A DNA stretch of 64,000 nt, taken from positions 1 to 64,000 of the forward strand of contig NZ_VRKO01000003.1 of the NCBI RefSeq assembly GCF_012271765.1, given 5' to 3'. The notes under the pieces were generated by a model. That model was not told the DNA's origin. It was given only the letters and a program-made list of their open reading frames with translations, and ran no database searches. Source of the DNA: Erwinia rhapontici. Its GTDB lineage: Bacteria; Pseudomonadota; Gammaproteobacteria; Enterobacterales; Enterobacteriaceae. Positions 1 through 64,000 of this stretch are shown here, piece by piece. The translations under genes and the position numbers were made by a program. How positions within the stretch are numbered: position 1 is the first letter of the stretch; every line of letters begins with the position of its first letter.

Positions 1-23
1 AGCTTCCTGTTGCGAGGTGGCGT

Positions 24-51
24 ATATTACGCTTTCCTCCTTCGGAGTCAA
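24..51 (-). promoter_or_regulatory. rRNA operon promoter P2
   Basis: Reading leftward, a TTGACT -35 (46-51) and a TAATAT -10 (24-29) are separated by 16 bp. This is the second of two tandem promoters upstream of clpB-adjacent rRNA genes in enterobacteria (rrnG in E. coli). The 16S gene would begin beyond the left edge. Confidence 0.8.
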
Positions 52-145
52 CTTCTTTTTGAGAAGTTTTTCCGGCGGTTCAGATGCTTCCTGAACCTCC
101 TGACACGTTGACTTGTAAGCCGTTGTTCCGTGTCAGTGGAGGCGC

Positions 146-173
146 AGTATAGGGATTTTCTGGCGACTGACAA
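146..173 (-). promoter_or_regulatory. rRNA operon promoter P1
   Basis: TTGTCA -35 (168-173), 16 bp spacer and TATACT -10 (146-151), followed by a GC-rich discriminator and the leader motif CACTGACACGGAACAACGG typical of enterobacterial rrn P1. The A/T-rich stretch at about 181-220 sits where an UP element would be. The GC-rich discriminator fits stringent and growth-rate control, as known for rrn P1 promoters. Confidence 0.85.
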
Positions 174-253
174 GGGCTAATTGCAAAAAACTTTTCACAT
201 GCTTATTTTTCATGCAAAAGCCGCTTATGACCTCGATTTATGCTGCTTTAATA

Positions 254-284
254 AACAGAAATGGGCCAAAGGCCCATTTCTGTT
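254..284 (-). terminator. clpB terminator hairpin
   Basis: Perfect 14-bp inverted repeat (254-267 with 271-284) around a 3-nt loop, starting 12 bp past the clpB stop. The downstream tail on the minus strand (TTTATT) is short, but the stem is strong. It separates clpB from the rRNA promoters. Confidence 0.75.
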
Positions 285-295
285 ACTTCCCGTGA

Positions 296-2869
296 TTACT
301 GATGTGCGACGATTACGCCATCCTGTACATCCATTTCTATGGTTTTCCCCGGAATCAGCGCACCAGAAAGTATCTGCTGTGCCAGCGGGTTCTCAATTTG
401 CTGCTGAATTGCACGTTTCAGCGGCCTTGCCCCATAGACCGGGTCATAACCATTTTCACCCAGCTTCTGCAGCGCCGCTTCAGAGATATGCAGAGCATAC
501 CCACGATCGTCCAGACGCTGATACAGGCGTGCAAGCTGGATGCGTGCAATAGAAGCAATATGTTGCTCACCCAGCGGATGGAAGACGACCAGTTCATCAA
601 TACGGTTGATGAACTCCGGACGGAAGTTCTGGCTGACAACCGACAACACCAGTTCTTTCATCTCACCGTAGCTCAATGCACCGAAACGTTCCTGGATCAA
701 ATCAGACCCCAGGTTCGATGTCATGATCACCACCGTATTACGGAAGTCGACCGTCCTGCCCTGCCCGTCAGTAAGACGGCCATCATCCAGCACCTGCAAC
801 AGAATGTTAAACACATCCGGATGCGCTTTTTCTACTTCATCCAGAAGGATGACAGAGTAAGGTCTGCGGCGAACCGCCTCGGTCAGATACCCCCCTTCTT
901 CATAACCGACATAGCCCGGAGGTGCCCCGACGAGACGAGACACTGAGTGTTTTTCCATAAACTCGGACATATCGATACGCACCATCGCGTCATCGCTGTC
1001 GAACATAAAGTTAGCCAGTGCCTTACACAACTCGGTTTTCCCTACCCCGGTTGGCCCAAGGAACAGGAACGAACCAATCGGGCGATTCGGGTCGGCCAGG
1101 CCAGCACGGCTGCGACGAATCGCATTCGATACCGCTTCTACTGCCTCATTCTGACCAATCACCCGCGTATGCAACTCCTGCTCCATACGCAGTAACTTGT
1201 CACGCTCACCTTCCATCATGCGAGCAACAGGAATACCGGTCCAACGTGCCAACACATCAGCAATCTCAACATCGGTAACACGGTTACGCAGCAGCCGCAT
1301 GGTTTTACCTTCGGTCTGCGTCGCGGCAGCAAGCTGTTTTTCCAGCTCTGGAATTTTCCCGTATTGCAGCTCGGACATCTGCCCGAGGTCTCCCTGACGA
1401 CGTGCCTGCTCCATGGCCAGCTTCGCCTGTTCTAACTCAGTTTTAATATGCTGAGTACCAGAGAGCTCCGCTTTTTCAGCTTTCCACTCTTCTTCCAGTT
1501 CTGAGTATTCACGCTCTTTCTGGTTCAGCTCAGTTTCCAGCATCTCCAGCCGTTTGATACTGGCATCGTCAGACTCTTTCTTCAGCGCCTGCTGTTCCAG
1601 TTTCAACTGAATGATACGTCGCTCAAGGCGGTCAAGAGACTCTGGCTTCGAGTCGATCTGCATACGAATACTCGACGCGGCCTCATCAATCAGGTCAATC
1701 GCCTTATCCGGTAACTTACGGTCAGAAATGTAGCGATGCGATAAAGTCGCCGCTGCCACGATAGCCGGGTCAGTAATCTGCACATGGTGATGCAGTTCAT
1801 AACGCTCTTTCAGCCCACGCAGGATCGCGATGGTATCTTCCACACTCGGTTCAGCAACAAAAACCTTCTGGAAGCGTCGCTCCAGCGCAGCATCTTTTTC
1901 TATATACTGGCGATATTCATCCAGGGTGGTGGCGCCCACGCAGTGCAGTTCACCACGCGCCAGTGCAGGTTTCAGCATGTTGCCCGCGTCCATCGCGCCA
2001 TCAGCCTTACCGGCACCGACCATGGTGTGCAACTCGTCAATAAACAGAATGACATTGCCTTCCTGTTTCGACAGGTCGCTGAGTACCGCTTTCAGGCGCT
2101 CTTCGAATTCACCACGATATTTGGCACCCGCCACCAGCGCTCCCATATCAAGTGCCAGTACCCGGCGGCCTTTCAGACCTTCTGGCACTTCACCATTAAT
2201 AATGCGCTGCGCGAGGCCTTCAACGATGGCGGTTTTACCAACACCAGGTTCACCGATCAGTACCGGGTTGTTTTTAGTACGGCGCTGCAAGACCTGAATC
2301 GTACGACGAATTTCTTCGTCACGGCCAATAACCGGGTCAAGTTTACCCAGCTCCGCGCGCTCGGTCAGATCGATGGTGTATTTTTTCAATGCCTGGCGCT
2401 GATCTTCAGCTCCCTGGTCGTTCACGCTATCGCCTCCACGCATCTGGTCGATCGCTTTCGTCAGCTTATCGCTGGTGACCCCCGCAGATTTGAGCAAATC
2501 TGCCAGAGAACCACGCGAGTCAAGCGCCGCCAGAACGAATAATTCGGATGAAATAAAGTTGTCGGCACGTTTTTGCGCCAGTTTGTCACACAGGTTAAGC
2601 ACCCGTACCAGGTCAGCAGAAGGTTGAACATCACCCTCGGTGCCTTCGACCTGCGGTAAACGGCTGAGTGCCTGTTCAATGTTGGTACGCAGTGAAGCGA
2701 CATCAACACCGGCAGCGGTCAGTAAAGGACGAACGGATCCGCCATCCTGATTGAGCAACGCGCTCATCAGATGCAGAGGTTCGATGAATTGATTGTCACG
2801 GCCGAGGGCCAGAGATTGAGCATCAGCCAGAGCCAGCTGAAATTTGTTAGTAAGACGATCCAGACGCAT
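296..2869 (-). CDS. clpB: ClpB disaggregase chaperone
   Basis: 857-residue Hsp100 AAA+ unfoldase that, with DnaK-DnaJ-GrpE, threads and resolubilises aggregated proteins in the cytoplasm. Visible architecture: Clp N-domain (about 1-145), first AAA+ module with Walker A GEPGVGKT at 206-213, a long charged coiled-coil middle domain (about 400-530) and a second AAA+ module with GPTGVGKT near 605. The length matches E. coli ClpB. A sigma-32-type promoter lies just upstream and a hairpin terminator just downstream, so it is probably a single heat-shock unit, although pgeF upstream reads the same way. An internal GTG (codon 149, at 2423-2425) has a GGAGG ribosome site 7 nt before it (2433-2437), matching the known alternative start of the short ClpB form that lacks the N-domain. 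Confidence 0.98.
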
Positions 2870-2906
2870 AATTTCCCCCTATCAGGTCAAATTGCTACTG
2901 GAGATT

Positions 2907-2935
2907 AAATGAGGTCATCCCTCAAATTTTTCAAG
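2907..2935 (-). promoter_or_regulatory. sigma-32 heat-shock promoter of clpB
   Basis: CTTGAAA (2929-2935) and CCTCATTT (2907-2914) are separated by 14 bp, close to the sigma-32 consensus CTTGAAA-N13-17-CCCCATNT. It lies 38 bp upstream of the clpB start. clpB is a classical RpoH-regulon gene in E. coli. Confidence 0.75.
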
Positions 2936-2994
2936 GTAATGACCTGACATTTTGGAGAAAAAAACATCAATCCGGACCGTCTTATGGCGCTAGG

Positions 2995-3723
2995 TTATAT
3001 CAGCCAGATCAAACTTGCCATACGGCCAGTGACGCCATCGCGTCGGAAGGAGAAAAATTGCTCACTTTGATTGAGGGTACATTGGCCGTCACCCCAGACG
3101 TGGCGCACGCCGATGGCCTCTAAACGCTGTTTTGCTAAATGTCCGAGATCGGCATAAAACTTTTCACCCTTAGGGAAAAAAGCGGCTGCGGCGGCTGGAT
3201 TTTGCGCAATAAAAGCCTCACGCACTTCCGGCCCGACCTCAAAAGCATCCGGACCAATCGCCGGGCCAAGCCAGGCGAAAATCTGCGACGGAGGGGCAGA
3301 AAAGGCATTAATTGTTGCCTCCAGCACGCCATCACATAATCCACGCCATCCAGCATGCGCGGCAGCCACTTCCTGGCCATCCTGCGAACAAAAAAGCACC
3401 GGCAGACAGTCAGCCGTCATCACAGCACAGACAACGCCAGGGGTTCGGGTATAAGCCGCATCCGCACGCAGTGAAGCCGGCACCTTCCAGTCCAGCGTCA
3501 GAACCTCTGTACCATGAACCTGCTCAAGCCATTGTGGCATGGACGGTAAATCGGCCAGTTCCAGCAGGCGCTGACGGTTAGTCTGCACATGCTGCAACTC
3601 ATCGCCCACATGAGCACCGAGGTTAAGACTGTCCCACGGTGCCTGGCTGACGCCCCCCTGGCGCGTACTGCTGCACGCGCGAACGTTAGCGGGGGCCGAC
3701 CACTTTGGTACAATCAGGCTCAT
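2995..3723 (-). CDS. pgeF: Peptidoglycan editing factor PgeF (laccase-domain family)
   Basis: 242-residue YfiH/PgeF protein (DUF152, multicopper polyphenol oxidase fold). The E. coli protein prevents wrongly built muropeptides from entering peptidoglycan; family members also act as purine nucleoside phosphorylases. The metal-binding set is present: His70 in QVHGTEV, Cys106 in TADCLP and His123 in HAGWRGL. Its ATG overlaps the rluD stop by one base (TAATG), so the two genes should be translationally coupled. clpB follows 125 bp downstream but has its own heat-shock promoter. Confidence 0.93.
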   Translation of the reverse strand: MSLIVPKWSAPANVRACSSTRQGGVSQAPWDSLNLGAHVGDELQHVQTNRQRLLELADLPSMPQWLEQVHGTEVLTLDWKVPASLRADAAYTRTPGVVCAVMTADCLPVLFCSQDGQEVAAAHAGWRGLCDGVLEATINAFSAPPSQIFAWLGPAIGPDAFEVGPEVREAFIAQNPAAAAAFFPKGEKFYADLGHLAKQRLEAIGVRHVWGDGQCTLNQSEQFFSFRRDGVTGRMASLIWLI

Positions 3724-4700
3724 TACCAGTCCAGTTGCTCTTTAAATTCTTCGGTATCCGCTTTCAGCGCATTGATCAAATCGACCATGTCCTGTGGCAG
3801 CGGTGCATGCCATTCCATTTCAATCCCGGTAATCGGGTGATAGAGACGGAGCATCGTGGCGTGCAGGGCCTGACGATCGAAACCACGCAGCGTACTGATA
3901 AAGGCATCTGATGCCCCTTTCGGTGGGCGTGGACGACCACCGTACAGCGGATCACCCACCAGCGGATGATTAATGTGCGACATATGCACACGGATCTGGT
4001 GAGTACGGCCAGTTTCCAGACGCAGGCGTAAACGCGTATGGGCACGGAAATGCTCCATAATACGGTAATGCGTCGTGGCTGGTTTACCCATCGGATGCAC
4101 TGCCATGTGGGTACGTTTAGTCGAGTGACGACTGATCGGTTGATCAACCGTACCGCCTGCTGTCATACGACCAATAGCCACGGCTTCATACTCGCGAGTG
4201 AATTCGCGCAGTTGGAGTGACTCCACCAGATGCGTCTGTGCAGGGACCGTTTTCGCCACCACCATCAGACCTGTCGTATCTTTATCCAGACGGTGCACAA
4301 TGCCAGCACGAGGCACATCCGCAATCGCCGGGAAATGATGCAACAGTGCATTCAGCACCGTGCCATCAGGATTACCGGCTCCCGGATGAACCACCAGATC
4401 GCGCGGTTTGTTAATCACCAGAATGTCGTCATCTTCATAGACAATGTTCAGTGGGATATCCTGCGCTTCCCAGCGAGCTTCTTCGTCAATTTCCGCATCG
4501 ATGATAATTTGCTCACCGCCGAGCACTTTTTCTTTCGGTTTGTCGATAATTGCACCGTTGACGGTGATGCGACGGTCGAGAATCCATTCTTTTATGCGAG
4601 AACGTGAATAATCAGGGAACAATTCGGCCAAAGCCTGATCTAAGCGTTGTCCGAGTTGCGATTCGGATACCGTTGCGTTGAGTTTTACTTGTTGTGCCAT
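3723..4700 (-). CDS. rluD: 23S rRNA pseudouridine(1911/1915/1917) synthase RluD
   Basis: 325-residue RluA-family pseudouridine synthase. RluD makes three pseudouridines in helix 69 of 23S rRNA, needed for normal subunit assembly and release-factor function. An S4-like RNA-binding domain (about 17-75) is followed by the catalytic domain with the HRLD motif at 136-139; Asp139 is the nucleophile position known in E. coli. First gene of rluD-pgeF, divergent from bamD across a 134-bp gap. Confidence 0.97.
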   Translation of the reverse strand: MAQQVKLNATVSESQLGQRLDQALAELFPDYSRSRIKEWILDRRITVNGAIIDKPKEKVLGGEQIIIDAEIDEEARWEAQDIPLNIVYEDDDILVINKPRDLVVHPGAGNPDGTVLNALLHHFPAIADVPRAGIVHRLDKDTTGLMVVAKTVPAQTHLVESLQLREFTREYEAVAIGRMTAGGTVDQPISRHSTKRTHMAVHPMGKPATTHYRIMEHFRAHTRLRLRLETGRTHQIRVHMSHINHPLVGDPLYGGRPRPPKGASDAFISTLRGFDRQALHATMLRLYHPITGIEMEWHAPLPQDMVDLINALKADTEEFKEQLDW

Positions 4701-4834
4701 AAATAAACAGCTTCTTCGTTAACGTTGGGTTTTCACGGCGATGCCGTTTAATATAATGTGCTATCGTACCTGGTCACTATCGGAAGCTTAACGGACAGCT
4801 TCCTGAATAACACTCTGAGGATAAGCAAATCGTC

Positions 4835-5566
4835 ATGACGCGTATGAAATATCTGGTGGCTGCAGCCACGTTGAGCCTGGCATTAGCTGGATGTTCCGGC
4901 TCCAAGGATGTGGTGCCTGACAGCCCGCCTTCCGAGATTTATGCCACTGCCCAGCAAAAACTGCAGGACGGTAACTTTAAAGGAGCAATAACGCAACTGG
5001 AAGCGCTTGATAACCGCTATCCATTCGGCCCTTACTCCCAGCAAGTTCAGCTAGACCTGATCTACGCATACTACAAAAATGCCGATTTGCCGCTGGCGCA
5101 AGCCGCCATTGACCGCTTTATGCGCCTGAATCCAACGCATCCGAACATTGATTACGTTATTTATATGCGTGGTCTGACGGACATGGCGCTGGATGACAGT
5201 GCATTGCAAGGCTTTTTTGGTATCGACCGCTCAGACCGCGATCCAACCCATGCGCGTGATGCTTTCAAAGACTTCTCGCAGCTGCTGCGTGGCTATCCAA
5301 ACAGCCAGTATGCAACCGATGCACGCAAGCGCCTGGTGTTCCTGAAAGATCGTCTGGCGAAATATGAGTTATCCGTGGCGGAATTCTACACTAAACGCGA
5401 GGCGTATGTCGCTGTGGTTAACCGTGTAGAGCAAATGCTGAAAGATTACCCGGATACAAAGGCTACGCGCACTGCACTGCCGCTGATGGAAAATGCTTAC
5501 CGTCATCTGCAGCTGAATGCAGAAGCCGATCGTGTGGCAAAAATCATTGCGACCAATCAGGCCTGA
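4835..5566 (+). CDS. bamD: Outer-membrane assembly lipoprotein BamD
   Basis: 243-residue lipoprotein of the BAM complex, essential for folding beta-barrel proteins into the outer membrane together with BamA. A signal peptide ends in the lipobox LAGC, with Cys20 as the lipidated residue. The mature part consists of TPR-like helical repeats (about 30-240) and keeps conserved segments such as [11 protein letters not shown] and [10 protein letters not shown]. The length is close to E. coli BamD (245). It is monocistronic in appearance, with a hairpin terminator directly after it. Confidence 0.97.
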
Positions 5567-5578
5567 GTCTGACCTGAC

Positions 5579-5611
5579 AAAAATGGCAGCCTCTGGGCTG
5601 CCATTTTTTTT
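5579..5611 (+). terminator. bamD intrinsic terminator
   Basis: A-run, GGCAGCC...GGCTGCC stem and a run of eight T residues, 13 bp after the bamD stop. Classical Rho-independent terminator. Confidence 0.9.
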
Positions 5612-5755
5612 GACTAAAAAACGGCAAAATGCCAAATTTCCAGTCAGGTTAACCTATCAACAATGCCACTGAAAATGCCCCTCGACAACCCCCAGAGCCC
5701 TATTTACCCGCCCATCTCACAGTTTTGTTCTTCTTGACAAAAAGCGACAAAATAA

Positions 5756-5797
5756 CGTGATTTTGATCACACATTTTCACACTTTTCGCGGTATGCT
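5756..5797 (+). promoter_or_regulatory. CRP-type site and -10 of raiA promoter
   Basis: CGTGA-N6-TCACA at 5756-5771 differs by one base from the CRP consensus TGTGA-N6-TCACA. A TATGCT -10 lies at 5792-5797. The site centre (5763.5) is about 41 bp before the expected start point near 5804-5805, the class II activator position. CRP activation of raiA is known in E. coli; here it is inferred from the motif. Confidence 0.6.
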
Positions 5798-5835
5798 GGG
5801 TTCACCAAGACGGAAATGACAGAGAGGTAAGCACT

Positions 5836-6174
5836 ATGGTACTGAACATTACCAGCAAGCAAATGGAAATTACTCCGGCTATCCGCCAACATGTCGAAGA
5901 CCGTCTCGCCAAACTTGAAAAGTGGCAAACTCATCTGATAAATCCACACATTGTTTTGTCAAAAGAGCCGAAAGAGTTTGTTGCCGATGCAACTATCAAT
6001 ACGCCAAACGGCCCGCTGATTGCCAGCGCCAAGCATGAAGATATGTACACAGCCATCAACGATCTGATTAACAAGCTGGAACGTCAGCTGAATAAAGTTC
6101 AGCATAAAGGTGAAGCGCGCCGCGCCACCGCCAGTGTTAAAGATCTGAGTGTGGTTGAGACAGACGAAGAGTAA
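5836..6174 (+). CDS. raiA: Ribosome hibernation factor RaiA (YfiA)
   Basis: 112-residue HPF/RaiA-family protein that binds the decoding channel of the 30S subunit in stationary phase and cold, blocking translation and keeping ribosomes as inactive 70S. The N-terminal sequence ([17 protein letters not shown]) and the beta-alpha-beta-beta-beta-alpha fold region match the E. coli protein (113 residues). A CRP-like class II promoter precedes it and a strong terminator follows. Confidence 0.96.
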
Positions 6175-6191
6175 TCGGTTTAAACCGTCAT

Positions 6192-6216
6192 AACGCGCCT
6201 GCGGGCGCGTTTTTTA
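6192..6216 (+). terminator. raiA intrinsic terminator
   Basis: AACGCGCC / GGGCGCGTT hairpin with a 3-nt loop followed by TTTTTATT, 17 bp past the raiA stop. Confidence 0.9.
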
Positions 6217-6245
6217 TTGACAGAATGAAATTGCAGCGGTTACTT
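6217..6245 (+). promoter_or_regulatory. phe operon promoter
   Basis: Perfect TTGACA -35 (6217-6222), 17 bp spacer and a weak TTACTT -10 (6240-6245; TACTTT one base later is equivalent). It lies immediately upstream of the pheL leader and starts inside the T-tail of the raiA terminator. Confidence 0.6.
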
Positions 6246-6273
6246 TATCCTTCCAGACATCATGGATAGCACA

Positions 6274-6330
6274 ATGAAATCAGCACCGTTTTTCTTCGCA
6301 TTCTTTTTTACCTTCTTTACCTTCCCCTGA
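6274..6330 (+). CDS. pheL: phe leader peptide PheL
   Basis: An 18-codon reading frame, MKSAPFFFAFFFTFFTFP, with nine phenylalanine codons, directly before an attenuator and pheA. Ribosome stalling at the Phe codons when tRNA-Phe is uncharged favours the antiterminator and lets pheA be transcribed. E. coli PheL has 15 residues with seven Phe; the extra TFF-type segment near the end lengthens this one. Too short for standard gene finders but unambiguous from composition and context. Confidence 0.92.
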   Translation: MKSAPFFFAFFFTFFTFP

Positions 6331-6408
6331 TTTGGGAGGCAATTCGTCGTGTAAGAGTGAATGCGAAGACGAACATTAAAGCCTCCCAAACGGGAGGCTT
6401 TTTTTTTA
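6331..6408 (+). terminator. pheA attenuator (antiterminator and terminator)
   Basis: The terminator is a 9-bp stem (6379-6387 with 6392-6400) followed by a run of T to 6408. The competing antiterminator is exact: TTTGGGAGGC at 6331-6340 is the reverse complement of GCCTCCCAAA at 6381-6390, with an extra TTCGTC/GACGAA pairing inside. A pause hairpin forms from CTTCCC at the end of pheL with GGGAGG. This is the full set of structures expected for Phe-tRNA attenuation. Confidence 0.92.
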
Positions 6409-6431
6409 GTAACATCTGACAGGTAGCAAAT

Positions 6432-7592
6432 ATGAATCCCGAAAATCCTTTGCTGGCTCTGCGCGGTAAGATCAGCGCACTGGACGAACAACTGCTGGCC
6501 CTGCTGGCCCAGCGCCGTGCGCTGGCGGTAGAAGTTGCTGAGGCCAAAATGGCCACCCACCGTCCCGTCCGTGATATCGACCGCGAACGCGATCTGCTTG
6601 AGCACCTGATCACTCTGGGCAAAGGCCATAAGCTGGATGCGCATTACATCACACGCCTGTTTCAGCAAATCATTGAAGATTCCGTGCTGACTCAGCAGGC
6701 GCTGCTGCAAAAACATCTGAACAACACCAACGCTCACTCTGCGCGCATCGCCTTTCTCGGGCCAAAAGGCTCTTACTCGCATCTGGCATCACGCCACTAT
6801 GCCGCACGTCATTTCGATAACTTCATTGAGAATGGCTGCCTGAAGTTTCACGATATCTTCAATCAGGTTGAAACCGGGCTGGCTGACTACGCCGTGCTGC
6901 CGGTTGAGAATACGACTTCAGGGTCAATCACTGATGTCTATGACCTGTTGCAGCAAACCAGCCTGTCTATTGTCGGTGAGATCACTATCCCTATTGATCA
7001 CTGCGTCCTCGTCTCCGGTAATACTGACCTGCAGCAGATTGAGACAGTCTACAGTCACCCTCAGCCATTCCAGCAGTGCAGCCAGTTCATCAATCGTCAT
7101 CCGCACTGGAAAATTGAGTACACCGAAAGTACTGCGGCTGCGATGGAGAGAGTCGCTGCCATGAATTCACCGAAAGTTGCCGCGCTGGGCAGTGAAGCCG
7201 GCGGTGAGCTTTATGGTTTACAGGTGCTGGAGCGGAATCTGGCTAACCAGCGCCAGAACATTACCCGCTTCATCGTACTGGCCCGTAAGCCGGTCGAGGT
7301 TTCACTCCAGGTTCCGGCAAAAACCACGCTGATTATGGCCACTGGCCAGCAGGCAGGCGCCCTGGTGGAAGCTCTGCTGGTGCTGCGAAAACATAATCTG
7401 ACAATGAGTAAACTGGAGTCGCGCCCGATTAACGGGAATCCATGGCAGGAGATGTTTTACATCGATTTCCAGGGCAACCTGAATACCGATGCTGTACAGC
7501 AGGCGCTAAGCGAGCTGACGCCAATCACACGTTCCCTGAAGGTACTGGGCTGCTACCCTAGCGAAAACGTCGTCGCCATCGATCCCCAATAA
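6432..7592 (+). CDS. pheA: Bifunctional chorismate mutase/prephenate dehydratase PheA
   Basis: 386-residue P-protein: chorismate to prephenate (chorismate mutase, about 1-95), prephenate to phenylpyruvate (dehydratase, about 100-285) and a C-terminal ACT domain (about 295-386) that binds phenylalanine for feedback inhibition. The mutase helix carries the conserved [13 protein letters not shown]; the ACT region carries [11 protein letters not shown] and ESRP. Expression is set by the PheL attenuator directly upstream. In E. coli pheA converges directly on tyrA; here two extra genes lie between them. Confidence 0.98.
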
Positions 7593-7604
7593 CGCCGGAC
7601 ACCT

Positions 7605-7634
7605 CGCCAGCCCAATCGCGGCTGGTGATTTTCC
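7605..7634 (+). terminator. Possible pheA terminator
   Basis: CGCCAGCC (7605-7612) pairs with GGCTGGTG (7620-7627) with one G-T wobble, followed by ATTTTCC. It lies 12 bp after the pheA stop. The tail is weak, so partial readthrough into the next gene is possible. Confidence 0.5.
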
Positions 7635-7654
7635 CCTTTTGCCACAGAGAATCA

Positions 7655-7699
7655 TTTACCCTGTGATGTCGATCGCTATATCATAAGATATACAACGAT
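7655..7699 (+). promoter_or_regulatory. Promoter overlapped by a ModE-like operator
   Basis: A TTTACC -35 (7655-7660), 16 bp spacer and TATATC -10 (7677-7682) are overlapped by the dyad ATCGCTATAT-N8-ATACAACGAT (7672-7699). Both half-sites fit ATCGYTRTAT, and the 24-bp spacing between the outer CG pairs fits my memory of the molybdate-responsive ModE operator (CGNTATATA-N6-TATATANCG). A dyad covering the -10 implies repression. It lies 12 bp before the next gene. The motif is visible; ModE binding is an inference. Confidence 0.55.
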
Positions 7700-7711
7700 A
7701 CTCAGGCAGCG

Positions 7712-8770
7712 ATGATGACTTCCCTTTTCCGCTCTTTTTCCGTACTTATTCTTTCTGCTTTATTCGTTTTTTCTGCGCAAGCATCACGCCAGGTAACCGA
7801 TCAGCTCGGTCGTCAGGTGACATTGCCCGATCGCGTTGATCGGGTCGTCGTCCTTCAGCATCAGACCTTAAATCTACTGGTACAGCTCGATGCCACGGGA
7901 AAAATAGTCGGCATTCTCAGCAACTGGAAACAGCAGCTGGGCGACGGCTATGCACGTCTGGTACCCCAGTTGAATACGTTGCCGATGCTGGGCGATCTGA
8001 CCCATGTTGATCTGGAGAAGCTGGTTGCCCTTCATCCGCAGGTGGTGTTTGTCACGAACTATGCGCCCCAGGAAATGATTGATCAGATTCAGGATCTCGG
8101 CATCGCTGTTATTGCCATCTCTCTGCATACCGACAGCGGCACACAGCAGGCCCAGCTCAACCCACAGTTAGAAAATGAAGAACAGGCCTACAATGATGGC
8201 CTTGCACAGGGTATCCGTCTGATTGGCGAGGTGGTCAATCAGCAAAAGCAGGCCGACGCTCTGGTTGCAGAAACCTTTAAACAGCGTCAGCAGGTTGCCG
8301 ACCGGCTCAAGGACATTCCGGAAAAAGAGCGTATTCGTGTCTACATGGCTAACCCCGATCTGACAACCTATGGTTCGGGGAAATACACCGGGCTGATGAT
8401 GGCGCATGCCGGAGCAATGAACGTTGCCGCATCAACCGTTAAGGGCTACAAGCAGGTTTCAATGGAGCAAATTCTGGCATGGAATCCGCAGGTCATCTTT
8501 GTCCAGGACCGTTATCCAAAAGTACTCGACGAGATTAACCAGCAGCCCGCCTGGCAGGCCGTGGATGCCGTCAAAAATCACCGGGTTTATCTGATGCCAG
8601 AGTATGCCAAGGCCTGGGGCTACCCGATGCCGGAAGCGATGGCACTGGGAGAATTGTGGATGGCGAAGAAACTGTACCCGGCCAGATTTACGGATATTGA
8701 TATGCAGCAGCAGGCAGACAGCTGGTATCAACGTTTTTACCGTACTCACTACCACGGCAACAACGGATGA
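7712..8770 (+). CDS. Periplasmic ABC substrate-binding protein, TroA/FecB fold, MolA-like candidate
   Basis: 352 residues with a Sec signal peptide (about 1-24, cleavage after FSAQA), then a FecB/TroA-type binding domain (PF01497-like): DQLGRQVTLPDRVDRVVVL at the start, and the pattern LVALHPQVVFVTNY and ILAWNPQVIFV that marks the two lobes. Such proteins deliver iron-siderophores, vitamin B12 or, in the MolA branch (Haemophilus HI1472), molybdate and tungstate. A ModE-like operator upstream and a ModA-like partner overlapping by 4 bp (ATGA) favour an oxyanion such as molybdate. No permease or ATPase gene lies nearby, so it would have to work with a transporter encoded elsewhere. The first of two adjacent ATG codons was used. 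Substrate is an inference. Confidence 0.75.
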   Translation: MMTSLFRSFSVLILSALFVFSAQASRQVTDQLGRQVTLPDRVDRVVVLQHQTLNLLVQLDATGKIVGILSNWKQQLGDGYARLVPQLNTLPMLGDLTHVDLEKLVALHPQVVFVTNYAPQEMIDQIQDLGIAVIAISLHTDSGTQQAQLNPQLENEEQAYNDGLAQGIRLIGEVVNQQKQADALVAETFKQRQQVADRLKDIPEKERIRVYMANPDLTTYGSGKYTGLMMAHAGAMNVAASTVKGYKQVSMEQILAWNPQVIFVQDRYPKVLDEINQQPAWQAVDAVKNHRVYLMPEYAKAWGYPMPEAMALGELWMAKKLYPARFTDIDMQQQADSWYQRFYRTHYHGNNG

Positions 8771-9528
8771 AGCCTTTACAGGTATTGGCCGCGGGCAGCC
8801 TGCGTCACGTCTGGCCAGGCGTGGTAAGTGCATTCCAGCACTATTATCCGGCGGGGATAGAAACGCAGTTCGGTCCAGCCGGAATACTGCGTCAGCGTAT
8901 AGAGCAAGGTGAGGCCTGCGATTTGTTCGTCTCTGCCAGTATTGCCCATCCGCAGACACTGTTACAGGCAGGGCTGGCACAAAGGACAGGCGTATTCTGC
9001 CATAACTTTTTGTGCCTGAACGTTCGCAGCGATAGCGTCGATTCGGCGGCTGAGTGGCTCGATCTGTTGCGCAATCCTGCTCTGCGTCTCGCCACCTCAA
9101 CACCTGGCTGCGATCCCTGTGGCGATTACGCCTGGCAGCTATTCGAACGTATTGGACAGCATGAGACTGAACTGGGCCAACGGTTAAAGCAGCGTGCGAT
9201 GCCACTGGTCGGTGGAAAGGATTCCGTACCCGTACCTCCGGGGATGCAGGCTTCAGTCTGGTTGATAAAGTCAGGGCAGGCCGATCTCTTTATTGGCTAC
9301 CGCAGCTATGCGCATCTTCTACAGGCGAATGAGGGTATTACGACGTTGTTGATACCTGAGGCGTGGCAAACTCGCGCTGACTATGGCTATGCTGTTTGTC
9401 AGCCCGCAGGCCACAAGCTCGCTGAGCTGTTGTTAACTTGTGAGGGACAGGAGATTTTCGTCAAGGCGGGGTTTGGTACGATTAAAACGGAGGGGCCAGA
9501 TATGTCGGCCCCTCCTGCTAAACACTAG
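8767..9528 (+). CDS. ModA-like substrate-binding domain protein without signal peptide
   Basis: 253 residues. The start [16 protein letters not shown] and [23 protein letters not shown] follow the ModA pattern (AAGSL, GxSGxLxxQIxxGxPxDvFxSA), the molybdate/tungstate-binding periplasmic family. There is no hydrophobic leader: the conserved first strand begins at residue 5, so the product is predicted cytoplasmic, unlike classic ModA. It overlaps the upstream binding-protein gene by 4 bp and is surely co-transcribed. The last residues (about [13 protein letters not shown]) are encoded by the tyrA terminator hairpin, and the TAG stop shares a CTAG palindrome with the convergent tyrA stop. It could be a molybdate buffer or sensor, or a subunit with an unknown ligand; function not known. 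Confidence 0.75.
9480..9515 (-). terminator. aroF-tyrA operon terminator inside the ModA-like gene
   Basis: Perfect 9-bp stem GGAGGGGCC/GGCCCCTCC (9489-9497 with 9507-9515), 9-nt loop, then GTTTTAAT on the minus strand. It begins 9 bp past the tyrA stop and lies within the coding end of the convergent gene. Confidence 0.75.
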
Positions 9529-10646
9529 GGTCTGCTGTCATTTGCCTGACGCAGTAACGTGCGGCTTTCTGCCTGGAAGCGTTTCGCGTGGTCGCCAAAC
9601 CAATGCTCTACCCGGCGGAAGCTGTCGATAAACGCCTGCTTATCGCCCTGCTCCAGCAACTTTATTGCCTCTCCAAACCGCTTATAATACCGTTTGATCA
9701 GGGCCAGATTGCTTTCTGAAGACATAATAATGTCGGCGTAGAGCTGTGGATCCTGAGCAAACAGGCGTCCGACCATCGCCAGCTCCAGTCGATAGATCGG
9801 TGATGAAAGCGCCAGCAGTTGGTCCAGTTGAACATTTTCTTCTGCCAGGTGCAGACCATAAGCAAACGTAGCGAAGTGGCGCAATGCCTGAATAAACGCC
9901 ATGTTCTGGTCATGCTCCACGGCACTGATACGGTGCAGGCGTGCGCCCCATACCTGAATCTGTTCCAGGAACCACTGATAGGCTTCCGGCTGACGACCAT
10001 CACACCACACCACCACCTGCTTCGCCAGGCTGCCGCTATCCGGGCCGAACATGGGGTGTAACCCCAGCACCGGTCCTGCATGCGCGGCCAGCATGGCCTG
10101 CAACGGTTTATTTTTCACCGAGGCCAGATCCACCAGGATGCAATCCTGCGGCAGCGGAGGCAGCTCACCAATAACCTGCTCGGTCAGATGGATAGGAACA
10201 CTAATAATCACCATGCCCGCGTTGGCCAGCATCGCTTCTGCGTTATCCCAGTCACCTTTATCGAGGATCTGTACCTGATAACCCGACAGGGTAAGCATCT
10301 TCTCAAACAGACGCCCCATCTGCCCCTTACCGCCAACAATCACTACCGGACGCAGTTCGGGACAGAGGGTTTTAAAGCCCTTATCGTTTTCGCTGGTGTA
10401 GGATTCACGCATCACGCGGCGCAGAACATCCTCGATCAGATCGGGAGGCACGCCCAGCAACTCCGCTTCATGACGGCGTGAGGCCAGCATCGTGGCCTCA
10501 CGCTCAGGAACATAAATCGGTAACCCGTAGCGGCTTTTTACCTCGCCGACTTCGGCGACCAGCGTCAGCCGTTTCGCCAGCAGATCCAATAGCGCTTTAT
10601 CGACTTCATCAATTTGATCGCGTAACGCGGTCAGTTCAGCCACCAT
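9525..10646 (-). CDS. tyrA: Bifunctional chorismate mutase/prephenate dehydrogenase TyrA
   Basis: 373-residue T-protein. The chorismate mutase helix domain (about 1-90) feeds the NAD-dependent prephenate dehydrogenase domain (about 98-373), which makes 4-hydroxyphenylpyruvate for tyrosine. The dinucleotide motif reads [11 protein letters not shown] (101-111), and [10 protein letters not shown] is the conserved prephenate site segment. Length equals the E. coli enzyme. It lies 15 bp downstream of aroF in the same direction and forms the tyr operon, presumably controlled by TyrR boxes upstream of aroF. Its stop codon overlaps the stop of the convergent ModA-like gene. Confidence 0.98.
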
Positions 10647-10661
10647 AACTCATTAACCCTC

Positions 10662-11732
10662 TTACGACAGACGCGCCGCCAGTACTCCGGTCAAATCCTG
10701 ATGAATTTCACGCAGCAGGGTTTCCGTTGTTTCCCAGTTAATGCAGGCATCGGTAACGGAAACGCCGTAGCGCATATCACTGCGCGGCTGCTCAGAAGAC
10801 TGGTTGCCTTCGTGAATGTTACTTTCCAGCATCAGACCCATAATTGAACGGTTGCCATCTTTAATCTGCGCAACGGCAGACTCGGCCACGCCGGACTGGC
10901 GACGAAAATCTTTATTAGAATTGCCATGACTGCAATCTATCATCAAGGAAGGACGGAGTCCCGCCTGCTGCATCTCTTTTTCGCACTGCGCCACATCGGC
11001 CGGACCGTAGTTCGGGCTTTTCCCACCGCGCAGGATCACATGCCCGTCAGGATTACCCTGGGTTTGCAGCAGGCACACCTGCCCTGCCTGGTTGATACCC
11101 ACGAAACGGTGTGGCATCGCGGCTGCACGCATTGCATTAATCGCGGTGCCAAGACTGCCATCGGTACCATTTTTGAAGCCTACCGGCATTGAGAGGCCCG
11201 ACGCCATTTCGCGGTGTGTCTGCGATTCGGTGGTACGTGCACCGATGGCCGACCAACTGAACAGATCGCCAAGGTATTGCGGGCTGTTTGGATCCAGCGC
11301 TTCCGTTGCCAGTGGCAAGCCCATCTCCACCAGATTCAACAGTAGCTGACGTGCAATATGGAGGCCAGCTTCCATATCAAAGGTGTTATCCATATGCGGA
11401 TCGTTGATCAGACCTTTCCAGCCAACCGTGGTACGTGGCTTTTCAAAGTAGACGCGCATCACAATGTAGAGCTGGTCTTCCACCTGGTCCGCCAGTGCTT
11501 TCAAATCGCGGGCATAGGCCAGTGCAGCCTCAGTATCGTGGATAGAACAAGGGCCACAGACCACCAGCAAGCGATGATCTTTTCCGCTGATGATATCGGA
11601 AATAGTCTGACGTGAAGCGGCAATCTGCCCTTCCAGTACGCTGTTCAGCGGGAACTGTTTTTTCAGTTCTTCCGGGGTAATCAGAATCTGTTCATCAGCG
11701 ATGTGAACGTTATTCAGCGCATCTTTTTGCAT
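10662..11732 (-). CDS. aroF: DAHP synthase AroF (tyrosine-sensitive)
   Basis: 356 residues, the length of E. coli AroF. It condenses phosphoenolpyruvate with erythrose 4-phosphate, the first step of the shikimate pathway. Conserved blocks include VCGPCSIHD, RVYFEKPRTT and DCSHGNSNKD. The start chosen is MQKDALNNVHIADEQ, as in E. coli; the frame stays open another 41 codons upstream, but that part has no family similarity and would overlap the promoter. It is first in the aroF-tyrA operon, which together with upstream TyrR-like boxes identifies it as the tyrosine-regulated isozyme. Confidence 0.96.
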   Translation of the reverse strand: MQKDALNNVHIADEQILITPEELKKQFPLNSVLEGQIAASRQTISDIISGKDHRLLVVCGPCSIHDTEAALAYARDLKALADQVEDQLYIVMRVYFEKPRTTVGWKGLINDPHMDNTFDMEAGLHIARQLLLNLVEMGLPLATEALDPNSPQYLGDLFSWSAIGARTTESQTHREMASGLSMPVGFKNGTDGSLGTAINAMRAAAMPHRFVGINQAGQVCLLQTQGNPDGHVILRGGKSPNYGPADVAQCEKEMQQAGLRPSLMIDCSHGNSNKDFRRQSGVAESAVAQIKDGNRSIMGLMLESNIHEGNQSSEQPRSDMRYGVSVTDACINWETTETLLREIHQDLTGVLAARLS

Positions 11733-11787
11733 GATCGTCATCCTGGTCATTCGATTAATAGGGGTCCTCAGTGAGGTTGCTGACAAC

Positions 11788-11805
11788 TGTACCAGAATGC
11801 GTACA
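11788..11805 (-). promoter_or_regulatory. TyrR-like box nearest aroF
   Basis: TGTACC-N6-CGTACA, a dyad matching the essential G and C of the TyrR box (TGTAAA-N6-TTTACA). It starts 56 bp upstream of the aroF start, in the promoter zone. Confidence 0.6.
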
Positions 11806-11821
11806 TAAAACAATATAGTGA

Positions 11822-11839
11822 TGTACAGATTTATTACCA
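11822..11839 (-). promoter_or_regulatory. Second TyrR-like box
   Basis: TGTACA-N6-TTACCA keeps the invariant G and C 14 bp apart. It is centred 34 bp upstream of the first box. A weaker match by itself. Confidence 0.45.
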
Positions 11840-11928
11840 CAGAGAAGAAAGCCACACCAATAAAACAATTTAAATAAATAAATACAATAAGTTAAAGAAT
11901 AACCCTCAAAATACACCATACCTCAAAC

Positions 11929-11946
11929 TGTAATTATATATTTACA
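11929..11946 (-). promoter_or_regulatory. Distal TyrR-like box (strong match)
   Basis: TGTAAT-N6-TTTACA, one mismatch from the TyrR consensus, about 200 bp upstream of aroF and 100 bp upstream of the divergent acetyltransferase gene at 12048. E. coli aroF also has three boxes. The rest of the A/T-rich 315-bp gap (11733-12047) shows no other feature I can name. Confidence 0.6.
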
Positions 11947-12047
11947 GTTAGTATTTCAACATCAAAAAAAGCCAATCATTTCCAATACCTGCCCTCCTGA
12001 GAGGCGCTATAATTTTTGTCCGTCAGGAAAATAATTCAGAGTGAATC

Positions 12048-12575
12048 ATGAAAATAGTCATACGCCCATTCGAAAACAGTGATGCTGTAGCCTTCGTCGA
12101 GGCCGTCAGGGAGTCACTGAAGAGTTTAATACCGTGGATGGCATGGGCCCATGAAGATTACACAGCCGAGGAAGCACTTAAGTGGTTCAGCTACACCCAT
12201 TTACAGCGCCGTCAGGGCGTAGCGAATGAATGCGGGCTGTTTACAGAAGACGGGCGGCTTCTGGGGGGCGTGGGGCTGCGTTACAGCAGCGGACCCGATA
12301 TCCCTGCCGCTCTTGGTTACTGGGTACGACGTAGCGAACAGCGTAAAGGTATTGCCCGTCAGGCTGTGTGCCAGATTGCAGCGCAGGCTTTTGAGCAACC
12401 GGATATTGACGTCATCGAAATCCTGGCGGCTGAAAGCAATATCGCCAGCCGCGCTGTTGCCACCCGCGTAGGCGCAGAGCTGATTGCCATACGCTACGGG
12501 CTTATCGTATTAAAGAGTGGGCCAATTAACACTGCCATCTATCGGCTTTACCGCCCGCATCAGGTTGCCGAGTGA
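12048..12575 (+). CDS. GNAT acetyltransferase, RimJ/RimL type
   Basis: 175 residues. The Gcn5-related acetyltransferase pattern is visible: IRPFENSDAVAFVEAV at the start, LGYWVRRSEQRKGIARQAV as the acetyl-CoA pyrophosphate loop (R/Q-x-x-G-x-G/A type), and ESNIASRAVATRVGAE as the typical late helix. Members of the RimJ/RimL branch acetylate protein N-termini or small amines; the substrate is unknown. Its last 66 bp overlap the 3' end of a second, convergent acetyltransferase gene. Confidence 0.8.
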   Translation: MKIVIRPFENSDAVAFVEAVRESLKSLIPWMAWAHEDYTAEEALKWFSYTHLQRRQGVANECGLFTEDGRLLGGVGLRYSSGPDIPAALGYWVRRSEQRKGIARQAVCQIAAQAFEQPDIDVIEILAAESNIASRAVATRVGAELIAIRYGLIVLKSGPINTAIYRLYRPHQVAE

Positions 12576-13256
12576 CTGACGCTGCTGCCCGCTGGCATCA
12601 ATATTCTCTGCAGAAAGCCACTGAACCAGCGCCTGATTGATCGCAGGCCACTCACTATCAATAATCGAGAACCAGTCTGAATCCCGTGAACGCCCTTTGC
12701 GTGCCATCATTTGACGAAAGGTTCCTTCCCAGGTAAACCCCATACGCAGTGCCGCCTGACGTGAAGGCTCGTTCAGAGAGTCGCACTTCCATTCACAGCG
12801 ACGATATCCCAGCGTAAAGGCATTGTTGATCATCAGCCAAAGCGCTTCCGTACCGATCACCGTGCGTTTCATCAGAGGTGACCAGGTGACACCACCAATC
12901 TCCAACACGCCGTTAGACGGATCGATGCGTAAATACGATACCAGACCGACAGGCTTATCACGCCTTGCACAAAAGAGGGTAAAGGTCACAAAGCCGTTCT
13001 CGGCTGCACGCTGACTGAGCCAGATACGAAAGGCCTCCAGCGATTCAGGACGTTCTTCGGTCAGCCAGGTCCAGTCCCGACCATCGGGCGCTGAAGCATA
13101 GGCCGTATAAAGATCCTCGCAATGAAGCTCAACATTCAGGGGTTCCAGCCGGCAGTAAATGCCGACCATTCGGTTTGCTTCTGGTACCGACACTGATTGC
13201 CAATAAGGCAATGCCGGACCGACAGGTTGACCAAATTCATTCATACGCTGCGTCAT
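12510..13256 (-). CDS. GNAT family N-acetyltransferase
   Basis: 248 residues, a longer RimJ/RimL-like acetyltransferase. Recognisable parts are PVGLVSYLRIDPSNGVLEIGGVTWSP and the helix CDSLNEPSRQAALRMGFTWEGTFRQ, which is characteristic of this COG1670 branch. The start at 13256 has an ideal AGGAG site 6 nt upstream; a second ATG four codons in is possible. Substrate unknown. It converges on and overlaps another acetyltransferase gene by 66 bp, which is unusual for two members of the same superfamily. Confidence 0.8.
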   Translation of the reverse strand: MTQRMNEFGQPVGPALPYWQSVSVPEANRMVGIYCRLEPLNVELHCEDLYTAYASAPDGRDWTWLTEERPESLEAFRIWLSQRAAENGFVTFTLFCARRDKPVGLVSYLRIDPSNGVLEIGGVTWSPLMKRTVIGTEALWLMINNAFTLGYRRCEWKCDSLNEPSRQAALRMGFTWEGTFRQMMARKGRSRDSDWFSIIDSEWPAINQALVQWLSAENIDASGQQRQSLGNLMRAVKPIDGSVNWPTL

Positions 13257-13364
13257 GTCTCTCTCCTTAATCTGCGTTAATTTTCAGCTTAGAAATAACT
13301 TTAGCGGCTTGCCAGCATCATGACTGTGCAGTAGCATCCTTTTTTACCTGCACAGGAAACACTC

Positions 13365-14045
13365 ATGATCCGTTTAGCTCTGGTTGGTGACTATCGCCCC
13401 GATGCCGTTGCGCATCAGGCCATTCCAAAAGCAGTTCAACTTGCCTCACACGCCCTTCAGCTCAATGTCAGCCCACAGTGGCTTCCCACTGAATCCATCA
13501 CCGACAGCGGTGTTTTACAGGAATATGATGCCCTGTGGCTGACGCCGGGTAGTCCGTATAGTAACGACGAGGGGGCATTCCTCACTCTTCGTTATGCCCG
13601 GGAAAACAACGTGCCCTTTCTCGGCTCCTGCGGGGGGTTTCAGTATGCCATTGTTGAGTACGCGCGTAATGTCATGGGTTGGAGCGATGCAGGACATGCC
13701 GAAACCGACAGTGGTGGGCGTCTGGTGATCGCGCCATTAAGCTGTTCGCTGGTCGAAAAAACCGGGGATATTGTGATTGAACCTGGCTCGCTTCTGGCAC
13801 AGGCTTACGGTAAGACAGAAATCAGCGAAGGGTATCACTGTAACTTTGGCGTCAACCCGGATTTTGTTGCCGATCTAAAAACGTATCCGCTGCGACTGAC
13901 AGCCTGGGATCGTGAGGGGGATGTGCGGGCAATGGAACTTCCGGGACATAAATTCTATGCCGCTACATTATTCCAGTCCGAACGCGCTGCACTGCGTGAT
14001 GAGCTGTCGCCACTGGTCGTCGAACTGCTGCGCGCGGCCAGATAA
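13365..14045 (+). CDS. Class I glutamine amidotransferase-like protein (CTP synthase C-terminal-related)
   Basis: 226 residues resembling the amidotransferase half of CTP synthase. The nucleophile elbow is FLGSCGGFQYAIVEYARNV, with Cys89 in place. The C-terminal motif, where CTP synthase and relatives carry FHPE, reads ATLFQSE, so the catalytic His appears to be Gln. An AGGAAA ribosome site precedes the ATG. There is no synthetase domain in this protein, so if active it is not a normal CTP synthase. The family also occurs as a selenoprotein in other bacteria; here the position is ordinary Cys. Role unknown. Confidence 0.75.
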   Translation: MIRLALVGDYRPDAVAHQAIPKAVQLASHALQLNVSPQWLPTESITDSGVLQEYDALWLTPGSPYSNDEGAFLTLRYARENNVPFLGSCGGFQYAIVEYARNVMGWSDAGHAETDSGGRLVIAPLSCSLVEKTGDIVIEPGSLLAQAYGKTEISEGYHCNFGVNPDFVADLKTYPLRLTAWDREGDVRAMELPGHKFYAATLFQSERAALRDELSPLVVELLRAAR

Positions 14046-14050
14046 TGATG

Positions 14051-14080
14051 CTGCCTCGCCCGCGATAGCCGACGAGGCAG
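14051..14080. terminator. Hairpin between convergent genes
   Basis: CTGCCTCG (14051-14058) pairs perfectly with CGAGGCAG (14073-14080), 14-nt loop. It lies between the amidotransferase-like gene and yfiB. No clear T-run on either strand, so termination is only possible. Confidence 0.4.
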
Positions 14081-14097
14081 AGTCTCTTTAGACTGCT

Positions 14098-14583
14098 TCA
14101 GGGGGCGGTGATAACGACCGCTACACGACGATTTTCTGCCCGGCCCTGTGATGTTTTGTTGCTCTGTACCTGGTCGCTGTCACCCAACCCCCGGGTCGTG
14201 ATATTGCTGCGTGCTACACCGGCTCCGCTTGCCCAGGCATCGGCTACCGCGTTGGCACGCTTCAGTGACAACGCCTCGTTATATTTCTCATCACCATAGT
14301 TATCGGTATGCCCATCAAGGCGCGCGTGATGCAGCCCAGTGCTGGAGAGTAACTTAGCCATGCGCTGAACGGTTGCAACACTCTCCGGCGTCAGCTCTGA
14401 CTTATTTTTACCAAACAGGATCTTCTCAGAGATCCCCAACATCCATCCTTCCGGGATTTCACTAAACCCCTGTGATCGCATAGCGCTGATCTGTTCAGGC
14501 GAGAATTTACCCTGAGGTGCGCTCTGGCAGGCCGCCAGTAACAGCACCAATACGAGTCCAGTCATCATTCTTATTTTTTTCAT
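14098..14583 (-). CDS. yfiB: Outer-membrane OmpA-like lipoprotein YfiB
   Basis: 161 residues. A short signal peptide ends in LLAAC (lipidated Cys19), followed by an OmpA-type peptidoglycan-binding domain (about 50-161) with DGHTDNYGDEKYNEALS and the NRRVAVVI end. YfiB sequesters YfiR at the outer membrane and so releases the diguanylate cyclase YfiN. The start at 14583 is preferred because GGGAG lies 5 nt upstream; a GTG at 14604 in frame is less likely. Last gene of yfiR-yfiN-yfiB. Confidence 0.92.
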   Translation of the reverse strand: MKKIRMMTGLVLVLLLAACQSAPQGKFSPEQISAMRSQGFSEIPEGWMLGISEKILFGKNKSELTPESVATVQRMAKLLSSTGLHHARLDGHTDNYGDEKYNEALSLKRANAVADAWASGAGVARSNITTRGLGDSDQVQSNKTSQGRAENRRVAVVITAP

Positions 14584-14603
14584 CATATCTCCCATGATTA
14601 TCA

Positions 14604-15833
14604 CTAAGAAGCAGCACGCTGATGATGCTGCTGCTTCTCCAGATACATACTGCGATCGGCCGCTTCCATCACGCCTTCGGCAGTCGCAGCCTGGCTGGCT
14701 ACCGCACGGCCAATACTTAATGTCATCACCACGGACTCACCGCCCTGAAGATCAATCGGCTCAGCCATGCGCAGATTAATCGCGTCAATCACCGCCTGGA
14801 CTTCATTATCATGGCTGACATTTTCAAGGATCATGGCAAATTCATCCCCCCCAAAACGGCAGACAAGATGGGTGTTTGCAGCACAGTCAGATAATCGCTG
14901 CGCTATCGCCATCAGGACTTCATCTCCCGCTGCATGCCCCCAGGTATCATTGATACCCTTAAAGTTATCCCCATCCATAAACAGCAGCGCAGTATGGGTT
15001 TTACGGGCACTATCACTCAGCACACTGTCCAGTGCACTGCGAAATGCAGCACGATTGGCCAGCCCGGTCAGCGGATCGTGCAGCGCACGCTTCAGCAGAG
15101 AATCTCGCTCCTGTTGCTCACGCAGTTGCCACTTTTCAATTTCGATCAGCAGGCTGTTAAAATCCTCACCGAACACGTGCAGTTCATTAATTTTTGAGGG
15201 AGGAACCCGACGTGAAAAATTACGTGTGGCGCGAATATCATGCACAACGCCGGTCATGCTCCTTAACGCAGCGATCAGCCCACTGAATAAATGACGAGTA
15301 AACAGGAGTGCGACCAGCGAGGCCAGCAGCAAACAGATCGTCAGCACACTGAGGGAGCGGTAGACAAAGTCCGTCACGGTGGCATCTTCGCCTGTTAGCG
15401 TGATATTGCCGACTTTTACCCCATTATGCAGGATGGGTTGCTGTACCGGTTTGGGGAATAACCAGCCGGAGACCGCACGCGCCAGTGGGTCTGTATTCAT
15501 TTCATGTTCATTCCCCTCACCCCAATGGGCAAGTTCATTGCCTTTTATGTCGGTCACCACTGCCGAAGAGAACTGTCCCTGTTTTCCCAGCTCATTCAGG
15601 GTGTCCATCGCGGCATTACCGTCACGAAACACTACTGCAGCTTCCAGGCTGTGGCTGACGGTATAAGCCAGCAGTTGCAGATTCTTATCTGCATACTGAC
15701 GGAATGACAGCATTGAGGTGGCGGAAATAAACAGCCACGCCACGGTCATCGTGGTCACTACGCTGATCACACTGATACGTAACAGCGCATTGCGAAAGCT
15801 GGCCCTGTTGTAATCTGCCGAGGATTTATCCAT
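14604..15833 (-). CDS. dgcN: Membrane diguanylate cyclase DgcN (YfiN)
   Basis: 409 residues: membrane segment (about 18-42), periplasmic sensing domain, second membrane segment (about 160-182), HAMP-type linker and GGDEF domain with GGDEF at 328-332. It makes cyclic-di-GMP and in relatives slows motility and division and promotes biofilm when YfiR repression is lifted. No RxxD product-inhibition site is seen in the usual place before GGDEF. The gene overlaps yfiR by 8 bp and is followed by yfiB, giving the complete three-part YfiBNR switch. Confidence 0.94.
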   Translation of the reverse strand: MDKSSADYNRASFRNALLRISVISVVTTMTVAWLFISATSMLSFRQYADKNLQLLAYTVSHSLEAAVVFRDGNAAMDTLNELGKQGQFSSAVVTDIKGNELAHWGEGNEHEMNTDPLARAVSGWLFPKPVQQPILHNGVKVGNITLTGEDATVTDFVYRSLSVLTICLLLASLVALLFTRHLFSGLIAALRSMTGVVHDIRATRNFSRRVPPSKINELHVFGEDFNSLLIEIEKWQLREQQERDSLLKRALHDPLTGLANRAAFRSALDSVLSDSARKTHTALLFMDGDNFKGINDTWGHAAGDEVLMAIAQRLSDCAANTHLVCRFGGDEFAMILENVSHDNEVQAVIDAINLRMAEPIDLQGGESVVMTLSIGRAVASQAATAEGVMEAADRSMYLEKQQHHQRAAS

Positions 15834-16371
15834 GTCGCTTACTCCCTGAAGATGCCAGCATTAATACATCGGGATGCACCCGAACGCCGCTTCGACCCAG
15901 CGAGTCGAGGTTCACCGAAAAACTCACCCGGTGATTAATAAATTTAAGGCAAAATGCGCTGCCGGTTGCGCACTCAGGGGTTTGTTCAGCAATGGTGAGC
16001 AGCGGGCGCAGCTGATAGCTGTTAATCAGTTCAACCTGCTGTTGCGAAGATTCACGGCCAAAGTAGAGAATATCGCACTGCGAGACCAGCGCCTGTTGTG
16101 CATCCTCTACGGGGATTGCCTGCCAGACAGCAGGAGGGTGCTCAACTGAAGCTGCGGTGAGCGCAGGAGCGAAGTACGCAGAACGAAAGATACACAGACG
16201 GGGAAGCCCGGTAAGGTGTGGCCATCGGGTATAGCTGATAATACCCGCGACGGTCTGGCGCACGTCTGCCGCTGACACACCCGAAGGTGCATCAGTTAAC
16301 GTTTCACTCCTGATCGGCAGAGTGACGCTACTCAGCAAGAGTGGCAGTAACAGCACGCATATTTTCGCCAT
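15826..16371 (-). CDS. yfiR: Periplasmic YfiR repressor of DgcN
   Basis: 181 residues with a Sec signal peptide (about 1-22). YfiR (DUF4154) binds the periplasmic domain of YfiN and keeps it inactive; reducing stress or capture by YfiB relieves this. Four cysteines (60, 99, 134, 141) match the pattern of two disulfides known from the Pseudomonas protein. First gene of the yfiRNB operon. Confidence 0.9.
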   Translation of the reverse strand: MAKICVLLLPLLLSSVTLPIRSETLTDAPSGVSAADVRQTVAGIISYTRWPHLTGLPRLCIFRSAYFAPALTAASVEHPPAVWQAIPVEDAQQALVSQCDILYFGRESSQQQVELINSYQLRPLLTIAEQTPECATGSAFCLKFINHRVSFSVNLDSLGRSGVRVHPDVLMLASSGSKRHG

Positions 16372-16490
16372 GAAACCTCTATCATCCCGGCCATTAATTT
16401 GGCCCCGTCATCACGGGTTTCATCACCCCACCTCTATTCAGAAATATCCTAACATCCTGTGAAACATTCGTCATCATGTGGCAAATGACA

Positions 16491-16514
16491 AAAAAGGCCA
16501 GCCTCACGGCCAGC
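16491..16514 (-). terminator. Weak terminator after the DMT gene
   Basis: On the minus strand GGCC-GTGAGGCT-GGCC is followed by TTTTTT, 30-50 bp after the transporter stop. The stem is only 4-5 bp, so this is tentative. Confidence 0.35.
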
Positions 16515-16542
16515 CCATTATTCATCCCGACTTATTGCTCTC

Positions 16543-17475
16543 TCAACCGCTCACATTTAGCGGCGTGATCGCCCGGCGATGGCGCCGTTCAAAATACATG
16601 GAAATCATCCCACCGGTCACGACCAAACCCGCGCCGAAAATGGTCGCTGACTCTGGCAATGTGTCCCAGAACAGGTAGCCAATAAATACCGACCAGATCA
16701 ACGTACTGTAATCAAACGGCGCCAGCAAAGAAGCATCTGCATATTTCAAACTCAGGGTCAGCAGGATTTGCGTAATCCCTCCCAGCAGACCGCAACCAAG
16801 CAGCAACATCAGTTGCCTGCCATTCGGTATCGTCCAGCCAAACCACAGTGTGAAAAGCGATGTCAGCGTGGTGGTTATCGCAAACCAGAAAGCAATGGCT
16901 CCTGGCTTCTCAATACCATTCAGATAACGAATCTGTATCGATGCACCTGCAATACACACTGCTGCCATCAGCGCCAGAATCATGCCAAGCGTAGACAGCC
17001 AGCTCACCGAGCTTAATGCCCCTTCCCGGCCAAAAAATAGCTGGCCAGACATCATCACCAGGATGCCAATAAATCCGGCAATCACTGCCACCCATCGATG
17101 ATATTTCACCTTCTCACGCAGAAAAATTGCCGCCATGATCACGGTAATCAACGGCGCCGCATAGTTGATGGCAGTCACATCGGTCAGGGAGATATAGAGC
17201 AGTGCAAGGTAGCTAAAGTACAGGCCCCCCGTTCCGGCCAGTCCACGCAGAAAATGCCCTTTCACATTGCGGGTACGGATGCCATCAAGGATGTTGCCCT
17301 GGCACCACAGCCAGATAAACAGAGGGATCAGCGCAACAGAAGAACGAAAGAAGATCACTTCCCCGACCGGAATGGTGCCATCCAGGCCTTTCACGCAGGC
17401 CATCATTAACGTAGAGGTCAGGGCACCGGCGATTTTCATCGACACACCGGTCGAGGGACTGGGCGAAGGGCGCAT
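16543..17475 (-). CDS. EamA/DMT-superfamily inner-membrane transporter
   Basis: 310 residues with about ten hydrophobic helices in two EamA repeats, of the RhaT/YdcZ-like drug/metabolite exporter type (for example FLRGLAGTGGLYFSYLAL and LAPFDYSTLIWSVFIGYLFW, the latter typical of the second repeat). Substrate cannot be told. The start at 17475 (MRPSPSPSTGVSMK) is preferred over an upstream in-frame TTG at 17514. It reads toward yfiR but is separated from it by about 170 bp and a possible terminator. Not part of the E. coli arrangement at this place. Confidence 0.8.
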   Translation of the reverse strand: MRPSPSPSTGVSMKIAGALTSTLMMACVKGLDGTIPVGEVIFFRSSVALIPLFIWLWCQGNILDGIRTRNVKGHFLRGLAGTGGLYFSYLALLYISLTDVTAINYAAPLITVIMAAIFLREKVKYHRWVAVIAGFIGILVMMSGQLFFGREGALSSVSWLSTLGMILALMAAVCIAGASIQIRYLNGIEKPGAIAFWFAITTTLTSLFTLWFGWTIPNGRQLMLLLGCGLLGGITQILLTLSLKYADASLLAPFDYSTLIWSVFIGYLFWDTLPESATIFGAGLVVTGGMISMYFERRHRRAITPLNVSG

Positions 17476-17632
17476 AGCGTGCAGAATTCCTGGCAGTAGA
17501 TAGGTATCTATCAAACATACGCGGAATTTTTTTTATATCAGCTTAAAAATCAGCATGAAACGACTTTTTATTTTTTTTCGCGGAGGCAAAAGGCAGGAAA
17601 TTTCGCAAGATGTATGCGATCGTGACAAACTC

Positions 17633-17664
17633 AAAAAAAAGGGGCCAACCTTTCGGTCAGCCCC
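17633..17664 (-). terminator. Terminator of the rpsP-rimM-trmD-rplS operon
   Basis: 10-bp stem (17641-17650 with 17655-17664, including two G-T pairs) capped by a GAAA tetraloop and followed by eight T on the minus strand. Confidence 0.92.
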
Positions 17665-17692
17665 TTTATTGCTATTAACTATCAGATGTCGC

Positions 17693-18085
<393 letters not shown>

Positions 18086-18111
18086 CTAAGCGCTATGCCC
18101 GTTCAACCGTA

Positions 18112-18864
18112 TCATCGTTTTGTTGCCTGGGTGTGTTCCCGTTGGAACTCAGCCAGCAACTTTGCTTGCTCTTCAGTCAGAGCCAGGTTTTCCAGAAGTT
18201 CAGGTCTTCTAAGCCAGGTACGGCCCAGCGACTGTTTCAGGCGCCACCGGCGAATATCAGCATGGTTGCCCGACAGTAAAACTGGCGGAACCTCCATCCC
18301 TTCTAACACCTCAGGCCGGGTATAGTGTGGGCAATCCAGCAAACCATCGGAAAACGAATCTTCCTCGGCTGACGCCTGTTTTCCCAGTACCCCCGGAATA
18401 AACCGGGAAACCGAGTCAATCAGCGTCATTGCTGGCAGCTCGCCACCACTGAGTACGTAATCCCCAATCGACCATTCTTCATCGATTTCGGTTTTAATCA
18501 CGCGCTCATCAATCCCTTCGTAGCGACCACAGACCAGAATTAATTTCTGGTTGGTCGCCAGCTCGCAAACCCCATCTTGATCGAGTTTACGCCCCTGAGG
18601 TGACAGATAAATCACCTTAGCGCCTTCTCCTGCCGCCGCTTTTGCTGCGTGGATGGCATCCCGTAAAGGTTGAACCATCATTAGCATTCCCGGACCGCCG
18701 CCGTATGGACGTTCGTCCACGGTGCGATGCCGATCATGAGCGAAGTCACGAGGACTCCAGCTCTGAATGCTGAGCAGGCCATTTTTTACTGCCCGGCCAG
18801 TTACTCCGTAATCGGTAATTGCGCGAAACATTTCAGGAAACAGGCTGATTACACCAATCCACAT
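18112..18864 (-). CDS. trmD: tRNA (guanine-37-N1)-methyltransferase TrmD
   Basis: 250 residues. TrmD methylates G37 next to the anticodon of tRNAs that read CNN codons, preventing +1 frameshifts; it is essential. The SPOUT trefoil-knot core is visible: [23 protein letters not shown] and [11 protein letters not shown]. The start [16 protein letters not shown] matches E. coli; 18 further in-frame codons upstream lack similarity. Third gene of the operon. Confidence 0.97.
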
Positions 18865-18899
18865 ACTTTGCGCCGGAGTATTACCGTTTTGTTCGGAGC

Positions 18900-19448
18900 T
18901 CAAAAACCAGGATCCCAATCTACCGTGATAACACGAGTAGTGAGATCGACATTCTTGATAACCTGTTCATCGAGGAACGGAATTAACCGCTCCTGCGCAC
19001 CGAATGCATCCTTCAGGTTTGCCTTAACGACGATAACGTCGTTCGAACCGGTTTCCATCATATCGATGACTTTACCCAGCTCGTAGCCTTCAGTCGTGAC
19101 CACCTGGCAGCCCATAAGGTCTTTCCAGTAGTAGTCGCCGTTATCCAGCTCTGGCAGTTGCTCTGAGTCCACGACAATTTCGCAATTGGTCAGTAGGCCC
19201 GCGGCATCACGATCGTCAATGCCTTTGACTTTGATGATCATGTCCTGATTGTGGCGCTTCCAGCCTTCCAGCTCGACAAGCTGCCATTGACCCGCCCGCT
19301 GGATAAACCACGGCTGATAGTCAAAAATGCTTTCGGCGTCTTCGGTGGAGGAAAACACTTTGAGCCAACCACGAATACCGTAGGCCGAGCCCATCTTCCC
19401 CAGAATTAACGGGTTAGCGGGAGGCTGGGCGGTGAGTTGCTTGCTCAT
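18900..19448 (-). CDS. rimM: Ribosome maturation factor RimM
   Basis: 182 residues, same length as E. coli. RimM binds S19 and helps assemble the 30S head. N-terminal barrel with [20 protein letters not shown] and C-terminal PRC barrel with [11 protein letters not shown]. Start placed at MSKQLTAQ as in E. coli, three codons after an upstream in-frame start. Second gene of the operon. Confidence 0.97.
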
Positions 19449-19466
19449 GTTGACCACCGTGACAGA

Positions 19467-19715
19467 TTAAGCTGCTTTCTTAGCTTGTTTGATCAGCGCG
19501 TTAACGCGATCAGACAGAGTAGCGCCCTGGCCAACCCAGTGCTCAATGCGGTCCAGATCCAGACGCAGTGGTTCAGCCTGACCTGAAGCGATCGGGTTGA
19601 AGAAACCAACGCGCTCAATGAAGCGACCGTTGCGAGCATTACGGCTGTCGGTTACGACTACCTGATAAAACGGACGCTTTTTAGCGCCGTGACGTGCCAA
19701 ACGAATTGTTACCAT
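19467..19715 (-). CDS. rpsP: 30S ribosomal protein S16
   Basis: 82 residues, [18 protein letters not shown] at the start, the typical S16 sequence. S16 stabilises the lower 30S body. First gene of rpsP-rimM-trmD-rplS, 18 bp before rimM. Confidence 0.98.
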
Positions 19716-19729
19716 AACATCCTCTTTAG

Positions 19730-19770
19730 TTAATAAAACAGCCGGGCCCCATTGAGGGAACGGGGCCCGG
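19730..19770 (-). terminator. Strong GC hairpin between ffh and rpsP
   Basis: Perfect 9-bp stem CCGGGCCCC/GGGGCCCGG (19742-19750 with 19762-19770), 11-nt loop, then CTGTTTTATT on the minus strand. It ends ffh transcription and, depending on where the rpsP promoter lies in 19771-19851, may also act in the rpsP leader. Confidence 0.8.
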
Positions 19771-19851
19771 ATGCAATATAAAAAGCCCGAAAATTTTACT
19801 CATTTTGGCGCAAAAAGCAATCTAATTCGCCTGAGTCATTTTCTGGCTGAC

Positions 19852-21213
19852 TTAGCGGCCAGAGAAGCCCGGCGGCATCATACCTTTCATGCCGCGCATC
19901 ATCTTCGCCATACCGCCCTTCTTCATCTTCTTCATCATGCGCTGCATGTCGTCGAACTGCTTCAATAAGCGGTTAACGTCCTGCACCTGCATACCTGAAC
20001 CGGTGGCAATGCGGCGCTTACGGGAGCCTTTGATAATCTCAGGTTTTTCACGCTCTTTGCGTGTCATTGAATTAATCATCGCTTCCATGCGCACCAGCAC
20101 TTTGTCGTCCATCTGCGATTTAACATTATCTGGCAGTTGGCCCATGCCCGGCAGCTTGCCCATCAGGCTCGCCATACCGCCCATGTTGCGCATCTGCTTC
20201 AACTGGTCGAGGAAGTCGTTCAGGTCGAAACCATCCCCCTTCTTCAGCTTACTGGCCAGTTTTTCTGCCTGCGCACGGTCTACTTTGCTTTCAATATCTT
20301 CGATCAGCGACAACATGTCGCCCATACCGAGAATACGAGAGGCAATACGATCCGGGTAGAACGGTTCCAGGGCTTCGGTTTTCTCACCGACGCCCATAAA
20401 TTTAATCGGCTTACCGGTAATATGACGAATCGACAGCGCAGCACCACCGCGGGCATCACCGTCGACTTTCGTTAGTACCACACCCGTCAATGGTAAGGCT
20501 TCGTTGAACGCTTTCGCGGTGTTGGCGGCATCCTGGCCGGTCATCGCATCGACCACAAACAGTGTTTCAACCGGATTAATCGCGGCGTGAATCTGTTTGA
20601 TCTCATCCATCATCGCTTCATCAACGTGCAAGCGACCTGCGGTATCCACCAGCAGCACATCGTAGAATTTCAGCTTCGCCTGTTGCAGCGCGCTGGTAAC
20701 GATATCGACCGGTTTCTGACTGAGGTCTGACGGGCAGAAATCAACGCCGACCTGCTCTGCCAGTGTTTCCAACTGTTTAATCGCCGCAGGGCGATAAACG
20801 TCAGCAGACACCACCAGTACTTTTTTCTTGTGCTTTTCACGCAGGAACTTACCCAGCTTACCGACGCTGGTGGTTTTACCCGCACCCTGCAAGCCCGCCA
20901 TCAGTACCACAGCAGGTGGCTGAGCAGCCAGGTTCAGAGTGTTGTTCTCTTCCCCCATGGCAGCAACCAGTTCGTTTTTAACGATCTTAACGAACTCCTG
21001 GCCCGGGGTCAGGCTTTTGTTCACTTCATGACCGACGGCGCGCTCTTTGACGCGTCCGATAAAGTCACGGACGACCGGCAGCGCGACGTCAGCTTCCAGC
21101 AACGCCATGCGCACTTCGCGCAGCGTGTCTTTAATATTATCTTCAGTCAGCCGCCCGCGGCCGCTGATATTGCGCAGGGTCTGCGACAGTCTGTCGGTTA
21201 AATTATCAAACAT
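19852..21213 (-). CDS. ffh: Signal recognition particle protein Ffh
   Basis: 453 residues, equal to E. coli Ffh. With 4.5S RNA it binds signal sequences of membrane proteins and docks at FtsY. N domain (about 1-85), G domain with GLQGAGKT at 107-114 and DTAGR, and a methionine-rich M domain (about 300-453) ending GMKGMMPPGFSGR. The start is MFDNLTDRLS; 28 upstream in-frame codons have no similarity. The gene is divergent from ypjD. Confidence 0.98.
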   Translation of the reverse strand: MFDNLTDRLSQTLRNISGRGRLTEDNIKDTLREVRMALLEADVALPVVRDFIGRVKERAVGHEVNKSLTPGQEFVKIVKNELVAAMGEENNTLNLAAQPPAVVLMAGLQGAGKTTSVGKLGKFLREKHKKKVLVVSADVYRPAAIKQLETLAEQVGVDFCPSDLSQKPVDIVTSALQQAKLKFYDVLLVDTAGRLHVDEAMMDEIKQIHAAINPVETLFVVDAMTGQDAANTAKAFNEALPLTGVVLTKVDGDARGGAALSIRHITGKPIKFMGVGEKTEALEPFYPDRIASRILGMGDMLSLIEDIESKVDRAQAEKLASKLKKGDGFDLNDFLDQLKQMRNMGGMASLMGKLPGMGQLPDNVKSQMDDKVLVRMEAMINSMTRKEREKPEIIKGSRKRRIATGSGMQVQDVNRLLKQFDDMQRMMKKMKKGGMAKMMRGMKGMMPPGFSGR

Positions 21214-21378
21214 CGTCTCTCGCTCAACGTAATGAGAGGCCGCCTCGGCGACACAATGGCGCGGATTATAACATAGAGGCGCTGGGATCTCAGCCATATG
21301 CGATGAGATCGTTTGGAGCCAGCAGCCGCTGGCGCTATACTGACTTTTTTCTTCTCTGGCCGATACCTGACGAATTCT

Positions 21379-22170
21379 ATGTCTGTAATTGCGATTCTGG
21401 CGCTACTCGCCTACTCATTCAGCCTTGCACTGATCGTTCCCAGCCTGTTGCGTAAAAACAGCACCTGGCGTCGTCTGGCAGTGCTTTCTGCCATCGCCGC
21501 CCTGGTTTGCCATGCCGTGGCGCTGGAGCAGCGTATTTTCGGACCAGATGGCGGGCAGAACCTCAGCCTGCTGAACATTGGTTCGCTGGTGAGCCTGTTG
21601 ATCTGTGCGATTATGACGATTGTTGCCTCCCGCAACCGTGGCTGGATTTTGCTGCCGATTGTTTACAGCTTTGCGCTGATCAACCTGGCATTTGCCACAT
21701 TTGTGCCTAACGCCTTTATTACCCACCTGGAAACCACGCCGGGCATGATGGTGCACATCGGGCTGGCACTTTTCGCCTATGCCACACTAATTATTGCCGC
21801 ACTGTATGCATTACAGCTGGCCTGGATTGACTGGCTACTGAAGAACAAGAAGCTGGCCTTCAGCAACGATATCCCTCCGCTGATGACCATCGAACGTAAA
21901 ATGTTTCATATCACCCAGATCGGCGTGGTGCTGTTAACGCTGGTACTCTGTACCGGATTGTTCTATCTGCAAGATCTGTTCAGCCGTGAAAATATCGATA
22001 AAGCCGTGCTGTCTATCCTGGCCTGGTTCCTCTATATCGTCCTGCTGTGGGGCCATTATCACGAAGGCTGGCGCGGTCGCCGTGTCGTATGGTTCAACTG
22101 CGGAGGCGCATTTTTACTGACCATGGCTTATTTCGGTAGCCGCATGCTGCAGCACTTCCTAACCTCCTGA
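21379..22170 (+). CDS. ypjD: YpjD, CcsA-like inner-membrane protein
   Basis: 263 residues with about eight membrane helices; belongs to the cytochrome c assembly (CcsA/HemX-like) family. Conserved late part WGHYHEGWRGRRVVWFN. In enterobacteria it is linked genetically to the magnesium/cobalt exporter CorB, its neighbour; molecular role uncertain. Start chosen at MSVIAILALLAYS by comparison with E. coli, 22 codons inside the longest open frame. corB starts 22 bp after it, so the pair is an operon. Confidence 0.9.
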   Translation: MSVIAILALLAYSFSLALIVPSLLRKNSTWRRLAVLSAIAALVCHAVALEQRIFGPDGGQNLSLLNIGSLVSLLICAIMTIVASRNRGWILLPIVYSFALINLAFATFVPNAFITHLETTPGMMVHIGLALFAYATLIIAALYALQLAWIDWLLKNKKLAFSNDIPPLMTIERKMFHITQIGVVLLTLVLCTGLFYLQDLFSRENIDKAVLSILAWFLYIVLLWGHYHEGWRGRRVVWFNCGGAFLLTMAYFGSRMLQHFLTS

Positions 22171-22192
22171 TTGACCACCACAAGGATTTCCC

Positions 22193-23482
22193 TTGGAACA
22201 CGTTTCAACCACGACCCTGATCATCACGCTGGTTATTATGATTTTGGTGTCGGCGTACTTTTCCGGTTCCGAAACCGGCATGATGACACTCAACCGCTAC
22301 AAGCTGCGTCATCAGGCTAAAAATGGTAACCGTGCCGCACGTCGTGTCGAAAAATTACTGCGTCGTCCTGACCGACTGATCAGCCTGGTGCTGATCGGCA
22401 ATAACCTGGTCAACATTCTGGCCTCTGCGCTGGGAACCATTGTCGGCATGCGTTTGTATGGCGATGCGGGTGTGGCGATTGCCACCGGCATTCTGACCTT
22501 TCTTGTTCTGGTTTTTGCTGAAATCTTGCCAAAAACCATCGCAGCGCTCTATCCGGAAAAAGTGGCCTTCCCCAGCAGCGTGCTGCTCGGCCCCTTGCAG
22601 ATTGTTATGATGCCGCTGGTATGGCTGCTGAACACCATTACCCGCATGCTGATGCGTCTGGTGGGAATGAAGAGCGATGGCGCAATCAGTGCGGCTTTGA
22701 GCAAAGACGAATTGCGTACCATCGTGTACGAATCGCGTTCACTGATGTCACGCCGCAATCAGGATATGCTGCTGTCCGTCCTCGATCTTGAAAAAGTGAA
22801 TGTCGATGACATCATGGTGCCGCGTAACGAAATTGTCGGTATCAATATTAACGACGACTGGAAATCGATCGTACGCCAGCTGACTCACTCACCCCACGGC
22901 CGTATCGTCCTGTATCGCGACACCCTCGACAATGCCATGAGCATGCTGCGTGTGCGCGAAGCTTATCGTCTGATGACCGAGAAGAAAGAGTTCACCAAAG
23001 AGGTGATGCTGCGCGCCGCGGATGAAATTTACTATGTGCCAGAAGGAACACCGCTCAACGTACAGCTGGTCAAGTTCCAGCGGAATAAGAAGAAGGTCGG
23101 GCTGGTCGTCGATGAGTACGGCGATATTAAAGGTCTGGTGACCATCGAAGATATTCTGGAAGAGATTGTCGGCGACTTCACCACGTCCATGTCCCCGACG
23201 CTGGCCGAAGAAGTGGTACCACAGAATGATGGTTCGGTATTGATTGAGGGCAGCGCAAACATACGCGAGCTCAATAAAGCCTTTAACTGGACACTGCCGG
23301 AAGTCGAAGCGCGCACCGTTAACGGCATGATCCTTGAGGCATTGCAGGATATTCCGCTCGCCAATACCACGGTACAAATTGGCCATTATGCCGTCGACAT
23401 TCTTGATGTGCAGGACAATATGATTAAGCAGGTACGGATTACACCGCAAACGTCGCTAAAGGAGTCGGTGGGATCGTCGTAG
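22193..23482 (+). CDS. corB: CorB/CNNM-type magnesium exporter component
   Basis: 429 residues. DUF21/CNNM membrane domain (about 1-175, with SAYFSGSETGMMTLNRYKLRH), a CBS pair (about 185-325) and a C-terminal transporter-associated domain. CNNM proteins move Mg2+ (and Co2+) in response to nucleotide binding at the CBS pair. The start is TTG, as in E. coli, with AAGGA upstream. The TAG stop lies inside a palindromic repeat that fills the whole gap to luxS. Confidence 0.93.
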   Translation: MEHVSTTTLIITLVIMILVSAYFSGSETGMMTLNRYKLRHQAKNGNRAARRVEKLLRRPDRLISLVLIGNNLVNILASALGTIVGMRLYGDAGVAIATGILTFLVLVFAEILPKTIAALYPEKVAFPSSVLLGPLQIVMMPLVWLLNTITRMLMRLVGMKSDGAISAALSKDELRTIVYESRSLMSRRNQDMLLSVLDLEKVNVDDIMVPRNEIVGININDDWKSIVRQLTHSPHGRIVLYRDTLDNAMSMLRVREAYRLMTEKKEFTKEVMLRAADEIYYVPEGTPLNVQLVKFQRNKKKVGLVVDEYGDIKGLVTIEDILEEIVGDFTTSMSPTLAEEVVPQNDGSVLIEGSANIRELNKAFNWTLPEVEARTVNGMILEALQDIPLANTTVQIGHYAVDILDVQDNMIKQVRITPQTSLKESVGSS

Positions 23483-23527
23483 GGGTCAGGCATGCCTGAC
23501 CCGGGCGAAGCATGCTTCGCCCCTACG
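23478..23527. repeat. Paired CATG-centred palindromes between corB and luxS
   Basis: Two perfect hairpins back to back: GGGTCAGG-CATG-CCTGACCC and GGGCGAAG-CATG-CTTCGCCC. The ends CGTAGGGG (23478-23485) and CCCCTACG (23520-23527) form an outer inverted repeat. The element fills the 47-bp gap between convergent genes and contains the corB stop. It shares GTAGGGG-x-CAGGCATGCCTG with the last unit of the array after mutS, so it is a REP-like dispersed family. It may act as a bidirectional terminator or RNA stabiliser. Confidence 0.8.
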
Positions 23528-23529
23528 AT

Positions 23530-24045
23530 TTAGATATGCAGTTCTTTCAGTTTTTCTTTCGGCAGCGCCAGTTCATCGTTACGGTTAACGCGAATGTCGT
23601 TGTCGAGGATGTTACGCGCGATGTCCTGCGCTTCATCCAGTGAGTGCATTTCACAGGTCCCGCACTGATAAATATTCAGTTCAGGGATATCACTCTGGTT
23701 TTTCACTTTCAGCACATCAGCCATCGCGGCTTTCCATGCTTTTGCTACACGCTGCTCGTCCGGCGTGCCAATCAGGCTCATGTAGAAGCCCGTACGGCAA
23801 CCCATTGGCGAAATATCAATGATTTCCACACCGTCACCGTTCAGGTGATCGCGCATGAAGCCGGCAAAAAGGTGCTCCAGCGTGTGGATACCGCGTTCGG
23901 TCAAAATCTCGATATTCGGTCGGCAGAAACGCAGATCGAAAACCGTGATGGTGTCGCCAGCAGGCGTGTTCATGGTTTTAGCTACGCGTACAGCAGGAGC
24001 GGCCATGATGGTGTGATCGACGGTAAAGCTATCCAGCAATGGCAT
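23530..24045 (-). CDS. luxS: S-ribosylhomocysteine lyase LuxS
   Basis: 171 residues. LuxS splits S-ribosylhomocysteine into homocysteine and DPD, the precursor of autoinducer-2, in the activated methyl cycle. Metal site HTLEH (His54, His58) plus the CGTC segment. The start is [12 protein letters not shown]; 39 extra in-frame codons upstream run through the micA promoter region and are not coding. Confidence 0.97.
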
Positions 24046-24084
24046 ACTTGTTACCTCAACAAATGAATTTATTTTTGAACTGAT

Positions 24085-24112
24085 GAAACTTTCTCGAACG
24101 CTGCGCGTCTGA
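24085..24112 (+). promoter_or_regulatory. Sigma-E promoter of micA
   Basis: GAAACTT (24085-24091), 16 bp, TCTGA (24108-24112), matching the RpoE consensus GGAACTT-N16-TCTGA, 7 nt before the micA start. Confidence 0.75.
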
Positions 24113-24118
24113 ATATAT

Positions 24119-24201
24119 GAAAGACGCGCATTTGTTATCATCCATCTCATCCCTGACAACAACAGAGATGCGAATTTTGGCCACAGTTATGTGGCCTTTT
24201 T
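24119..24201 (+). ncRNA. micA: MicA small RNA
   Basis: Hfq-dependent antisense RNA made under envelope stress; in E. coli it represses ompA and other porins. The 5' end GAAAGACGCGCATTTGTTAT is the conserved seed, and TTTTGGCCACAGTTATGTGG with a T-run is the terminator hairpin. Position between luxS and gshA and opposite strand are as in E. coli. It is about 83 nt, roughly 11 nt longer than the E. coli RNA because the middle loop is extended. Confidence 0.9.
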
Positions 24202-24213
24202 CTTTTGTATCGC

Positions 24214-25773
24214 TTAGCTCTTACCTTTCAAAAAGGTTTCAAGGTCAAGCGTATCACTTTCTTCAATGTCCTGCTGACTATCCTGCGAGCGTTGCGCTTC
24301 ATCGCTAAACTGCTGTTCGGTCAGCACTTCCAGTGACTCTTCGCTTAACTGAGCACGATACTGCTCGGCCAGGGCCAGCCCGGCACCCGCGATACCGTTC
24401 TCTTTTAAAATATCCAGGAATCGCGCGGAATAGGTCAGATCGGGATCGTCGAATGATGCCACCAGTCGGTCACAAACTTCCTGGTAATGATGTTCGTCAC
24501 TCTGACTGTCGAGCGTTTCCGCCACGCGACGGAGATCGCTGAACAATGCCTTGCCCACATCAACCAGCAAATGCTGCGACTCTTCGCATCCCATGCTGAT
24601 CGTCTGACCGGGTTTGCGCCCTTCAAGGATCACTCGATTCCAGTTTTTACGTGTGCAGGCAAGCTCAGCGCTGTTCATCTCAGGCGCATCGGCCAGCGTA
24701 CACCAGACCAGGAACAAATCGAGGAACCGCACCTGGTTCGCATCCACACCAATCGGTGAGAAGGGATTAATGTCCAGTGAGCGGACTTCGATATATTCAA
24801 TCCCACCGCGCTGCAGTGCATCCGAAGGTGCCTCGCCAGAACGTGTCACACGCTTTGGTCGGATCGGCGCGTACAGCTCGTTTTCAATCTGCAATACGTT
24901 GGTATTCAGCTGTAACCAGTCACCGTTTTCATCTTTCACCCCCATCGCAGCAAACTCTTCCGACGGTGTTTTAATCGCCGCTTTCAGACCAGTAATGTAG
25001 TCCGGAAGATTGTTGAAGGTGATGCCAAGATTACTCTGGGATTTATTGGTATAGCCCAGATCGCTCAGACGCAGGGAAGTCGCATACGGCAGTGACAGCA
25101 TTCCCTTATCACTGCGATCAAACGGCAGTGCGCTCTCTTTACCTTGCAGGAATGAGGAACAGATCGCCGGTGAAGCACCGAACAGATACGGGATCACCCA
25201 GCCAAAGCGATAATAGTTACGGATCAGGCGCAGATAGCCATCAGAGATAGCCTCTTTTCCGCTTTCAGCATCCTTCACCCCAGCCCACTCCTGCCAGAAG
25301 GAGAGCGGCAGTGAGAAGTTATAATGCACGCCAGAGATAATCTGCATCAGCGCGCCGTAACGGTTTTTGAGACCCTGGCGATACAGTGTTTTCATCTGGC
25401 CAATATTCGAACGACCATACTGCGCCAGCTCGATATCCTGATCGGGAGCGATCATGCATGGCATGCTCATCGGCCACATACGTTCTTCGCCTAACTCACG
25501 GGCGACATGGCGATGGATATCCCGCAAGAATGCCAGCAGATGATCAATATCCTGATGGACCGGCGTGATAAATTCTAATAATGCTTCGGCAAAGTCAGTG
25601 GTAATCCACTTATGTGTTAAAGCTGAACCAAGAGAAGCTGGGTGTCCGGTAGTGGCAAGATGGCCATCCGGCCTGACGCGCAGCGTTTCGCGCTCAATGC
25701 CGCGACCAATACCTTTAAGTGCGTCAGGATGAGCTTCCAGCCAGGAAAGCGCCTGTGATACGTCCGGGATCAA
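24214..25773 (-). CDS. gshA: Glutamate-cysteine ligase GshA
   Basis: 519 residues. First enzyme of glutathione synthesis: joins glutamate and cysteine using ATP. Conserved parts include GIERETLRV near the start, [16 protein letters not shown] and [18 protein letters not shown]. The TTG at 25771-25773 is taken as start, as in E. coli (TTG-ATC-CCG), with GGGAGG 5 nt before it. An ATG 14 codons further upstream (25815) is in frame but lacks such support. yqaA lies 73 bp upstream. Confidence 0.95.
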
Positions 25774-25846
25774 ATTGACCTCCCGCTCAGAGAAAAATTT
25801 ATTATTGTTCAGCATAATGTTAACCGTAGCGCCGCCTTAAAGCGAA

Positions 25847-26275
25847 TCAATGCCACCATTCCATGCCCTGTAGTGTTGCGGCTGCCAGCACCAGATAACG
25901 CAGGGTCTTACCGATAGCGAGACATATCACCATCGGCAGCCAGGCGAAACGTAGCCAGCCAGCAAGAACGCATAGCAGATCACCAATCACTGGTAACCAG
26001 CTAAAAAGCAGCGCAGCAGGCCCCATTTGGTGCAGCCACGCCGTTGCTGTGTTGTGCCATCGCCCCTGACTTTTTAATGGAAGCAGGCGACCCATAACGA
26101 TGTTGGTTAAACCACCCAGAGTATTTCCCAGTGCGGCAATCAGGATCAATGCCGTGACAGAAACCTTCCCCGCCAGCAGTAACCCCACCAGTAACGCTTC
26201 AGAACTCCCCGGCAATAACGTGGCGCTCAAAAAGCTACTGGCAAACATCGAACCGTAAGCTAACCATTCACTCAC
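25847..26275 (-). CDS. yqaA: YqaA, small DedA/SNARE-associated membrane protein
   Basis: 142 residues, about four hydrophobic helices. The family (COG1238) is a short relative of DedA proteins, with conserved SSFLSATLLPGSSEALL and LGNTLGGLTNIVMGR. Function unknown; DedA relatives act in membrane lipid handling. It overlaps yqaB by 4 bp. Confidence 0.9.
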   Translation of the reverse strand: MSEWLAYGSMFASSFLSATLLPGSSEALLVGLLLAGKVSVTALILIAALGNTLGGLTNIVMGRLLPLKSQGRWHNTATAWLHQMGPAALLFSWLPVIGDLLCVLAGWLRFAWLPMVICLAIGKTLRYLVLAAATLQGMEWWH

Positions 26276-26838
26276 AGCAGACGGACATCCACCGCATCCA
26301 TACCTGCCGCACGTGCCGCCTGTATACCAAAATCAGCGTCTTCAAACACCACACAGCGTGCAGCGGGTACGCCGATCAATTCAGCGCAACGCAGAAATGT
26401 ATCAGGTTCTGGCTTATGGCGTTTAACATCATCTGCTCCGACAATGGCATCAAAGTGATTCAGTAGCCCCAGATGCTGTAACAGTCCCACCGCCATTGCA
26501 TGCTCACTGCCGGTGCCTACCGCCATTGGACGGCGCCCTTTATAGGCCTTCACCACATCAATGAGCGGTAATGGCTGTACGCTGTCGAACAGCATCGTTT
26601 TCAGTAATGCCGTCTTTTCTTCGGCCAACCGGTAAGGATCAAGATCGCTTTGCTGGCTGGCAATGATCACCTGCGCAATGTGCCAGGTTGGCGAACCGTT
26701 CAGGCCAATGATGGCCGTTTCATCGAAGGTCATGCCATATTGCCCCAGCACCTGATGCCAGGCTTTACGGTGTGTTGGCTCGGTATCGAGGATGGTGCCA
26801 TCCATATCGAATATCAGGCCGTCATAAGCATCGTACAT
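26272..26838 (-). CDS. yqaB: Fructose-1-phosphate phosphatase YqaB (HAD family)
   Basis: 188 residues. HAD-superfamily hydrolase of the beta-phosphoglucomutase branch: DMDGTILDTEPTH nucleophile motif near the start, GTGSE, KPEPDTFL and FEDADFGIQAA. The E. coli enzyme hydrolyses fructose 1-phosphate and 6-phosphogluconate. The start at MYDAYDGLIFDMDG is favoured by length (188 in E. coli); an ATG four codons upstream (26850) is possible. Operon with yqaA. Confidence 0.93.
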   Translation of the reverse strand: MYDAYDGLIFDMDGTILDTEPTHRKAWHQVLGQYGMTFDETAIIGLNGSPTWHIAQVIIASQQSDLDPYRLAEEKTALLKTMLFDSVQPLPLIDVVKAYKGRRPMAVGTGSEHAMAVGLLQHLGLLNHFDAIVGADDVKRHKPEPDTFLRCAELIGVPAARCVVFEDADFGIQAARAAGMDAVDVRLL

Positions 26839-26850
26839 TCTCGCATCCAT

Positions 26851-27079
26851 TCTGATAACGGAACGATTACTTTAGCGTAAAAGCACCCTCGTTGTCGCTG
26901 TTGGCATGGATCAGCAAATGCTTTGAAAAATATAGGGATTTTGATTATCAGATAAATGCGTGAGATAAAGCGCAGGTTAATTTGAGTTAAGTGAGTAATT
27001 CGTAAGAAGGATTTTGAGAAAAGTGCAGAAAGGAGTAATGGTGTTACCCGTACAAAGGGGCTTTTAATCTTGTAAAAGA
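26851..27079. other. Gap downstream of the tRNA array
   Basis: A/T-rich spacer between yqaB and the last tRNA tail repeat. The tRNA transcript would run into it from the right; only a weak 5-bp hairpin (ATCTT/AAGAT) near 27067-27080 is seen and no T-run, so no canonical terminator is evident. The yqaB promoter should also lie here. Confidence 0.4.
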
Positions 27080-27214
27080 TGGTGCATCCAAGAGGATGGA
27101 TTCGGCTTCGCCTTACCCTGACGGGCCGTTGCAAGCGACGTTATCCTCCTTTGTGCTGGCGTTCACTGCTCTACAACATGCCAGTACAGAGGTGCTTCCC
27201 ACTCTTACTAAATA
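27080..27214 (-). repeat. tRNA tail repeat, copy 1 (rtT-like)
   Basis: About 135 bp following the last tRNA-Arg in transcription order. It ends with a degraded second copy of the tRNA 3' end (TGGTGCATCCAAGAGGAT read on the plus strand). Shares most of its sequence with copies at 27353 and 27672. Confidence 0.8.
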
Positions 27215-27291
27215 TGGTGCATCCAGGAGGATTCGAACCTCCGACCGCTCGGTTCGTAGCCGAGTACTCTATCCAGCTGAGCTATGGATGC
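27215..27291 (-). tRNA. tRNA-Arg(ACG), fifth in transcription order
   Basis: 77 nt on the minus strand from GCATCCATAGCTCAG to GGATGCACCA, anticodon ACG (read as ICG), CCA encoded. Reads CGU, CGC and CGA codons. The five tRNA-Arg copies in the array are identical. Confidence 0.97.
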
Positions 27292-27352
27292 ATTGGTAAA
27301 ACGTATGACGCTGTGTAGTGAAGAATAGAGTGCTTCCCATTCATACAAAATA

Positions 27353-27487
27353 GGGTGCATTCAGGAGGATGATTCGGCTTCGCCTCACCCTGACGGGCCG
27401 TCGCAAGCGACGTTATCCTGCTTTGTGCTGGCGTTTACTGCTCTACAACATGCCAGTACAGAGGTGCTTCCCACTCTTACTAAAATA
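27353..27487 (-). repeat. tRNA tail repeat, copy 2 (rtT-like)
   Basis: Second copy of the tail repeat, following the fourth tRNA-Arg. It differs from copy 1 by only scattered bases and ends in a second tRNA 3'-end copy (GGTGCATTCAGGAGGAT). Confidence 0.8.
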
Positions 27488-27564
27488 TGGTGCATCCAGG
27501 AGGATTCGAACCTCCGACCGCTCGGTTCGTAGCCGAGTACTCTATCCAGCTGAGCTATGGATGC
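27488..27564 (-). tRNA. tRNA-Arg(ACG), fourth in transcription order
   Basis: 77 nt, identical to the other array copies; cloverleaf with D-stem AGCTCAGC, anticodon ACG and encoded CCA. Confidence 0.97.
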
Positions 27565-27671
27565 ATTGGTAAAGCTATGCAGTAGTTTACTCTGCACGGT
27601 AACGCTATTGGGGGAGGTAAAGCGACAAACCTGAGGAGATACTGAAGAAAATCACGACCACTCGTTGAGAA

Positions 27672-27805
27672 TGGTGCATCCAGGAGGATTATTCGGCTTC
27701 GCCTCACCCTGACGGGCCGTCGCAAGCGACGTTATCCTGCTTTGTGCTGGCGTTTACTGCTCTACAACATGCCAGTACAGAGGTGCTTCCCACTCTTACT
27801 AAATA
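27672..27805 (-). repeat. tRNA tail repeat, copy 3 (rtT-like)
   Basis: Third copy, following the third tRNA-Arg. It ends with an exact 17-18 bp re-copy of the tRNA-Arg 3' end (TGGTGCATCCAGGAGGAT), then 107 bp of unrelated spacer before the next tRNA. Confidence 0.8.
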
Positions 27806-27882
27806 TGGTGCATCCAGGAGGATTCGAACCTCCGACCGCTCGGTTCGTAGCCGAGTACTCTATCCAGCTGAGCTATGGATGC
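27806..27882 (-). tRNA. tRNA-Arg(ACG), third in transcription order
   Basis: 77 nt, identical sequence to its neighbours. Followed in transcription by tail repeat copy 3. Confidence 0.97.
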
Positions 27883-28072
27883 ATTGCTAATTCTTGTATA
27901 ACGCAGGGTGCTGACTACTCACCATGACGCAGGGCTGCTAACGCTGCATCGGTACTACCCAAAATTAAAGCCGCACTAAGCAGCCTTAAAGAATATGGTG
28001 CATCCAGGAGGATTCGAACCTCCGACCGCTCGGTTCGTAGCCGAGTACTCTATCCAGCTGAGCTATGGATGC
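27883..28072 (-). repeat. 190-bp tandem unit A (spacer plus tRNA-Arg)
   Basis: 113-bp spacer (27883-27995) plus the tRNA at 27996-28072. The next 190 bp (28073-28262) repeat it with no base difference, so this is a recent tandem duplication. Confidence 0.9.
27996..28072 (-). tRNA. tRNA-Arg(ACG), second in transcription order
   Basis: 77 nt, identical to the others; its 113-bp downstream spacer is identical to that of the first tRNA-Arg. Confidence 0.97.
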
Positions 28073-28262
28073 ATTGCTAATTCTTGTATAACGCAGGGTG
28101 CTGACTACTCACCATGACGCAGGGCTGCTAACGCTGCATCGGTACTACCCAAAATTAAAGCCGCACTAAGCAGCCTTAAAGAATATGGTGCATCCAGGAG
28201 GATTCGAACCTCCGACCGCTCGGTTCGTAGCCGAGTACTCTATCCAGCTGAGCTATGGATGC
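28073..28262 (-). repeat. 190-bp tandem unit B (spacer plus tRNA-Arg)
   Basis: Exact repeat of 27883-28072. Confidence 0.9.
28186..28262 (-). tRNA. tRNA-Arg(ACG), first in transcription order
   Basis: 77 nt, 4 bp downstream of the tRNA-Ser. Same sequence as the other four. Confidence 0.97.
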
Positions 28263-28266
28263 AAAA

Positions 28267-28359
28267 TGGCGGTGAGGCGGGGATTCGAACCCCGGATGCA
28301 GCTTTTGACCGCATACTCCCTTAGCAGGGGAGCGCCTTCAGCCTCTCGGCCACCTCACC
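28267..28359 (-). tRNA. serV: tRNA-Ser(GCT)
   Basis: 93 nt with the long variable arm of a serine tRNA, anticodon GCT in loop CTGCTAA, CCA encoded. Reads AGC and AGU. First in the array, as serV is before argVYZQ in E. coli; here five rather than four tRNA-Arg follow. Confidence 0.97.
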
Positions 28360-28423
28360 ACTAGCACTCTTTCGAGTTGTGCTTCAGAACGTTGTATCTG
28401 CTCATCGGCACTGCGTGGCGCAC

Positions 28424-28451
28424 ATATTACTTTCTGGGCGTTGTAAGTCAA
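28424..28451 (-). promoter_or_regulatory. Promoter of the serV-arg tRNA array
   Basis: TTGACT -35 (28446-28451), 16 bp, TAATAT -10 (28424-28429), then a GC-rich discriminator (GTGCGCC), as expected for a stringently controlled stable-RNA promoter. It starts about 60 bp before tRNA-Ser. The rest of 28360-28719 holds only this promoter and the csrA hairpin. Confidence 0.75.
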
Positions 28452-28677
28452 ACAATTTCTCCCCCTTTTTTCATCACTCGCGTCTGATTGCACAAAAGCC
28501 ACGCAAGTCGACCACTTTGACGACAAAAAGAGTGATTTATCAACAAAGAATACCGCGAATTTCAGGTGAAACAACGACGACGAAAATGAGCACAGCAGAA
28601 AAATTCTGGCAAAAGAATGATGCAAATGGGGGATAAATGGGGAAAAAGCTAACAGGAGATAGATAAAGGGGGGCGAA

Positions 28678-28712
28678 AACCGGTAGCGCCTCGCTACTGG
28701 GAGCGAGGCGCT
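28678..28712 (-). terminator. csrA terminator
   Basis: Perfect 11-bp stem AGCGCCTCGCT/AGCGAGGCGCT (28685-28695 with 28702-28712), 6-nt loop, then ACCGGTTTT on the minus strand. It starts 8 bp past the csrA stop. Confidence 0.75.
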
Positions 28713-28719
28713 GGATCCG

Positions 28720-28905
28720 TTAGTAACTTGTTTGCTGAGTCTTTTCGGCCTGGATGCGCTGATAGATCTCTTCACGATGCACCGAAACTTCTTTAGGGGC
28801 GTTCACACCAATACGTACCTGGTTACCTTTGACTCCCAGCACAGTTACAGTCACCTCATCACCGATCATGAGGGTTTCACCAACTCGACGAGTTAGAATA
28901 AGCAT
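28720..28905 (-). CDS. csrA: Carbon storage regulator CsrA
   Basis: 61 residues. Dimeric RNA-binding regulator that blocks or stabilises mRNAs at GGA motifs and controls glycogen, motility and biofilm. [16 protein letters not shown] and [16 protein letters not shown] are the two RNA-binding edges, identical to the E. coli protein. Downstream of alaS with 248 bp between, which must hold its own promoters; I could not single one out. It may connect functionally with the YfiN cyclic-di-GMP module, since CsrA represses several cyclases in E. coli. Confidence 0.98.
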
Positions 28906-29153
28906 TCTTTGCTCCTTGAAAGATTAAAAGAGTCGGGTTACGTGCTTCCCGGCATTATCCATCGTATAACGCTAAATGTAGATTATGACAAATACACCAA
29001 TAGCGCACCTGTCTGCCAATACATTCTGCTGATACTTAGTTTAGCCGAAAACCAGATCATCAACCTGACTTTATGATTACAGGGGCGTATCGCTTGAACA
29101 AACGCCCATCCCAGAGGGGCCTGAGCGCTTCTCCACGATACATTTTTATAGTG

Positions 29154-31784
29154 TTACAGTTTTGCAGCCACCCATGCCTCAACGCCAGCCAGAGCCGCAG
29201 GCAGCGCCTGCGCATCTGTACCGCCGGCCTGAGCCATATCCGGTCGACCGCCACCCTTACCACCGACCCGCTGAGCCAACTCGCCCACCAGTTCGCCCGC
29301 TTTTACGCGATCGGTCAGGTCTTTAGTCACCCCGGCAATCAGGGATACTTTGCCATCAGCGACGGTTGCCAGCACGATAACCGCAGAGCCAAGCTGGTTT
29401 TTCAGGTCATCGACCATCGTACGCAGCATCTTAGGCTCAACGTTGCTCAGTTCGCTGACCAGCAGCCTGGTGCCCTTCAACGCAATAGCTTTACTGCTCA
29501 GTGAGGCACTTTCTTGCGCAGCTTGTTGATCTTTCAACTGCTGCAACTCTTTTTCCAGCCCGCGTGCATGGTCAATCAGCGCGCGAACTTTTTCATTCAA
29601 ATTACTGTTATTGGCTTTCACCAGGTGAGCAATATCAAGCAACTGCTCATTCTGGCTGTAAACCTGCGCCAGTGCGCCTTCACCGGTCACGGCTTCAATA
29701 CGGCGTACGCCTGCAGCAGTGCCCGACTCTGACGTAATACGGAACAGACCGATATCACCGGTACGGCTGGCGTGAACACCACCACACAACTCGGTAGAGA
29801 AGTCGCCCATGCCAACCACACGCACATGATCATCATACTTCTCACCAAACAACGCCATCGCACCGTGTGCTTTCGCCGCTTCGAGTTCCATGATGTTGGT
29901 ATCAATCGGCAGGTTACGACGGATCTGGGCGTTGACGATCTCTTCGACCTGACGAATTTCAACCGGCTTCATCGCTTCGAAATGCGAGAAGTCAAAACGC
30001 AGGTACTTATCGTTAACCAGAGAGCCTTTCTGCGCGACATGGTCGCCCAGAACCTGGCGCAACGCAGCATGCAGCAGGTGCGTTGCCGAGTGGTTAAGGC
30101 GAATGCGTGCACGACGAGTTTCATTGACCTGAGCCGCAATGCGGTCGCCTACACGCAGTTGGCCGGAAGCCAGTTTACCGATATGACCGATCGCTTGTGC
30201 GTATTTCTGTGTGTCGTTAACCGTGAACGTGGCACCCTTTTCGCTTTTCAGCTCACCGGTATCACCTACCTGACCACCGGATTCACCATAGAATGGTGTT
30301 TCGTCAAGAACGATCACCCCTTCCTGACCGGCACGGATTTCATCCGCCGCCTGTCCGTCAACGAAAATGGCGGTCACCGCCGCATTCAGCGCTAACTGCT
30401 CGTAGCCTTTAAAAGCTGACGCCTGCTCGATACGGATAACGTTGTTGTAGTCCGTCCCGAAACCACTGCCACTGCGTGCACGTTGACGCTGCTGCTCCAT
30501 CGCCTGTTCAAAGCCGGCTTCATCAATTTTCAGGTTACGCTCACGGCACACATCGGCAGTGAGGTCAGCCGGGAAACCGAAGGTGTCGTACAGACGGAAG
30601 ACGGTTTCACCGTCCAGCGTATCACCCTCCAGGTTTTCCAGCTCTTCATCCAGTAAAGCCAGACCGCGTTCCAGCGTTTTCGCAAACTGCTCTTCTTCCG
30701 TTTTAAGGATTTTCTCAACCAGCGACTGCTGATTTTTCAACTCTTCGCCAGCCGCACCCATCACGGCGATCAGCGGAGCCACCAGCTTGTAGAAGAATGT
30801 CCCTTCTGCACCCAGCATGTTGCCATGACGTACTGCGCGACGAATGATACGACGCAGCACATAACCCCGGTTTTCACTGGACGGGATGACACCATCAGCG
30901 ATCAGGAACGCACAGGAACGAATATGGTCAGCGATCACGCGCAGGGATTTATTCCCCAGATCGGTGGCTCCAGTCTCTTGTGCAACTGATTGGATCAGCT
31001 GTGCAAACAGATCGATTTCATAGTTGGAGTTCACATGTTGCAGGACCGCGCTGATACGTTCCAGGCCCATGCCGGTATCCACGGAAGGTTTCGGCAGTGG
31101 CAGCATCGTGCCGTCAGACTGACGGTTGAACTGCATAAAGACGATGTTCCAGATCTCAATGTAACGATCGCCATCTTCTTCCGGGCTACCCGGAGGGCCA
31201 CCCCAGATGTGATCGCCGTGGTCGAAGAAGATCTCAGAGCACGGGCCGCATGGACCGGTATCGCCCATTTGCCAGAAGTTATCAGAGGCGTAGGCGCCAC
31301 CTTTGTTGTCACCGATACGGATAATACGCTCACGTGGTACACCGATCTCGTTTTCCCAGATGCCGTAAGCTTCGTCATCGGTTTCGTACACGGTCACCCA
31401 CAGTTTCTCTTTAGGCAGACCGAACCACTCGGGGCTGGTCAGCAACTCCCATGCAAAGGCAATCGCTTCTTTTTTGAAGTAATCGCCAAAGCTGAAGTTA
31501 CCCAACATTTCGAAGAAAGTATGGTGACGGGCGGTGTAACCTACGTTTTCAAGGTCGTTGTGTTTACCACCGGCGCGCACGCAGCGCTGCGAGGTCGTCG
31601 CCCGGGAGTAGTTGCGCTTATCCTGACCAAGGAAAACGTCTTTAAACTGGTTCATCCCGGCGTTAGTGAATAACAGCGTCGGGTCATTGTTCGGGACGAG
31701 GGAGCTACTGGCTACAACCTGATGTCCCTTGCTCTGGAAAAAGTCGAGAAACGCTTGACGAATCTCCGCAGTGCTCTTGCTCAT
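29154..31784 (-). CDS. alaS: Alanyl-tRNA synthetase
   Basis: 876 residues, same as E. coli. Class II synthetase that charges tRNA-Ala. Aminoacylation domain (about 1-240; [15 protein letters not shown] motif), tRNA recognition domain, editing domain with HSATHLLHA and the CGGVH zinc site, and C-Ala oligomerisation domain (about 700-876). Confidence 0.98.
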
Positions 31785-31921
31785 ATTTGTCCTGGAATCA
31801 CGCTAACGAACGTTTCGTGGGTCTTGCTACGCCGGTATTGCTTTCGCCAGCGACGACACACGAACAAAAAGTGGTGAATAAGATAAATTTTCTTCAGGGG
31901 GAAGTAAAATCCCATCGACGG

Positions 31922-32464
31922 TCAATGATCAAAATTCTCGAAAATTGACCGGATATCTTCCATAAAGAAGCCTTTAGCCATCAGATAACGCTGCACTTTC
32001 GCTTTTTCCTTCCATTCAGATGGCAGGGGCAGACCAAACTTACGTTCAGCCAGCATAAAAGCCTGAGCTTGCCAGTCAATTTCTGCGGCAAACAGCGTCT
32101 CATCGATCAGCGTTTTATCAATCCCCTTCTGCCCCAACTCCATACGAATGCGTTGCGGCCCGTAACCTTTACGGCTTCGCCCTGCCACATAACGCTCAGC
32201 GAAGCGGGTATCATCCAGCCAGTTATGCTGGTAGCACCATTCGACAACACGGTCGATCTCTTCCGGGGCCAGCGGCTCTGGGGATGTTTCTTGTTTAGCA
32301 CCCTGCTGTTTCTCGCCCTGTTGTTTAGCGAATTGGGCAGCGCGCTCGCTTGAAATAACCAGCTTGCGGCGAAATTCTGCTTCACTGTGATCGCGCATTG
32401 CGAGAATACGCATTGCCCGCTCCAGCAGTTTCGCGTGCCGGGTTCGTTCAGTGGTCTCTGACAT
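31922..32464 (-). CDS. recX: RecA regulator RecX
   Basis: 180 residues. RecX binds the RecA filament groove and blocks its extension. Three tandem helical repeats are visible (HSEAEFRRKL, WLDDTRFAERYVAGRSRKGYGPQRI, RYLMAKGFFMEDI). A Gln/Lys-rich insert near residues 50-64 (QQGEKQQGAKQE) makes it longer than E. coli RecX (166). Start at MSETTERTR, four codons inside the longest frame. Expressed by readthrough past the recA terminator, as in E. coli. Confidence 0.93.
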   Translation of the reverse strand: MSETTERTRHAKLLERAMRILAMRDHSEAEFRRKLVISSERAAQFAKQQGEKQQGAKQETSPEPLAPEEIDRVVEWCYQHNWLDDTRFAERYVAGRSRKGYGPQRIRMELGQKGIDKTLIDETLFAAEIDWQAQAFMLAERKFGLPLPSEWKEKAKVQRYLMAKGFFMEDIRSIFENFDH

Positions 32465-32605
32465 AGTGCCCCACACAGCGTTGAGTCAATGTAACAGGTG
32501 ATCAAGGGTAACGTCTGATGGCAGTGCTTGCGAGGAAAATGCGCAGAAAGAGGAGGATAAGTCGCGGGTTTATACGTTTCGGGTGGAACCCGTCGTTACA
32601 CAATG

Positions 32606-32633
32606 AAAAAAGGGAACCGCTTTTGCGATTCCC
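32606..32633 (-). terminator. recA terminator
   Basis: Stem GGGAATCGC/GCGGTTCCC (one G-T pair) with AAAA loop and six T on the minus strand. In E. coli the equivalent allows about 5-10 percent readthrough to recX. Confidence 0.88.
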
Positions 32634-32675
32634 TTCTGGTACAGCGGGCCGAATCTCATCGACCCCTACCGATAA

Positions 32676-33749
<1,074 letters not shown>

Positions 33750-33801
33750 TCATGCGGGTAAAGCACACGTAGATGCTGCTTCGTCTCTAAAATATGCGCT
33801 G

Positions 33802-33829
33802 ATTATACTGTATGGTCATACAGTATCAA
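33802..33829 (-). promoter_or_regulatory. recA promoter with LexA (SOS) box
   Basis: TTGATA -35 (33824-33829), 16 bp, TATAAT -10 (33802-33807). The 20-bp perfect SOS box TACTGTATGG-TCATACAGTA spans 33806-33825 between them, as in E. coli recA. Confidence 0.95.
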
Positions 33830-33831
33830 GT

Positions 33832-34326
33832 TTAATTTTTGAGAAAATGATCGTGCAAGGTCTGGAGCGCCCAGGCTGTTGCCTGGCGACGAACGGCCTC
33901 ACGGTCGCCGCTAAAGCGCTGCACCAGCGTCAGCACTTCACCGCTGGCAGAAGCGAAGCCAAACCAGACGGTACCCACAGGTTTTTCGTCACTGCCGCCA
34001 TCCGGCCCGGCGATCCCGCTGACCGAGATAGCGTACTGCGCCCCGGCTTCACGCAACGCGCCCTGCGCCATTTCCTGCACAACCTGCTCACTGACCGCGC
34101 CGAACTGCGTCAGCGAGGCTTCCGTCACACCGATCATCTGTTGCTTGGCGTCATTACTGTAGGTCACAAAACCGCGCTGGAACCAGGCTGAGCTGCCCGC
34201 AATATCCGTCAGCACTTTGGCAATCCAGCCCCCGGTGCAGGACTCAGCCGTGGTAACACTGGCATGGCGTGCCAGCAAACGCTCGCCAACACGGGTACTC
34301 AATTGGATTAATTCGTTATCGGTCAT
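33832..34326 (-). CDS. pncC: Nicotinamide-nucleotide amidase PncC
   Basis: 164 residues, CinA C-terminal family. Converts NMN to nicotinate mononucleotide in the NAD salvage cycle. Motifs: TTAESCTGGW, SVSGIAGPDGGSDEKPVGTVW. Directly upstream of recA, as in E. coli. Confidence 0.96.
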   Translation of the reverse strand: MTDNELIQLSTRVGERLLARHASVTTAESCTGGWIAKVLTDIAGSSAWFQRGFVTYSNDAKQQMIGVTEASLTQFGAVSEQVVQEMAQGALREAGAQYAISVSGIAGPDGGSDEKPVGTVWFGFASASGEVLTLVQRFSGDREAVRRQATAWALQTLHDHFLKN

Positions 34327-34429
34327 CGTGCTCTCTGCTCCCTGATAATGAAGAGCCAGAGAGTAGCACTTTTCCCGGGTTCACGCGGCGTCGAAACCCG
34401 TTTTTGCGGCGCGGCTTCCAGGCTTTCTA

Positions 34430-35203
34430 TCAGACTTTCTGCGCCACCAGAAACAAACGCGGAAAGGCCAGCAGCAGATTGCCATCCTGCCGGGGCGGAT
34501 ACGCGCGGGCGATCTCAGCATGGTAGTCTGCCAGCCATAACGCCTGCTCCGCGTCGTCCAGCGCGGCGAGATACGGACGTAATCCGGTTGCAAGCAGCCA
34601 GTCGATAATCGCCTGTGGCGACGGCATCACGTGATAGTAAGTGGTGCGCCAGAGATCAACACGGCAACCGGCTGTGGTCAGCAGATCATAATAGTCATCG
34701 GTCGACAGCAGGCGTTTACGCGCCGCAGCCTGCGGGTCCGTTTTCGCCTGCCAGGCCGGACGTTCTGCCACATGACGCATCAGACGATGGCTTGGTTCGT
34801 CAAGATTATCCGGCATCTGTATGGCCAGTACCCCGCCAGGAGCAAGCTGAGTCACCAGATGAGGCAGCAACACCGGATGATCGGTCAGCCACTGAAGTGA
34901 CGCATTGGCATAAATGACATCCTGCGGCGGCGTTGCCTGCCAGTGGCGAATATCCGCTAGCGTAAACTTACAGTCCGGCAGACGGCGTTGCGCCTGATCG
35001 AGCATCGCCTGTGAGCTGTCAAGGCCCGTCACCTGAGCCTCAGGCCAGTTCTGATGCAATAATTCAGTGCTGTTACCCGGGCCGCAGCCGAGGTCAGTGA
35101 CATAAGCGGGGGATAAGAGGGGAATACGGTTGAGGAGTTCCTGCGCCGGGCGCGTGCGTTCAGCTTCGAACTGACGATAAAGATCGGGGTTCCAGTCTTT
35201 CAT
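34430..35203 (-). CDS. tam: Trans-aconitate 2-methyltransferase
   Basis: 257 residues. SAM-dependent methyltransferase that esterifies trans-aconitate, a by-product that inhibits aconitase. The SAM motif [13 protein letters not shown] and the Tam start [20 protein letters not shown] are clear. E. coli has tam elsewhere; here it lies between pncC and mltB in the same direction. Confidence 0.95.
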
Positions 35204-35223
35204 TATTCCTCGCTCAGGGATGA

Positions 35224-35260
35224 AGTGGCAGTCAGGTCTACTGTAGACCTGGCTACCACT
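35224..35260. repeat. 37-bp near-perfect palindrome
   Basis: Dyad centred on 35242 with 17 of 18 base pairs formed (one of them G-T) and one mismatch; its inner part is CAGGTCTAC-T-GTAGACCTG. It lies between the end of mltB and the start of tam. No T-run follows, so it is either an unusual terminator or a protein-binding site. Confidence 0.7.
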
Positions 35261-35300
35261 GCGATAAATAACAAAATTGCGTCAAAATACTAAGCCGTGT

Positions 35301-36380
35301 TTAGCGCGCCTGTTTCACCGCAAGCCCCAGTTGCCACACCGCCATCGCATAATGGTTGCTGTGGTTATAACGGGTAATGGCATAGAAGTTCGGCAAGCCG
35401 TACCAGTACTGGTAACGCGTCCCCATATCGAATTTCAACAGGCTGACCTGCTGGTTATTATCCAGAGGGATAACCGGTGACAACCCGGCTTCTGCCAGTT
35501 TAGCCACGGTATAGCGGGTTTTAAACCCGCTTTCCAGACCGGGCGCCTGACCATTGGCCTCCACGGCAACGGTACCGTTAGTCAGCCAGCCGTGCGCCTG
35601 GAAGTAGTGCGCCACGCTGCCAATCGCATCAACCGGGTCCCACAGGTTAATATGCCCGTCGCCGTTGAAGTCCACCGCGTACTGCTTAAACGCAGAAGGC
35701 ATAAACTGGCCGTAGCCCATTGCGCCAGCAAACGAGCCACGCAGATCAAGCGGGTCATCATCCTCTTCACGTGCCATCAGCAGGAAGGTTTCCAGCTCAC
35801 CGCTGAAGTATTCAGCTCGGCGCGGGTAGTTAAAGGACAACGTTGCCAGAGCATCAAGAATACGTGTTTTCCCCATCACGCGGCCCCAACGGGTTTCCAC
35901 GCCGATAATGCCAACAATGATTTCCGGTGGCACACCATAGGTCTGCTCTGCACGCTGCAAGGCGTCCTGATACTGATTCCAGAATGCCACGCCGTTCTGC
36001 ACGTTATCCGGGGTAATAAATTTGCTGCGATAACGCATCCACGCGCCGTTTGGCCCGGTCGGTCCCTGCGCCGTGGGGGTTGGCGCCTGACGATCCATCA
36101 GGCGGACAATCCAGTCGAGATTCTTCGCCTGAGCCAGCACGTTGTGCAGCTGCTCGCGTTCAAAACCGTGCTTACGCACCATTTTGTCGATAAATGCATT
36201 GGCAGCCTGGTTATTGGCAAAATCGCCACCCAATACGGCCCCACTGTGGGAGGGTTCCAGCAGGAATCCACCGTTGCCTTTAAACGGATTGCCATGAGGT
36301 TCAGCCGGGGCCGTCTTCGGCTGGCTGCTACAGGCGGTGAGTAATGCGAGGACAGGGAGAAGCGAAACCAGATAACGCAT
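35301..36380 (-). CDS. mltB: Membrane-bound lytic murein transglycosylase B
   Basis: 359-residue outer-membrane lipoprotein (lipobox LLTAC, Cys17) that cleaves glycan strands of peptidoglycan to 1,6-anhydro products. The catalytic Glu162 lies in GIIGVETRWGR, the number known from E. coli MltB. AMGYGQFMPSAF is the substrate-groove motif. Confidence 0.97.
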   Translation of the reverse strand: MRYLVSLLPVLALLTACSSQPKTAPAEPHGNPFKGNGGFLLEPSHSGAVLGGDFANNQAANAFIDKMVRKHGFEREQLHNVLAQAKNLDWIVRLMDRQAPTPTAQGPTGPNGAWMRYRSKFITPDNVQNGVAFWNQYQDALQRAEQTYGVPPEIIVGIIGVETRWGRVMGKTRILDALATLSFNYPRRAEYFSGELETFLLMAREEDDDPLDLRGSFAGAMGYGQFMPSAFKQYAVDFNGDGHINLWDPVDAIGSVAHYFQAHGWLTNGTVAVEANGQAPGLESGFKTRYTVAKLAEAGLSPVIPLDNNQQVSLLKFDMGTRYQYWYGLPNFYAITRYNHSNHYAMAVWQLGLAVKQAR

Positions 36381-36521
36381 TAGATATCCATATTGCCGTT
36401 TAATAGTGTCAGAAACAGATGGTAAAGCATTGATGAGGAGGAGTTAAGCGGATTTACCAAACCTGATAAGGGATTGGTGTGAAAATCTCCCCTGCCCGGG
36501 CAGGCAGAGGAGAAAAGAGGA

Positions 36522-38189
36522 TCACGCCTGGCGGAAGACGCTGAGATCCTGGTGCTGCGAAAACAGATCATCCAGCTCGTTCTGATGGGTGATCGCCACC
36601 ACCGTTGTCCCCGGCAGTTCAGCGCGGACAAGCGTAAGCAGTTGACGGGCAGCCCCCTGATCGAGACTGCTGGTTGCCTCGTCCAGATACAGAGTATCAG
36701 GCCGGGCAATCAGCGCACGGGCAAACGCCAGCCGCTGGCGTTCACCGCCGGAAAATACCCGATCCCAGTTCTGCTGCTCCGCCAGCTTGTCACACCAGGC
36801 CGACAACCCGACCTTGTCCAACACATCCCTCAGGAATGCGCTATCCAGCAACGGTGGCTGCGGATAGCAGAGAATCTCCGCCAGCGTCCCCTGCCCGAGA
36901 TAGCTCTGCTGCGGCAGCAGCAAACTGCGCCCTTCCTGTGCCTGCCACTCTCCATCGTAATAAGGCCACAAGCCGTTCAGGGTACGCAACAACGTCGACT
37001 TGCCCAATCCGCTGCGACCAGAGAGCTTGCTCCAGCTACCGGGTACACACTGCAATACCACATTACGCATCAGCGGCTGCCCCTGCGGCGTAGTCAAAGA
37101 GAGATCGCGGACGTTCAGCGCTGGCCCCGTCGGTGGCGGTGCCTGCTGCGTCTGGTGCGCCTGGATTTCCGCCCGAAACTGGGAAAGACGTTGCATACTG
37201 GCCGACAACAGCGCCAGCTCATGGTACATACGAATAAACCAGCTCAGGCCACTATGTACCTGACCAAAGGCACTGCGTATTTGCATCAATCCGCCCAGCG
37301 TCACCGCTTTACTGAGAAATACAGGCAAAGCAGCAAATACCGGGACAATCAGGCTGATGCGCATATAGCCCGTGGTAAATAAACCGAGGTTACGCTTAGC
37401 ATTCATCAGTGAGCGCCAGTTCTGCACAATGGCTATAAAATTACGCGTCAGGTGGCGTTTTTCCTGCTGTTCACCACCATACTGTGCAATCTGTTCAGCA
37501 TGGTCATGCTTACGCAGCAGCGAGGCGCGGAAATCGGCTTCCGCCTTCTGTTTATGGTAGTTCAGACCGTGCAATTTTTTCCCGATCAGATGCGTCACCA
37601 GGCTGCCCACCAGCGTATAAATCAGCACCACCCATACCAGATAGCCTTTTATCACCCACTCGCGACCCAACAGCGTGAAATGCTGCACGCCGGAGAGCTG
37701 CCAGAGAATGATGACAAACGAGAACAGCTGCGCCACTACGATGAGGAAATTGACCGTAAGACTGACGGTTTTATCGACAAACAGCTCCACATCCTGCGCA
37801 ATACGCTGATCGGGATTGTCGGTATTTCCGGTGAGCGACATACGATAGAACGCCCGCTTTGCCAGCCAGCTGTCCACCAGCTCTGACGTCAGCGCAGTAC
37901 GCCAGCGAATAATCAGTAGCTCAGTAAACCAGTCCTGATAGACAAACACCCCGATATAAATCGCGATATAGACAAAGTAATCTTTGATCAGCGACCAGAG
38001 CAGGCCGCTGTAATACGCCCCCAGCGCGTCATAAAAGCTTTTCGTCCAGCTATTAAACAGCACGTTAAGCCAGACGATGGTCCCCCCCATCGCCACAATC
38101 ACGGCAATCAGCAGCCAGCCCTGCCAGCTGCGGCGGTTACCCCAGAAGGGTCGACACAGCGCCCAGAATTGTTCGGCAACCCTCTTCAT
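36522..38189 (-). CDS. SbmA/YddA-type ABC membrane protein with ATPase (FusD-like)
   Basis: 555 residues. N-terminal SbmA/BacA-like membrane domain (about 1-335, six helices) fused to an ATPase: Walker A GRSGLGKS at 391-398, signature SGGERQ at 480-485, Walker B TLYLDEATSSLD at 499-510. E. coli YddA is the close relative; in Pectobacterium the equivalent FusD is proposed to take ferredoxin fragments or released iron into the cytoplasm. Its start overlaps the protease gene by 4 bp (ATGA). Last gene of the four-gene Fus-like operon. The import direction is inferred from SbmA relatives and context. Confidence 0.85.
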   Translation of the reverse strand: MKRVAEQFWALCRPFWGNRRSWQGWLLIAVIVAMGGTIVWLNVLFNSWTKSFYDALGAYYSGLLWSLIKDYFVYIAIYIGVFVYQDWFTELLIIRWRTALTSELVDSWLAKRAFYRMSLTGNTDNPDQRIAQDVELFVDKTVSLTVNFLIVVAQLFSFVIILWQLSGVQHFTLLGREWVIKGYLVWVVLIYTLVGSLVTHLIGKKLHGLNYHKQKAEADFRASLLRKHDHAEQIAQYGGEQQEKRHLTRNFIAIVQNWRSLMNAKRNLGLFTTGYMRISLIVPVFAALPVFLSKAVTLGGLMQIRSAFGQVHSGLSWFIRMYHELALLSASMQRLSQFRAEIQAHQTQQAPPPTGPALNVRDLSLTTPQGQPLMRNVVLQCVPGSWSKLSGRSGLGKSTLLRTLNGLWPYYDGEWQAQEGRSLLLPQQSYLGQGTLAEILCYPQPPLLDSAFLRDVLDKVGLSAWCDKLAEQQNWDRVFSGGERQRLAFARALIARPDTLYLDEATSSLDQGAARQLLTLVRAELPGTTVVAITHQNELDDLFSQHQDLSVFRQA

Positions 38190-40948
38190 GGTTTACCCTG
38201 CTGCGGCAGAGAAATATGGAGCACCCGGTTATCGGCACTCAACAGGTGACCCGCGGCCTCACGCACGCCCGCCAGGGTAATGCTGTCGGCGAGCTGTGCC
38301 ACGTCGCTCAGATAACGCGGATCGTCGAAGTGGCGATAACTGAGTTCCAGGCGGCGTTGCAGCGTGGTGATATCCTGCTTACGGGCATTTTCAGCACGGA
38401 TAAAGAGGTGTTTTTGTTCATCCACCTGTTGCTGAGTAATCTGTTCTGGAAGCTGCGCAAGCACCTGTTCAGCCCGCTGCCACAACTCCTGCGCCCGCTG
38501 CGGGGAGCTGGTAAATGTCACTTCCGTTTCGATACGCTGATGCAGGTCCGACAGCTCGCTGTTCATTTGCAGGCGATAAATCCCCAGCGCATCGTCACGC
38601 AGGCTGTTTTTCAGCGCCTGATTCGCCAGATTACGCGCAATACTCACCTGCACGGCGGCCTGTGGCGACCAGCTGACGGGCGTAAAGCTCCAGGCTTTGA
38701 CCTCGGCGCGGGGTTCGATATTCACCGCCACGTGGGCATCAAAACGCCCTGTACGCGGCAACTCAGGCGCGGTGGCGTTCATCGGCGCGCGCGGAATGGA
38801 AGCCAGATAACGCTCTGCCAGTGGCAATAGCTGTTCAGATGGCATATCAGCCAGTAAATACCAGGTGACCGGGGCCGATGCCGTGATGTGCCACTGCTGC
38901 AGTAAGGTGGTGGACTCCAGTTGCTTTAACGCTTGTGCATCCGGTGCCTGCCACCCTGGCTGACCATAGCGCAACAGACGGATCTGTCGTGCACGGCTAT
39001 CCTGTACCGTTTGTCTCTGCGTTGTTTGCTGACGGGCCAGACGCATCATATTGTCTTTCATGATGCGGGTATCAATACCCGGTTCAACCTGCAGCGCATG
39101 GCTCAGCGCCAGCAGATTTTCCAGCTCACTCCGCGAACTCTGGCCGGAATACTGCAATGCTTCAGCCTGCTGAGAAACGGACAGTGACAGCGATCGCTGC
39201 TGTTTCCACGCCTGTAGCTGCTCACTCTGCCAGCCCTGCGGGCCACTTTGACCCACCAACTGTGCCGCCAGCTGCGCCTGCCACGGGTTCAGCCCCTGTG
39301 AACGGAAGCCAGCCACACTGCTGCCGGATAACCAGACCTTATCTCCTGCCAGCGGCGTACGCAGCCAGACCAGGCGATCGCCGTTGCTCAGTGTCCACTG
39401 CTCCACCTGCTGCGCGGGCCAGGTTTTCACCGCCGTACGTGCCCCCCGCGCCTTAACAGCGTTCAACACCATCACGGTCTGATCCACGCTGCGTTCTGGC
39501 GCTGCCAGTGGCGCCTTTTTCAACTGCTGCTCCTGGCGTAAAACAGCCTGAACCGTCGGCAGAGTGAAAGGCGTCAGCCCTGGGACGCTGAACTGCACCA
39601 GACGGTCCGGGAGACTTAACCAGCGCTGAAACAGTGCATTCACCTGCTGATTATCAATGCTGTCTAACAGCATCAGCGCCTGACGGCCGCGCTGCTGGCT
39701 GCCGGTATAAGGCTTGTCCTGTGCCCAGACGGTCGCAATCTGCTGCACCCAGTCGGCAAACTCGCGCTGCTCCTCTTTGCCCGCCATACGCTGAGCGACG
39801 TCGCGGATATCCTGCTTCACTGCCGCAATATCCACATCACTCAAGCCATAGCGCCGCATACGCTCCTGCTCACGCAGTAGCACCGTCAGCGCGGCGGCAT
39901 GACCATCGGGCATCACATCGGCAAACAGGCCCAGCGCCTGGGTCGTTTTACCGATATCGGATTTCCGCACCACCAGACTGCTGACCTCCACCGGCAGATC
40001 AGACTTCTGACGGCGCATCTGGCGGCTCCAGGCTGACAGCGCAATCTGGCTGGTCAGTCGCTCACGCAGCGTGGTTTGTCCGGGATTAAAACGCAGCACC
40101 AAAGACACCTGGCTGCTGCCGCTCTCGCTGTCTTGCAGACGTACCACTTTTAACTGCGGTTTCAGCGGCGGCTCATAATAATCGCGTGCCGGGACAGTGC
40201 CGGCAGGCAGTGTGGCGAAGGCCCGGTGTATTTCTGCGGCCACCTCAGCCGGTGCAAAATCACCGATAATCAACAGGCGCATATTGCCGGGGTGATACCA
40301 GCGCTGATAGAACTGCTGAAGGGTACTGGCAGGCGTTGTCCGAATCGAGGCTTCAGTGCCAATAGTTGGACGTTCCGGGTAGCGCGAACCGTGACGAATA
40401 GCCTGCACGCGCTGTTGGTTCATCCGTGTTGCCACACCCAACTTGCCGCGCCACTCTTCCAGAATGATGCGACGTTCGTCATCAAGATCGCGCTGCGTCA
40501 GGCGCGCATGGCCTACCATCTGGCTCAATGCCTGAAAGGCGCTGTTCAGATCCTTTGCACCACCCGGCGGGCTCATCATATACAGCGTGCGTTCGTAGTT
40601 GGTCATCGCATTATAGTGTTGCGCCCGCACCCAGCCTTGCCGGTGCAGCTGCGTCGCCACGCCCTGCGGGTAAGCCGCGCTGGCACGGAACACCATATGT
40701 TCCAGCATATGCGCCACGCCGGACTGATCGTCCTGCTCATCAATCGACCCCACGTCGACGCTCAGGCGCACATCCACCCGCTGTTTCTGGCCACTGAGCG
40801 GCACCAGCGTGTAACGCAGGCCGTTATCCAGAACGCCCTGAGTGATCTGAGGCAGCGGGCTGAGTGGCTCTGCCGCCCGCACGCTGCTGAAAGAAAAGAG
40901 CAGGCTGAGGAGTGCCACCAGCCCGCTGAATTGACGCGATTGCTTCAT
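38186..40948 (-). CDS. Periplasmic M16 zinc protease, FusC/PqqL type
   Basis: 920 residues with a Sec signal peptide (about 1-25, ending SSVRA). Inverse zinc motif H80-MLE-H84 with a candidate third ligand Glu158 (DDERR), and a four-repeat M16 architecture of full length. FusC cleaves imported plant-type ferredoxin in the periplasm so that its iron can be used; E. coli PqqL is the same type and is encoded beside yddA/yddB. The start at 40948 (MKQSRQFSG) has AGGAAA upstream and directly precedes the signal peptide; a longer frame begins at 40984. 88 bp downstream of the receptor gene. Confidence 0.87.
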   Translation of the reverse strand: MKQSRQFSGLVALLSLLFSFSSVRAAEPLSPLPQITQGVLDNGLRYTLVPLSGQKQRVDVRLSVDVGSIDEQDDQSGVAHMLEHMVFRASAAYPQGVATQLHRQGWVRAQHYNAMTNYERTLYMMSPPGGAKDLNSAFQALSQMVGHARLTQRDLDDERRIILEEWRGKLGVATRMNQQRVQAIRHGSRYPERPTIGTEASIRTTPASTLQQFYQRWYHPGNMRLLIIGDFAPAEVAAEIHRAFATLPAGTVPARDYYEPPLKPQLKVVRLQDSESGSSQVSLVLRFNPGQTTLRERLTSQIALSAWSRQMRRQKSDLPVEVSSLVVRKSDIGKTTQALGLFADVMPDGHAAALTVLLREQERMRRYGLSDVDIAAVKQDIRDVAQRMAGKEEQREFADWVQQIATVWAQDKPYTGSQQRGRQALMLLDSIDNQQVNALFQRWLSLPDRLVQFSVPGLTPFTLPTVQAVLRQEQQLKKAPLAAPERSVDQTVMVLNAVKARGARTAVKTWPAQQVEQWTLSNGDRLVWLRTPLAGDKVWLSGSSVAGFRSQGLNPWQAQLAAQLVGQSGPQGWQSEQLQAWKQQRSLSLSVSQQAEALQYSGQSSRSELENLLALSHALQVEPGIDTRIMKDNMMRLARQQTTQRQTVQDSRARQIRLLRYGQPGWQAPDAQALKQLESTTLLQQWHITASAPVTWYLLADMPSEQLLPLAERYLASIPRAPMNATAPELPRTGRFDAHVAVNIEPRAEVKAWSFTPVSWSPQAAVQVSIARNLANQALKNSLRDDALGIYRLQMNSELSDLHQRIETEVTFTSSPQRAQELWQRAEQVLAQLPEQITQQQVDEQKHLFIRAENARKQDITTLQRRLELSYRHFDDPRYLSDVAQLADSITLAGVREAAGHLLSADNRVLHISLPQQGKP

Positions 40949-41036
40949 TGCATTTTTCCTGTGCCGGAGTACGCAAGCACGCACTCACGGTGTGCTGACA
41001 AACAGGGCAGACCGGATGACCTGCCCTGGTGAGGAG

Positions 41037-43622
41037 TTACCAGTTGTACGCCACGCCCAGCCAGAACTGCCGCCCGGTTTTGTAGGTCACCGTTTTGCTG
41101 TTGCCTGAAGCCGTGGTTTGTGAGGTTTCAATCACGTTATCCAGCACGTTGATCACGTCCAGCGTCAGATCCACGCTCTGATCTTTGTACAGCGGCTGGG
41201 TGTAGTTAAAGCGCCAGTCGTAAGTGAAGTAATCTTTGTATTTGGTTTTCTGGTATTCAGTGGCACTCCCCTCGTAGCTACCGCAGGCGCTGTTCGCATC
41301 CGGGCAACTGACTGTCACGGTGGTGTAACCGTTATAGCCAGCGGTATAGCCAAAATTCTGATTCCAGTTCAGGCGTAGCGCCGGGAAATAGGTGTTGAGG
41401 TTAACGAAGGCGTTCCACGGCGTGTTGAAGTCCAGCGCATCCATTTCGCTTCTTTCCATCAGGCGGCCATCAAAGATCACTTTCTTTTCATCATCCTCGC
41501 CACTGCCTGAATCGTAGTAAGCCTGGGCACTGGATTTATTGTTCACATAGCTGGCGCCGAGTGACCAGCTCAGGTCGGCCCAGGCAAAGTGGGTCGGGCT
41601 GATCGGTTCCGCGGTGAGGGAGAAAGTGCTGCCCTGGGTTTTGGCGTTGTTATCCAGCACGTAGTAACGCTTGCCTTCATCATTGGTAATCGTTTTACGG
41701 CCAAACTGGTCCTGCCCGCTGCGCCCGGTCCATTTCACCGTCAGCAGCGTATCCGCCACGCGCTGGGAAACGCCGAGCGACAGCTCATCGCTGTACGGCG
41801 TTTTCAAATCGGAGATATCGTAATCAATGGATGCGGTACGCACCTCACCGTCAGTCCAGGCGGCACCGGCATTGTTACGGGTGCGGATAATATTGGAACT
41901 GATCCCCGAACGAAGTTTATAGGCCAGCAGGTTCTGCCCGTAGTAGCGGTTCGCCCCACCGAATACGCGGGTGGTACGGTCACCGAACACGTCATAGGAG
42001 GCAGCAAAGCGCGGGGCCAGCGTCAGGTTTTTCAGGAAGTCGTCATACTGCGCCCGCACACCCGGCGTCACTTCCAGGTTGCCGAAGTTCATACTGTCCT
42101 GCAGATAGACCGCATAGTTGGTGTAGTTGCCTTCCACTTCGCGGGCAGGATAGAGCGTCATGCTTTTAAAATATTGTTCACCATCAATACAATAGGGATC
42201 GCCCGACTGACAAACTGTACTGGTACTGATAGTCGCAGTGCCACGGTTCGAACCGACATCGTTAAAACGCTTATAACGTGCACTGTAGATATCGACCTGC
42301 CAACCGAGATCAACCTGATGTTGTAAGCCAGCCAGATTAAACGGATTAAGTTCATAGTCCTGTTTCAGCGTTGTGGTCCGTTTTTCCGTAGCATAGGTAC
42401 CGTAACCACCAATGATGGCATTTTGCCAACGTGTACCAGGGGACGTACTCACCCAGTCGATAGCATCAGAGACAAAATTCAGAGTCTTATCGGAATAGCG
42501 CCATGTCAGTTGATTATCAGACTCATGTTCAATCTTATTTTCTTCAAATTGGTAGCCCGCCAGACTGGTTACCTTTCCCCAGTCAGCATTATGTTCCCAT
42601 TCCATATTGGCGCGGTAGCCACCACCGGTGTTGGTATAATCTCCATTTTTCACGTCTTTTTTTAAATATTTAGACTCGTGCGGTGCATACATACCGGTCA
42701 GGCGTAACATATCGCCGTTATCGGCCAGATAGGTCCCTTTCAGTAAATAGGTTTCGGCCAGGCGTTCCTGATCGTGCCACTCGTCCAGGTAAGCATGATA
42801 ATTGGGGATCGTCGACTTCTGACGGTTATAGGCAAAAATAAATCCGGCCTTATCGCTTAATGGCTGATTGGCGCTAAAGGAGTAAAATTCTTTTTTAAAC
42901 TTCGGCTGCTGCGTCAGCTTGGTTGCCAGTTCAAAGTCCTCGACCTCGCTGGCGTCAATATGGTATCGCGTCCAGCTGTCGCGCGTGGTGCGGTAAGAAA
43001 TTTTCCCGGAGGCCTTTTCTAAATTGGGGTCTTTTAAACGTGCATCCACCACGCCGCCGGTAAAGTCACCGTATTTTGCCGACACGTTGCTGTCGAACAC
43101 TTCCAGCTGCTCCACCAGTTCGGAGTTAATCCAGAACGACTGCGTACCGCCTGCAGGCAGGTCGGTGGGGCTGTAACCGTCGGGCGTGTTGCTCAACTCA
43201 CCGCCGTTCGCACCGGGATTGATGGTGTTATTATTCGATAACCCATCAATCATAAAGTTGTTGTTATAAAACTTCTCACCGTGGAATGAAACATTCTCCG
43301 GGGCCAGTTCGCCGGGGGTATTACTGCTGTCCGTGGTATTAGAGAAGCGCACATTGGGATTGTGCTTCAGCAATTCGGTAATACTGCCGTTGGCGGTGGG
43401 AAACTGCTTAATCTGCTCTGCCGTCAGAATTTGCGTGCCCATCGACTGGCTGGTTGGCGTGGAGCGCACCAGAATCGTATCTTCTGTCTCTGTTGCGTCC
43501 TGTTCCTGCTGTGTCTCTTTTTTGCTGCTGGTTTGCTGTTGCGTCAGGCTATCGTCCTGCTGCGCCCAGGTGGCGGCAGGCAATAACGAAACGGCCATTA
43601 TCAGGCCAAGTTTTTTATTCAC
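41037..43622 (-). CDS. TonB-dependent outer-membrane receptor, FusA/YddB type
   Basis: 861 residues. Signal peptide ending ATWA (residue 20), TonB box DTILV at 48-52, plug domain (about 55-200, with FMIDGLSNNN and SAKYGDFTGGVVD) and a 22-strand barrel ending in aromatic residues YNW. FusA-like receptors bind plant-type [2Fe-2S] ferredoxin. The assignment rests on the neighbouring FusC-type protease, FusD-type transporter and TonB-like gene; sequence alone would only say TonB-dependent receptor. Its own codon usage includes a more A/T-rich middle (about 42160-42900) than its neighbours. Loops contain a pair of cysteines (CQSGDPYC). Confidence 0.85.
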   Translation of the reverse strand: MNKKLGLIMAVSLLPAATWAQQDDSLTQQQTSSKKETQQEQDATETEDTILVRSTPTSQSMGTQILTAEQIKQFPTANGSITELLKHNPNVRFSNTTDSSNTPGELAPENVSFHGEKFYNNNFMIDGLSNNNTINPGANGGELSNTPDGYSPTDLPAGGTQSFWINSELVEQLEVFDSNVSAKYGDFTGGVVDARLKDPNLEKASGKISYRTTRDSWTRYHIDASEVEDFELATKLTQQPKFKKEFYSFSANQPLSDKAGFIFAYNRQKSTIPNYHAYLDEWHDQERLAETYLLKGTYLADNGDMLRLTGMYAPHESKYLKKDVKNGDYTNTGGGYRANMEWEHNADWGKVTSLAGYQFEENKIEHESDNQLTWRYSDKTLNFVSDAIDWVSTSPGTRWQNAIIGGYGTYATEKRTTTLKQDYELNPFNLAGLQHQVDLGWQVDIYSARYKRFNDVGSNRGTATISTSTVCQSGDPYCIDGEQYFKSMTLYPAREVEGNYTNYAVYLQDSMNFGNLEVTPGVRAQYDDFLKNLTLAPRFAASYDVFGDRTTRVFGGANRYYGQNLLAYKLRSGISSNIIRTRNNAGAAWTDGEVRTASIDYDISDLKTPYSDELSLGVSQRVADTLLTVKWTGRSGQDQFGRKTITNDEGKRYYVLDNNAKTQGSTFSLTAEPISPTHFAWADLSWSLGASYVNNKSSAQAYYDSGSGEDDEKKVIFDGRLMERSEMDALDFNTPWNAFVNLNTYFPALRLNWNQNFGYTAGYNGYTTVTVSCPDANSACGSYEGSATEYQKTKYKDYFTYDWRFNYTQPLYKDQSVDLTLDVINVLDNVIETSQTTASGNSKTVTYKTGRQFWLGVAYNW

Positions 43623-43718
43623 GTCTTTCCCCAGAGATAAATAAACCCGTCATACGTCAAGCCTCCTTATAAGGGCTCGAATTATTTTGGGTATAAGATA
43701 CATAATGAAAATGGTTAT

Positions 43719-44615
43719 TTATTTTTCCAGCTCAACCTGGCCGTTTAATTTGAAAACGATGGTGACCGTTTGATCGTTCACTTCCGCCTGGGTCTGATAA
43801 CGCCAGCGGGACATATCTTTGGTTATCGCGGCAGAAAACACGCCGGTCGGTGTTTCAGACAATATGCGCACATCGGTAATCGTACCGCTGGCGGTAATAT
43901 TGAATTTCACTCTGACGCGCCCTTCCACGCCCATCGCTTTAGCACGCTGTGGGTAATTCACCCGGCGATGTAAGGCTTTAACATTCTGCGTTGCGCTGCT
44001 TCCCGCCCCCACCTGCGCACGGCCGCTGTCGCTGCTGCCGGTTCTTGCCGCGCTGACACTGCTGGCGGCCCCTGCGGTCGTATCCGTCTGCGCCGTCTTC
44101 TCGCCGGGCGTATCTGTCGCTTTCGCGATCGGAGCCTGGGCCGGTTTAACCGCCTGCGACGGGCTCTGTGGTTGGCGCTCTACCCGCCGCGCAGTTGGTA
44201 CTTCACGAACGGCGTTCTGCTGCGGCTTTTCCACTTTTCGTGGCGCACTCTCACGTTTTTTCTCATTAGTCGCAGGCAGTTTAATCACTGCGTCAGGCTG
44301 GGCTAACGCAGGCATTTTTATCGCCCGGGAAGGCAATTCCGTCTCTGTTTTTTCCTGCGGCGCAGGCTCCGTCAGCGGTTCAGCGGTCGGGGCCACGGGC
44401 AATCTGTGGCTGGCCACGCTAACCATCGTCATTGCCACCACGCCGCCTTCAGCACCAGCCATTAATAACGCAGGCACATTATCGTTACGCAAAAAACCGG
44501 CAATCAGCGCCAGATGCAGCAGTAGCGACACCACGACAAACACCGGCATACGCCAGGCATACCGCGCCGTAAAAGGGGGCATGACGTTTGCGGTAATGGA
44601 CTGTGGGTGACTCAC
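43719..44615 (-). CDS. Dedicated TonB-like protein (FusB-type)
   Basis: 298 residues. One membrane helix (about 22-40), a long Pro/Glu/Lys/Ala-rich periplasmic linker (about 65-215) and a C-terminal TonB domain with RVNYPQRAKAMGVEGRVRV and SGTITDVRILSETPTG. It would couple the proton motive force from ExbBD to the receptor encoded next; Pectobacterium FusB also contacts the ferredoxin itself. The GTG at 44613-44615 is preferred as start because AGGAG lies 9 nt upstream; the open frame continues 29 codons further but through the likely leader. First gene of the operon, 97 bp before the receptor. Confidence 0.83.
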   Translation of the reverse strand: MSHPQSITANVMPPFTARYAWRMPVFVVVSLLLHLALIAGFLRNDNVPALLMAGAEGGVVAMTMVSVASHRLPVAPTAEPLTEPAPQEKTETELPSRAIKMPALAQPDAVIKLPATNEKKRESAPRKVEKPQQNAVREVPTARRVERQPQSPSQAVKPAQAPIAKATDTPGEKTAQTDTTAGAASSVSAARTGSSDSGRAQVGAGSSATQNVKALHRRVNYPQRAKAMGVEGRVRVKFNITASGTITDVRILSETPTGVFSAAITKDMSRWRYQTQAEVNDQTVTIVFKLNGQVELEK

Positions 44616-44771
44616 TGCGCCTTTCTCCTGATCGCCTGCATCCGTCAGACAAATGACCTGGGTCAGGTGAAGCGCGGATCTGATAAACAAATCAGGCGAC
44701 ACCCGAAGCAGACCTGCCTCTGCGCTGACTCATAAGAGTGCAAGTAAGATCAATAAGTTATTAATCGTAAT

Positions 44772-44790
44772 GTTAATGATAATTATTTTA
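44772..44790 (-). promoter_or_regulatory. Fur-like box proximal to the Fus-type operon
   Basis: 15 of 19 bases match the Fur box GATAATGATAATCATTATC. It lies about 157 bp upstream of the TonB-like start, in an A/T-rich zone with candidate -35 TTGATA and -10 AATAAT on the minus strand. Implies iron repression. Confidence 0.65.
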
Positions 44791-44795
44791 CAGAT

Positions 44796-44814
44796 CATAA
44801 TGATTATCAATTAA
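44796..44814 (-). promoter_or_regulatory. Second Fur-like box
   Basis: CATAATGATTATCAATTAA, about 13 of 19 Fur consensus matches, 6 bp from the first box; adjacent boxes are common at Fur promoters. The remaining part of 44616-45035 is A/T-rich with no gene seen. Confidence 0.5.
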
Positions 44815-45002
44815 TATTTACATCTCACACGAAGTGCATGACAAAAAACACGTTAAAAACGAGAGTAACAATCACACAGGTTATTGAATAATAAAAGAAA
44901 GAAGTAATGTTTAAAGATATGTCAATTTACGTCAGCGGGGGGTGAGACAAGAGTGGCACCTTCAGTACCACTCAACGTCAGGGGACGAACAGATGATATC
45001 GT

Positions 45003-45020
45003 CCCGCCAGGGCTGGCGGG
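45003..45020 (-). terminator. Hairpin after the RcnB-like gene
   Basis: Perfect 8-bp stem CCCGCCAG/CTGGCGGG with a 2-nt loop (probably opening to 4), 16 bp past the stop. No T-run follows, so the terminator role is uncertain. Confidence 0.35.
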
Positions 45021-45035
45021 AGTCAGGGGAAACAA

Positions 45036-45470
45036 TTAGCGCTTATAATAAATCTCACCCTGTTTCGCCTGCAGGATTTTTCCTTCCGCGTTGGTGATCA
45101 ACACGTAGTTGCCGCCCATATAAGTCCAGTGGCTATCGGCTTCCGGTGCTGGCAGGTGGCGCACCTTCCACTGAACGATTTCATATTGTTTAGTGCGGTA
45201 GACTTCAGGCACCACATCACCAATAGCAAAACGCTTAAAATCAGCAAAGAAGTATTGCAGATCGTAAGGGTCGTTCGGGTTCGTTTGTGGGGCGGTAGCC
45301 GGTGGATCCTGCGACAACGAGTTCTGGCTTTCCGGGGTTTGAACGGCAGGTGCCTGTACTTCAGGGGCCGCTTCTGCACTCTGCTCACCTTCCGCCCAGG
45401 CGGCAGGGACGCTGGATAACGCCGCAGCCGAGAACAGCGCAGAACACAGTACCACTTTCAACTTACGCAT
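45036..45470 (-). CDS. RcnB-family periplasmic protein
   Basis: 144 residues with a Sec signal peptide (ending PAAWA, residue 26), then a Pro/Ala/Gln-rich linker and an RcnB-like domain (about 72-144): IGDVVPEVYRTKQYEIVQWKVRHLPAPEADSHWTYMGGNYVLI. RcnB in E. coli modulates nickel and cobalt export by RcnA; no rcnA is nearby. The linker is longer than in RcnB. It follows the DUF3999 gene in the same direction at 257 bp; that gap shows nothing I recognise. Confidence 0.75.
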   Translation of the reverse strand: MRKLKVVLCSALFSAAALSSVPAAWAEGEQSAEAAPEVQAPAVQTPESQNSLSQDPPATAPQTNPNDPYDLQYFFADFKRFAIGDVVPEVYRTKQYEIVQWKVRHLPAPEADSHWTYMGGNYVLITNAEGKILQAKQGEIYYKR

Positions 45471-45727
45471 ACTTTCTCCAAAAATTAGGCTATCTGGCAG
45501 CGATCAGCTGCGAAATCAACAAATATAAATATGGCGATAATCCATCATCAGCCGGTCCCATCAATGCCCGATAATACTTAGAGATCCCCGCAGCAAGATG
45601 GTTCCGACACAGTTACTTGCGATAATAATGTGATGTCGGTCAGACACCGCAGAAATTATTGTTAAGAAACATGACCTGACCTGTTTCCGGGCCCCGTCAT
45701 GCCGCTGCCCTGATACGCCCCGGCAGA

Positions 45728-47113
45728 CTATTTCGGCTGGCGCTGCACCTCGCGCCAGACCTTCAATGCCAGCATCACAAGGCCACCTGCGCCAATAACT
45801 AACAGCGCCCAGAGCAGCCCTTTCTTCCACAGTTCGCTTTTCTCTGCCCCGGCAGTGGCGGTTAATCGTTCCCGTCCCCCAAGGGTTTGTATTGATGACG
45901 TGGTTCCGGCATCAGGCAGAACCAGCCAGCGATTGGTTTCCGGTGGGATCAGCGTATCCAGACTTATCGCCTGCGCTGCGGCAATCTTATTGCCCCACAC
46001 CAGCATAAACGGTGGACTGCCCTGAGCATTAAACACCAGCTTTCGCACCTCGCGCTCCCCACTGACCAGCGGTGGCATCCCGCTCCACTGCTGGTTAATG
46101 CCTTTAACCCGGATCGCCTGAATCAGCTCCCCCTGCAGCACCAGCGGCACGGAGGCGCTTTCCCCCAGGCTGTAAACCACCTGTTTGCCCAGCGGATGCC
46201 AGCTGTCCTGCGCGCTGCTGCGGTAATCAATTTCCAGCGGTAACACCGCATTACTCTGGGCAGGTTTAATACTCACCCGGCTGAACGGCTGCGGCGATGA
46301 CCAGCTGTATTCGGCTTCACTCTCTGACAGCGTTTTTACTGTCGGCGCCAGGGTCACGTAGTGCGAGCGTGGTAACGGGTTGGTCGACTTCTCAATCCCG
46401 GTGATAGCGCTGAGGTCGAGATTCGCGGGCTGCGCATCGTCTTTAAACACCAACATCAGGTAGCGCGCACGCGGGGTACGGCGGTCATAAGGCAGGTCGA
46501 TGGTATCCAGCAACAGCCGATCGCTGCCAGAGGTGAGATCCATCAACGGCGCATCGTCGTTCAACGTATCCCAGCTTTTCAGATCCTGACTGTAAAGCAC
46601 GCTGACCCGCGCCTGCCAGTTCTGCGGCAAACGCGTCCAGGTCAGTTTCAACCCACTTAGCCTCGGATAGAAGTCTTCCCCCTCCTGCGGCACTTCCAGC
46701 AACAAACTGCGTCCTGAGGATTTTTCGCCCTCTGTGGGCAGCGTCACCTCAATCCCATTGGCTGCTTTCACTGTGATCTGCGACTGACCGCTGGCTCCAC
46801 GCTGCGGATTATCCAGCGGGAAGACGCGGAGCGGCCAGGTCTGACTCTGCGTCTCATGGGTCTCTGTCGAATAGAGAGCAAACGGCACCGTCACACCCTG
46901 GCTGTTAAACACCCGCAGGTCGCGCATATCGGGCCAGGCCGTTTGCTGGTACACATCGCCAGGCAATGCGACTTTGAAGAACGGCTCAGAGCCCTGGGTG
47001 GTCAGCGGCAGACCATAAGCATAATCCTTCGGCGCTTCGCCCGTCTTCGCGCTCACGCTGGCTGACAGGCACAGTGCGGCCAACAACAGTCCGTGACTCA
47101 ACTTACTCTTCAT
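45728..47113 (-). CDS. DUF3999 exported membrane-anchored protein
   Basis: 461 residues. Signal peptide (about 1-24), a large predicted beta-rich periplasmic region with DUF3999 features (FFKVALPGDVYQQTAWPDMRDLRVFNSQG) and a C-terminal membrane helix (WKKGLLWALLVIGAGGLVMLAL) ending in a basic tail, so most of it faces the periplasm. The start at 47113 has GAGGG upstream and overlaps the end of the DUF2339 gene by 11 bp; these two families usually travel together. Function unknown. Confidence 0.8.
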   Translation of the reverse strand: MKSKLSHGLLLAALCLSASVSAKTGEAPKDYAYGLPLTTQGSEPFFKVALPGDVYQQTAWPDMRDLRVFNSQGVTVPFALYSTETHETQSQTWPLRVFPLDNPQRGASGQSQITVKAANGIEVTLPTEGEKSSGRSLLLEVPQEGEDFYPRLSGLKLTWTRLPQNWQARVSVLYSQDLKSWDTLNDDAPLMDLTSGSDRLLLDTIDLPYDRRTPRARYLMLVFKDDAQPANLDLSAITGIEKSTNPLPRSHYVTLAPTVKTLSESEAEYSWSSPQPFSRVSIKPAQSNAVLPLEIDYRSSAQDSWHPLGKQVVYSLGESASVPLVLQGELIQAIRVKGINQQWSGMPPLVSGEREVRKLVFNAQGSPPFMLVWGNKIAAAQAISLDTLIPPETNRWLVLPDAGTTSSIQTLGGRERLTATAGAEKSELWKKGLLWALLVIGAGGLVMLALKVWREVQRQPK

Positions 47114-49781
47114 GTTTTCCCTCATTGACTGTCACAGCATCCTCTTTATGTCCGGTTTTCGGTGGCAGGGGTGAAAAATACCCGGCAATCAGCACCAGGA
47201 TTGCCACACCGATAAAGCCCACGGCACGCGCCAGGCCACCGCCATGCGCACTGTCGACCAGAATTAATTTAATAATCACTACACCCAGTAAACCTGCTCC
47301 GCCAAACCAACCCTGGCGATCACGGCATCGCGTTGACCACAGCATGATCATCAGTGCCGTCAGCATCCACAGCAGCGCAAAGGTGGTCTGTACCAGACGC
47401 GATGACCATAGTGCTTCTGCCTGCCACGCAATAGCACCGTAGTGAGCCAGCAAACGCATCACCAGACCATTGCCCCACCAGAACATCAGGGCTACCGCGG
47501 CCAGGCGCAAGGCGAAATCACACCACGGAAGCACAGCGGCAAAACGGTCACGCAGCAGCCCGCCCCACAGTAAAAGTGCAAATATCAGTACCAGTGCGCC
47601 CTCTTCCAGTGGGTTGAGCAGGGGCAGATAGTGCCAGTCAATCATAACGCCGTCATGCAGGTTACCCAGCAGCAGCAATAACAGCGCACAGGGTGCCAGC
47701 GGCAGCAGCCCCAACGTGCTATATAAACGTTGATGAGCCGCAAACGGCCAGAGCCCCCGGCGTAGCGCCCACAGCATCAGCAGAATAATCCCGGCGATAA
47801 ATACCATCAGTACAGCAATACGCCATTCATCCATGCCCCACGGCAGCTTATCCGTGATACGCCAGACCTCTATCCCTGTCGTCAGCAGCATCCAGAACAG
47901 CGATAAATGCAACCCCTGTTCCAGCATCAGAGGTTTCAGTCTGCCTTCTTCCCGCTTCAACAGTGCGTAAGCCACACTCAGCACTGGCAGCCAGACCAGA
48001 TTGAGCCAACCTGCCGCCAGCAGGGAGTTATCGATCACCTGTTGATAAAGCACGACCAGCAGCATAGCCAGCCACAATAGCCACGGCATGTAACCCAGTT
48101 CAGGCCAGGCAAAACGTCGGCTGGCCAGATGCCAGGCAACGGCGGACAGGGCAATAAGCCCCAGTAGCGGGAACAGGAAGTCATCATCCGGGACAGGTGT
48201 GGCTGCCAGCCCACCGATCAGTGCCGCCAGCCACCAGAGAATGCCGCCGCACAGCAGCACGCGCGACACCACGTTGTTAGCGTTACGCCACAGCCAGGCC
48301 CCACCGAGCCAGGTCAGAGCCAGTACGGCAAATATCAGACTGAAGGAGAAAGCATAGATGCCATTGAAGCAGGCCATCAGCGCGGAACCCAGAGCCAGCA
48401 GCAGCAATCCGGTACCACTGTAGCTGACACGTGACTGGCGCTGCGACTGCCCCAGCCAAAGGATACCCAGCCCTTCCAGCGCCCAGGCCATTGACGTCCA
48501 TTGTGCAGAGAGTGCCAGCGGGATCGCCAGGGTGGTGAACACGCCTCCTAACGCCAGCCCGGCAACGGCCAGCTGCCGCCCCAGCGCAGGATAGCGGCGC
48601 AACGCGACCCAGGCCAAAAGCAAATAAGCCAGACCAAAGCCCAGCGCGGAGAAGGCCGGACCAAACGCCCAGTGCTGCGTTATGTGGTACTGCATGCCAA
48701 AGCCGACCAGTGGCGGCCCGAACAGCAGTATGCCATCGATCACCTTCTCGCCTTTCACCTGTCCGCGCAGCGATAACCCCAGAGCCAACACGCCGAAAAT
48801 CACCATATTGGCGATCAGGAACAGCTGGCAGCTCAGGTAAAATTCTGGCTGATAATCCTTCAGGCCCCACAATCCCGCCACGCCAAAGGAGAAGGCAAAG
48901 CCCAGCAGATTAAGCGGCCGCCAGGGCTGCCAGACGGTGATCGCCAGAATCCCCAGCGACAGTAGCAGGTAATAGGAGAACAGCGCGATATGACTGCCGC
49001 CGCCGGTAGACAGCAGCAGGGGAGAAAGATAACCGCCGATACTGGCCAGCATTGCCAGACTGAGGGCGCGTTGCAGTACGGCCAGGCCCACGCTGGCGGC
49101 ACAGATCACCAGCATCAGGGCAAAGGCCAGCAAATGGGGTAGCAAGGCATACAACCGGAAGGCACCAAACACCGTAATATAAAGTGCTCCCACCGCCCCG
49201 CCCTGCAGGATCAACGCGTAGAGTGACTGTTTTGTCCTGAGCCGCCAACCCAGCCCCAGCATCGCCAGGCTGGCCAGCGCGGCACCCGCCAGGCGCAACT
49301 CGATGGGCAGCATATCGCGCTCAACCGAATATTTGAGCAGATAGGCCAAACCGAAGAACATCAACAGCACGCCCAGTTTCGCCAGCGGGTTGCCTTTCAT
49401 AAACCAGGCCAGCAGGCCGGAAAGCAGGCCCGAGACCCTATCAGGCTGCTTATCATGCGGTTGAGGCTGAACGCGAACCGGAGTGACAGAGGGGGTTTTC
49501 GTGTTCTGCACGGCGACAGTAGGGGCTTCTTGCCGGAGGCGTTCCTCGCCCGCCCTGGCCGATGCCTCCGTCGGCACCACCCGTTTCGGTGCATCATCGA
49601 CGGAGGTTTCACCCCGCTGCCATTTCGCCAGCTTCTGCTGTAACTGGGTGACCGTCTGTTTGAGTTGCACCAGCTCACGCTCATTACGTTTGCTGCGCGA
49701 CAGTGAAATCATCACCATTATTGGCAGTACGACTACGGTGAATACAGCAACCAGCCCGGCAAAGAGCAGAAGCTCATCCAT
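47103..49781 (-). CDS. DUF2339 polytopic membrane protein
   Basis: 892 residues. An N-terminal helix and a coiled coil (about 30-55, ELVQLKQTVTQLQQKLAKW), a charged linker, then some 20 or more hydrophobic helices to the end. DUF2339 proteins are large inner-membrane proteins of unknown function. The conserved core begins near residue 130 (GNPLAKLGVLLMFFGLAYLLKYSVE). Translationally coupled to the DUF3999 gene by overlap. Confidence 0.85.
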   Translation of the reverse strand: MDELLLFAGLVAVFTVVVLPIMVMISLSRSKRNERELVQLKQTVTQLQQKLAKWQRGETSVDDAPKRVVPTEASARAGEERLRQEAPTVAVQNTKTPSVTPVRVQPQPHDKQPDRVSGLLSGLLAWFMKGNPLAKLGVLLMFFGLAYLLKYSVERDMLPIELRLAGAALASLAMLGLGWRLRTKQSLYALILQGGAVGALYITVFGAFRLYALLPHLLAFALMLVICAASVGLAVLQRALSLAMLASIGGYLSPLLLSTGGGSHIALFSYYLLLSLGILAITVWQPWRPLNLLGFAFSFGVAGLWGLKDYQPEFYLSCQLFLIANMVIFGVLALGLSLRGQVKGEKVIDGILLFGPPLVGFGMQYHITQHWAFGPAFSALGFGLAYLLLAWVALRRYPALGRQLAVAGLALGGVFTTLAIPLALSAQWTSMAWALEGLGILWLGQSQRQSRVSYSGTGLLLLALGSALMACFNGIYAFSFSLIFAVLALTWLGGAWLWRNANNVVSRVLLCGGILWWLAALIGGLAATPVPDDDFLFPLLGLIALSAVAWHLASRRFAWPELGYMPWLLWLAMLLVVLYQQVIDNSLLAAGWLNLVWLPVLSVAYALLKREEGRLKPLMLEQGLHLSLFWMLLTTGIEVWRITDKLPWGMDEWRIAVLMVFIAGIILLMLWALRRGLWPFAAHQRLYSTLGLLPLAPCALLLLLLGNLHDGVMIDWHYLPLLNPLEEGALVLIFALLLWGGLLRDRFAAVLPWCDFALRLAAVALMFWWGNGLVMRLLAHYGAIAWQAEALWSSRLVQTTFALLWMLTALMIMLWSTRCRDRQGWFGGAGLLGVVIIKLILVDSAHGGGLARAVGFIGVAILVLIAGYFSPLPPKTGHKEDAVTVNEGKHEE

Positions 49782-49896
49782 GACACCATCCCATGTGTGA
49801 AATAATAGTTACATTCTGACATGAAAAAGAAGAAGTCATGCAATAAATCAATGCGCCTTTTCCTGCGCAGTTTGCGGGATGCTTTCAATTTTTACC

Positions 49897-49925
49897 TGTG
49901 ACAGCGCGTGACCCGCTGGGATAAT
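49897..49925 (+). promoter_or_regulatory. Possible mutS promoter
   Basis: TGTGAC (49897-49902), 17 bp, GATAAT (49920-49925), about 150 bp before mutS. A plausible but not strong sigma-70 match; no competitor of better quality was seen in 49782-50078. Confidence 0.35.
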
Positions 49926-50078
49926 ATAGTCACATTACATATCCTGATGCCTGTCATGCCGTCATGTGCGCGTAAGACCCGGTTTTCACCCCTATCAGCC
50001 ATCTCCTTGCCAGGATGCTTCATCATAGTTACTGTTTGATATGGCAAGGATTTTCAATGGATTGGAGCATTCCACCTG

Positions 50079-52634
50079 ATGAACAACACCGAAAATTTAT
50101 CCTCGCACACGCCGATGATGCAGCAGTATCTTCGCCTCAAGGCTGACCATCCGGAGATTCTGCTGTTCTATCGTATGGGCGACTTCTACGAACTGTTCTA
50201 TGACGATGCAAAACGCGCCTCTCAGCTGCTGGAAATCTCCCTGACCAAACGCGGTGCCTCGGCCGGTGAACCGATCCCGATGGCGGGCGTGCCTTATCAT
50301 TCACTGGAAAACTACCTGGCGAAGCTGGTACAGCTGGGCGAATCGGTGGCGATTTGCGAACAGATCGGTGATCCGGCATTAAGCAAAGGTCCGGTTGAGC
50401 GTAAAGTGGTGCGCATTGTCACCCCTGGCACCATCAGCGACGAAGCCCTGCTGAATGAACGTCAGGACAACCTGCTCGCGGCGATCTGGCAAAGCCAGCG
50501 CGGCTTTGGTTATGCCACACTCGATATCAGCTCCGGCCGTTTCCGCCTGGCTGAACCAACCGATCTTGAAACCATGGCAGCCGAACTGCAACGTACCAAC
50601 CCGGCAGAGCTGCTGTACCCGGAAGACTTCGCCGCGATGGCGTTGATTGAAAACCGTCGTGGCCTGCGCCGTCGTCCGCTGTGGGAATATGAGCTGGACA
50701 CCGCGCGCCAGCAGCTGAATCTGCAGTTCGCCACCCGCGATCTCAGCGGCTTTGGCGTCGAACAGGCGTATCATGCCCTGCGCGCCGCGGGCTGCCTGTT
50801 GCAGTACGTCAAAGATACTCAGCGCACCTCGCTGCCGCATATCCGCGCGTTGACGATGGAGCGCCAGCAGGATGGCATTATTATGGATGCCGCCACCCGC
50901 CGTAATCTGGAGATCACTCAGAACCTCTCGGGGGGCATTGAGAACACCCTCGCCTCGGTGTTGGATAAAACCGTGACGCCGATGGGCAGCCGTATGCTGA
51001 AACGCTGGCTGCATATGCCGGTGCGCGATACCCAGATCATTAGCCAACGCCAGCAGAGCATCAGTGCGTTGCAGGATCGCCATGAGGGCCTGACGCCATT
51101 GCTGCGTCAGGTCGGCGATCTCGAGCGAATTCTGGCGCGTCTGGCACTGCGCACGGCACGTCCACGCGACCTGGCGCGTATGCGCCACGCTTTCCAGCAA
51201 TTACCTTTACTGAACCGCGAGTTGGAAAATACCGAGATTGCGCACCTGCAAACCCTGCGCGGTCAAATGGGTGAATTTACCGAACTGCGCGAGCTGCTGG
51301 AACGCGCCATTATTGAGGCACCGCCTGTGCTGGTGCGCGATGGCGGTGTGATTGCCCCCGGCTACAATGACGAACTGGACGAATGGCGTGCGCTGGCCGA
51401 CGGTGCGACCGACTATCTGGATCGTCTGGAGATCCGCGAACGCGAAAAACTGGGGCTGGATACGCTGAAGGTCGGCTTTAATGGCGTTCACGGCTATTAC
51501 ATCCAGGTCAGTCGCGGACAGAGTCATCTGGTACCTATCCACTATGTACGCCGTCAGACGCTGAAAAATGCCGAACGCTACATTATTCCTGAGCTGAAAG
51601 AATATGAAGATAAGGTGCTGACCTCCAAAGGGAAGGCGCTGTCGCTGGAGAAAGCGTTATACGACCAGCTGCTCGATATGCTGCTGCCGCATCTGGAAGC
51701 CCTGCAGGACAGTGCGGCTGCGCTGGCCGAACTGGATGTGTTAAGTAACCTGGCGGAACGCGCCTGGACGCTCAACTACAGCTGCCCGACACTGACCGAT
51801 AAGCCGGGAATTAAACTGACCGGCGGCCGCCATCCGGTGGTGGAACAGGTACTGAAAGAGCCGTTTATCGCCAACCCACTGTCGCTCTCTCCTCAGCGTC
51901 GCATGCTGGTGGTAACCGGGCCTAACATGGGCGGTAAAAGTACCTATATGCGTCAGGCGGCGCTGATCACCCTGATGGCATACATCGGCAGCTTTGTGCC
52001 TGCAACCCAGGCCGTGATTGGCCCGGTGGACCGTATATTTACCCGCGTCGGTGCAGCCGACGATCTGGCTTCAGGCCGTTCAACCTTTATGGTCGAGATG
52101 ACGGAAACCGCCAATATCCTGCATAACGCCACCGAATTCAGCCTGGTATTGATGGATGAGATTGGGCGCGGAACCTCAACCTATGATGGTCTGTCACTGG
52201 CCTGGGCCTGTGCCGAAAGTCTGGCCAGCCGCATCAAGGCGATGACTTTGTTTGCCACTCACTATTTCGAACTGACCACACTGCCGGAACAGATTGAAGG
52301 CGTGGCGAACGTGCATCTGGATGCCGTGGAACATGGCGATACCATCGCCTTTATGCACAGCGTGCAGGAGGGAGCAGCCAGTAAAAGCTACGGGCTCGCC
52401 GTCGCTGCACTGGCCGGTGTGCCAAAAGAGGTGATTAAACGTGCGCGCCAGAAGCTGAAAGAGCTGGAAGCGTTATCAGGCAGCGCGGCAGCGACGAAAG
52501 CCGACGGATCGCAGCTTCCGTTGCTGGTGGAGGAGACTTCACCGGCATTAGAAGCCCTTGAAGCGCTGGACCCGGATTCACTCTCACCGCGCCAGGCGCT
52601 GGAGTGGATCTATCGGTTGAAGTCTCTGGTGTAA
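50079..52634 (+). CDS. mutS: DNA mismatch repair protein MutS
   Basis: 851 residues. Recognises mismatches and recruits MutL/MutH. N-terminal mismatch domain with [15 protein letters not shown] (the Phe-x-Glu mismatch wedge), connector and lever domains, and a C-terminal ATPase with GPNMGGKST near 615 and [15 protein letters not shown] as Walker B. Length is close to E. coli (853). The array of short repeats begins 8 bp after the stop. Confidence 0.98.
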
Positions 52635-52642
52635 CACAGCCA

Positions 52643-52852
52643 GGGCGGGTCATGACCCGCCCCTACGCCAATATCAAAGGTATATCGTTGTAGCGGTCAT
52701 GGCCCGCCCCTACGCCAATATCAAAGGTATATCGTAGGAGCGGACATGGCCCGCCCCTACGCCAATATCAAAGGTATATCGTTGTAGCGGGTCATGGCCC
52801 GCCCCTACGCCAATATCAAAGGTATATCGTAGGGGCCAGGCATGCCTGGCCC
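52643..52852. repeat. Array of four 47-48 bp tandem repeats between mutS and narI
   Basis: CATG centres lie at 52651, 52698, 52745, 52793 and 52841, spacing 47, 47, 48 and 48. Each unit has a GC palindrome (GCGGGTCATG-GCCCGCCCCTACG type) and a constant spacer CCAATATCAAAGGTATATCG. The outer two palindromes are perfect 20-mers (52643-52662 and 52833-52852); inner ones have mismatches. It lies between convergent mutS and narI and shares its last hairpin with the corB-luxS element. There are no unique spacers, so it is not CRISPR. Confidence 0.9.
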
Positions 52853-52878
52853 TCGGATGGTGAATTGCACTGAGATCA

Positions 52879-53556
52879 TCAGCGACGGTTACGCACCAGT
52901 TGGTAGCGGCGCGTAAGGTATTCAACTGGCGCACTCCAGATATGCACCAGACGGCAGAACGGGAACAGTAAGAACAGCGTCATTCCCAGTACCATATGCA
53001 GACGGAAAATTACCGCCACACCATCAAGATGGTGTGATGCCCCGCCCTGGAACGTCACGATACTCTGCGCCCAGCTTGTCAGCTTCAGCATCTCGCTGCC
53101 GTCCATATGCTGAGCCGAGAAGTGAATGGTGGTCAGCCCCAGAAACGCCTGCAGCACCAGCAGCATCATGATCATAATATCAGCAGCACTACTGGTGGCA
53201 CGGACCCGCGCATCGGTCAGACGGCGTTTAAGCAACAATCCCCCGCCAATCAGCGTCATCGCACCAAAAATCCCACCCGCAATCATCGCCAGCAACTGTT
53301 TATGCGCCGCGGACAGAAAAGGCTCGTAGACCCAGTGTGGGGTCAGCAGGCCCACGAAATGCCCCAGCAGGATCCCGATAATACCCACATGAAACAGGTT
53401 CGATGCCAGCCTCATTCCTTTCTTACTTAACATCTGGCTGGAGCCTGCGCGCCAGCTGTATTGCCCGTAGTCGTAACGCAGCCAGCTACCCACCAGAAAT
53501 ACGGTCCCGGCGAGATAAGGATAAATATCAAAGAAGAACTGATTTAAAAATGCCAT
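52879..53556 (-). CDS. narI: Respiratory nitrate reductase gamma subunit NarI
   Basis: 225 residues, five membrane helices. Diheme cytochrome b that oxidises quinol and anchors NarGH. Heme-ligand histidines are in the expected helices ([21 protein letters not shown] and [23 protein letters not shown]). It starts 3 bp after narJ; last gene of narKGHJI. Confidence 0.97.
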
Positions 53557-53559
53557 GAT

Positions 53560-54285
53560 TTACTCTCCTCTCGCCGCCTGGCTTGACGCTGAAATATCGA
53601 GATACTGTGGCATCACTGCCGCAGAAGAACGCGGTTGCTGCGCAGGTTCGCAGCCACTACCGCCCGGATTCATCTGAGCGATAAACGCCACCTGCTCCTC
53701 TTCCCATACGGCATCCAGCGCAGCGGGCGTATCATCGCGCGCTTCCTGAGCCACCTGCTCCTGGAGCAATGCAGGGTTCGCACTGCTGCCAGACAGCGCC
53801 AGCAGTAGGGAAAACAGCGGCGCAAAATCACTCTGTCGCTCCCCCAGTCTTGCCGCCAGCAGCGCCAGAATCGGCGCGACATCCTGAAGGCCTCGCCGGA
53901 TGCGAGCCCGATCTCCTTGCGCCAGATATTCCAGGTACAGCGGTAAAAAGTCCGGTAACTCTTTCGCATTCAGCTCCAGTCCATCAGCACGGTATTGCGC
54001 CAACAGATCCACCATTGCCTGGCCGCGATCGCGCGATTCGCCGTGCACATGTTCAAACAGCAGCAGCGATGTCGCCCGGCCACGATCAAACAGCTCGCAG
54101 TACTCTGCCTGCCTGTCCAGCAGGGGCCGGGAGGCTGATTTCTGGATCAGACTGACCAACAACGTCTGCTGCTCAGCATCCAGTTCTTCCGCCTGTGCCA
54201 GGGCGGCAAGCACCTCATCCTGATGGTCGACAAAGTCCTGCTGCGGATAATCAAGCAAACGGGCAATAATACGCAGAGCAATCAT
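53560..54285 (-). CDS. narJ: Nitrate reductase assembly chaperone NarJ
   Basis: 241 residues. NarJ (TorD-like family) holds apo-NarG for insertion of the molybdenum cofactor and is not part of the mature enzyme. FEHVHGESRDRGQAMVDLL is the family signature. Overlaps narH by 4 bp. Confidence 0.95.
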   Translation of the reverse strand: MIALRIIARLLDYPQQDFVDHQDEVLAALAQAEELDAEQQTLLVSLIQKSASRPLLDRQAEYCELFDRGRATSLLLFEHVHGESRDRGQAMVDLLAQYRADGLELNAKELPDFLPLYLEYLAQGDRARIRRGLQDVAPILALLAARLGERQSDFAPLFSLLLALSGSSANPALLQEQVAQEARDDTPAALDAVWEEEQVAFIAQMNPGGSGCEPAQQPRSSAAVMPQYLDISASSQAARGE

Positions 54286-55829
54286 GAGTTGTTCTCCGCG
54301 TCATAAGGGGTTTTCTTCGATACATCGATCGCATCAATACGACGGCTGTTAAACAGGTTAAATTTAACGTCACTGCCGTGGCAGCCATCACCAAAACTAA
54401 AACCGCATCCTTTGCTTTCCGGGAACGCATCACGCGCCATTTCGCGATGACTGCTCGGGATAACAAAGCGATCTTCGTAGTTAGCAATCGCCAGATAACG
54501 ATACATTTCCTGCGCCTGCGCTTCCGTCAGCCCCACCTGTTCCAGCGCACGGACATCATGAACGCCGTCAACGGTTTCTGCGCGCTTGTAGTGACGCATC
54601 GCCATCAGGCGATTGAGTGCCTGCAGTACCGGTGCAGTGTCTCCGGCCGTCAGCAGATTAGCCAGGTACTGCACCGGAATACGCAGGCTTTCCACGTCCG
54701 GAAGTACACCGCTGTGCGCCAGCATCCCGGCATCCGATACCGACTGAATCGGTGACAGCGGCGGGACGTACCACACCATCGGTAACGTGCGATATTCAGG
54801 ATGCAGCGGCAGCGCCAGCTTCCAGTCCATCGCCATTTTGTAGACCGGGGACTGTTGCGCCGCATCGATCACGCTCTGCGGCACACCGTCTTTTAGCGCC
54901 TGGGCAATCACGGCCGGATCGTGGGGATCGAGAAACACATCCAGCTGACTTTGATAGAGATCTTTTTCGTTCTCTACCGCAGCAGCCTGCTCAATACGAT
55001 CGGCGTCATACAGCAGCACACCGAGATAGCGAATACGGCCGACGCAGGTTTCCGAGCACACTGTCGGCTGGCCGGATTCGATACGCGGATAGCAGAAAAT
55101 GCATTTTTCCGACTTGCCACTTTTCCAGTTGAAGTAGATCTTTTTGTAAGGGCAGCCGGTAATGCACATACGCCAGCCGCGACACTTATCCTGGTCGATC
55201 AGTACGATGCCATCTTCCTCACGCTTATAGATCGCTCCACTCGGACAGGTTGCCACACAGGCTGGATTCAGACAGTGCTCACACAATCGTGGCAGATACA
55301 TCATGAAGGTGTTTTCGAACTGTCCGTACATCTCCTTCTGCATGTTGTCGAAGTTTTTATCCTCTGAGCGTTTTGAAAATTCGCCGCCGAGGATCTCCTC
55401 CCAGTTCGGGCCATTTTCGATCTTCTTCATGCGTTTGCCGGTGATCAGCGATCGCGGGCGGGCAATCGGCTGATGTTTCCCGGCAGGGGCGTTGTGCAGA
55501 TGCTGATAATCAAAGTCGAACGGCTCGTAATAATCATCCAGCCCTGGGACATCAGGGTTGGCAAAGATTTTCGCCAGCACGCCCACACGGTTTCCCATAC
55601 GTGGCACCAGCCTGCCGTTGATTTTACGGATCCACCCCCCCTTCCATTTTTCCTGATCCTCCCAGGCATGAGGGAAGCCCACACCCGGTTTGCTTTCAAC
55701 GTTATTGAACCAGGCATATTCCATACCTTCACGGCTGGTCCAGACGTTTTTACAGGTCACCGAACAGGTGTGACAGCCAATACATTTGTCGAGATTGAGC
55801 ACCATCCCGACCTGAGAACGAATTTTCAT
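54282..55829 (-). CDS. narH: Nitrate reductase beta subunit NarH
   Basis: 515 residues. Iron-sulfur subunit carrying electrons from NarI to NarG. Cysteine groups for one [3Fe-4S] and three [4Fe-4S] clusters are visible: CIGCHTCSVTC at 16-26, CEHCLNPACVATCPSG, CRGWRMCITGCPYKK (the Trp variant that gives the 3Fe cluster), and CIFCYPRIESGQPTVCSETC. Overlaps narG and narJ by 4 bp each. Confidence 0.98.
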   Translation of the reverse strand: MKIRSQVGMVLNLDKCIGCHTCSVTCKNVWTSREGMEYAWFNNVESKPGVGFPHAWEDQEKWKGGWIRKINGRLVPRMGNRVGVLAKIFANPDVPGLDDYYEPFDFDYQHLHNAPAGKHQPIARPRSLITGKRMKKIENGPNWEEILGGEFSKRSEDKNFDNMQKEMYGQFENTFMMYLPRLCEHCLNPACVATCPSGAIYKREEDGIVLIDQDKCRGWRMCITGCPYKKIYFNWKSGKSEKCIFCYPRIESGQPTVCSETCVGRIRYLGVLLYDADRIEQAAAVENEKDLYQSQLDVFLDPHDPAVIAQALKDGVPQSVIDAAQQSPVYKMAMDWKLALPLHPEYRTLPMVWYVPPLSPIQSVSDAGMLAHSGVLPDVESLRIPVQYLANLLTAGDTAPVLQALNRLMAMRHYKRAETVDGVHDVRALEQVGLTEAQAQEMYRYLAIANYEDRFVIPSSHREMARDAFPESKGCGFSFGDGCHGSDVKFNLFNSRRIDAIDVSKKTPYDAENNS

Positions 55830-58800
55830 TGGCCTGCCTCCTGCTGACTACCCTGGCAATCATCGTTGCCTTCACCATCTAACCAGTTAATCTGATTCAT
55901 TTTTCTCACAATCACGAACTCGTCCCGGTTGGAACCGACGGTGCCGTAATAGTTAAAGCTGTAAGCCAGTTGCGCATAGCCACCAATCATATGAGTCGGT
56001 TTAGGGCACACGCGCGTGACGGAGTTATGGATACCACCGCGCTGGCTGGTGATCTCCGACCCGGGAATATTCACGATGCGTTCCTGAGCGTGATACATCA
56101 TGGTCATGCCCGCCGGGACGCGCTGGCTGACAACCGCACGGGCGGTCAGTGCACCGTTGGCGTTAAACGCCTCGATCCAGTCGTTATCGACGATCCCCAG
56201 CGCCTGCGCATCCTCCTCACTCATCCAGACAATCGGCCCGCCGCGAGACAGCGTCAGCATCAACAGGTTGTCGCTGTACGTGGAGTGAATGCCCCATTTC
56301 TGGTGCGGCGTCAGGAAGTTCAGCGCTCTTTCCGGGTTACCGTTCGGCTTTTTGTTCAGCAGCGGCTGCACCGTGCGGGTATCAATCGGCGGACGATAGA
56401 CCAGCAGGCTTTCACCAAAGTCACGCATCCACTGATGATCCTGATACAGCTGCTGGCGGCCACTTAGGGTACGCCACGGGATCAGTTCATGGACGTTGGT
56501 ATAGCCAGCGTTATAAGAGACGTGTTCATCTTCCAGGCCTGACCAGGTCGGGCTGGAGATAATTTTGCGCGGCTGCGCCTGAATATCGCGGAAGCGGATC
56601 TTTTCATCTTCTTTATTCAGCGCCAGATGGGTGTGATCGCGTCCGGTAAACTCGCCCAGTGCCTGCCAGGCTTTTACCGCAACCTGACCATTGGTTTCCG
56701 GTGCCAGCGACAGGATGACCTCGGCAGCATCAATCGCGCTGTTGATGTTCGGACGGCCGGCTGCCGGACCTTCTGCCTTGACGTAGTTGAGTTTTTTCAG
56801 GAAATCGACTTCCGTCTGGGTATTCCAACTGATGCCTTTACCGCCATTGCCCAGCGTATCCAACAGCGGGCCCAGCGAGGTAAAGCGTTCCCAGGTCGCC
56901 GGATAGTCGCGCTCGACGGTGACAATATGGGGTGCGGTTTTCCCAGGGATCAGATCGCACTCGCCCCGGTGCCAGTCCTGTACCCCCAACGGCTGCGCCA
57001 GTTCCGCAGCCGAGTCATGCTGAATCGGTTGGAGCACCACATCGGTTTCTTTACCCAGATGACCGATGCAAAGTTCAGAGAAAGTTTTGGCAATGCCTTT
57101 GTAGATCTCCCAGTCACTGCGGGATTCCCAGGCCGGATCGACCGCCGCCGACAGGGGATGAATAAACGGATGCATATCCGAAGTATTCATATCGTCTTTT
57201 TCATACCAGGTGGCGGTTGGCAGAACAATATCGGAATAGAGGCAGGTGCTGGACATACGGAAATCGAGGGTCACCACCAGATCGAGTTTACCTGTGCCCG
57301 GATTATCCTGCCACTCAACCTCCTGCGGTTTGACGGCCCCCTGCGCACCCAGGTCGCTCCCCTGAATACCATTTTCCGTCCCCAGCAGATATTTCAGCAG
57401 GTACTCATGCCCCTTACCGGATGACCCCAGCAGGTTGGATCGCCAGACAAACAGGTTACGCGGGAAGTTCTGCTCATTATCTGGCTGTTCAGCGGCAAAG
57501 CGCAGGCTGCCCTCTTTCAAACCGTCGACGGTGAAATCCAGCGGTGTTTTACCTGCAGCCTGTGCCTGCGCAGCAAGGCGCAGCGGATTGGTATTTAATT
57601 GCGGGGCGGAAGGCAGCCAGCCCATGCGTTCGGAACGCACGTTAAAGTCAATCAGGCTGCCGCCGTAGCGCGATTTATCGGCCAGCGGTGACAGCAACTC
57701 ATCAGTGCGCAATGTTTCATAGCGCCACTGGCTGGAGTGGTTGTAGAAGAATGAGGTGCCGTTCATCTGGCGCGGTGGACGCTGCCAGTCAAGGCCGAAG
57801 GCCAGCGGCAACCAGCCCGTTTGCGGACGGAGCTTCTCCTGACCAACATAGTGCGCCCAACCGCCGCCGCTCTGCCCCACGCAGCCACAGAACACCAGCA
57901 TATTGATCAAACCCCGGTAGTTCATGTCCATGTGATACCAGTGGTTCAGGCCGGCACCAACGATAATCATCGAACGTCCACGGGTTTTTTCGGCGGTTTC
58001 TGCAAATTCACGCGCTATACGCACAATATTCTGGCGGGATACGCCAGTGATCTGTTCTGCCCAGGCCGGGGAATATGCTTTCACTTCGTCATAGCTGGCG
58101 GCACAGTTAGCATCATCCAGCCCGCGATCTACGCCGTAGTTTGCCAGCGTCAGATCATACACGCTGGTGACAAGGGCACTCGATCCATCGGCCAGTTGCA
58201 GCCGTTTTACCGGCAGCCTGTGCAGCAGAATTTCATCCAACTGCACGCGGTTGAAATTCGGGTTATCTATTGCACCAAAGTAAGGGAAGCCGACATCGAC
58301 CAGCTCGTCATACTGGCCCAGCAGGCTCAGTTGCAGCTCCACTTCCTGCTGGTTTTTACCTTCACGCTGCTCAAGGTTCCATTTGCCTTTCTCACCCCAG
58401 CGGAAACCAATTGACCCCTGCGGGGCCACCAGTTCACCGTTTTTCTGGTTAATGGCGATGGTTTTCCACTGCGGGTTATTCTCCTGCCCCAACCCGTCCA
58501 CCAGATCGCTGGCGCGCAGCATACGTCCGGCTGCGTAAAAGCCGCCTTCGCGCTCCTCCAGCAGCACCAGCATCGGCATATCGCTGTACTGGCGCACATA
58601 GTTGCGAAAATACTCCACCTCACGCTGCTGGTGGAACTCGGTCAGGATCACATGACCGAACGCCAGCGCCAGCGCGCTGTCAGTACCCTGCTTCGGGCTC
58701 AACCAGTGATCGCACAGCTTGGCAATTTCGGCGTAGTCCGGGGTGATCGCAACGGTTTTGGTGCCTTTATAGCGGACTTCGGTAAAGAAGTGTGCATCCG

Positions 58801-59587
58801 GGGTTCGCGTCTGCGGCACGTTACTGCCCCAGGCAAGAATATACGCAGAGTTATACCAGTCAGCCGACTCGGGAACATCGGTCTGCTCACCCCACGTCAT
58901 GGGTGATGCTGGTGGCAGGTCGCAGTACCAGTCATAAAAGCTCAGACAGATGCCGCCAATCAGTGAGAGATAGCGTGAACCGGCCGCATAGGACACCATC
59001 GACATCGCCGGAATAGGCGAGAACCCGATAATACGGTCAGGCCCGAACGCTTTAGCCGTATAGATATTGGCGGCGGCAATCAGTTCATTCACTTCTTGCC
59101 AGTCGGCACGAACAAAACCGCCGCGCCCACGAGCCTCTTTATAGCTTTTTGCCTGCTCCGTATTTTCCACAATCGACTGCCAGGCGAGGACCGGGTCACT
59201 GTGCTGCGCTTTTGCCGCGCGCCAAAGACTGACCAGGCGTTTGCGCACCAGCGGGTATTTCAGGCGGTTGGCGCTGTACAGATACCAGGAGTAACTGGCA
59301 CCACGCGGACAACCGCGCGGCTCGTGGTTAGGCAGGTCGGGTCGGGTACGCGGGTAGTCCGTTTGCTGGGTTTCCCAGGTCACCAGACCATTTTTGACAT
59401 AGATCTTCCAGCTGCACGAACCGGTGCAGTTCACACCGTGAGTAGAGCGGACGATTTTGTCATGCTGCCAGCGGCTGCGGTAACCATCCTCCCAGTCACG
59501 GTTGGTGTTCAGTGTTTGCCCGTGCTGGCCGGAGAACGGCTCACCCAACTGTTTAAAATAACGTAACCGATCAAGAAACTTGCTCAT
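55826..59587 (-). CDS. narG: Nitrate reductase alpha subunit NarG
   Basis: 1253 residues (E. coli 1247). Catalytic subunit with molybdenum bis-MGD, reducing nitrate to nitrite at the cytoplasmic face. FS0 cluster ligands His50, Cys54, Cys58 and Cys93, and the Mo ligand Asp223 in YDWYCDLPPASP, correspond to E. coli His49, Cys53, Cys57, Cys92 and Asp222. No Tat signal is needed. It starts only 37 bp after narK with no visible promoter between, so it is probably transcribed from the narK promoter. Confidence 0.98.
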   Translation of the reverse strand: MSKFLDRLRYFKQLGEPFSGQHGQTLNTNRDWEDGYRSRWQHDKIVRSTHGVNCTGSCSWKIYVKNGLVTWETQQTDYPRTRPDLPNHEPRGCPRGASYSWYLYSANRLKYPLVRKRLVSLWRAAKAQHSDPVLAWQSIVENTEQAKSYKEARGRGGFVRADWQEVNELIAAANIYTAKAFGPDRIIGFSPIPAMSMVSYAAGSRYLSLIGGICLSFYDWYCDLPPASPMTWGEQTDVPESADWYNSAYILAWGSNVPQTRTPDAHFFTEVRYKGTKTVAITPDYAEIAKLCDHWLSPKQGTDSALALAFGHVILTEFHQQREVEYFRNYVRQYSDMPMLVLLEEREGGFYAAGRMLRASDLVDGLGQENNPQWKTIAINQKNGELVAPQGSIGFRWGEKGKWNLEQREGKNQQEVELQLSLLGQYDELVDVGFPYFGAIDNPNFNRVQLDEILLHRLPVKRLQLADGSSALVTSVYDLTLANYGVDRGLDDANCAASYDEVKAYSPAWAEQITGVSRQNIVRIAREFAETAEKTRGRSMIIVGAGLNHWYHMDMNYRGLINMLVFCGCVGQSGGGWAHYVGQEKLRPQTGWLPLAFGLDWQRPPRQMNGTSFFYNHSSQWRYETLRTDELLSPLADKSRYGGSLIDFNVRSERMGWLPSAPQLNTNPLRLAAQAQAAGKTPLDFTVDGLKEGSLRFAAEQPDNEQNFPRNLFVWRSNLLGSSGKGHEYLLKYLLGTENGIQGSDLGAQGAVKPQEVEWQDNPGTGKLDLVVTLDFRMSSTCLYSDIVLPTATWYEKDDMNTSDMHPFIHPLSAAVDPAWESRSDWEIYKGIAKTFSELCIGHLGKETDVVLQPIQHDSAAELAQPLGVQDWHRGECDLIPGKTAPHIVTVERDYPATWERFTSLGPLLDTLGNGGKGISWNTQTEVDFLKKLNYVKAEGPAAGRPNINSAIDAAEVILSLAPETNGQVAVKAWQALGEFTGRDHTHLALNKEDEKIRFRDIQAQPRKIISSPTWSGLEDEHVSYNAGYTNVHELIPWRTLSGRQQLYQDHQWMRDFGESLLVYRPPIDTRTVQPLLNKKPNGNPERALNFLTPHQKWGIHSTYSDNLLMLTLSRGGPIVWMSEEDAQALGIVDNDWIEAFNANGALTARAVVSQRVPAGMTMMYHAQERIVNIPGSEITSQRGGIHNSVTRVCPKPTHMIGGYAQLAYSFNYYGTVGSNRDEFVIVRKMNQINWLDGEGNDDCQGSQQEAGQ

Positions 59588-59624
59588 TCGACATGCTCCA
59601 AAAACACTAAAAGGATGCTCGCGT

Positions 59625-61013
59625 TTATTTCGTTTTTTTACGGCCGTAAACCAGCCAGGTAATCGCGATACAGATCAGATAAAACACCAGGAACACCTTC
59701 ATCGCTCCGGCGGGTGAACCGCTGAGTGACAGTGACATTCCGAAAGTTTGCGGGATAAAGAACCCACCCAGTGCGCCAATTGCCGAGATAAAACCGAGTG
59801 CGGCACTGGTATCGGTAACGGCTTCGTGCTGGGCGGCTTCATCGCTTCCGCCTGCTGCCTTAACCCGATCAATGGTGATTTTGCGGAAGATGACGGCAAT
59901 CATCTGGAAGGTGGAACCACTCCCCAGGCCCGCCGCGAAGAACAGCACCATAAACACGCCATAAAAGGCGATAAATGAACCTGACTGGCCTTCACCCGGA
60001 AGCGTCAGGAACAGCAGTGCGGTAAATACCGCCATCAGAATGAAGGTGAACAGCGATACCCGCACGCCACCAAGGCGATCGGAGACGATGCCACCCGCAG
60101 AGCGTGCCAGTGCCCCAATAAAGGGACCAAAGAAGGCGTAATGCATGATGACCACATCGGGGAATTGTGTTTTGGACAGCATGGCAAAACCGGCAGAGAA
60201 ACCGATAAACGATCCGAACGTTGCAAGGTACAACAGCGACAGAATCCACAGATGCCCGCGTTTCAGCACGGGCAGTTGCTGGCGCAGAGAACTTTTCGCC
60301 GCAGCCAGATCGTTCATACCAAACCAGGCGGCGAACGTGGCGATGAGCAAGAACGGCACCCACATCCAGGCCGCATTTTCTAACCACAGCCCATTTTCTG
60401 CATGAGAAGACGGGCCGCTAAACCAGCTAAACAAGGCTACCGAGATAGCGATGGGCGCAAACAACTGCATCACGCTGACACCCAGGTTACCTAACCCGCC
60501 ATTAATGCCCAGCGCGGCACCCTGACGGGCCTTCGGGAAGAAGAAGCTGATGTTGCCCATGCTGGAAGCGAAGTTAGCCCCGGCAAAACCGCACAGCAGA
60601 GAGATCACCACAAATACGGCAAAGGGCGTGGCTGGGTTTTGCACGGCAAAACCCAGCCAGATGCAGGGCACCAGCATTAGAGCAGTGCTGAACGCCGTCC
60701 AGCGACGGCCACCAAATACCGGGACCACAAACGAATAGGGGACTCGCAGTAGCGCACCGGAAACCGACGGCAGCGCGGTCAGCAGGAACAGTTGATCGGT
60801 AGTGAAGTTGAAACCGACTTTATTGAGATTGACTGCAACGGTGCTAAACAGCATCCAGACGCAGAAGGCGAGTAACAGGCAGAACACAGAAATCCACAAA
60901 TTGCGGCTGGCAATCCGTTTACCAGTTTGTTGCCAGAAAACGACGTTCTCAGGCTGCCAGTCCTGAATAAGCGCACGATTTTCCGTCCCTGGCGATGCGT
61001 TAATTTTCGACAT
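59625..61013 (-). CDS. narK: Nitrate/nitrite transporter NarK
   Basis: 462 residues, 12 membrane helices, major facilitator superfamily. Exchanges nitrate for nitrite across the inner membrane. Both nitrate-signature segments are present: GFAGANFASSMGNISFFFP and GLGSGSTFQMIAVIF. First gene of narKGHJI, with FNR and NarL-type sites upstream. Confidence 0.97.
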   Translation of the reverse strand: MSKINASPGTENRALIQDWQPENVVFWQQTGKRIASRNLWISVFCLLLAFCVWMLFSTVAVNLNKVGFNFTTDQLFLLTALPSVSGALLRVPYSFVVPVFGGRRWTAFSTALMLVPCIWLGFAVQNPATPFAVFVVISLLCGFAGANFASSMGNISFFFPKARQGAALGINGGLGNLGVSVMQLFAPIAISVALFSWFSGPSSHAENGLWLENAAWMWVPFLLIATFAAWFGMNDLAAAKSSLRQQLPVLKRGHLWILSLLYLATFGSFIGFSAGFAMLSKTQFPDVVIMHYAFFGPFIGALARSAGGIVSDRLGGVRVSLFTFILMAVFTALLFLTLPGEGQSGSFIAFYGVFMVLFFAAGLGSGSTFQMIAVIFRKITIDRVKAAGGSDEAAQHEAVTDTSAALGFISAIGALGGFFIPQTFGMSLSLSGSPAGAMKVFLVFYLICIAITWLVYGRKKTK

Positions 61014-61073
61014 AATTTTCTCACTGACTGTGTATTTATCAGCCTATCCTGGGCATCTCAGGCATTGTTTAAA

Positions 61074-61087
61074 TTGACGTGTATCAA
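61074..61087 (-). promoter_or_regulatory. FNR-type site of the narK promoter
   Basis: On the minus strand TTGAT-ACAC-GTCAA, one base from the FNR consensus TTGAT-N4-ATCAA. Centred about 67 bp before the narK start; with a -10 near 61042-61047 it would be at -41.5, the FNR activation position. Confidence 0.7.
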
Positions 61088-61233
61088 TCAGGTTGCAGGT
61101 GAGAACATGCCCATGCAGAGGGAGTATGTCGTTTAATGTGGAGGGGGTAGGATATTAAGATGAATATAATCAGTTAGTTAATATCATTATGTTGTTTTAT
61201 TTGCTGAACCACCAAAATACAGATATTTAGTAT

Positions 61234-61249
61234 TACCACAAAATAGGTA
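61234..61249. promoter_or_regulatory. NarL-type 7-2-7 heptamer pair
   Basis: TACCACA-AA-ATAGGTA: two inverted heptamers (consensus TACYNMT) spaced by 2 bp, the classical NarL/NarP arrangement; one heptamer is perfect, the other has one mismatch. About 200 bp upstream of the expected narK start point, as for the distal NarL sites of E. coli narK, and 94 bp upstream of narL. The rest of the 329-bp gap also has an 8-bp inverted repeat (GATATTAA at 61151, TTAATATC at 61178). Confidence 0.6.
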
Positions 61250-61342
61250 TGGGAATAGAAGGGCCAATCGGTGACAATCCTCCGCTGCCACTTCATCTGA
61301 AGAGATAGCATTCCGCGAATCGGCCACCAGCAGGAAGACAGG

Positions 61343-62014
61343 ATGACAACCCAGCTTACGCAATTGCTCTCCAACAAACCCGCCAGTGTATTATTGATCG
61401 ACGATCATCCGATGATCCGTAACGGGCTTAAGCAACTTATCGGTCTCGATTCACGTCTGTGCGTAGTAGGGGAAGCCAGTAACGGGGCGGATGGTGTGGC
61501 GCTGGCAGAACAGCTTGAAGCGGATTTGATCCTGCTCGATCTGAATATGCCCGGCATGAATGGTCTGGACACACTGGAACAGCTGCGGGCTATTGATGCC
61601 TGCGGTCATATTGTGGTTTTCAGCGTGTCAGATTATGAAGATGATGTGATCAATGCATTGAAACGTGGGGCTGATGGCTACCTGTTGAAAGATATGGAGC
61701 CTGAAAGCCTGTTGGAGTGCCTGCATCGGGCTGCTGCCGGGGAGCTGGTATTGAGTCATACCCTGCCCTCTTTGCTGGCCGCCAGTCTTCGCCAGCAATG
61801 CGCCCCACCACTGGCCGAAAAACCTGACTTCACCACACGCGAGCGCGATGTTCTCCGGTTAATCGCCCAGGGCATGAGTAATAAGCTGATTGCCCGCAGA
61901 CTGGGGATCAGTGAAAGTACTGTGAAGGTGCATGTCAAACATCTGTTGAAAAAACTGAATATGAAATCCCGCGTCGAGGCCGCCGTCTGGGCACTTCAAT
62001 GCGGAGAGGTGTGA
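61343..62014 (+). CDS. narL: Nitrate response regulator NarL
   Basis: 223 residues. Receiver domain (about 15-130) with acidic pair Asp20-Asp21 and phospho-acceptor Asp66 in [10 protein letters not shown], then a LuxR-type helix-turn-helix ([37 protein letters not shown]). Closer to NarL than NarP by [18 protein letters not shown]. An AGG ribosome site lies just before the ATG. It is divergent from narK, and no narX sensor gene is next to it, unlike the narXL operon in E. coli. Confidence 0.92.
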
Positions 62015-62028
62015 GATAACCTGCAGGC

Positions 62029-62060
62029 AAAAAAAAACGGTGACCGAAGTCACCGTTTCT
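62029..62060 (-). terminator. rpoS terminator (possibly bidirectional with narL)
   Basis: Stem ACGGTGAC/GTCACCGT (62037-62044 with 62049-62056), 4-nt loop CGAA, long T-run on the minus strand (rpoS side) and a weak TTTCT on the plus side. Confidence 0.88.
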
Positions 62061-62106
62061 CGCATTACTTTATTCATCAGGTGGTTGCGCAACCTGTCCC
62101 GCTTAA

Positions 62107-63099
62107 TTATTCACGAAACAGGGCTTCAATGTTCAGCCCCTGAGCCTGCAGGATCTCACGCAGGCGGCGTAAACCTTCAACCTGAATCTGGCGTACACGC
62201 TCGCGGGTCAAGCCAATTTCACGACCCACATCTTCCAGTGTTGCCGCTTCATAGCCCAACAGGCCGAAACGACGTGCCAGCACTTCACGCTGCTTGGCGT
62301 TCAGTTCGAACAACCATTTAACGATGCTTTGTTTCATATCATCGTCCTGCGTGGTGTCTTCCGGGCCGTTCTCTTTCTCATCGGCCAGGATGTCCAGCAG
62401 CGCTTTTTCAGAATCACCGCCCAGAGGCGTATCAACTGAGGTAATGCGTTCGTTGAGACGCAGCATCCGGCTGACATCATCAACAGGTTTATCTAACTTC
62501 TCGGCAATCTCTTCCGCACTTGGCTCATGGTCGAGCTTATGGGAAAGTTCACGCGCGGTACGCAGATAAACATTCAATTCTTTCACGATATGAATCGGCA
62601 GGCGGATAGTACGGGTTTGATTCATTATCGCCCGTTCAATCGTCTGACGAATCCACCATGTGGCATACGTTGAGAAGCGGAAGCCTCTTTCCGGGTCAAA
62701 CTTCTCTACGGCGCGGATCAGACCGAGGTTACCTTCTTCAATCAGGTCCAGCAGTGCCAGACCACGATTGCTGTAGCGACGGGCGATCTTCACCACCAGA
62801 CGCAGGTTACTTTCGATCATGCGACGACGAGAAGGAATGTCACCACGGAGTGCACGACGAGCGAAGAACACTTCTTCCTCTGCCGTAAGCAACGGAGAAT
62901 AACCAATCTCTCCTAAGTAGAGCTGCGTTGCATCCAGTACGCGCTGGGTTGCGCCCTGTGATAACAGCTCTTCTTCTGCTAAGTCGTTATCACCAGGTTC
63001 ATTTCCGACAAGTGCCTTCTCGTCAAAAACCTCAGCTCCGTTTTCGTCGAATTCCGCGTCTTCATTTAACTCGTTAACTTTCAGCGTATTCTGGCTCAT
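62107..63099 (-). CDS. rpoS: RNA polymerase sigma factor RpoS (sigma-38)
   Basis: 330 residues. General stress and stationary-phase sigma factor. Region 1.2/2 with [21 protein letters not shown] and [21 protein letters not shown] (region 2.3-2.4), region 4.2 helix-turn-helix [19 protein letters not shown]. Ribosome site TAGGAG lies 6 nt before the ATG. The main promoter in E. coli lies inside nlpD; the long leader is the target of activating small RNAs. Confidence 0.99.
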
Positions 63100-63124
63100 A
63101 AGCGGCTCCTACCCGTGATCTCAG

Positions 63125-63146
63125 GGCAGAACACCAGGGTTCTGCC
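63125..63146 (-). promoter_or_regulatory. Hairpin in the rpoS leader
   Basis: 8-bp stem GGCAGAAC/GTTCTGCC with 6-nt loop in the 50-bp nlpD-rpoS gap, about 25 nt before the rpoS start. Could help stall readthrough or shape the leader that small RNAs open. Confidence 0.5.
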
Positions 63147-63149
63147 GGA

Positions 63150-64000
63150 TTAACGTTGCGGTAAATAGCGCAACGGATTTACGGATTTCCCCTTGTAACG
63201 AATTTCAAAGTGCAATCTAACCGAACTCGTGCCGGTACTACCCATTGTGGCGATCTTCTGACCCGCTTTCACTTCTTGTTGTTCACGGACCAGCATGGAA
63301 TCGTTGTGGGCATACGCACTCAGGTAGTCATCATTATGTTTGATGATAATCAAATTACCGTAGCCACGCAGAGCGTTACCGGCATAAACCACGCGGCCAG
63401 AGGCGGTGGAGATGACGGACTGACCGCGCGAACCCGCGATATCGATGCCTTTATTGCCCCCTTCGGAAGCAGAGAAGTTATCGATGATCTTACCGTCTGT
63501 CGGCCAACGCCAGCTTCCCACAGGGGTAGCGCTGTCTGTTGTACTACTGACGGTCGGGGCGGTAACCGGAACTGTTGTCGTTGCAGCAGTTTTCCCGGAC
63601 GAAGGCAACATTTTGCCTTCACTTGGTGTACCTGAATCCTCAGAATACGTAATTACCGGTTGGTGTGCAACCGTTCCGGTGTTCATTTGTGAACCGGAAG
63701 AGGCCGTGGTCACGCCACCCGCATTCGCATCTGCTGCCGTGACTGCGTTGCCCCCAGTGATTGGGGTACCAGAGCCGTTAGCTACCTGTAATTGCTGGCC
63801 AACGTTGAGCCCATAAGGCGCGGCAACGTTATTGCGCTGGGCAAGATCACGGAAATCGTTACCGGTAATCCAGGCAATATAGAACAGCGTATCACCCCGT
63901 TTTACGGTGTAGGTATCGCCGCCATAACTACCTTTAGGAATATTCCCATAACTACGGTTGTACACAATTCGACCGTTTTCGGTAACCACATTCTGATTCT
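63150..64000 (-). CDS. nlpD: Murein hydrolase activator NlpD (3' part, truncated by window edge)
   Basis: At least 283 residues in frame; the N-terminal lipoprotein signal lies beyond the right edge. LysM domain ([20 protein letters not shown] to NVGQQLQV), a long Ser/Thr/Ala-rich linker and a degenerate LytM/M23 domain (about the last 120 residues, with [20 protein letters not shown]). The HxxxD and HxH zinc sites are incomplete, as expected for an activator of amidase AmiC rather than an enzyme. Upstream of rpoS and probably containing its promoter. Confidence 0.96.

Follow-up and report, generated by a model that had tools for sequence, protein, structure and literature searches.

Two genes for soluble substrate-binding proteins lie between pheA and tyrA in Erwinia rhapontici, and the question they raise is what such a pair could do in an operon that holds no transporter gene. 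The window analysed here is a stretch of 64,000 nucleotides (GCF_012271765.1, contig NZ_VRKO01000003.1, positions 1 to 64,000), for which an initial annotation had proposed a periplasmic FecB/TroA-fold protein of the MolA type overlapping a ModA-like one by ATGA, the two being preceded by a 28-bp dyad resembling a ModE operator. ORF coordinates (Table 1) bear out this layout: the two ORFs, with products of 352 and 253 aa in the ORF listing, overlap by ATGA and are placed between pheA and a convergent gene that we take, from its position, to be tyrA, and the ORFs of the locus include no transporter gene. The name modL is a label coined in this analysis. The 3′ end of modL (9489-9528) is shared with a hairpin of the tyrA strand and with the overlap of the two genes.

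Table 1. Features of the molA-modL locus, in coordinates of the window.
Feature	Position	Strand	Basis
pheA, flank	6432..7592	+	ORF and domain search
Sigma-70-like promoter, weak match (TTTACC-18-TATCAT)	7655..7684	+	9/12 matches; shuffles mean 0.1
ModE-type operator, 28-bp dyad	7672..7699	.	Consensus match; ends 12 bp before molA start codon
molA, Peripla_BP_2 binding protein, HI_1472 ortholog	7712..8770	+	Domain, PDB and profile matches
modL, ModA-like SBP_bac_11, signal peptide not visible	8767..9528	+	Domain and model matches
Terminator-like hairpin of tyrA strand, within modL 3′ end	9489..9515	-	1 found; shuffles mean 0.3
tyrA, flank, convergent; 4-bp overlap with modL 3′ end	9525..10646	-	

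Sequence comparison gives good support for orthology between the first product and Haemophilus MolA, and the fold first proposed for it holds: it carries a Peripla_BP_2 domain (5.1e-33), is closest among PDB sequences to HI_1472/MolA of Haemophilus (3psa; 2.6e-133, residues 26-348) and reaches 1.7e-180 in a profile match. Judged by eye, its N-terminus is a hydrophobic, putative signal sequence and ends in AQA-S just ahead of the point at which the crystallised Haemophilus chain starts. ModL has an SBP_bac_11 domain (8.2e-40) of the ModA/WtpA fold, matches the NCBI ‘PRK03537’ molybdate-binding models with scores under their cut-offs, and is 25% identical to the same genome's ModA over 129 residues. 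The ModA-like identity thus stands, but ModL is probably not a second periplasmic protein, since no signal peptide is visible on it by eye; it starts 3 residues ahead of its first strand and would probably stay in the cytosol. By the same inspection no conserved N-terminal extension was seen across the printed ModL loci, L093 being ambiguous.

The dyad upstream of molA is well supported as a ModE-type operator, to which ModE would be expected to bind. The pattern used, ATCGNTATATA-N6-TATATAACGAT, is the consensus given in PMC2700814 with one position left free, and a near-identical consensus is printed in PMC545781. The dyad fits it at 19 of 21 bases and, with up to three mismatches allowed, is the sole match on either strand of the window (none in 100 shuffles); in the whole 5.24-Mb genome only two sites reach this level, the dyad and the modE-modA intergenic site, and a reversed control pattern finds none. 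Among 97 distinct molA upstream regions, 95 score at least 15/21, the exceptions being L184 and L187, vs. 7 of 970 shuffles. A promoter-like -10 (7679-7684) falls within the dyad, as had been suggested, in a promoter match that is weak (9/12), and this position suits repression. The genome also encodes ModE (PRK10676, 441 bits against a cut-off of 369), and a modA-modB-modC-like set follows its other ModE site.

The arrangement, regarded at first as unusual, is no local oddity. In a survey of 36 genomes of the genus, molA was found at no less than 72% identity in 22, always flanked by pheA and tyrA; 19 of these 22 carry modL, a further one (G025) retains a 59-residue piece of it, and modL without molA occurs in none of the 36. 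Fragments of molA persist between pheA and tyrA in three molA-less genomes (L200, L201 and L202, from G020, G005 and G015). A wider survey of gene pairs took in 100 Enterobacterales loci, namely the best 80 of 273 matches and 20 hand-chosen stretches, which comprise 81 molA-modL pairs without transporter genes, 12 full loci with molB and molC (modL in 11 of the 12) and 7 with molA alone; the ModL counts include a 160-residue piece from L115, where the frame is interrupted. Neighbours of the pair vary by lineage, e.g., metA in Pantoea, hybG and a disulfide-bond oxidoreductase in Salmonella diarizonae, and htpG and purT in Proteus, and the pair is retained at many genomic places in six families. 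That it might be unique to the insertion in the window was accordingly rejected. Instead, molA-modL is apparently a conserved two-gene unit of Enterobacterales and a reduced mol operon. In a class-wide draw of 369 genomes, MolA at E 1e-60 appeared nowhere but in the window's own genome. Relatives at E 1e-100 were found in 78 of 72,556 plasmid records, 55 of them from Pantoea, and plasmid records of Rhizobium, Paracoccus, Shinella and Pseudomonas carry MolA relatives. By annotation, mol-type clusters in which MolA is joined by a permease, an ATPase and a gene for a ModA-like or substrate-binding protein occur on one plasmid each of Klebsiella and Rhizobium (L205 and L206, the latter a Ti plasmid) and in a Pasteurella record.

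In a MolA tree, all 86 pair-clade rows, including E. coli, form one clade (SH-aLRT 99); a tree of the 100 loci minus three repeats, in which several branches are long, had 85 such rows. In the latter tree monophyly of the 12 full-operon rows was rejected (p-AU 0.0003), which places the pair clade within MolBC-bearing lineages. The simplest account would be that molBC was lost once and that the two remaining genes were then retained and relocated together. A MolB query from a full operon found no ortholog in the window's genome, where the best match of 41% led us to reject a MolB encoded elsewhere; matches reached at most 46% across the 36 genus genomes and 43% in 24 further pair genomes, vs. 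53-100% in 18 of 20 non-pair MolA genomes (42% in the other two, G403 and G419). MolC was not found near the pair loci, to which its search was confined. Judging from pairwise dN/dS of about 0.05-0.12 for molA and 0.10-0.22 for modL (few pairs, with dS high in most), purifying selection is acting on both genes.

MolA may still have a membrane partner, in a FecCD-type permease and ATPase other than MolB and encoded elsewhere, because this importer tracks the pair. In E. coli the pair is divergent from an adjoining permease, assigned to FecCD by Pfam, and its ATPase; a ModE-like site (19/21) lies 17 bp before molA, and the idea that the permease is MolB was rejected at 37% identity. Searches of 5,426 E. 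coli genomes gave 45 with all four genes, again 45 when the permease and ATPase alone served as query, and 46 with a more sensitive search for molA. In a 394-genome draw of the order, the permease was found at 63% identity or more in 11/11 pair-clade genomes (one of them, G017, with molA and no modL) vs. 6/383 others (Fisher 1.6e-17, kinship uncorrected), these being 2 of the 20 remaining genomes with MolA and 4 of the 363 that lack it. The latter count leaves out five genomes of family f25 with relatives at 50-55%; with them it becomes 9/363, and the comparison 11/11 vs. 11/383 (p 9e-16). Within the GTDB family the figures are 11/11 vs. 6/23 (p 8.7e-5), and genus g34 holds three genomes with both molA and the permease and three with neither. 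The permease is also present in each of 24 pair genomes from further genera, nine of them shared with the draw; one copy is cut by a contig end.

In the window's genome the permease and ATPase stand on another contig than the pair (G000:C6:272499-274372), and neither a binding protein nor a receptor was found beside the permease. It is present in 35 of the 36 genus genomes, no match being found in G001 (91% complete). As these include 13 of the 14 molA-less genomes, exclusivity to MolA was rejected. Of the 35 loci, 3 adjoin a gene for a binding protein and 18 one for a CirA-type receptor, and 8 of the 24 other pair genomes have a binding-protein relative near the permease. That the absence of an adjacent binding protein tracks molA was likewise rejected, as none of the 13 molA-less permease genomes has one. 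At one locus (L219:2105-7307) the FecCD permease and ATPase are accompanied by a CirA receptor and by a binding protein of their own; many other genomes of the genus lack one of these two, or both, at the permease locus.

Regulatory linkage was seen in some relatives. The permeases closest to that of E. coli, of 64 distinct ones, belong to Citrobacter R56, Salmonella diarizonae and Pseudenterobacter, all unlinked to the pair, and have ModE-like sites matching 19, 18 and 17 of 21 bases at about 26-71 bp upstream, distances that are approximate, being measured from the point where the query alignment begins. Across 640 shuffles the top score was 15, and 60 of the 64 permeases scored 14 or less; the upstream region of G013 runs off its contig, and contig ends truncate G795 and G804. 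A site 203 bp upstream of the Proteus permease (16/21) was discounted as too weak and too far. On the side of MolA, one glutamate per lobe (E102 and E252), aligned with the two docking residues of the type II importer binding protein BtuF and hence a candidate for docking, is invariant in 88/88 pair-clade rows. Position 124 (window 8081-8083) is acidic in 99% of pair-clade rows vs. 0/12 MolBC-bearing ones, and may mark the adaptation of MolA to a new partner.

We favour, with moderate confidence, the reading of molA-modL as the soluble half of a split, ModE-repressed molybdate/tungstate uptake system that includes a cytosolic acceptor. When molybdate is scarce, ModE would leave the operator and both genes would be expressed; exported MolA would capture its ligand in the periplasm, either the oxyanion itself or a chelate of molybdate, and dock through its two lobe glutamates onto the FecCD-type permease and ATPase, which would have replaced the lost MolBC and may also be used by siderophore-binding proteins; and cytosolic ModL would bind the oxyanion on its arrival, as an acceptor or a buffer that serves the making of the cofactor. 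The sequences show homology, the conserved operator, the missing MolBC, a ModL with no visible signal peptide, the invariant candidate docking residues, and the co-occurrence of the permease with its physical or regulatory linkage in some relatives; the ligands of both proteins, ModE binding, the docking of MolA on the permease and the role of ModL are inferred. More tentatively, this enterobacterial clade could run a second molybdate/tungstate importer built by partner change from two orphans, a MolA minus its own channel and a siderophore-type channel and ATPase often without a binding protein, with the channel drawn into the ModE regulon in the E. coli-Citrobacter-Salmonella branch and ModL serving as an acceptor in the cytosol, where such proteins are unexpected.

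A possible but rather doubtful alternative is a buffer or sensor pair without a transporter of its own, in which MolA would retain periplasmic and ModL cytosolic molybdate and the permease link would be a phylogenetic coincidence. The operon without a transporter gene, the modA-modB-modC-like set after the other ModE site and the permeases kept by molA-less genus genomes all agree with it, but it leaves unexplained why the candidate docking glutamates are invariant and why the permease adjoins the pair in E. coli and lies near ModE-like sites elsewhere. Moreover, MolA and ModB belong to different importer types, and MolA should therefore not feed ModBC. It is improbable that the pair serves a chelate, e.g., molybdate-catecholate, taken up by CirA and by the FecCD importer linked to it, for which MolA would be the binding protein: the permease is indeed FecCD, often beside a CirA-type receptor in the genus, and the Peripla_BP_2 fold is common to many chelate-binding proteins, but the permease locus of the window's genome has no such receptor, and Haemophilus MolA is reported in PMC4031551 to bind molybdate and tungstate. 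Very unlikely, too, is a decaying relic of the mol operon with no present function, to which the molA fragments in three genus genomes and the full modL missing from 3 of 22 would correspond, given purifying selection on both genes, the conserved operator and retention in six families. Least credible is export of ModL by some route that needs no signal, so that it would act as a further capturing protein on the outside; type VI secretion of Pseudomonas aeruginosa ModA, reported in PMC9769707, offers a precedent, but no export signal was seen by eye.

The window indeed carries, as initially annotated, a NarG-sized molybdopterin match (57086-59266, among the matches listed; such matches are named by match length and frame size). 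Across the genus, molybdopterin oxidoreductase matches listed average 5.6 in the 22 molA-bearing genomes and 2.6 in the 14 molA-less ones (p 2e-4), and a NarG-sized match is listed for 19/22 vs. 5/14 (p 0.003), both with kinship uncorrected; among the matches listed, none occurs in the three genomes with molA fragments. The proposed link with nitrate respiration thus holds as a correlation, and only as a correlation does it fit, without showing, a role of the pair in molybdenum supply to respiration.

Set against known systems, the arrangement is probably derived by reduction from a transporter operon already known, and departs from expectation in two ways: its ModA-like protein is seemingly cytosolic and its membrane partner has probably changed. 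The secondary molybdate transporter MolABC of Haemophilus influenzae (HI1470-HI1472) shares an orthologous MolA, and MolA, MolB, MolC and a ModA-like gene stand together at HI1469-HI1472 in PMC3928620, from whose description HI1469 was compared; in the pair, by contrast, two soluble genes are alone, in an operon and a genome without MolB. With ModABC/ModE the pair shares the ModA/WtpA fold of ModL and the kind of operator found at the modE-modA site, whereas ModL differs in having no visible signal peptide and in its low identity to ModA. The CirA-linked FecCD permease and ATPase, the putative membrane partner, frequently lacks a dedicated binding protein and in a few species lies near ModE-like sites. 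In the open-licence literature searched, no recognised description was found of a pair without transporter genes, of its ModE operator or of a link to the permease.

The molA-modL operon is thus a likely new ModE target. Rice et al. report (PMC4031551) that molybdate represses Haemophilus molB 10-fold and invoke an unknown factor, for which ModE, given the visible operator of the pair, is a natural candidate; the stretch deleted there took in HI1469, so that its effect is not separable. The case bears on whether ABC binding proteins switch permease in evolution, and raises the question of a cytosolic role for a ModA-like protein. E. coli, with the four genes in a minority of its genomes, holds both states and would offer a practical test system for a split set common to many enterobacteria.
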